Shown here one piece after another: positions 1 to 22,137 of a stretch of 22,137 bases of DNA. The stretch is from a virus. Positions within the stretch are counted from its first letter, which is position 1, and each line of letters begins with the position of its first letter. The notes beneath the pieces are model-generated. The model was given only the letters and a program-made list of their open reading frames with translations, was not told where the DNA came from and ran no database searches. The position numbers and the translations under genes are program-made. Where the stretch lies: IMG/VR virus record IMGVR_UViG_3300037189_001537, positions 1 through 22,137 of that record, one strand, 5' to 3'.

Positions 1-1
1 A

Positions 2-29
2 CCTCTGCGTGTTGAAAAACACGCGGGGG
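2..29 (+). other. Stable hairpin with GAAA tetraloop
   Basis: GCGTGTT (7-13) pairs perfectly with AACACGC (18-24) around a GAAA loop (14-17), and the stem can extend outward to about 2-29 with G-T pairs. It is followed by a G run and AAAA rather than by T residues, so it does not look like an intrinsic terminator on the + strand. It could stabilise or process late mRNA between the capsid and tail genes; that role is inference. Confidence 0.5.
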
Positions 30-55
30 GAAAAGTTAATCAAAGGGCAGCCTAA
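2..55 (+). CDS. Possible 3' end of an upstream gene (partial)
   Basis: The frame is open from the left edge and ends with TAA at 53-55, giving a 17-residue basic tail (PLRVEKHAGGKVNQRAA). It lies 12 bases before the adaptor gene, the usual spacing here. In related phages the gene before the adaptor usually encodes the major capsid protein, but nothing in this tail identifies it. A rival frame stops at base 15, and a strong hairpin covers the same bases, so the region may instead be non-coding. Confidence 0.3.
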   Translation, partial: PLRVEKHAGGKVNQRAA

Positions 56-67
56 AATGGAAGCCAC

Positions 68-913
68 ATGGCAACACTTTCTTCCTATTTATCGGAAGTC
101 CGGCGGCTTTTACATGATGCTAACGGGAACTTCTGGTCTGACGCTGAGTTAACGGACTACATCAATGAGGCCCGTGAGCGAGTAGTCAGGGACACTGGTT
201 GCCTTCGCACGTTACAAATTACCCAAACACCTTTGTCCACGACAGGGGTAGCAGCTACAGCATGGGCTGCAAATACTGTTGTTACAGCCGGTCAGTTCCT
301 GTTTAGCAACATTTTTATCTACGCAGTTACCGCTGACGGTACAACTGGCTCTGACCCTCCGCCATACCCGGCATCTGGTAGTACGTTTCCACCAACTGCG
401 CCGTTTACCAATGGTACAGCAACGCTGCAATATTCTAGCAATGCGGAAATCATTACCTATGCGGCGATGCCTAATGCTCAGTACACGTTAGACATCATCA
501 ACGTAAATCTGTATTGGGGTAACAGCCGCATTCCGTTGCGTTATTTGCCTTGGTCAAACTTTAACGCTCAATTGCGTTACTGGCAAAACTACGTTGGTAG
601 GCCAATTTGCTACAGCGTTTATGGTCAAGGGCAAATTTACATTTCCCCTGTGCCAGACCAAAGTTATTACATAGAGTTGGACACGGTAATCATGCCAACT
701 CCTTTGACAGCAACAGACCCAAGCGTCACAGACTCTATTGTTGCCCCGTACACTACTCCTGTTGCGTTCTATGCGGCCTACAAAGCCAAGTACAAAGAAC
801 AAAGCTACGGTGAAGCTGAAATTTACAAACAAGAGTACGGCAAACATGTTAATGCAGTGCTGAACTCTGTGTTTACACGGCGTATTCCAGACCCTTACTC
901 TTCAGCGTATTAA
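68..913 (+). CDS. Head-tail adaptor, gp4-like (connector)
   Basis: A 281-residue protein whose N-terminus (SSYLSEVRRLLHDANGNFWS, then DAELTDYINEARERVVRDTG) has the helical pattern of the P22 gp4 / phage adaptor family, whose members join the portal to the tail. The middle (about residues 55-130) is a Thr/Ala/Gly-rich beta-type insertion. The C-terminal half, with PLRYLPWSNFNAQLRYWQNY and later AFYAAYKAKYKEQ, returns to the adaptor-like pattern. GGAAG lies 6 bases before the ATG. It is the first gene of the tail block and stops 2 bases before the gp10-like gene. The family call rests on residue pattern and gene order only. Confidence 0.65.
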   Translation: MATLSSYLSEVRRLLHDANGNFWSDAELTDYINEARERVVRDTGCLRTLQITQTPLSTTGVAATAWAANTVVTAGQFLFSNIFIYAVTADGTTGSDPPPYPASGSTFPPTAPFTNGTATLQYSSNAEIITYAAMPNAQYTLDIINVNLYWGNSRIPLRYLPWSNFNAQLRYWQNYVGRPICYSVYGQGQIYISPVPDQSYYIELDTVIMPTPLTATDPSVTDSIVAPYTTPVAFYAAYKAKYKEQSYGEAEIYKQEYGKHVNAVLNSVFTRRIPDPYSSAY

Positions 914-915
914 TT

Positions 916-2937
916 ATGGCAGCGGCAGAACAAAAAAAGTCTTATGCTGTCGTTAAAAACTTCACTAGCCTAAACACCAAGGCTAATAGGACGGCAATCA
1001 AAGAAGAAGAGTTTGCGTGGATTGAAAATGCCATGCCGATTGGTCACGGCAATATTAAGATTGTTCCGGCGCAGTCTAGCGTGAAAGACTTGAGTGGCAA
1101 CGCTATTGCGTTTGGCAATACTGTTAGCTACCTTACATCTGCCAACATTGATGTTAGTGATTACATTGTTGCTTTTGAGGCCAACGGTAGGGCGCAATAC
1201 GCCAAGTTAGACAGCAGCGGAACTGCTAATGTTGGCAATGTAGCCAACGCAGGGACATTCTCTGTTTCTGGTGTATCTGCCGCCCAATACAAGAATCAGC
1301 GCGTCATCATTGGTGACCCTAGCAACGGTTTGTTTACTTGGGATGGGGCAAACCTGTCTAGCATTGGTTCTGTAGGCATTATTGGCATTAGGAATGCGGG
1401 TAATGGTTATGTAACCACCCCTTCTGTCACGTTGTCTGCGCCACAAGAATTAACTGGCAACGTACAAGCAACTGCTGAAGCCACAATTGGTAATGTTGGT
1501 GGTAGCAATGTCATTACTAGCATTACTCTGACAAACGCTGGTCAAGGATATACATCACCTCCCACTGTTACTGTTGCTGGCGGCAATGCCACTGTCAACG
1601 CTACGGCCCTAGCTTCACTAATTACTTTTAAGACAGGCACAGTGTCTGTGGTGATGAACACGTTTGGTACGGGTTACAACAACTCGTCCAACATCACAGT
1701 GACTATTGGAGATGGTACAGGATGGACAACACGGGCTACAGGCAATGCTATTGTCAGTGGCGGTCAATTGACCCAAGTCATCATGTCTAATCCGGGGGCT
1801 GGGTATACATCTAGTTCTAACGTGACAGTATTATTTGCAGACAGCAGTTCCCCTGCTGGTTCTGGTGCTACCGCTACTGGAGTAATTAACACAGACCAGA
1901 TTGTTGACGTTGCCACCTTCTCCGGCAGGGCGTGGGTAGCGGCTGGACGTACCGTGTACTACTCCGCTGCTGGAAGTTATAGTGACTTTACATCCGTGTC
2001 TGCCGGTTCTTTTACCCTGACAGACTCTACGCTGCACGGCAACATTCAAGGTTTGTTATCTGCCAATAACTTTTTGTATGTGTTTGGCGATGACAGCATT
2101 AACGTGTTCTCAGATTTGCGAGTTACCAGCACGGGCGCAACCCTGTTTACCAACACCAACGTCAGTGCCAGCGTAGGTACAAAACGTATTTACTCTATAT
2201 TCCCGTATTTCCGCTCCGTTCTGTTTATGAACGACTACGGTATGTACGCCCTTGTTGGCTCTACCACCAGCAAGATTTCTGACCAGTTGGACGGCATATT
2301 CCCGTACATTGACTTCACTAAGCCAGTGTCTGGAGGTCAGGTGTTGCTAAACAACATTCTGTGCGCGGCGTTCTCATTTACCTACAATGACCCGCTGTCC
2401 TCACCCCGGCAGATTCAGTGCGTCTTTTTTGAGAAGAAGTGGTTTGTTACTAGCCAAGGAAGCCTGACTTACATTACGTCAGTCCCCTTGTCTGGCCTGA
2501 TAAACCTGTACGGCACTACCGGCACAGACTTGTCTCGTCTGTATGGCAATTCCACGGCAAGCGTAGCCAGCACCATCCGTACCGCTTTGATGCCTATGGG
2601 TGACCCCATACGGACAAAACAAGCCCTCAAATTTGGTATTGAGGCTACTTTGGCTAATGCTGCAACTCTAAATGTGACGGTAGACAGTGAAGCGGGTTCC
2701 AGCCCCGTCTACACACTAGACAACACGGTCAATTGGTATAACAATTCGTTAGCGACAATTCAGTGGAAAAACAACAGCAACGTCACTATTGGCTGGATAA
2801 CTTCTAACGGATATGCCCTGTACAAGAGTGACGCGCAGCAATACGGTAAATATTTAGGTTTAACAATAACCAGTAACAGTTCATCTTTTGTGTACAACAC
2901 GTTTGAATTTGAACATGAATTAAGAGTGAGGTTCTAA
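916..2937 (+). CDS. Tail hub / stabilisation protein, P22 gp10-like, with repeat insertion
   Basis: A 673-residue structural protein. The N-terminus (residues 14-50: KNFTSLNTKANRTAIKEEEF, then AWIENAMPIGHGNIKIVP) and the later FSGRAWVAAGRTVYYS (335-350) are typical of phage tail-hub proteins that close the portal, in the style of P22 gp10. Between GLFTWDG (138-144) and that second motif sits a region of about 170 residues with four copies of a GxGYxxxxxVT beta motif, at about 156-176, 203-223, 245-265 and 288-308. The C-terminal 340 residues are beta-rich and look like the remaining propeller or hub blades. It follows the adaptor directly and precedes the fibre genes. The role is inferred from order and pattern; a tail tubular B-like role is the alternative. 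Confidence 0.55.
   Translation: MAAAEQKKSYAVVKNFTSLNTKANRTAIKEEEFAWIENAMPIGHGNIKIVPAQSSVKDLSGNAIAFGNTVSYLTSANIDVSDYIVAFEANGRAQYAKLDSSGTANVGNVANAGTFSVSGVSAAQYKNQRVIIGDPSNGLFTWDGANLSSIGSVGIIGIRNAGNGYVTTPSVTLSAPQELTGNVQATAEATIGNVGGSNVITSITLTNAGQGYTSPPTVTVAGGNATVNATALASLITFKTGTVSVVMNTFGTGYNNSSNITVTIGDGTGWTTRATGNAIVSGGQLTQVIMSNPGAGYTSSSNVTVLFADSSSPAGSGATATGVINTDQIVDVATFSGRAWVAAGRTVYYSAAGSYSDFTSVSAGSFTLTDSTLHGNIQGLLSANNFLYVFGDDSINVFSDLRVTSTGATLFTNTNVSASVGTKRIYSIFPYFRSVLFMNDYGMYALVGSTTSKISDQLDGIFPYIDFTKPVSGGQVLLNNILCAAFSFTYNDPLSSPRQIQCVFFEKKWFVTSQGSLTYITSVPLSGLINLYGTTGTDLSRLYGNSTASVASTIRTALMPMGDPIRTKQALKFGIEATLANAATLNVTVDSEAGSSPVYTLDNTVNWYNNSLATIQWKNNSNVTIGWITSNGYALYKSDAQQYGKYLGLTITSNSSSFVYNTFEFEHELRVRF
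1381..1890 (+). repeat. Four-copy GxGY beta-repeat domain inside the tail hub gene
   Basis: Four diverged protein repeats of about 21 residues (cores AGNGYVTTPSVT, AGQGYTSPPTVT, FGTGYNNSSNIT and PGAGYTSSSNVT), spaced about 42-47 residues apart, fill residues 156-325. The flanking sequence reads like one continuous hub domain, so this looks like an inserted module, perhaps a surface decoration or glycan-binding domain. Function is unknown. Confidence 0.6.
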
Positions 2938-2938
2938 T

Positions 2939-3790
2939 ATGGCAGTCCCCTATACCTTTGGCACAGCTACAGCGGCTATTCCGTTGTCTCAGCTTGACAG
3001 CAATTTTAATACGGCAATCACAATTGGAAACACAGCGGTACAGCTTGGCAACACTATTACAAGTCTTGCCAACGTAACGCTTGTTAATGCTACTGTCAGT
3101 TCTTTGTCTACGCCCATTACGGCTGCACAAGGCGGTACAGGTTTAGCAACATTGACTTCTAACAACGTAGTGCTTGGTAACGGAACTAGCAACGTACAGT
3201 TAGTTGCTCCCGGAACTACTGGCAATGTTTTGGTATCTAACGGCACAACTTGGATTTCTAACGCAGCAGCTACCACTGCTCAAGTTTATCCCGGTGCTGG
3301 TATTGCTAACTCTACAGGAACTGCGTGGGGTACGTCTTACACCACCAACGGTACTGGAACAACGGTAGCGTTGACTACATCACCAAACTTCACAACACCT
3401 GTCCTTGGCACACCCGCTTCCGGCAATCTGACAAACTGCACTGTTGACGGTACTAACGGTGTTGGCTACATCAACATGCCAATAAATGCACAAACAGGTA
3501 ATTACACGCTTGTTGCAGCAGATGCTGGAAAAACTATTTATCACGCTGCTGGTGCTGCTGCTGCTACTCACACTATTCCAGCAAACAGTTCTGTGTCTTA
3601 CATTAACGGCACAGCAGTAAGTTTTATAAATATGTCTGCTAACGCAGTGACTATTGCAATCACCACTGACACTATGTATTTGTCTAGTGCTGGCACTACA
3701 GGCTCACGCACGTTGGCGCAATACGGAACAGCAACTGCTGTAAAACTTGCTAACACAACTTGGATTATTGCTGGGAGTGGTTTGACATGA
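2939..3790 (+). CDS. Tail fibre protein
   Basis: A 283-residue fibre-type protein. The N-terminus includes IPLSQLDSNFNT (residues 14-25), a common phage fibre start that probably attaches to the tail. Next come low-complexity Thr/Asn/Gly shaft repeats, including TAAQGGTGLATLTSNNVVLG (61-80) and GTTGNVLVSNGTTWISN. The C-terminal 120 residues (GNYTLVAADAGKTIYHAAG, HTIPANSSVSYINGTAVSFI, WIIAGSGLT) form a globular tip-like domain. GAGG precedes the ATG, 1 base after the previous stop. Residues 28-56 resemble part of the protein at 6441. Its stop overlaps the next start (ATGA). Confidence 0.7.
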   Translation: MAVPYTFGTATAAIPLSQLDSNFNTAITIGNTAVQLGNTITSLANVTLVNATVSSLSTPITAAQGGTGLATLTSNNVVLGNGTSNVQLVAPGTTGNVLVSNGTTWISNAAATTAQVYPGAGIANSTGTAWGTSYTTNGTGTTVALTTSPNFTTPVLGTPASGNLTNCTVDGTNGVGYINMPINAQTGNYTLVAADAGKTIYHAAGAAAATHTIPANSSVSYINGTAVSFINMSANAVTIAITTDTMYLSSAGTTGSRTLAQYGTATAVKLANTTWIIAGSGLT

Positions 3791-4686
3791 CAGGTATTCG
3801 GCAAGCGTTTGCTTTTATGCGGAGTTCTGGCGTTGCTCCCGGTTCGCAATCATATACATCGTCTGGGAATTATTCTTGGGTTGCCCCTACTGCAGTAACT
3901 AGCGTTTCAGTCGTTGCAATAGGTAATGGAGGCAAAGGCGGCGTAAGTGGTGGTTGTGGATTTTGTTGTTGTGGTTCAATAAGATATTTGGGTGCTGGCG
4001 GCGGTGGTGGTGGCGGTTTGGTTTATGGAAATAATTTAACTGTTGTTCCCGGAACCAGTTACAGCGTTCATATTCCTAGTCTTTGCACTGGCGGGTCTGA
4101 TGGAAGTTGGTTTAAGACTTGCGCATATTTAAGAGCAGGAAATGGAAACAACGGAGGATACTGCGTTTGTGGAACTGGTGGTAATTCATCAGGAACTGCT
4201 AAAACTGCTGGATATACTGGTGGAACTGGTGGAGCTGGCAGCCCTCCTCAAGTATTGAAAAGCAGCACTAGAGGCGGTGGTGGTGGCGGCGCAGCGGGTT
4301 ATTTGGGCAACGGAGGCAATGGCGGTGGAATAAATGCAAATGGGCAAGCTTCTGGTGGTGGCACTGGTGCTGGCGGCGGCGGTGGTAGTGGTTCCTCTTC
4401 ATCTATTTATGGAGGCGCTGGAGGTGGCGGCGTTGGTATTTTAGGCGCAGGGTCAACTGGTACTGGAGGGATATCTGCTTGTCATACAGGTGGTGGCGGT
4501 GGAAGTGGCGGGTCAAGTGGAGGAACAGTAACCACTAAAGATGGCTCAAATGGTGGTGCGTATGGAGGTGGTGGTGGCGCTAGTACGGCTTGCAATGTTG
4601 CTGGCTCAGAATCTGTTGGCGCTGTTCGTATTGTTTGGCCCGGTAATACTCGTCAATTCCCGTCTACTTGCGTGGGGTCGCCATGA
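3787..4686 (+). CDS. Glycine-rich tail adhesin
   Basis: A 299-residue protein with a short beta start (SYTSSGNYSWVAPTAVTSVS, residues 22-41) followed by long Gly runs, ending GAVRIVWPGNTRQFPST (278-294). These two ends frame the glycine-rich domain found at the tips of many phage fibres. In T-even-type gp38 adhesins such Gly-rich motifs pack as polyglycine-II helices that carry receptor-binding loops. Eleven Cys (57, 60, 61, 62, 100, 112, 126, 128, 232, 269, 295) are unusual for this class. The start was chosen at 3787 because it overlaps the fibre stop (ATGA); a longer frame from 3760 would overlap by 31 bases. Receptor binding is inferred from family resemblance. Confidence 0.7.
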   Translation: MTGIRQAFAFMRSSGVAPGSQSYTSSGNYSWVAPTAVTSVSVVAIGNGGKGGVSGGCGFCCCGSIRYLGAGGGGGGGLVYGNNLTVVPGTSYSVHIPSLCTGGSDGSWFKTCAYLRAGNGNNGGYCVCGTGGNSSGTAKTAGYTGGTGGAGSPPQVLKSSTRGGGGGGAAGYLGNGGNGGGINANGQASGGGTGAGGGGGSGSSSSIYGGAGGGGVGILGAGSTGTGGISACHTGGGGGSGGSSGGTVTTKDGSNGGAYGGGGGASTACNVAGSESVGAVRIVWPGNTRQFPSTCVGSP

Positions 4687-5171
4687 ACTTGTATATTCAA
4701 ATTGAAAACGGTCAGCCCGTTAATCACCCTGCCTTTGAAGATAATTTAATAGAAGCATTTGGCTCAATTCCTGACCATTGGGAACCGTTTATTAGAGTTG
4801 AAAAACCTATTTTGGGCGCAGATGAAAAATTTGACAATCCAGACATTACCTACGAAAAAATAGATGGTGTGTGGACGGATGTTTACCATGTTGTTGCTTT
4901 AACTGATGAAGATAAAGCGGCTATAAAACAAGCCAAAATTGACGCATATAAAACAATATGGAACAAACTCCCACAAAGGGATAATTTTTCTGCTTGGGTA
5001 TTTAACGAAGACACTATTCGGTATGAGCCGCCAATTCCTCGCCCTACCGACAGGGAAGTAATGTGGAGCGGGACTAATAACGGGTGGGTTGATAGGCCTC
5101 AATACCCTGATGATGGAAAGACATATACACTGGACTTCTATACATCATCATGGGTAGAGGTAACAGAATGA
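4683..5171 (+). CDS. Tail fibre assembly-like conserved phage protein
   Basis: A 162-residue acidic protein. It begins MNLYIQIENGQPVNHPAFED, a start I associate with phage proteins encoded next to fibres. YEKIDGVWTDVYHVVALTDE leads into a helical KAAIKQAKIDAYKTIWNKLP segment. The C-terminal part (FSAWVFNEDTIRYEPPIPRP and later GWVDRPQY) is an aromatic/Pro repeat pattern also seen in tail-associated phage proteins. A chaperone or accessory role for the fibre is likely but not proven. Start 4683 forms an ATGA with the adhesin stop, which is preferred over 4668. Confidence 0.5.
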   Translation: MNLYIQIENGQPVNHPAFEDNLIEAFGSIPDHWEPFIRVEKPILGADEKFDNPDITYEKIDGVWTDVYHVVALTDEDKAAIKQAKIDAYKTIWNKLPQRDNFSAWVFNEDTIRYEPPIPRPTDREVMWSGTNNGWVDRPQYPDDGKTYTLDFYTSSWVEVTE

Positions 5172-5875
5172 GCAAAGTAGCAAAAAAGCCAAAAGTATGC
5201 AAAGCCGCTGAGTCAGTAGCTGAAGTCATACAAAACACGCAGCTTGGCGTTGCGTACCACTTCCCCTGCCCAATTTATATTATTGAGCGCCCTGACTTTT
5301 TGGAGACGGTTAACCAAGTGTCAGAGAAATCATTGGCAGAATCAAGAAAAACGCAATCTCTTAATGAAATCTACCCGGTGTACATGACGGGTAATTACTA
5401 CGCTGACCCACGATTAACGCAGTTTTCTGAGTTTGTTGGGGCTACTGCTTGGAACATTCTCAATGAGCAGGGTTACGCTATGCAGGACAAGGCTGTCCAA
5501 TTCACTGAGATGTGGACGCAGGAACACCACAAACACTCAGCTATGGATGCACACGTTCATGGCTTTGGTTCACAAATTGTTGGGTTCTACTTTCTTGATA
5601 CACCAGAAGATTGCTCTCGTGTGGTGTTTCATGACCCCCGCGCAGCCAAAGTGCAGATTGATTTGCCAGAACAAGACATGAATTCTGCAACCCCAGCCAG
5701 CAAGATGATTAACTTTACGCCTAAACCCGGCATGATGATTTTTGCTAATTCTTGGCTTATGCACTCATTTACTCGACATGCAGCAGACAAGCCCATAAAA
5801 TTTGTTCACTTTAATTTGACCGTAATACCAGCCCCGCAACAGTCTTGTCCAGTACCGGCTGCGGAGGTAATATGA
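5168..5875 (+). CDS. 2OG-Fe(II) oxygenase family protein
   Basis: A 235-residue protein matching the 2OG-Fe(II) oxygenase type often called 2OG-FeII_Oxy_5. HVHGFGSQIVGFYFLD (residues 129-144) supplies the H129/H131 motif, FHDPR (154-158) follows, and PKPGMMIFANSWLMHSF (185-201) supplies the distal metal His (H199). FNLTV (215-219) ends the core. The Arg that usually binds 2-oxoglutarate just before the FN is not at its expected place; K208 or K211 are the nearest basic residues. Such enzymes hydroxylate proteins or small molecules using O2 and 2-oxoglutarate. It sits inside the fibre block and is coupled on both sides by ATGA overlaps, so a virion protein is a possible substrate (inference). 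Confidence 0.8.
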   Translation: MSKVAKKPKVCKAAESVAEVIQNTQLGVAYHFPCPIYIIERPDFLETVNQVSEKSLAESRKTQSLNEIYPVYMTGNYYADPRLTQFSEFVGATAWNILNEQGYAMQDKAVQFTEMWTQEHHKHSAMDAHVHGFGSQIVGFYFLDTPEDCSRVVFHDPRAAKVQIDLPEQDMNSATPASKMINFTPKPGMMIFANSWLMHSFTRHAADKPIKFVHFNLTVIPAPQQSCPVPAAEVI

Positions 5876-6099
5876 ACAAGTACGCCATACGGTTTAACAA
5901 AACCCGTGGCATGAAAGGCAGAGGAACTCTTGAGCATTGCTGGCGTGTGTTTGAAAACGACAAAGAATACTTGTTTAAAAACTTTCAAATTAACGTGCCA
6001 TCACAGAGCGAGAAAGCAACAGACAGTGAAGATTGGAATGTTGTGTGTCATGGTGTGATGACCATAGACAAAGAAACATCGACAGCCATCATAAATTAA
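5872..6099 (+). CDS. Small conserved phage protein, function unknown
   Basis: A 75-residue basic protein (MNKYAIRFNKTRGMKGRGTL, then EHCWRVFENDKEYLFKNFQI). It alternates beta-type segments and ends DKETSTAIIN. GGAGG lies 5 bases before the ATG at 5872, which overlaps the oxygenase stop (ATGA); this start is therefore preferred over 5845. The tight coupling suggests it is made together with the oxygenase. No domain is recognised. Confidence 0.7.
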   Translation: MNKYAIRFNKTRGMKGRGTLEHCWRVFENDKEYLFKNFQINVPSQSEKATDSEDWNVVCHGVMTIDKETSTAIIN

Positions 6100-6108
6100 G
6101 GAAGTGAT

Positions 6109-6438
6109 ATGAGTACAAACGCATTTACTAGGACAGGGAACACAGTAGTCTTTACGGCTTCTACGTCTGCTCCTACGCCTGTACAAGCACTTTCTACTAC
6201 GCTTGGTGGAAACCAGTACCGCATCATTAATAGCGGTAGCGTGACTGTGTTTCTTGGCTACGGAACTGCGTCTGCTGATGCTGCTAATAATGCTGTTGTA
6301 GTTACGTCTACCGGCCCTGCTTATCCTTTGCTTGCGGGTACAGATGAAATTCTTTCGTTTGTTCCCAACTCTTATTTCACAGGCATAACGTCTAGCGGAA
6401 ATGCTGCTATTTATATCACTCCGGGTGATGGGATGTAA
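6109..6438 (+). CDS. Small beta-rich virion-type protein
   Basis: A 109-residue protein with no charged helices, rich in Thr, Ser, Val and Gly. It opens with TRTGNTVVFTASTSAPTPVQ and closes with NAAIYITPGDGM, a combination I know from conserved small proteins in the structural region of environmental phages. Its layout (conserved open strands, middle GSVTVFLGYGT, terminal Y-x-TPG-D/E-G) parallels the protein at 14854, so the two probably share a fold. AAGGAAG precedes the ATG. A decoration or fibre-accessory role is possible; not established. Confidence 0.65.
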   Translation: MSTNAFTRTGNTVVFTASTSAPTPVQALSTTLGGNQYRIINSGSVTVFLGYGTASADAANNAVVVTSTGPAYPLLAGTDEILSFVPNSYFTGITSSGNAAIYITPGDGM

Positions 6439-6440
6439 TT

Positions 6441-7073
6441 ATGTTAAAAACAGTCCAGATAACAGCAGGTAGCGGTACTAACGGAACCGTTACAAACGTA
6501 GCAACCGGCACAGGGTTGACCGGCGGCCCCATCACGACATCTGGAACCATCTCTCTTGCTAATACTGCTGTATCTGCTGGCAGCTATACCAGCGCAAACG
6601 TAACTATTGATGCACAAGGACGCATCACATCCGCTGCTAACGGCCCTGCTGCTGGCACAGGTACTGTCACGAATGTAGCTACAGGCACTGGCCTCACTGG
6701 TGGCCCCGTTACCACTACCGGCACTATTTCTCTGGCTAACACCGCTGTTGCTGCTGGTTCTTACGGCACGGCTACTTCTGTTAGCCAATACACGGTAGAC
6801 GCGCAAGGACGTTTGACGGCATCTGCCAACGTCACTATTGCGGTCACCAACGCTAACCTTCAAAACTCTAGTGTCACTATTGGCAATACTGCTATTGCCC
6901 TTGGCTCTACCGTAACAAACATAGGCAACCTCACCCTTGCTGGTGCGAACATCTCTGCCACAACCTCCGCATCCGCAACATTCGCAACGTCTAGCTTGTT
7001 GCTAGTCCCTGCTGGTTACATTCCTATCCTGTTGAATGGTACAACTGTAAAGATACCTTATTACGCTGTTTAA
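6441..7073 (+). CDS. Tail fibre-like repeat protein
   Basis: A 210-residue low-complexity protein built mainly from a duplicated unit: GTVTNVATGTGLTGGP, then GTISLANTAV, then VTIDAQGR (residues 15-67), repeated at 74-130. This pattern is common in phage fibre shafts. Residues about 145-172 (VTIGNTAIALGSTVTNIGNL and following) resemble residues 28-56 of the fibre at 2939. The C-terminus (LLLVPAGYIPILLNGTTVKI) may be a small tip. It starts 2 bases after the preceding stop. It could be a second fibre or an adapter for the first. Confidence 0.6.
   Translation: MLKTVQITAGSGTNGTVTNVATGTGLTGGPITTSGTISLANTAVSAGSYTSANVTIDAQGRITSAANGPAAGTGTVTNVATGTGLTGGPVTTTGTISLANTAVAAGSYGTATSVSQYTVDAQGRLTASANVTIAVTNANLQNSSVTIGNTAIALGSTVTNIGNLTLAGANISATTSASATFATSSLLLVPAGYIPILLNGTTVKIPYYAV
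6483..6830 (+). repeat. Two-copy fibre shaft repeat
   Basis: Copy 1 lies at 6483-6641 and copy 2 at 6660-6830, encoding about 53 and 57 residues. The copies share the pattern TNVATGTGLTGGP, TTxGTISLANTAV and DAQGR. DNA identity is partial, with many third-position changes, so the duplication is old rather than recent. Confidence 0.7.
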
Positions 7074-7074
7074 C

Positions 7075-7248
7075 ATGGACACCACAAATAACTCTAATGC
7101 CTCTTTCCTAGATTTGTTTATTATCTGGGTAGGCACTGTTGCAAGTCACATTACGTCATCTGACTTGATGGTGTGGGCTACACTCATTTTCACTATTTTG
7201 AAGACTTTTGTTCTTATCCGTGATGAGTTTTGGAAAGACAAACCATGA
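7075..7248 (+). CDS. Small holin-like membrane protein
   Basis: A 57-residue protein (MDTTNNSNASFLDLFIIWVG start). It has a weakly hydrophobic stretch at residues 11-25, a clear membrane segment at about 32-49 (MVWATLIFTILKTFVLI), and a short charged tail RDEFWKDKP. Length and layout resemble class II holins such as T7 gp17.5, which form membrane holes that release the endolysin. The ATG lies 1 base after the previous stop, and the stop overlaps the next start (ATGA). A larger, better recognised holin lies at 15687, so this may be an accessory or antiholin, or simply a small membrane protein. Confidence 0.65.
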   Translation: MDTTNNSNASFLDLFIIWVGTVASHITSSDLMVWATLIFTILKTFVLIRDEFWKDKP

Positions 7249-7583
7249 ACATGGATGCTCTCAGCTACGTCAAATTTGGGGACAAAGAAGGCCTCGCTGA
7301 GATGCTGTGGGAAAACGGTGTTCAGCACCGCTTGTTCCACCAAATAGTTACTGACACGGGCATCACTTACCCTAAGTACCCCATCATAGATGCCAGCACA
7401 GATAACCTTGATGACTGGCTTTTTGTGCATAACCAAGAACATCAGGCTCTGGCTTCTGTACTAGTCCTTGATAACCCTTTCCAATTGCTAGATGTAGATT
7501 GGAATGTGGAAGAAGATTTTTACGATTGGTTGGGTGTTCACCTGACCATACATGAGCAGATAGCCGCTGCGTTGGGAGTCTGA
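7245..7583 (+). CDS. Conserved phage protein, function unknown
   Basis: A 112-residue acidic protein (MNMDALSYVKFGDKEGLAEM, WLFVHNQEHQALASVLVLDN, EEDFYDWLGVHLTIHEQIAA). It looks helical and contains several His (HNQEH, HLTIHEQ) that might bind metal, though no known motif is formed. It starts at the ATGA overlapping the holin-like stop and ends 1 base before the large Pro/Thr-rich protein. I associate similar small proteins with the structural region of environmental phages. No function can be assigned. Confidence 0.65.
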   Translation: MNMDALSYVKFGDKEGLAEMLWENGVQHRLFHQIVTDTGITYPKYPIIDASTDNLDDWLFVHNQEHQALASVLVLDNPFQLLDVDWNVEEDFYDWLGVHLTIHEQIAAALGV

Positions 7584-7584
7584 C

Positions 7585-10266
7585 ATGCCTCGTGATTACA
7601 ACCCACCACCAGTAGCGCTATCCCCCACAGGCGGGGTAGGGATGATTCCTGTTTATCAGGAAACTCGTGCTGGCAATACATTGATGGGGTATCAGCCTGA
7701 CCCTAACTATGTTCCTCCTCTTATTGAAAAGCCAAAGCCAGCATCCATACTTGCGTTGGAACAACAGCTTGGTGGGACTTTTGAACCTGTTTACGAAAGC
7801 AAACAAATTTCTGGCCCACACGGTTCAACACAAACAGTTAGTTACGGTGAACCAACGGGATACCGTATTGACCCCGGCAACAGCACCTATGTAAATTTTG
7901 ATGCCAGTGGTAATTACACTGGAACACAAAAACGTGGTGGCGCTCTCAGTGGTTTTGAGCCTCTTATTGGTGCAGCGTTAAATTTTATTATCCCCGGTGT
8001 TGGAAGCGCTATTTCTGAAGCACTTGTTGGTGCTGGTGTTGTTGCGGCTGGTACTGTTGCAGATGCACTTGGTGCTGCTATTGCCAATACAGCGGTGTCA
8101 GTAGCGCAAGGACAATCGTTGGACAGGGCGCTTACTAACGCTGTTGTTGGTACTGCAATCAACACTGGCTCTCAGCAAGTTGCTAATGCAGTCAATGAAA
8201 TTATTGGTAGTCCAGCAGTATCAAACGCTATTGTTTCTACTGCTGCCTCTGCTGTTAAAACTGCGGCTGGTGGTGGTAGTGCAGATGATATTGCAAGAGC
8301 AGCTACAGCCGGTCTTGTAAGTTCTTCTGCACAGTCCGCATACAACAATGCAGTTACAGATGCCAGCCCCCAAACAGCACAAGTTATAGGTTCTGCTACT
8401 GCTGGTGCTGTCACTGGAGGTGCTACTGGCGCTGTTACTGGTGCGTTAAATACTTTAGCAGGGCAAGCTGCAACTACAAAGCCAACTACAACGCCGGTTG
8501 CAGAAACAACTATAAGCGGACAAGACGTATTAACAGCGTTTGATGACGCTGCTAAAGCTGATTACAGGAACGCATCTACTGCGTTTGCTGGCCCTGCCGC
8601 TGCATTAATAGGTGAACTTCCTGCTGCTGCGGCTGAGACACAGGCATTGCTTGCCCGTCTTGCAGCTACACCAGCCGGACAAGAAGCATTGCGGCAAGCA
8701 GCAAGTACAAGTCAAAAAATTGCATCAGCGTTAGTTGCTACTGGAATTATCTCGGCTACCGCTCTAAGCGGATTTATTGGTGGTCAGTCTCTAGTGCCAA
8801 AAGCACAAACAGACATGACAACTAGAAATCCCGGCTTTGATTTGATTCCTACAACTGGTGGTGACCCCGGTACGGCAGCAGCAGCAAGAACTACTTTTGC
8901 ACAGACAGACCCTCGCCTTATTACCGCAGACACAGTTACAGAATTACCGCCTGTAACTATTGATGTCCAACGTGTTTCTCAAAACCTTGGCATTACAAGA
9001 CAACAGGCTCAAGAACTACAAAACACCAACAGGTCTTTGTTTGATTTGTTTAGCCAGTCTGATTTGCCTGAGTTTACCGCTGCCTCTCTTGAGACTATGC
9101 CTCTCAGAGACAGGTTGATGTTAGAAAACATCTTAGCTGGAAACACAGGTCAAGGTGGTGTGTACGGTGAAACCACAGGTACAACAACTCCAGCAGCAGA
9201 GCCTACTGCGTCTGGTGAGAACACTGTAATTGCTGTAGATGCAACTTCTGGTAATGCTCTAATTATGAGTTCAACAGGTGTTGTGTCTACTGTAAAAGTT
9301 GACCCAAGCACAACTGTTGGTTCTGTTATTGTGTACAACCCAGACACAAGGACAGTAGTAAACCCAACAACAAATGTAACTACATCTTCGGACACGGGTG
9401 CAACTGTCTCGCCTACTACTACGGCGACTACATCACCTACTACTACGGCAACTGAATACACTGACCAACAAATTCTTGATGCAATTAGAGAGTCGATTGC
9501 TCAAGGGTTTACACCAGAACAAATTTCTGAAGGTTTAGCAAGATATGGGGTTGACACAACAAGAAGTACGCAATTACTTGATTCTGTCAAACCATCTACT
9601 ACACCTACAACAAGTGTTTCTCCAACTACGTCAGTTTCTCCAACTACATTAGTTGAGCCAACCACATCAGTTGCGCCTACGGTTAAGCCTACTACAATTC
9701 CTTCTCCCATTGTTGACCCTATTATTGACCCTACGGTTGAACCTACAACTACAACAAGACCAACATTAAAACCGCCTACTGTTGACCCGACTATTACGGT
9801 TACAACGACACCAAAGCCTACTGTACCGCCTACAGTTTTACCTACGGTTTCACCTACGGTTTCACCTACGCCAATTGTTGACCCAAGACCTCCTACCGTT
9901 AAACCTACTCCTACGTTTACAATTAAGCCTACGGTTAAACCTACAACTACCGTTAAACCTACCGTTGAACCTACGGTTAAGCCAACTGTAACGTCTACAT
10001 CAACTGTAACGCCTACACCAACGCCTACAACCACAATTAAGCCAACAACAACTACAAGTCCAACTCCGACAATCAAGCCAACTGTTGTTACAGTACGTCC
10101 AACTGTGCCGCCTACTGTTAGGCCAACATCAAGAGTTTTGGCAGACGCATTGAGCATAGCCCCTTACCGGGGGGCTGGCGAGATAGAAGACCCGTCAACG
10201 GGCAAGAAACGTAGAAACGTGTGGAATGAAGAATCACTGCGTCTAAAAGACGCGCTAGGAATCTAA
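7585..10266 (+). CDS. Large internal/ejection-type virion protein with Pro/Thr-rich tail
   Basis: An 893-residue protein. After a Pro-rich N-terminus, residues 124-175 (GFEPLIGAALNFIIPGVGSA and following) and later Ala/Gly-rich stretches to about 300, and again near 380-400, are hydrophobic and glycine-zipper-like, as in proteins that phages push into the cell envelope. Residues about 624-665 (EYTDQQILDAIRESIAQGFT and following) form a small helical domain. About 180 residues (669-848) are degenerate Pro-Thr repeats (VKPT, VEPT, VSPT). The C-terminus (AGEIEDPSTGKKRRNVWNEE, SLRLKDALGI) is a conserved tail I recognise from environmental phages. Position before the other internal proteins suggests a virion component; ejection is inference. 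Confidence 0.6.
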   Translation: MPRDYNPPPVALSPTGGVGMIPVYQETRAGNTLMGYQPDPNYVPPLIEKPKPASILALEQQLGGTFEPVYESKQISGPHGSTQTVSYGEPTGYRIDPGNSTYVNFDASGNYTGTQKRGGALSGFEPLIGAALNFIIPGVGSAISEALVGAGVVAAGTVADALGAAIANTAVSVAQGQSLDRALTNAVVGTAINTGSQQVANAVNEIIGSPAVSNAIVSTAASAVKTAAGGGSADDIARAATAGLVSSSAQSAYNNAVTDASPQTAQVIGSATAGAVTGGATGAVTGALNTLAGQAATTKPTTTPVAETTISGQDVLTAFDDAAKADYRNASTAFAGPAAALIGELPAAAAETQALLARLAATPAGQEALRQAASTSQKIASALVATGIISATALSGFIGGQSLVPKAQTDMTTRNPGFDLIPTTGGDPGTAAAARTTFAQTDPRLITADTVTELPPVTIDVQRVSQNLGITRQQAQELQNTNRSLFDLFSQSDLPEFTAASLETMPLRDRLMLENILAGNTGQGGVYGETTGTTTPAAEPTASGENTVIAVDATSGNALIMSSTGVVSTVKVDPSTTVGSVIVYNPDTRTVVNPTTNVTTSSDTGATVSPTTTATTSPTTTATEYTDQQILDAIRESIAQGFTPEQISEGLARYGVDTTRSTQLLDSVKPSTTPTTSVSPTTSVSPTTLVEPTTSVAPTVKPTTIPSPIVDPIIDPTVEPTTTTRPTLKPPTVDPTITVTTTPKPTVPPTVLPTVSPTVSPTPIVDPRPPTVKPTPTFTIKPTVKPTTTVKPTVEPTVKPTVTSTSTVTPTPTPTTTIKPTTTTSPTPTIKPTVVTVRPTVPPTVRPTSRVLADALSIAPYRGAGEIEDPSTGKKRRNVWNEESLRLKDALGI
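9589..10131 (+). repeat. Degenerate Pro-Thr coding repeats
   Basis: Short repeats of the type CCTACGGTTAAA / CCTACAACTACA encode PTVKPT, PTTTVKPT and PTVSPT units over about 180 codons. Periods vary (mostly 4-6 residues), and codons for the same residues differ, so protein composition seems to be kept rather than DNA identity. The encoded segment should be extended and unstructured. It would be a good target for O-glycosylation or proline hydroxylation if such enzymes act on it. Confidence 0.75.
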
Positions 10267-10268
10267 TC

Positions 10269-11309
10269 ATGGTATCAGCAGTCAGAAAACTAACTTCTGT
10301 TGGCGGCGATGTCCGTCAAATTGCCCGGCTCTTGCAAAAGAAAGCCCCGCCCGGTCACATGCTTGCGTATATCAACCAAGAGGAAGCAGACCTGTTGAAA
10401 GCACGGGGAGGCTCTGGCAAACCACACGCAGATACAGGCATTCCGTCTTACGATGAAGAAGGTGAAGGTGCTGCTTACAAATACCAGCCCCAAGACTACA
10501 GCAACCCTCCTGCTGAGTACACACCGGGTACACCGGCTGCTGCCGCTCAAGACGTAATTCCCGTTGAAGTTGGGCCTACTCAGGGTGCGTATGTTCCAGA
10601 ATACACCCCGGCAGAACAATATGCACAGTACGGTGCTGGCAGACAAGCTGCGGAAGCATTCCGTCCTGAGTTCACTGTGCCACAACAATATCAGCAATAT
10701 GGCGCTGGTAGACAGTACGCAGACCAAGCGGCTGCGTTAGGCGCAATACAACCAACAGAAGCAAAAGCGGGTTTTAATTTAGCAGATGAAGTTAAAAAAC
10801 TGAATCTTAGTGAAGACACGTTGAAAAAATTAGGCATTGGAGGTCTGCAAGCACTTGTTGGCGGTTATCAAGCACAACAAGCCGCTCGTGCTGGACAAGC
10901 TGGCAAGGAAGAGATGGCGGCTATGGCTGCACCTTACCGGGCGCAAGCACAAGAAATGATTGCAAAAGCACAACGTGGGGAACTTACTCCTGTTGGTCAA
11001 CAGCAATTGCAAGCAGTGCAAGCACAGGCGGCGCAGGGTGCGGAGAAACGTGGCGGTGTAGGCGCACAGCAAGCGGCAGCGCAAGTAGAGGCTTTCCGTC
11101 AGCAGTTGTTGCAACAGCAGTATGACTACGGTCTGAAACTGTCTGGCATTGCTGACAACATCATGACCGGCGCTATCAAGGTTGGTATGCAAGCTGACCA
11201 GTACGTTAACCAGTTGACCAGCAACTACTTCAACAACATTGCCAGAACAATGTATGGCGCTGCACCGCAAGTAGCTGGCGCACCCTCTGGAACACCGGGA
11301 GTACCATGA
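10269..11309 (+). CDS. Internal virion protein with GGSG motif
   Basis: A 346-residue protein. Residues 30-62 (HMLAYINQEEADLLKARGGS, then GKPHADTGIPSYD) carry a motif of the form H-x-N-x-x-E-A-x-x-L-K-x-x-GGSG plus G-x-P-x-Y/F, recurrent in internal proteins of environmental phages. Residues 111-153 hold a duplicated PAEQYAQYGAGRQ / PQQYQQYGAGRQ unit. The second half is Gln/Ala-rich and helical (AQAQEMIAKAQRGELTPVGQ, QLLQQQYDYGLKLSGIADN). This composition matches core or ejection proteins. It starts 2 bases after the previous stop, and its stop overlaps the next start (ATGATG). The exact role is unknown. Confidence 0.6.
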   Translation: MVSAVRKLTSVGGDVRQIARLLQKKAPPGHMLAYINQEEADLLKARGGSGKPHADTGIPSYDEEGEGAAYKYQPQDYSNPPAEYTPGTPAAAAQDVIPVEVGPTQGAYVPEYTPAEQYAQYGAGRQAAEAFRPEFTVPQQYQQYGAGRQYADQAAALGAIQPTEAKAGFNLADEVKKLNLSEDTLKKLGIGGLQALVGGYQAQQAARAGQAGKEEMAAMAAPYRAQAQEMIAKAQRGELTPVGQQQLQAVQAQAAQGAEKRGGVGAQQAAAQVEAFRQQLLQQQYDYGLKLSGIADNIMTGAIKVGMQADQYVNQLTSNYFNNIARTMYGAAPQVAGAPSGTPGVP

Positions 11310-12781
11310 TGGCTACCGCTACTCTGAAATCAATTACAGGGGTTACAGACCCCATTCAAGAACTCACCAAAAAGCGGGAATCCGCTATGGGAGAAGAGTT
11401 AGGTGCTGGTCAAAAACTGCAAGAGTTAGAAACCAAAAAAGCTGAATCTGAGGCAAAACGCACTGCTGAACAAGCACAATCAAAAGTTCAAGCAACAGAA
11501 GAACTTACGCAACGTCAAGCAGAACGTGAAGCGCCTATCCGTGAACAAAAGGGTATGGTTGACAAGGCTTTGATGGAAGAACACTTTGCCCCTAGCAAAG
11601 AGAATCTTCAAGACCAAGCTGCCCTGTTTTCTCTGATTAACGTGATTGGTTTTGCTATCGGTGCTGGCGGCAAACAAAACGCTATGCAAGCTATGCACGC
11701 CATGAACGGCATGTTGGAAGGACACCAAAAAGGCCGTGCTGACATATTCAAAGAAGAGCAAGTAAGGTTTGACAAAAACTTTAAGGCGCTTCAACAGAAA
11801 GCTAATTTCTTAGAAACAGAGTTAAAGCACTCGCTGGAAGAGTTTACCCGCGACAAACGTGCTGCTGACGAACGTGCTGGCGCTGCTTTTGCGGCGGCTG
11901 GTGCTGACTTTATGAAAACGTATGCAGAGAAGAATGGTCTTGTTGCTGCGTATGAAAGAGCAAAAGAAGTCAGGAAATCTTTGGACAAAGCTATTGAAGG
12001 CGAACGTCTTAGGAAAGAACGTATAGAAGACAAAGTAGATTCTGAGCAAAGAGCGGCAACTCAAAGAGAATTTGAACGCCGTCAACGTGTTTTGGACAGA
12101 GAACAAGAGATGAGGCTTGCTGCTCAACTTAAAGCAGAAGGCAAGTCAGAGCGTGTAACGCAACAGACCATGATGGCGCAACGTGCTGTTAATGCTTTGG
12201 GTGGCGTAGCTTCTGCCGTAGAGTCTATTAAAGAATTGCCAGCCGGAACAACTACTGGCATATTGCCTAATTTGCAAACAAAAGATGGCATGACAAATTA
12301 TGTCCGCAACACAATTGGAAGAAAAGTAGCTTCCAAAGAAGCTGACATGTTAAACACTTTGTTTACTGGTGTTGGACGCAACCTTGCGTCTATTGAAGCA
12401 AGCGGTGCAGCAAGTGGTTTGTCTGAACTTTCCAAACAAATGCAAAGTGGTACATACATTAATTCTGGTGTAGATGACCCATACAAAGTTGCTCTTAAAC
12501 TTGCTGACATTCGTCGTATTGCTGTTGAGAATATTCAGCCAGCAATTGATTCTGGTTTGATGCCAAAAGGTCAAGCAGAAACAGCAAGAAAACTTGTTGA
12601 ACGTATTGAAGCAGCAATTCCGTATACAACTCTCGACGTTGTTAAAGCGGCTGGCGGTGGCAGACAAACAATTGGAGAAGCAACAAGTGCTGCGGTCAAC
12701 AAAGGAAAGTCTGACGTATTCACCGATGCAGATGAAAAACGATTAAGAGAACTTGAGGAGAAGGCCCGTGGCGCTAAGTGA
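11306..12781 (+). CDS. Coiled-coil internal virion protein
   Basis: A 491-residue, highly charged helical protein. Coiled coil is likely at about residues 15-90 (Glu/Lys/Gln-rich) and 145-290 (AADERAG, RLRKERIEDKVDSEQRAATQ, EFERRQRVLDREQEMRLAAQ). A short hydrophobic segment at 107-121 (LFSLINVIGFAIGAG) interrupts the first half. The C-terminal 200 residues are helical and globular and end TDADEKRLRELEEKARGAK. Position among internal proteins suggests part of the core or ejection apparatus. The ATG at 11306 overlaps the previous stop; a second ATG at 11309 is equally usable. Confidence 0.6.
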   Translation: MMATATLKSITGVTDPIQELTKKRESAMGEELGAGQKLQELETKKAESEAKRTAEQAQSKVQATEELTQRQAEREAPIREQKGMVDKALMEEHFAPSKENLQDQAALFSLINVIGFAIGAGGKQNAMQAMHAMNGMLEGHQKGRADIFKEEQVRFDKNFKALQQKANFLETELKHSLEEFTRDKRAADERAGAAFAAAGADFMKTYAEKNGLVAAYERAKEVRKSLDKAIEGERLRKERIEDKVDSEQRAATQREFERRQRVLDREQEMRLAAQLKAEGKSERVTQQTMMAQRAVNALGGVASAVESIKELPAGTTTGILPNLQTKDGMTNYVRNTIGRKVASKEADMLNTLFTGVGRNLASIEASGAASGLSELSKQMQSGTYINSGVDDPYKVALKLADIRRIAVENIQPAIDSGLMPKGQAETARKLVERIEAAIPYTTLDVVKAAGGGRQTIGEATSAAVNKGKSDVFTDADEKRLRELEEKARGAK

Positions 12782-14207
12782 CCAAGAAGAATTAGAGATG
12801 TTGCGTTTGCGTAAACAAAAAGCTACGCAATCTCAAGAGCCTAAAGAACCTACTTTTGGTGAAAAAGCAGGGGCTGGTTTGTATGGCGCGGTCACTGGTT
12901 TTGTTGGTGGCCCCGGTGAATTAGAGAAATTTGGTGCTGACGTTGTTCCTGAGTTTCTTGGTTTGCGCGACAAAGCAGAGACTGAGAAATTTAGAAAAGA
13001 GGGCGGCGTATTTGGGACTGGCAGAGAAACTATCCTTCCCACTACGGAAGAAGCGCAGAAAGTTCTAAGTAAGGTTGGCATCCAAAAACCAAGAGAAGAA
13101 GTATCTGGCTATCAAACAGCCGGTGAAATTCTTGGTGGCCTTGGCACATCCCTTCCCGGTCTTGTCAAAGGCGGCGTAAAAGCAGTATTGGGCGCACCTT
13201 CTAAAACAAGCGGAGCCTATGCAAAAGCGGCAGAGGACTTGGGATTCAAACTATCTCCGGCCCAAGTACGGCAAGATGTTCCGCTGCCGTCTAAAGGCGC
13301 ATCTTTCTTTTCTGAAGAAAATCAAGCCCTTGCTAACCGCTTGGCATCTAAAGCCACTGGAAAAGAAGCCACTGAAATTAATCCTGAGTTTATTCGCAGC
13401 CGGTTAAAAGACATTGGTGAAGAATTTAACAAGCTGTACAAAGGCAGAGACTTTAATATTGATGAAGAAGCAGTTGGTGCATTGAAGTCAATGGCAAACA
13501 ATGAAATGCAGTTGCCAGTTAACGCACAAGTTAATGCAGTAAAGAAAACAGCCCAATCTGTGCTGGACAACTATGAATCTCTTACACGGGCATCTGGTGC
13601 AAAGCCAAGCACTTTTGCCATACAAGGAGATGCACTGCAACGCATCCGTTCTGACTTGATGGCAAGTGCGCGGTCTGCCACCAACAGGCAAGATGCTCAC
13701 CAAATATACGAACTCATAGACGTTATTGATAAATCTGTTGCCAAAAACCATCCTGAGATTGCTGCCAAACTTGCAGAAATTAGACCTCAATACCGAAACA
13801 CAGTGGTATTGGAAGACTTGCTAAGAGGCAACGGAATCCAGCAGGGAAACATTAGCCTTGAGAAGTTGGGCAACATGCTTGGTCAGCGCCGCAGCGGTGT
13901 ACGCCGTGGTGCAGCCGGTGACATTGACCAGCTTGGCGAGATGGGACGGGAATTGAAATTACGCGCTCGGTGGGAAACCGCAGGGCGTGGCGCTACCGGC
14001 GGCGAGGATGTTCTTGGTAAAGCCTTGGGTACAGGCGCGGATGTGGCCTCTGCCCTGACAGGAACCAGAACCCGTGCAGCCAGAGCCTTGCAACGTGCTT
14101 ATGAGAAGAACCCCACTTTGCTGCCTCCCAAGGTAGGAAAGTATGTTCCCCCCGGGCTTCCTGCTGCTACCGCTGCTGGCACATTGACCAGACCCCTACA
14201 GGATTAA
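12768..14207 (+). CDS. Internal/ejection-type virion protein (GTG start)
   Basis: A 479-residue protein (MALSDQEELEMLRLRKQKAT start). The N-terminal 160 residues are Gly/Pro-rich with short hydrophobic stretches (GAGLYGAVTGFVGGPGELEK, AGEILGGLGTSLPGLVKGG). The rest is helical (QIYELIDVIDKSVAKNHPEI, RARWETAGRG). GTG at 12768 is chosen because GGAG lies 7 bases before it; a TTG at 12753 would extend it by 5 codons. It overlaps the preceding gene by 14 bases. Size, helicity and place as last of four large proteins fit an ejection or core protein; the family is not identified. Confidence 0.6.
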   Translation: MALSDQEELEMLRLRKQKATQSQEPKEPTFGEKAGAGLYGAVTGFVGGPGELEKFGADVVPEFLGLRDKAETEKFRKEGGVFGTGRETILPTTEEAQKVLSKVGIQKPREEVSGYQTAGEILGGLGTSLPGLVKGGVKAVLGAPSKTSGAYAKAAEDLGFKLSPAQVRQDVPLPSKGASFFSEENQALANRLASKATGKEATEINPEFIRSRLKDIGEEFNKLYKGRDFNIDEEAVGALKSMANNEMQLPVNAQVNAVKKTAQSVLDNYESLTRASGAKPSTFAIQGDALQRIRSDLMASARSATNRQDAHQIYELIDVIDKSVAKNHPEIAAKLAEIRPQYRNTVVLEDLLRGNGIQQGNISLEKLGNMLGQRRSGVRRGAAGDIDQLGEMGRELKLRARWETAGRGATGGEDVLGKALGTGADVASALTGTRTRAARALQRAYEKNPTLLPPKVGKYVPPGLPAATAAGTLTRPLQD

Positions 14208-14209
14208 CC

Positions 14210-14416
14210 ATGAGTAAGAAGTCAAAAGGCATCAACCCGGAACTGGAAGCGGCTATTAACAGCTTGATGGCATCTGTTACCAATGACCCTACCGCTAGCA
14301 TCACGGACAAGATGCGGGTGATTGACCGCGCTTTGAAGCTGGAGCAACTCAAGCTGAAGGACTCAGATTCTGAGTGGGGCAGTGGTTTTGGGTTAGACGA
14401 TGATGATGAGAAGTGA
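14210..14416 (+). CDS. Small acidic conserved phage protein
   Basis: A 68-residue protein with a basic start (MSKKSKGINPELEAAINSLM), a helical core (TDKMRVIDRALKLEQLKLKD) and an acidic end (SGFGLDDDDEK). The D-x-x-x-V-x-D-R-A-L-K-L-E-x-x-K-L-K core with a GSGF tail recurs in small proteins of environmental podoviruses. It is vaguely like the small terminase of T7-type phages, but similarity is too slight for a call. AGGA precedes the ATG. Confidence 0.65.
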   Translation: MSKKSKGINPELEAAINSLMASVTNDPTASITDKMRVIDRALKLEQLKLKDSDSEWGSGFGLDDDDEK

Positions 14417-14454
14417 TAAGATGATTACTTCAAAACCAGTAGAGGGTATTCATC

Positions 14455-14688
14455 ATGGATGCAACAGCAGTCGTACGCATAGCGTTAGGTGTCATATCAG
14501 ACCGTCTAATCACTATACTCGCTCTTCTAACTTCGTTCGGTCTTGGATGCTGGACGATGTGGGGGCTGGGATGGGAGCGTGTCTCGGCACTAGCAATTTA
14601 TGTAGTTTTCGCGTATCTTGTAGTAACCGCAAAGGAGAAAAGTAATGTCAGTACAACGTCCTCACGACATCAATCAGCAGATAGCTAA
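14455..14688 (+). CDS. Small two-TM membrane protein
   Basis: A 77-residue protein with two membrane segments, at about residues 17-39 (RLITILALLTSFGLGCWTMW) and 42-58 (RVSALAIYVVFAYLVV), then a polar tail (KEKSNVSTTSSRHQSADS). The second segment and tail resemble conserved small membrane proteins in phage late regions. GAGGG is about 9 bases before the ATG. The last 44 bases overlap the next gene, which has its own good ribosome site, so the polar tail may be under little selection. A holin or accessory lysis role is possible but unproven. Confidence 0.6.
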   Translation: MDATAVVRIALGVISDRLITILALLTSFGLGCWTMWGLGWERVSALAIYVVFAYLVVTAKEKSNVSTTSSRHQSADS

Positions 14689-14854
14689 GTCAACCCGTCC
14701 TCAGTTGCCCCGTGACGGCAGCAAAGGCATGGAACGTTGGGAGCCGGGTCAACTTCCTAAAGGTGGTTATCGCGCTGTGTTTGACTTCTCAGAAACACCT
14801 AGTTATGACACTAAGAAAAGCCCCACTTCTGGCGGCGGGTGCAAGGTGTACTAA
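14645..14854 (+). CDS. Small conserved phage protein, function unknown
   Basis: A 69-residue protein (MSVQRPHDINQQIAKSTRPQ; PKGGYRAVFDFSETPSYDTK; ends SGGGCKVY). It is polar, Pro/Gly-rich and without membrane segments. AAAGGAGAAAAGT precedes the ATG, a strong ribosome site. Its stop TAA overlaps the next ATG (TAATG). No domain is recognised. Confidence 0.65.
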   Translation: MSVQRPHDINQQIAKSTRPQLPRDGSKGMERWEPGQLPKGGYRAVFDFSETPSYDTKKSPTSGGGCKVY

Positions 14855-15204
14855 TGGCTAACAATATTGCTTTCCAAGCACAAGGAAAGACGTATAAGGC
14901 TAACGTCACTACGGCTTCCCAGACCATTTCTATTGTTGCTGACAGTCCTTGCAATCAATTGTTAGTGGCTAACCACCAGCCATCTGGCGCTACTGGACAG
15001 CCGGTGTACTTTGTTGTGAGCGCAAACTCTAGTGTGACTTGCACTTTGCCAACTAACGGTTCTCCGCAATACGCATTGGTTTCTGTGCCAGCAAGCACTA
15101 GGGTGTATACCGTACCCACTCAATTTGGTTCTGCCAATCTGTACATTGCATTCATTGGAGAAGCTGCTTCTGAATGCTACTTTACGCCGGGTGAAGGCGT
15201 ATAA
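14854..15204 (+). CDS. Small beta-rich virion-type protein
   Basis: A 116-residue protein (MANNIAFQAQGKTYKANVTT start; LYIAFIGEAASECYFTPGEG near the end). It appears to be all beta: short Ser/Thr/Val strands, including FVVSANSSVTCTLPT and VPASTRVYTVPTQFG. The overall design and terminal TPG-E-G parallel the protein at 6109. I recognise both types from structural regions of environmental phages. Start 14854 forms TAATG with the previous stop and is preferred over an upstream in-frame start. A virion decoration role is a guess. Confidence 0.65.
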   Translation: MANNIAFQAQGKTYKANVTTASQTISIVADSPCNQLLVANHQPSGATGQPVYFVVSANSSVTCTLPTNGSPQYALVSVPASTRVYTVPTQFGSANLYIAFIGEAASECYFTPGEGV

Positions 15205-15213
15205 GGTGTAACT

Positions 15214-15687
15214 GTGATTGACCCCGTCACAGCTTTTGCGACAGCCCAAGCCGCAATAAAAGGGGTACAAGCAGCAATCAAAATGGGTAAGGACATCCAC
15301 GCTATTAGCGGGGAGATGATGCGCTTCTTTGAGGCCAAGGATGTTGTCCAAAGGGAAGCATCTAAGCCTAAGTCTATCTTTGCCAAGTCTGACACTGCAC
15401 AAGCTTTTGAGATTGTCATGAATGCCAAGCGGCTGGATGACGCTGAGAAAGAATTGAATCAATGGATGGTTCTCTCTGGTCACGCAGACCTCTGGCAGCA
15501 GCTTCTAATTGAGCGCAACAACATACAGCAACGCCGAAAGAAGCAAGAAATATTGGATGAAAAGAACGCTGCTGAAAAGAAAAAAGAGATGGATGAACTC
15601 ATCAACTGGCTTCTTGGAGGAGGCATCGTAATGTTGATTGCAGGGTTTTCCCTATGGTGGTTGTCAATTTTGATGGAGAAGCACTAA
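15214..15687 (+). CDS. Conserved phage protein with C-terminal TM segment
   Basis: A 157-residue protein starting at GTG with AAGGTG upstream. The N-terminus (MIDPVTAFATAQAAIKGVQA) and the helical middle (AISGEMMRFFEAKD, TAQAFEIVMNAKRLDDAEKE) are a recurrent pattern in environmental phages. A charged coil (NNIQQRRKKQEILDEKNAAE) leads into a membrane segment at about residues 130-153 (LLGGGIVMLIAGFSLWWLSI). It sits directly before the holin with a TAATG overlap, so a lysis-linked or membrane-anchoring role is suggested. Topology differs from a classic i-spanin, which has its membrane segment at the N-terminus. Confidence 0.65.
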   Translation: MIDPVTAFATAQAAIKGVQAAIKMGKDIHAISGEMMRFFEAKDVVQREASKPKSIFAKSDTAQAFEIVMNAKRLDDAEKELNQWMVLSGHADLWQQLLIERNNIQQRRKKQEILDEKNAAEKKKEMDELINWLLGGGIVMLIAGFSLWWLSILMEKH

Positions 15688-16199
15688 TGATTCCTATAGT
15701 TGCGTCATTGCTTGGAACCCTTGCTGAGAACGGATTAGGATTACTGTCCTCTGCCATTCAAGCCAAGGGCAAGGAAGTAGTTGAGAACACGTTTGGCATC
15801 AAGATTCCAGATGCTCCTACCCCAGAAGATGTTGCCAAGCTGCGCCAGCTTCAATTTGACCATGAAGAACGTTTGATAGAACTTGGCATCCAAAAAGCCC
15901 GGATGGAACTAGATACCCTAAAGGTCTTTGCACAAGCAGCACAGAATGAAGACAACAACGTATCTGACCGCTGGAAATCAGATATGGGTTCAGACTCTTG
16001 GTTGTCCAAGAACATACGGCCCTTGAGCCTTGTAGCCATTTTTATGGGCTATTTCTTGTTTGCAATGATGTCAGCGTTTGGTCTAAACGCCAATCAAAGC
16101 TACGTCACCCTGCTTGGCAATTGGGGAATGCTCATCATGGGAGCCTACTTTGGCGGCAGAACCATTGAGAAACTTGCAGACATAAGGGGTGCAAAATGA
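15687..16199 (+). CDS. Holin, GTA-type three-TM family
   Basis: A 170-residue protein of the GTA_holin_3TM type. It has a hydrophobic N-terminal segment (MIPIVASLLGTLAENGLGLL), a long charged helical region (about 40-100), and then DRWKSDMGSDSWLSKNIRPL followed by two membrane segments (SLVAIFMGYFLFAMMSAFG and LGNWGMLIMGAYFGGRTIEK). The W-x-S-D-x-x-S-x-S-W-L-x-x-N-x-R-P-x region before the second TM is characteristic. It permeabilises the inner membrane so the adjacent endolysin can reach the wall. Start 15687 forms TAATG with the previous stop, and its end overlaps the endolysin start (ATGA). Confidence 0.85.
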   Translation: MIPIVASLLGTLAENGLGLLSSAIQAKGKEVVENTFGIKIPDAPTPEDVAKLRQLQFDHEERLIELGIQKARMELDTLKVFAQAAQNEDNNVSDRWKSDMGSDSWLSKNIRPLSLVAIFMGYFLFAMMSAFGLNANQSYVTLLGNWGMLIMGAYFGGRTIEKLADIRGAK

Positions 16200-16534
16200 G
16201 TCTATCTCAAGAACAAGCCGCATTCTTGCTAGACATGTGCAAACTCATCCAGTACGCAACAGACCAAGGTTTTGTAGTCACTGGCGGCGAACTAGCCCGT
16301 ACCCCGGAACAACAAGCCATCTATTTCAAGACAGGGCGCTCCAAGACTATGGATTCCATCCACTTGAAACGCTGCGCCATAGACTTGAATTTCTTTAAAG
16401 ACGGAAAGATAATCTGGGACAAAGGCATACTTGCCCCTATCGGCGCTTATTGGGAAAGCCTGTACTTCAAGAATAGATGGGGTGGTAACTTTAAGAGCCT
16501 TGTGGACTGCCCCCACTTTGAAAGAAATGTATGA
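16196..16534 (+). CDS. Endolysin, M15-type peptidase
   Basis: A 112-residue protein with the VanY/M15 zinc peptidase motifs: SIHLKRCAIDLNFF (residues 54-67) gives zinc ligands H56 and D63, and DCPHFE (104-109) gives D104 and ligand H107. Between them NRWGGNF matches the usual W-G-G segment. Related phage enzymes cut the L-alanyl-D-glutamate or similar bond in peptidoglycan peptides. It is short for the family (usually 120-150 residues) but all key residues are present. No signal peptide is seen, fitting holin-dependent release by the gene just upstream. Confidence 0.9.
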   Translation: MSLSQEQAAFLLDMCKLIQYATDQGFVVTGGELARTPEQQAIYFKTGRSKTMDSIHLKRCAIDLNFFKDGKIIWDKGILAPIGAYWESLYFKNRWGGNFKSLVDCPHFERNV

Positions 16535-16758
16535 AAAAGAAGTTCCCTAATCTTTCTGTTGGCAGAGGCGAGAAGCTGTCTGTCAAAAAAGGTGGTGGTC
16601 TTACCGCCAAGGGTAGGGCAAAGGCAAATAGGGCTACAGGTAGTAACTTGAAAGCACCTACTAAGTCTGGCCCCCGTCACAAGTCCTTCTGCGCCCGGTC
16701 TAAAAGCTGGACAGGTGAGCGGGGCAAGGCCGCTAGAAAACGCTGGGGATGCAGATGA
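16531..16758 (+). CDS. Small basic phage protein, DUF6321-like
   Basis: A 75-residue, strongly basic protein. KKGGGLTAKGRAKANRATGS (residues 19-38), HKSFCARSKSW and AARKRWGCR match a small phage family I know as DUF6321 (pattern KGGLTxKG, SFCxR, ARKRWxC). Function is unknown; two conserved Cys and the charge would fit nucleic-acid or zinc binding. Its start overlaps the endolysin stop (ATGA) and its stop overlaps the next start. Confidence 0.8.
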   Translation: MKKKFPNLSVGRGEKLSVKKGGGLTAKGRAKANRATGSNLKAPTKSGPRHKSFCARSKSWTGERGKAARKRWGCR

Positions 16759-16898
16759 AAACACCAAAAGCAAAGCGCGGGTTGTACTACAACATCAACA
16801 AGCGCAGGAAAGCTGGACTGCCAGCGAAAAGACCCGGACAGAAAGGTTACCCTACTGCCGCATCTTTCCGCAAAGCAGCCAAAACAGCCAAGCGTTAA
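16755..16898 (+). CDS. Very small basic phage protein
   Basis: A 47-residue protein (MKTPKAKRGLYYNINKRRKA; RPGQKGYPTAASFRKAAKTA). About a third of residues are Lys or Arg. The pattern GLY-x-NI-x-x-KR, then KxPGxKGxPTAxxFxxxAKTAK, recurs in small proteins near the ends of phage late regions. The ATG at 16755 overlaps the upstream stop (ATGA); an in-frame ATG at 16749 is also possible. Its stop shares TTAA with the converging methyltransferase. Nucleic-acid binding is a guess from charge. Confidence 0.75.
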   Translation: MKTPKAKRGLYYNINKRRKAGLPAKRPGQKGYPTAASFRKAAKTAKR

Positions 16899-17446
16899 AC
16901 CTTCTGAATGGCTAACTGGTAGTTCTTCAGAATTACTTTGTACTGCCCCTTGTAGGCCTTGAGAAAGGCATCTACTGCTGCGCCTACGCCAGCACCGCCA
17001 GCGTAATCGTCAAACAGCATAATGCCTTTTGGCTCCAATAATTTAAATGCAAGACAAGCATCCAGCAGCACTTCTGGTGTTTGATGGTTGCCATCCACAT
17101 AGATGAAATCAAACGTGAAATCCAAGTACACCAACTCACTCAAGGCTTCCCAAGAAGTCTTAGCAAGAACCTCAATAGCTTGGTTTTCTCCTGCTGCTTC
17201 ATCCACGTTAGAGTCAAAGGTCTTGCGTAGTTCAGAAAGGTCAAGAGAGGCGTGTTCCTCTCCTCCCTTAAAAGTATCTACGCAAACCATAGTGCCATCT
17301 TGAGCAAGCATGTTTTCCAACATCCAGCACGTTGACAGACCCTCAAAACTTCCTATCTCTAAGAATGCACTGTTCTCTGGCAGCTTGGCAGAACAAGCCT
17401 CAAAGTTAGGAATGTTTTGGCTAAACCAATCTTGTGTGAATTTCAT
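16895..17446 (-). CDS. Class I SAM-dependent methyltransferase
   Basis: A 183-residue protein of the Methyltransf_24 type. FLEIGSFEGLSTCWML (residues 28-43) is the SAM-binding loop, CVDTFKGG (55-62) holds the acidic residue that binds the ribose, FDFIYVDGNHQTPEVLLD (112-129) is the core strand with D118 and H121, and GIMLFDDYAG (141-150) is the post-core acidic motif. Such enzymes often methylate sugars or polysaccharide precursors. It is last in the leftward operon and its start overlaps the glycosyltransferase stop (ATGA), which suggests they act on the same glycan. The substrate is not known. Confidence 0.8.
   Translation of the reverse strand: MKFTQDWFSQNIPNFEACSAKLPENSAFLEIGSFEGLSTCWMLENMLAQDGTMVCVDTFKGGEEHASLDLSELRKTFDSNVDEAAGENQAIEVLAKTSWEALSELVYLDFTFDFIYVDGNHQTPEVLLDACLAFKLLEPKGIMLFDDYAGGAGVGAAVDAFLKAYKGQYKVILKNYQLAIQKV
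16902..16932. repeat. 7-bp inverted repeat near the convergence point
   Basis: TTCTGAA (16902-16908) and TTCAGAA (16926-16932) are exact inverted copies separated by 17 bases, inside the 3' end of the methyltransferase gene. On the + strand they are followed by TTACTTTG. It could help end late transcription, but the stem is A/T-rich and the loop long, so support is weak. Confidence 0.25.
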
Positions 17447-18291
17447 GGTGCTGGCAACAAGCCGCCCTCAAACAAATAGGTTCCAAAGTGGCCCAGACGT
17501 ACCCACGGCGCTGCGTATATCTTGATGCCGTTCTCTCGCGCTACCCGGCAGAAGTGATAGTCCTCTGACAACAGGCGCTCTGTACCCGGCTCAATACTGC
17601 AAGCAAAGTATTCAGTGATGCGCTCTGCTGGTGCAATAGCACTAGACAGGACAGCGACATCGTTGTTGTAGGCAGATACCTTGTTCTTCAGCTTAGTCAA
17701 TGCCTTACGCTTGATGAGCATGAATCCAGTACCACCGGCCCATATCTCTACCGGCTTGTCGATAGGCACAGTGACTGCACCTTCGTATCCCACAAGGTTA
17801 ACCACCAGCGCACCTGTACGCTTGCTGAGTTCTTGCGGCGGTACACCCTCTTGCACGGCCTTCTCTACGCCATGCCAGTTGATTTCCTTTTTAGGGTAGA
17901 TACCGCAGATGATGTCCTTGTCTGCTGCCACCATGCCAAGGATGTCGTGGGCATCAAACTTAATGTCTGCGTCAATGAACAACAGGTGCGTACACTTGGT
18001 TTTCATGAACTGGTGGGCAAGAGCATTGCGTCCACGTTGGATGAGAGACTCATTAAACATGCTGGAGAAGGACATATCCCACCCTGCATTCTTCATGACA
18101 TTAGTCATATTAATCAATGAGTTAGTGAAGTAACCTGTACACATACCTCCATACATAGGCGTAGCTACAAAGATGTGGGGCTTGACCGGCTCCTTAACTT
18201 TCTTTGCCACAACTGTAGTTGCTGTGCGTTTCTTCTTAGCAACCAGAGTAATTTCTGGTTTCTTAATCCCTACTGTTCCACCTCTTGCCAT
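17443..18291 (-). CDS. Glycosyltransferase, GT-A type
   Basis: A 282-residue protein. After a Lys-rich leader (residues 9-38: KKPEITLVAKKKRTATTVVA and following), FVATPMYGGMCTGYF starts a GT-A nucleotide-sugar fold. HLLFIDADIKFD (102-113) holds the DxD metal motif, EIWAGGTGFMLIKRKAL (182-198) the acceptor region, and SEDYHFCRVARENGIKIYAA (242-261) with LGHFG (266-270) the C-terminal ED and H-G motifs. It probably transfers a sugar to a phage or host glycan or to DNA. ATG 18291 has AAAGGA 6 bases upstream and is preferred over a frame from 18354 that lacks a ribosome site. Confidence 0.85.
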   Translation of the reverse strand: MARGGTVGIKKPEITLVAKKKRTATTVVAKKVKEPVKPHIFVATPMYGGMCTGYFTNSLINMTNVMKNAGWDMSFSSMFNESLIQRGRNALAHQFMKTKCTHLLFIDADIKFDAHDILGMVAADKDIICGIYPKKEINWHGVEKAVQEGVPPQELSKRTGALVVNLVGYEGAVTVPIDKPVEIWAGGTGFMLIKRKALTKLKNKVSAYNNDVAVLSSAIAPAERITEYFACSIEPGTERLLSEDYHFCRVARENGIKIYAAPWVRLGHFGTYLFEGGLLPAP

Positions 18292-18293
18292 GA

Positions 18294-18371
18294 TTAATCC
18301 TTTGAAATAAAAGTCATGCCGTCTTCGTACCCGGCCTTGTATGCCATATCCCACAGTTGTTGGATAGACAT
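18294..18371 (-). CDS. Candidate 25-residue micro-ORF
   Basis: ATG at 18371 opens a 25-codon frame, MSIQQLWDMAYKAGYEDGMT then FISKD, ending TAA at 18294-18296, only 2 bases before the glycosyltransferase ATG. It fills a gap between two genes that would otherwise be unusual in this compact genome, and the A-x-x-A-G-Y-E-D-G string looks like a phage micro-helix protein. There is no clear ribosome site (GAGGA is about 20 bases away), so translation would need coupling to the upstream gene. Confidence 0.4.
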   Translation of the reverse strand: MSIQQLWDMAYKAGYEDGMTFISKD

Positions 18372-18382
18372 GTTGATAAGTT

Positions 18383-18703
18383 CTATGAGATGTCCTCTAT
18401 CCTCAGGACATACTTGTTTGTCTTCGCTGACTTGCGCCAGCCCCACACTTGTATCTTCCATCCCGCTTCCCTCACTTTCGGTAATAGTTCACTAGCCATA
18501 ATCTTCTTTATCCTGTCACTCACCCCGGACGCTGTAGCCTGTACTGCCAGAGTCTCATCCCGCTTGATAGCCAATATGTCTATGAAGCCAAACAAGTCCT
18601 GTCGTATTCGTGCGTGTGGGTTCCACTTCTCTACGATAGCTACTGTGTAACCTTGCTCTCGCAAGATTGCCAGCGTCCTACTGGTGGGTGACTCCTTTGC
18701 CAT
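18383..18703 (-). CDS. PD-(D/E)XK-like nuclease
   Basis: A 106-residue protein resembling small restriction-like nucleases. E25, DLFGFIDILAI (residues 36-46, with D42) and TLAVQATAS (51-59, with Q55) give a D-(x)n-(E/Q)xT layout in place of the usual ExK; related phage proteins have this VQxT form. R64, K66 and K67, then AGWKIQVWGWRKS (80-92), complete the fold. It may cut branched or mismatched DNA during recombination. It overlaps the OB-like gene by ATGA. The catalytic Lys seems replaced, so activity needs testing. Confidence 0.6.
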   Translation of the reverse strand: MAKESPTSRTLAILREQGYTVAIVEKWNPHARIRQDLFGFIDILAIKRDETLAVQATASGVSDRIKKIMASELLPKVREAGWKIQVWGWRKSAKTNKYVLRIEDIS

Positions 18704-19011
18704 CAGAAGGGTACGTCATCGTCATCAACACGGCTGGGCTGGACATGCTTGCGGTAAGCTGGAACCACCTCGACAACTTCGTTACGCTCCTCTGCCTTCT
18801 TTCGCTTAGTCCAGTTGTCTTCCTTGAAAGAAAGCAGGGTAGTGCCTTTGGAAGTAGGGCGCTGCCAGACAGCAAACTTCAGCTTTTCGCCAGCTTTGTA
18901 GTCCATCTCTAGGACTATGAAGCCTTTGTAGTCTGGCCCTTTGTCACTCTTCTTTTCCTCTTCCCAGTAAGCCACTCCTGACCCCGGCATCTCACGATGT
19001 TGATTGCTCAT
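18703..19011 (-). CDS. OB/DUF736-like protein with SSB-type acidic tip
   Basis: A 102-residue protein. GSGVAYWEEEKKSDKGPDYK (residues 11-30) then GFIV, FAVWQRPTSKGTTLLSFK follows the pattern of the DUF736 group (N-x-K-K-S-D-x-x-P-D-Y-x-G, W-x-x-x-x-x-x-G-x-x-x-L-S). The extreme C-terminus is VDDDDVPF, matching the acidic D-D-D-I-P-F tip by which bacterial SSB proteins recruit partners. It lies between the RecT/HTH region and a nuclease, so a single-stranded-DNA-binding or partner-recruiting role in recombination is plausible. AAAGGAAAAGT precedes the ATG; the start overlaps the HTH stop (ATGA). Confidence 0.6.
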   Translation of the reverse strand: MSNQHREMPGSGVAYWEEEKKSDKGPDYKGFIVLEMDYKAGEKLKFAVWQRPTSKGTTLLSFKEDNWTKRKKAEERNEVVEVVPAYRKHVQPSRVDDDDVPF

Positions 19012-19247
19012 ACTTTTCCTTTCGTTAACGTGTAACTCGCATACTCTCTGCCATTGGCCTTAACCATGTGAGTAAAGATGTTGTATCCCTCTTTCCGCAA
19101 CACTTCTATGTGAGCAGCAAGGCGAAAACTCCCATATAAATTCAGTGCTTCCATAGGAGAGATTGCCTTGCCGCTTTCTAGGTGTCTCAGGATATTGTCA
19201 CGCTGTGTACCACTTCGGGACTTTGTGGGGGCGTACCCGGCTTTGGG
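19008..19247 (-). CDS. Helix-turn-helix domain frame without a normal start (possible RecT fusion)
   Basis: The frame opens after TAG (19248-19250) and gives 79 residues including TQRDNILRHLESGKAISPME, ALNLYGSFRLAAHIEVLRKE and GYNIFTHMVKANGREYASYT. This is the HTH_39-type winged-helix domain common beside phage recombination genes, normally a separate protein starting M-T-Q-R. Here the codon before TQRD is GGT, and no ATG, GTG or TTG occurs until ATG 19154, which would leave only 48 residues and delete the first helix. It overlaps RecT in the -1 frame and a slippery heptamer lies at its 5' limit. Options: -1 frameshift fusion, non-standard start (ATC or CTG), or a truncated 48-residue protein. 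Its stop overlaps the next start. Confidence 0.7.
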   Translation of the reverse strand, partial: PKAGYAPTKSRSGTQRDNILRHLESGKAISPMEALNLYGSFRLAAHIEVLRKEGYNIFTHMVKANGREYASYTLTKGKV

Positions 19248-20023
19248 CTAACAGACACTCCAGCAGTGACTAACATGCCCTTCATCTTGACCTTGAGCAT
19301 GTTGTCAAGAGAGTCCAGCATGTTCATGTTGCAAGCCTTGAGGCCGTCAATCTTCTCTGCTTTCAACTCTTCATCCATCTTGGCAGACTTAGTGATACGG
19401 GCCACCATAGTGACGTAAGCCTCTAGCCACTGCTCTACAGTGTGAAAGCGGTTGTAAGCCTCATCATTGCCGGGTACAAATAATTCAAAAGCCCCGTCTG
19501 GTTCTGCTAATACTTCCTCTACCATTCCCATGTCTTTAGTGGCAGGGGCTGGCTGGAAGTCCTGTACTTCCTCTGGTGTGTAGACACCCACCACGCACCC
19601 GGGGTACACAGCACGGATGCCTTCTGAGATACACCGCGCACGGAGCATGGCTCTAGGGTAGTTCTTCCAGTTGTCCTTGCTTGCAATGCCTATCTGTTTG
19701 GCATGTGTAAGAGTCCACGTTACTGCCAAGCTACCACCAGACGGATGTGAGAACGTGCCGGTAACCTCTTGGTCTGTATACACATCCCACTTCACTGAAC
19801 CACCAGCTTGCTGGAATCTAGCAAGCATGGCATCTGCTTTCAGTGCAGGACGGCCTTGGATAACGTGGTAATCACGCATAGCGATAGCAGGGTGCAGTCC
19901 TTCGCCTTGGCACAACAACATGATTGCCAATGCCTCTTGCGGGTTCTTGAACCCAAACATCTTGCTACTGGCAGCTACCTCTGCCATCTGCTGCATATCT
20001 TGATAGGGAATAATATTACTCAT
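19187..20023 (-). CDS. recT: RecT-family single-strand annealing protein
   Basis: A 278-residue protein. LLCQGEGLHPAIAMRDYHVI (residues 36-55), GRPALKADAMLARFQQAGG and YPRAMLRARCISEGIRAVYP (122-141) with VVGVYTPEEV (144-153) are the RecT core, as in many phage RecT proteins. These bind single-stranded DNA and anneal complementary strands, working with an exonuclease; here a YqaJ-like exonuclease lies two genes upstream. The last 100 residues are helical, with a Pro-rich end (VSPKPGTPPQSPEVVHSVTI). The ATG overlaps the preceding gene by 8 bases. The 3' end carries the slippery heptamer described separately. Confidence 0.9.
   Translation of the reverse strand: MSNIIPYQDMQQMAEVAASSKMFGFKNPQEALAIMLLCQGEGLHPAIAMRDYHVIQGRPALKADAMLARFQQAGGSVKWDVYTDQEVTGTFSHPSGGSLAVTWTLTHAKQIGIASKDNWKNYPRAMLRARCISEGIRAVYPGCVVGVYTPEEVQDFQPAPATKDMGMVEEVLAEPDGAFELFVPGNDEAYNRFHTVEQWLEAYVTMVARITKSAKMDEELKAEKIDGLKACNMNMLDSLDNMLKVKMKGMLVTAGVSVSPKPGTPPQSPEVVHSVTIS
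19241..19247 (-). promoter_or_regulatory. Candidate -1 frameshift heptamer C_CCA_AAG
   Basis: Read on the - strand, CCCAAAG falls in the RecT frame as C CCA AAG (last base of codon 259 plus P260 and K261). This is a canonical X_XXY_YYZ layout with AAG in the A site, the most slip-prone codon in bacteria. It lies immediately after the TAG that closes the -1 frame upstream, so a slip here fuses RecT 1-261 to 77 residues of HTH. Downstream bases can form a modest stem (19233-19236 with 19207-19210, and 19225-19227 with 19211-19213). Confidence 0.5.
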
Positions 20024-20225
20024 TTACTTTGCTCCTTACTCTTAACATTTCATCTGCTAGGCGATAGGCATCTTCTGCCTTCTGACGATAGAAACCACCA
20101 CTGGTTGCATGTACTACTTGCAGTGCTGCGATAGCAAACATATCTCGCAAGTCCATGCCCTCGCTGCTGTTAGTCAATCCAGTAGTAGGATGCTTGTGGG
20201 AAAAGGGATAGGCTTTGTCTTTCAT
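20016..20225 (-). CDS. Small conserved phage protein, function unknown
   Basis: A 69-residue protein (TGLTNSSEGMDLRDMFAIAA; LQVVHATSGGFYRQKAEDAY; RLADEMLRVR). The G-M-x-L-R-D-x-F-A-x-x-A-L-Q and A-E-D-A-Y-x-L-A-D-x-M-L patterns are common in small phage proteins of unknown role. It lies between the exonuclease (ATGA overlap) and RecT (8-base overlap), so it is probably co-translated with the recombination pair. Confidence 0.7.
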   Translation of the reverse strand: MKDKAYPFSHKHPTTGLTNSSEGMDLRDMFAIAALQVVHATSGGFYRQKAEDAYRLADEMLRVRSKVNE

Positions 20226-21118
20226 TTGATTAAGAACCTCCGTGAACCGGGCATCTCCCGCACAAACTGGCGGTAAATGTCAGGCATAGCACTTTCAAAC
20301 AACTTGGAGTCAAACTTCATAGATGCCTTGGCAGACTTCCAAGTAGCCAGCACGTTGCCATCTATAGAGGCCAAGGTTGCCTTGTCTTCCATGTAGCCCT
20401 GCACCAGCGTTTGGAACTGGTCTTCACGGGCTTCTAGAGCCTTGATTTCCTTCTTTATGGCAGATAGGTACATGACTGCTTCCTCTACGCTTGCAGAGGC
20501 TAATTTGGTAGCTTCTGAGGACACAGGGTATAGCGCCCTTGCTTGGTCAACAGATTCAGGGGGCAGAGCAGTACCAGAGACAACGTGCGCCCACAAGACT
20601 GCCATGTCCTTAATGTGGGCCTCTTTCATAGCCTCGCTAATGTCCTGACGAATAAGTACAAACTCCTGACCACCAAATAGTACGGCAAGGTACACAGTCT
20701 CACAGCCGAATACTGTGGCTTCATGCACAAGTTGAGCCATATCCGCAACTGGCATAAGTCCAGTGTCTGCGTCAAACTTAGAACGTGTAGCCGCGCTGTA
20801 GTTCTTAGCCTCGACAAGTATTGTTTTACCATTCTCTTTCCCCACAAAATCAAAGTGACTACGCAGCCATTCCTCTTTAGGGTGAGTCAGGGCATCCTCT
20901 ATCTTGTTCAACTCAACCTTTAGCTTGGATTGAGCCAGCCGCCCTATGACAGGCTCCATGATGTGACCCATCTGGACGGCTTCCACCTCTGACAAGTCAG
21001 GGCGCTCCATACGGCCTTGCTTTATAAGGATGGCTTCGTTAGCCCTTCCTTGGGCAGCCAGACGGCTATCGCCTGACCACCATGCACTGTTACGGGTTTC
21101 GGGGGAAAAGTCAGACAT
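20222..21118 (-). CDS. YqaJ/lambda-exonuclease-like recombination nuclease
   Basis: A 298-residue protein. AWWSGDSRLAAQGRANEAIL (residues 12-31), MGHIMEPVIG (50-59, E55), SHFDFVG (87-93, D90) and ILVEAKNYSA (100-109, E103-x-K105) give the PD-(D/E)XK core of the YqaJ viral recombinase family, with Q129 as a likely motif IV residue. The C-terminal 120 residues are helical. It should degrade double-stranded DNA ends from 5' to 3' to give single strands for RecT. Start 21118 is chosen because AGGAGG lies 6 bases upstream and it overlaps the preceding gene by 8 bases; an upstream start at 21133 has no such support. Confidence 0.85.
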   Translation of the reverse strand: MSDFSPETRNSAWWSGDSRLAAQGRANEAILIKQGRMERPDLSEVEAVQMGHIMEPVIGRLAQSKLKVELNKIEDALTHPKEEWLRSHFDFVGKENGKTILVEAKNYSAATRSKFDADTGLMPVADMAQLVHEATVFGCETVYLAVLFGGQEFVLIRQDISEAMKEAHIKDMAVLWAHVVSGTALPPESVDQARALYPVSSEATKLASASVEEAVMYLSAIKKEIKALEAREDQFQTLVQGYMEDKATLASIDGNVLATWKSAKASMKFDSKLFESAMPDIYRQFVREMPGSRRFLIK

Positions 21119-21335
21119 TGTTAGCCTCCTCAAAGAACAGGGCTTCTACGCCGCACATGTTGCCAGCAGCACTCATACGCATGACTTCCGCATACGGCAA
21201 GTCCTCATGCTTTTGTTTACCAGTGACTAGGGAGATGGGGTTGTTGCGTGTGCTGACAGCGCAGCGTGCGTATACATGATGTTCGTCTCCCACCTTGGGA
21301 GAGAAGTGCTTGCAATTTACACAGTATTTGGTCAT
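21111..21335 (-). CDS. Small Cys-rich (zinc-ribbon-like) protein
   Basis: A 74-residue protein (MTKYCVNCKHFSPKVGDEHH start). Cys5 and Cys8 form a CxxC, with further Cys at 25 and 61 (NMCGVEALF), enough to bind one zinc. The CxxC-K-H-F start and late C-G are typical of small phage proteins of unknown role. It is first after the likely promoter at 21378-21383. No strong ribosome site is seen (GAAAG only). Confidence 0.7.
   Translation of the reverse strand: MTKYCVNCKHFSPKVGDEHHVYARCAVSTRNNPISLVTGKQKHEDLPYAEVMRMSAAGNMCGVEALFFEEANNV
21125..21130 (-). promoter_or_regulatory. Strong ribosome binding site for the exonuclease
   Basis: AGGAGG on the - strand, 6 bases before ATG 21118. It decides that start over the in-frame ATG at 21133. 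Confidence 0.8.
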
Positions 21336-21354
21336 TTGAAACTTTCATTAGTCA

Positions 21355-21370
21355 GTGGGGAACTTCCCAC
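21355..21370. promoter_or_regulatory. Operator-like dyad downstream of the early promoter
   Basis: GTGGGGAACTTCCCAC: arms GTGGG and CCCAC are exact inverted copies around 6 bases. On the - strand it starts 7 bases after the TATAAT box, about where transcription would begin, so it is well placed for repressor binding or as a 5' mRNA hairpin. Confidence 0.4.
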
Positions 21371-21377
21371 GGGAACG

Positions 21378-21383
21378 ATTATA
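21378..21383 (-). promoter_or_regulatory. Candidate -10 box (TATAAT) for the recombination operon
   Basis: A perfect TATAAT on the - strand in the only sizeable gap of this strand (21336-21457), 42 bases before the Cys-rich gene. No good TTGACA is found at 16-18 bases, so it may need an activator or a phage-specific factor. Confidence 0.45.
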
Positions 21384-21442
21384 AGCCTACAAAGTTATGT
21401 GTTGGATAGTCCTTTCTTAAAAATAGTTTGTAAAGTTGTGGA

Positions 21443-21468
21443 ATAAATACAACAGGGTTAATGCCCTG
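21443..21468 (-). terminator. Likely intrinsic terminator after the small early genes
   Basis: On the - strand CAGGG (21468-21464) pairs with CCCTG (21457-21453) around CATTAA, with possible G-U extension. It is followed by TTGTATTTATT. The loop contains the stop codon of the 62-residue gene. The stem is short, so termination may be partial. Confidence 0.45.
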
Positions 21469-21646
21469 CCTGTTTACGCATAGCGCGTATGGCATCCATC
21501 ATAGTGTCAGCATAGGCGATGGCCTCTGCCGTGTGGTCTAGGGCAGCGTCATACTGCTTCAACAACATAGCTTGATGAGCAGCCTGTAGGTGCTTCTCTG
21601 CCATCATGTTGGGGTATGCGTAGTCAATAATCTCTTGGACTTTCAT
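21458..21646 (-). CDS. Small helical protein, function unknown
   Basis: A 62-residue protein (MKVQEIIDYAYPNMMAEKHL; QAAHQAMLLKQYDAALDHTA; AIAYADTMMDAIRAM). The spacing of Ala and aromatic residues resembles a single TPR-like helical hairpin. Its start overlaps the preceding stop (ATGA), and its stop lies within a likely terminator, so it is the last gene of the first small operon. No function can be assigned. Confidence 0.65.
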   Translation of the reverse strand: MKVQEIIDYAYPNMMAEKHLQAAHQAMLLKQYDAALDHTAEAIAYADTMMDAIRAMRKQAGH

Positions 21647-21846
21647 GTGTTCTTACTCCTAAGATGTTGTTCTATCGCTCTGGCAAAGCGAATATGCGTT
21701 TCCTCATCTGCACCAGCCGCACTTTGAAAAATGTCTTCAATGATTTCATTCGTCAGCCCTACCCACTCGCGCGTGTAGGTTTGGATGTCATCATCATCTT
21801 CTAGCTTGGCTTGTGCCATAGCCTTTTTACTTTGATAGCCTGTCAT
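21643..21846 (-). CDS. Small conserved phage protein (MTGYQSKKAMA type)
   Basis: A 67-residue acidic protein. Its start, MTGYQSKKAMAQAKLEDDDD, matches the opening x-Y-x-S-K-K-A-M-A-x-x-K-L of many phage early proteins; the rest is helical (NEIIEDIFQSAAGADEETHI, RFARAIEQHLRSK). ATG 21846 is chosen because it overlaps the stop of the membrane microprotein (ATGA) with GGTGG 5 bases before; an ATG at 21858 lacks a ribosome site. Confidence 0.7.
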   Translation of the reverse strand: MTGYQSKKAMAQAKLEDDDDIQTYTREWVGLTNEIIEDIFQSAAGADEETHIRFARAIEQHLRSKNT

Positions 21847-21935
21847 GTTGTCCACCATGCAGCCAGCAATAAGACTAGCCCTGTTAAAAAAAAGATAAAG
21901 GCTAATAGCCCTCTAAATGTCTTAAATTCATCCAT
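21843..21935 (-). CDS. 30-residue single-TM microprotein
   Basis: MDEFKTFRGLLAFIFFLTGL then VLLLAAWWTT: a charged start and one long hydrophobic segment (residues 9-26), ending in Trp-Trp. AGAGGG lies about 8 bases before the ATG, and the stop overlaps the next ATG (ATGA), both as for other genes here. It is first in the leftward early transcript. It may be a membrane regulator, superinfection-exclusion peptide or toxin; no family is known to me. Eight T residues in a row inside the gene could allow slippage. Confidence 0.7.
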   Translation of the reverse strand: MDEFKTFRGLLAFIFFLTGLVLLLAAWWTT

Positions 21936-21963
21936 AGTCTTACCCTCTAAAAAAAAGATTACT

Positions 21964-22014
21964 ACCTACTGTAGACCCTTACCTACTATAGCTTTTCACC
22001 TACTCTAAACCCTC
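21964..22014. repeat. Three tandem 17-bp direct repeats (iteron-like)
   Basis: Exact 17-base spacing: ACCTACTGTAGACCCTT (21964-21980), ACCTACTATAGCTTTTC (21981-21997), ACCTACTCTAAACCCTC (21998-22014). The first 7 bases are identical, and the pattern continues as nTAg/a; copies 1 and 3 also share ACCCT. They lie between a likely terminator and the first early gene, so protein binding (repressor, activator or replication initiator) is likely. The second copy read on the - strand holds TATAGT, which could be a -10 box. Confidence 0.65.
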
Positions 22015-22027
22015 TGCTGGATGGTGA

Positions 22028-22062
22028 GCAAAACCTAGCCCTCCCTACTGAAAGGGAAAGGC
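22028..22062 (-). terminator. Likely intrinsic terminator for the gene at the right edge
   Basis: Inverted repeat 22038-22062: GCC + TCCCT pairs with AGGGA + GGC, with a small internal mismatch and 6-base loop. On the - strand it begins 2 bases after the TGA of the partial gene and is followed by TAGGTTTTGC. The T run is short, so efficiency is uncertain. Confidence 0.45.
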
Positions 22063-22064
22063 CT

Positions 22065-22137
22065 TCAATGCTGGACGGAGCCGCACATACCCGACAGACG
22101 TTCGCGTAGGGGTTCTATCTTCGCCGCCCCTGTGACT
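22065..22137 (-). CDS. Possible 3' end of a gene running in from the right edge (partial)
   Basis: The frame is open from the right edge and ends TGA at 22065-22067, giving the 23-residue tail VTGAAKIEPLRERLSGMCGS + VQH. A likely terminator follows at once. No family can be recognised from so short a piece, and the frame could be chance. Confidence 0.35.
   Translation of the reverse strand, partial: VTGAAKIEPLRERLSGMCGSVQH

Follow-up and report, generated by a model that had tools for sequence, protein, structure and literature searches.

In Escherichia coli, the dnaX frameshift gives rise to tau and gamma, two C-terminally differing subunits of an oligomeric DNA-metabolism protein; the signal comprises a heptamer and an upstream Shine-Dalgarno (SD)-like element, the shift shortens the protein, and a downstream stem-loop is present. 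A hairpin or pseudoknot downstream is not, however, obligatory for -1 frameshifting in bacteria. In a study that cites the stimulation of dnaX frameshifting by its SD sequence, and that treated SD-like sequences 6-17 nt upstream (the range searched) as stimulators, C_CCA_AAG combined with the IS3 pseudoknot gave 54% frameshifting in E. coli, the top value of all X_XXZ_ZZN heptamers tested (PMC4066793). The main review of the field, in the sections available to us, likewise rates C_CCA_AAG as highly shift-prone, and the phage uses of frameshifting that those sections describe are in tail and coat genes, with no RecT among them (PMC5009743).

Here we describe a C_CCA_AAG heptamer in a phage annealase gene. 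The window (the whole stretch of DNA that was analysed, 22,137 bases) encodes on its minus strand a RecT-like single-strand annealing protein of 278 aa (19187..20023), whose reading frame we call the 0 frame. The heptamer (19241..19247, minus strand) is of the X_XXY_YYZ form, lies in the 0 frame at P260-K261, and is followed by 17 further RecT codons and a TGA (19187..19240, minus strand). An open frame of 79 codons that encodes a helix-turn-helix (HTH) domain (19247..19008, minus strand) overlaps the end of RecT in the -1 frame. The overlap opens exactly at the heptamer, as a preliminary description of this DNA had pointed out; immediately before the heptamer is a TAG stop in the HTH frame (19250-19248, minus strand). 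A slip at this position would join RecT residues 1-261 to an extension of 77 codons plus stop (19008..19241, minus strand) made up of a linker and a winged HTH, and the sum of 261 and 77 agrees with the product of about 338 residues that had been anticipated. Judging from comparison of the sequences set out below, programmed -1 frameshifting at C_CCA_AAG, aided by the SD-like sequence, very probably yields both RecT (278 aa) and RecT-wHTH (338 aa), and the production of these two proteins from one gene is the most likely account of the locus. CCCAAAG contains no long homopolymer, a consideration against transcriptional slippage.

The assignment of the annealase rests on profile matches and on the company that the gene keeps. 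The window RecT matches phrog_561 (E 1.8e-23), and its match to the Pfam RecT family PF03837 (E 1.2e-4, 22.1 bits) falls just below the 24-bit cut-off; PF03837 matches 13 of 13 scanned RecT relatives (best E 1.2e-7). The closest PDB fold to the predicted model is that of lambda Red-beta (7ujl, prob 0.96), the model itself being of low confidence (pLDDT 68, pTM 0.36), and a search of PDB sequences with the RecT profile gave no match. A paired exonuclease gene, YqaJ/RecE-like, lies upstream in the same operon (20222..21133, minus strand; PF09588 E 1.1e-6, phrog_434 E 7e-42). Between the two is a gene for a small protein of unknown function (20016..20225, minus strand; phrog_2201 E 6.7e-11), so that the minus-strand recombination operon runs from the exonuclease through the small protein, RecT and the HTH frame to an SSB-like gene. 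Adjoining this operon is a gene for a glycosyltransferase-like protein (17443-18291, minus strand; phrog_1574 E 1.7e-46, with a weak Anp1 match).

The HTH frame encodes a complete conserved domain, as had been proposed. Residues 14-76 match HTH_39 (PF14090) with an E value of 5.6e-11 and 42.6 bits, above the curated cut-off of 21.3, and the extension also matches phrog_4973 (E 3.1e-16). An AlphaFold model (pLDDT 85) predicts helices at residues 15-24, 31-38 and 43-52 together with a beta wing, and the PDB folds that it matches are winged-helix regulators. Up to the second helix of the domain this frame has a single ATG, GTG or TTG, namely the ATG at 19152..19154 (minus strand), which encodes the M of SPMEAL; the first half of the frame contains no other ATG. 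In agreement with what had been noted from the letters, no such codon precedes this methionine, which on the modelled helices lies beyond the first helix and within the second. The preliminary description also had a GGT codon where related HTH proteins have their initial M, and this residue, the G of GTQR, indeed aligns with the start region of free-standing HTH_39 proteins, which begin, for example, MAQAEQIL (L303) or MSKTQQQQIL (L304). HTH_39 occurs in other contexts as well. In gp019 of Rhizobium phage RHEph01 (L307, 2051-2722) it is an in-frame C-terminal domain, at residues 154-217 of a 223-aa protein of unknown function, and in another spring-water phage, MW202722.1 (L083, 1605-1826 and 3271-4116), it is free-standing and shares an operon with an exonuclease and a RecT, being separated from the RecT.

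The arrangement seen in the window recurs among relatives. When viral contigs were scanned with RecT, 80 loci emerged; the HTH was in the -1 frame in 79 of the 79 with an HTH match, and an in-frame CCCAAAG or CCCAAAA was found in 80/80 sequences counted (window included). A second scan with an HTH alignment, which shares many contigs with the first, also returned 80 loci. All of these are -1 and carry CCCAAAG, and their RecT identity goes as low as 45%. More scans, now with distant RecTs and followed by profile classification, extended the set to 302 loci. RecT is overlapped by an HTH in -1 at 163 loci, and none of the 302 has an in-frame RecT-HTH fusion. Removal of identical junctions left 96 distinct ones (L012 and L095, from the same contig, were left out on account of an early RecT stop). 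In every one, as in the window, the HTH reads in -1 relative to RecT, and the heptamer is CCCAAAG in 90, CCCAAAA in 5 and AAAAAAG in 1. This last junction belongs to a distant relative (L299) that carries A_AAA_AAG at the equivalent place in lieu of CCCAAAR; A_AAA_AAG is a well-known slippery heptamer of E. coli. The distance from the heptamer to the RecT stop is 31-70 nt in all relatives. A heptamer and a -1 relation retained across 96 distinct junctions is, on sequence grounds, far beyond chance. These data bear out two expectations of the preliminary description, namely that relatives would conserve the heptamer (CCCAAAR in 95/96, A_AAA_AAG in the other) and would lack a start codon for the HTH (from the heptamer to GTQR the 95 CCCAAAR junctions contain neither ATG nor GTG nor TTG, GTQR not having been located in three of them), and thereby support its interpretation of the junction as a frameshift site. 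No relative was found in which RecT is followed at the same place by an HTH with an ATG start.

The same arrangement of RecT and -1 HTH is present in GenBank MW202825.1, whose RecT is ~50% identical. The annotation of that record has a truncated, separate 'helix-turn-helix domain' CDS (L081, 3442-3555) and a RecT called 'hypothetical protein', and so misses the frameshifted domain, an example of how present annotation loses the HTH. On the host side, a scan of genome contigs for a RecT/HTH pair gave only RecTs with no recognisable HTH (L164-L167), and in 399 genomes from a single bacterial order the HTH was matched twice, each time in what reads as a free-standing gene.

Substitution mapping on 61 non-redundant sequences (tree length 7.6) indicates that the heptamer is constrained beyond the needs of protein coding, as is the frame relation. 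The six positions of CCCAAA underwent zero substitutions on this tree and form the longest invariant run in the RecT gene, whereas ten other conserved proline codons of the gene each took 9-19 third-base changes. In the codon before the heptamer the amino acid varies, with 13 changes at each of the first two bases, while the third base is invariably C. We examined the stretch between the heptamer and the RecT stop in 22 independent close pairs, which differ there by 64 substitutions. Changes synonymous in the HTH frame account for 36/64 (expected 32%, p 5e-5), and changes synonymous in the RecT frame, at 16/64 (expected 29%, p 0.77), are not enriched. Purifying selection thus acts on the -1 frame immediately past the heptamer, and both GTQR and a PK..VP..SR linker are conserved in that frame. 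This enrichment, which extends from the heptamer to the RecT stop, implies that translation of the HTH frame starts at or before that stretch. Comparison among relatives establishes the signal, the frame relation, the selection on the -1 frame and the retention of the RecT stop; the ribosomal slip itself at CCCAAAG, and its rate, are inferred.

A candidate stimulator lies upstream. The SD-like GGAG (19258..19261, minus strand) is 10 nt 5' of the heptamer, and in 61 relatives the 24 nt that precede the heptamer are predicted to pair with the anti-SD at a median of -9.3 kcal/mol, as against -3.3 in control stretches. Pairing at -5 kcal/mol or better is found in 61/61 sequences, with a similar spacing to the heptamer. 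The codon for the conserved Gly upstream of the heptamer is GGA or GGG in 56/60 sequences, compared with 153/549 (28%) at nine other invariant glycines; the Fisher p of 5e-24 serves only as a guide, since the sequences are related and thus not independent. Downstream, RNAalifold on 34 junctions revealed no conserved hairpin or pseudoknot, and the best candidate, a hand-picked GTCCC/GGGAC stem, showed no covariation. MFE z-scores calculated against shuffles and synonymous recodings likewise gave no conserved downstream structure, with a slight excess over the synonymous recodings; stems confined to single clades are possible.

RecT loci with no recognisable HTH provide a further comparison, for 105/136 of these lack the heptamer as well. 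The remaining 31 have an in-frame CCCAAA, mostly CCCAAAC, so the motif also occurs outside the HTH carriers. Among HTH-less RecTs (L178-L188, L280-L301, L164, L273 and L174-L177), the in-frame motif is CCCAAA[CG], and many have GGGGAGGG ~8 nt upstream. In HTH-less loci with CCCAAA, the -1 frame past the RecT stop resembles an eroded HTH helix (SGFHRIGQINIRGFNELR, VYGLQHIGGLILKLRK). Substitutions after the RecT stop in this clade fall mostly at third positions of the -1 frame, a pattern that the overlap does not have, and the post-stop stretch may represent a leader peptide or the remains of an HTH.

The gene that follows the HTH bears on what a frameshift would be for. The SSB-like gene (18703..19011, minus strand) has an ATG that overlaps the HTH stop (ATGA); its product has no Pfam match and ends in DDDDVPF. 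In nearly all relatives the next, SSB-like gene starts -11 to +13 nt from the HTH stop, and a [D/E/S][V/I]PF tip ends most products of this gene. The DDDDVPF end is similar to the acidic tip that bacterial SSB carries, and most relatives keep such a tip. The close spacing raises the possibility that a real frameshift serves mainly to deliver ribosomes to the start of the SSB-like gene, or to regulate its translation, with the HTH secondary. We give this a small but real chance: the HTH forms a complete, conserved domain whose RLAAHIE residues are invariant, and is not filler, and many of the SSB-like genes have ribosome-binding sites of the AAAGGA type.

That the HTH is instead a separate protein, its translation re-initiated or coupled with no frameshift at or just past the RecT stop or at ATG 19154, appears to us improbable. 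Free-standing HTH_39 genes are known elsewhere, and in many relatives a TTG or ATG overlaps or adjoins the RecT stop (HTH codons +2, +5 and +8; TTGA, ATGA and CTGA overlaps). No start is common to the relatives, however, and some of them (L004 and L015, for example) have no ATG, GTG or TTG among the first 20 codons near the start of the domain; moreover, starts of this kind would cut into predicted helix 1. The selection within the overlap, which reaches GTQR and the linker upstream of any such start, and the lack of start codons together speak against a start at ATG 19154 and against the RecT stop as a point of re-initiation, and re-initiation would leave the invariant CCCAAA unexplained. As for ATG 19154 in particular, which had been named as a start that would count against a frameshift, initiation there is unlikely because this ATG is missing from many relatives and selection on the HTH frame extends upstream of it; we rejected it as the HTH start on its position inside helix 2 and its absence from those relatives.

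Very unlikely indeed is a non-standard start codon in the overlap for which the GGAG would serve as an ordinary ribosome-binding site. The SD-like sequence is conserved ~10 nt upstream of the heptamer, as this account would have it, but the codons at the proper distance are always CCC AAA, and near-cognate codons (NTG or ATN) occur rarely ahead of GTQR, with none common to most junctions (5 ATC/ATA in 95). Practically no weight attaches to sequencing or assembly error, or to the decay of a pseudogene, as the source of the broken frame. Although the window is a single metagenomic virus contig, an identical frame relation holds in 96 distinct junctions, drawn from many samples and independent metagenomes, and in MW202825.1; this recurrence refutes the idea and excludes the missing or extra base that had been raised as a concern, and purifying selection acts on the -1 frame.

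If programmed frameshifting operates as we propose, the majority of ribosomes would read through the heptamer and end RecT 17 codons on, at 278 aa, and a fraction would pass into the -1 frame by re-pairing at CCC AAA and append the 77 residues that carry the winged HTH, giving the 338-aa RecT-wHTH. The ratio of RecT-wHTH to RecT would then be fixed by the frameshift. A minority of wHTH-bearing subunits might give a mixed annealase filament a hold on dsDNA, perhaps a phage-specific one; alternatively, RecT-wHTH might control its own operon. The modelled domain and analogy with described proteins suggest these roles. We consider a duplex hold because proteins of the RecT/Red-beta type oligomerise on DNA, and Red-beta oligomerises and binds annealing intermediates but does not bind preformed dsDNA (PMC9772228). 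In its specific form, the idea that a frameshift-made minority tethers mixed RecT/RecT-wHTH filaments to particular phage dsDNA (the origin, the ends or the phage's own operator) as the bulk anneals single strands is a tentative one, somewhat short of an even chance. If the frameshift is real, there would be a translational dial on a class of protein used for recombineering, and the need for a set ratio of a duplex-binding annealase subunit would become testable.

Our search of openly licensed papers turned up no account of an annealase or RecT gene that undergoes frameshifting; papers containing both terms concern tail genes or other matters. The locus nonetheless resembles several described systems in part. 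In the lambda G/GT tail assembly chaperone and its tailed-phage relatives, as described in the main review, a phage gene likewise has an X_XXY_YYZ heptamer near its 3' end and makes a minority product with an extra C-terminal domain and no obligatory downstream structure (PMC5009743); unlike that tail gene, the gene described here is a recombination gene with C_CCA_AAG, an SD-like element and an added DNA-binding domain. The Ig-like extensions of phage coat and tail proteins, also covered there, are likewise optional C-terminal domains reached by frameshifting (PMC5009743), but they join an Ig fold to structural proteins, whereas here a winged HTH would be joined to an annealase. The dnaX frameshift differs in its shortened product and its stem-loop, since here RecT would be lengthened and a conserved stem was not found. 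Firmicutes RecT, Sak4 and Erf annealases likewise carry an additional C-terminal DNA-binding HTH (PMC8093625); no frameshift is mentioned in that paper, and in the locus described here it is the -1 frame that encodes the HTH. Tailed phages are known to use programmed frameshifting for structural proteins; its signature is found here in a DNA recombination gene of freshwater phages, where it would supply an annealase from an oligomer-forming family with a DNA-binding domain.
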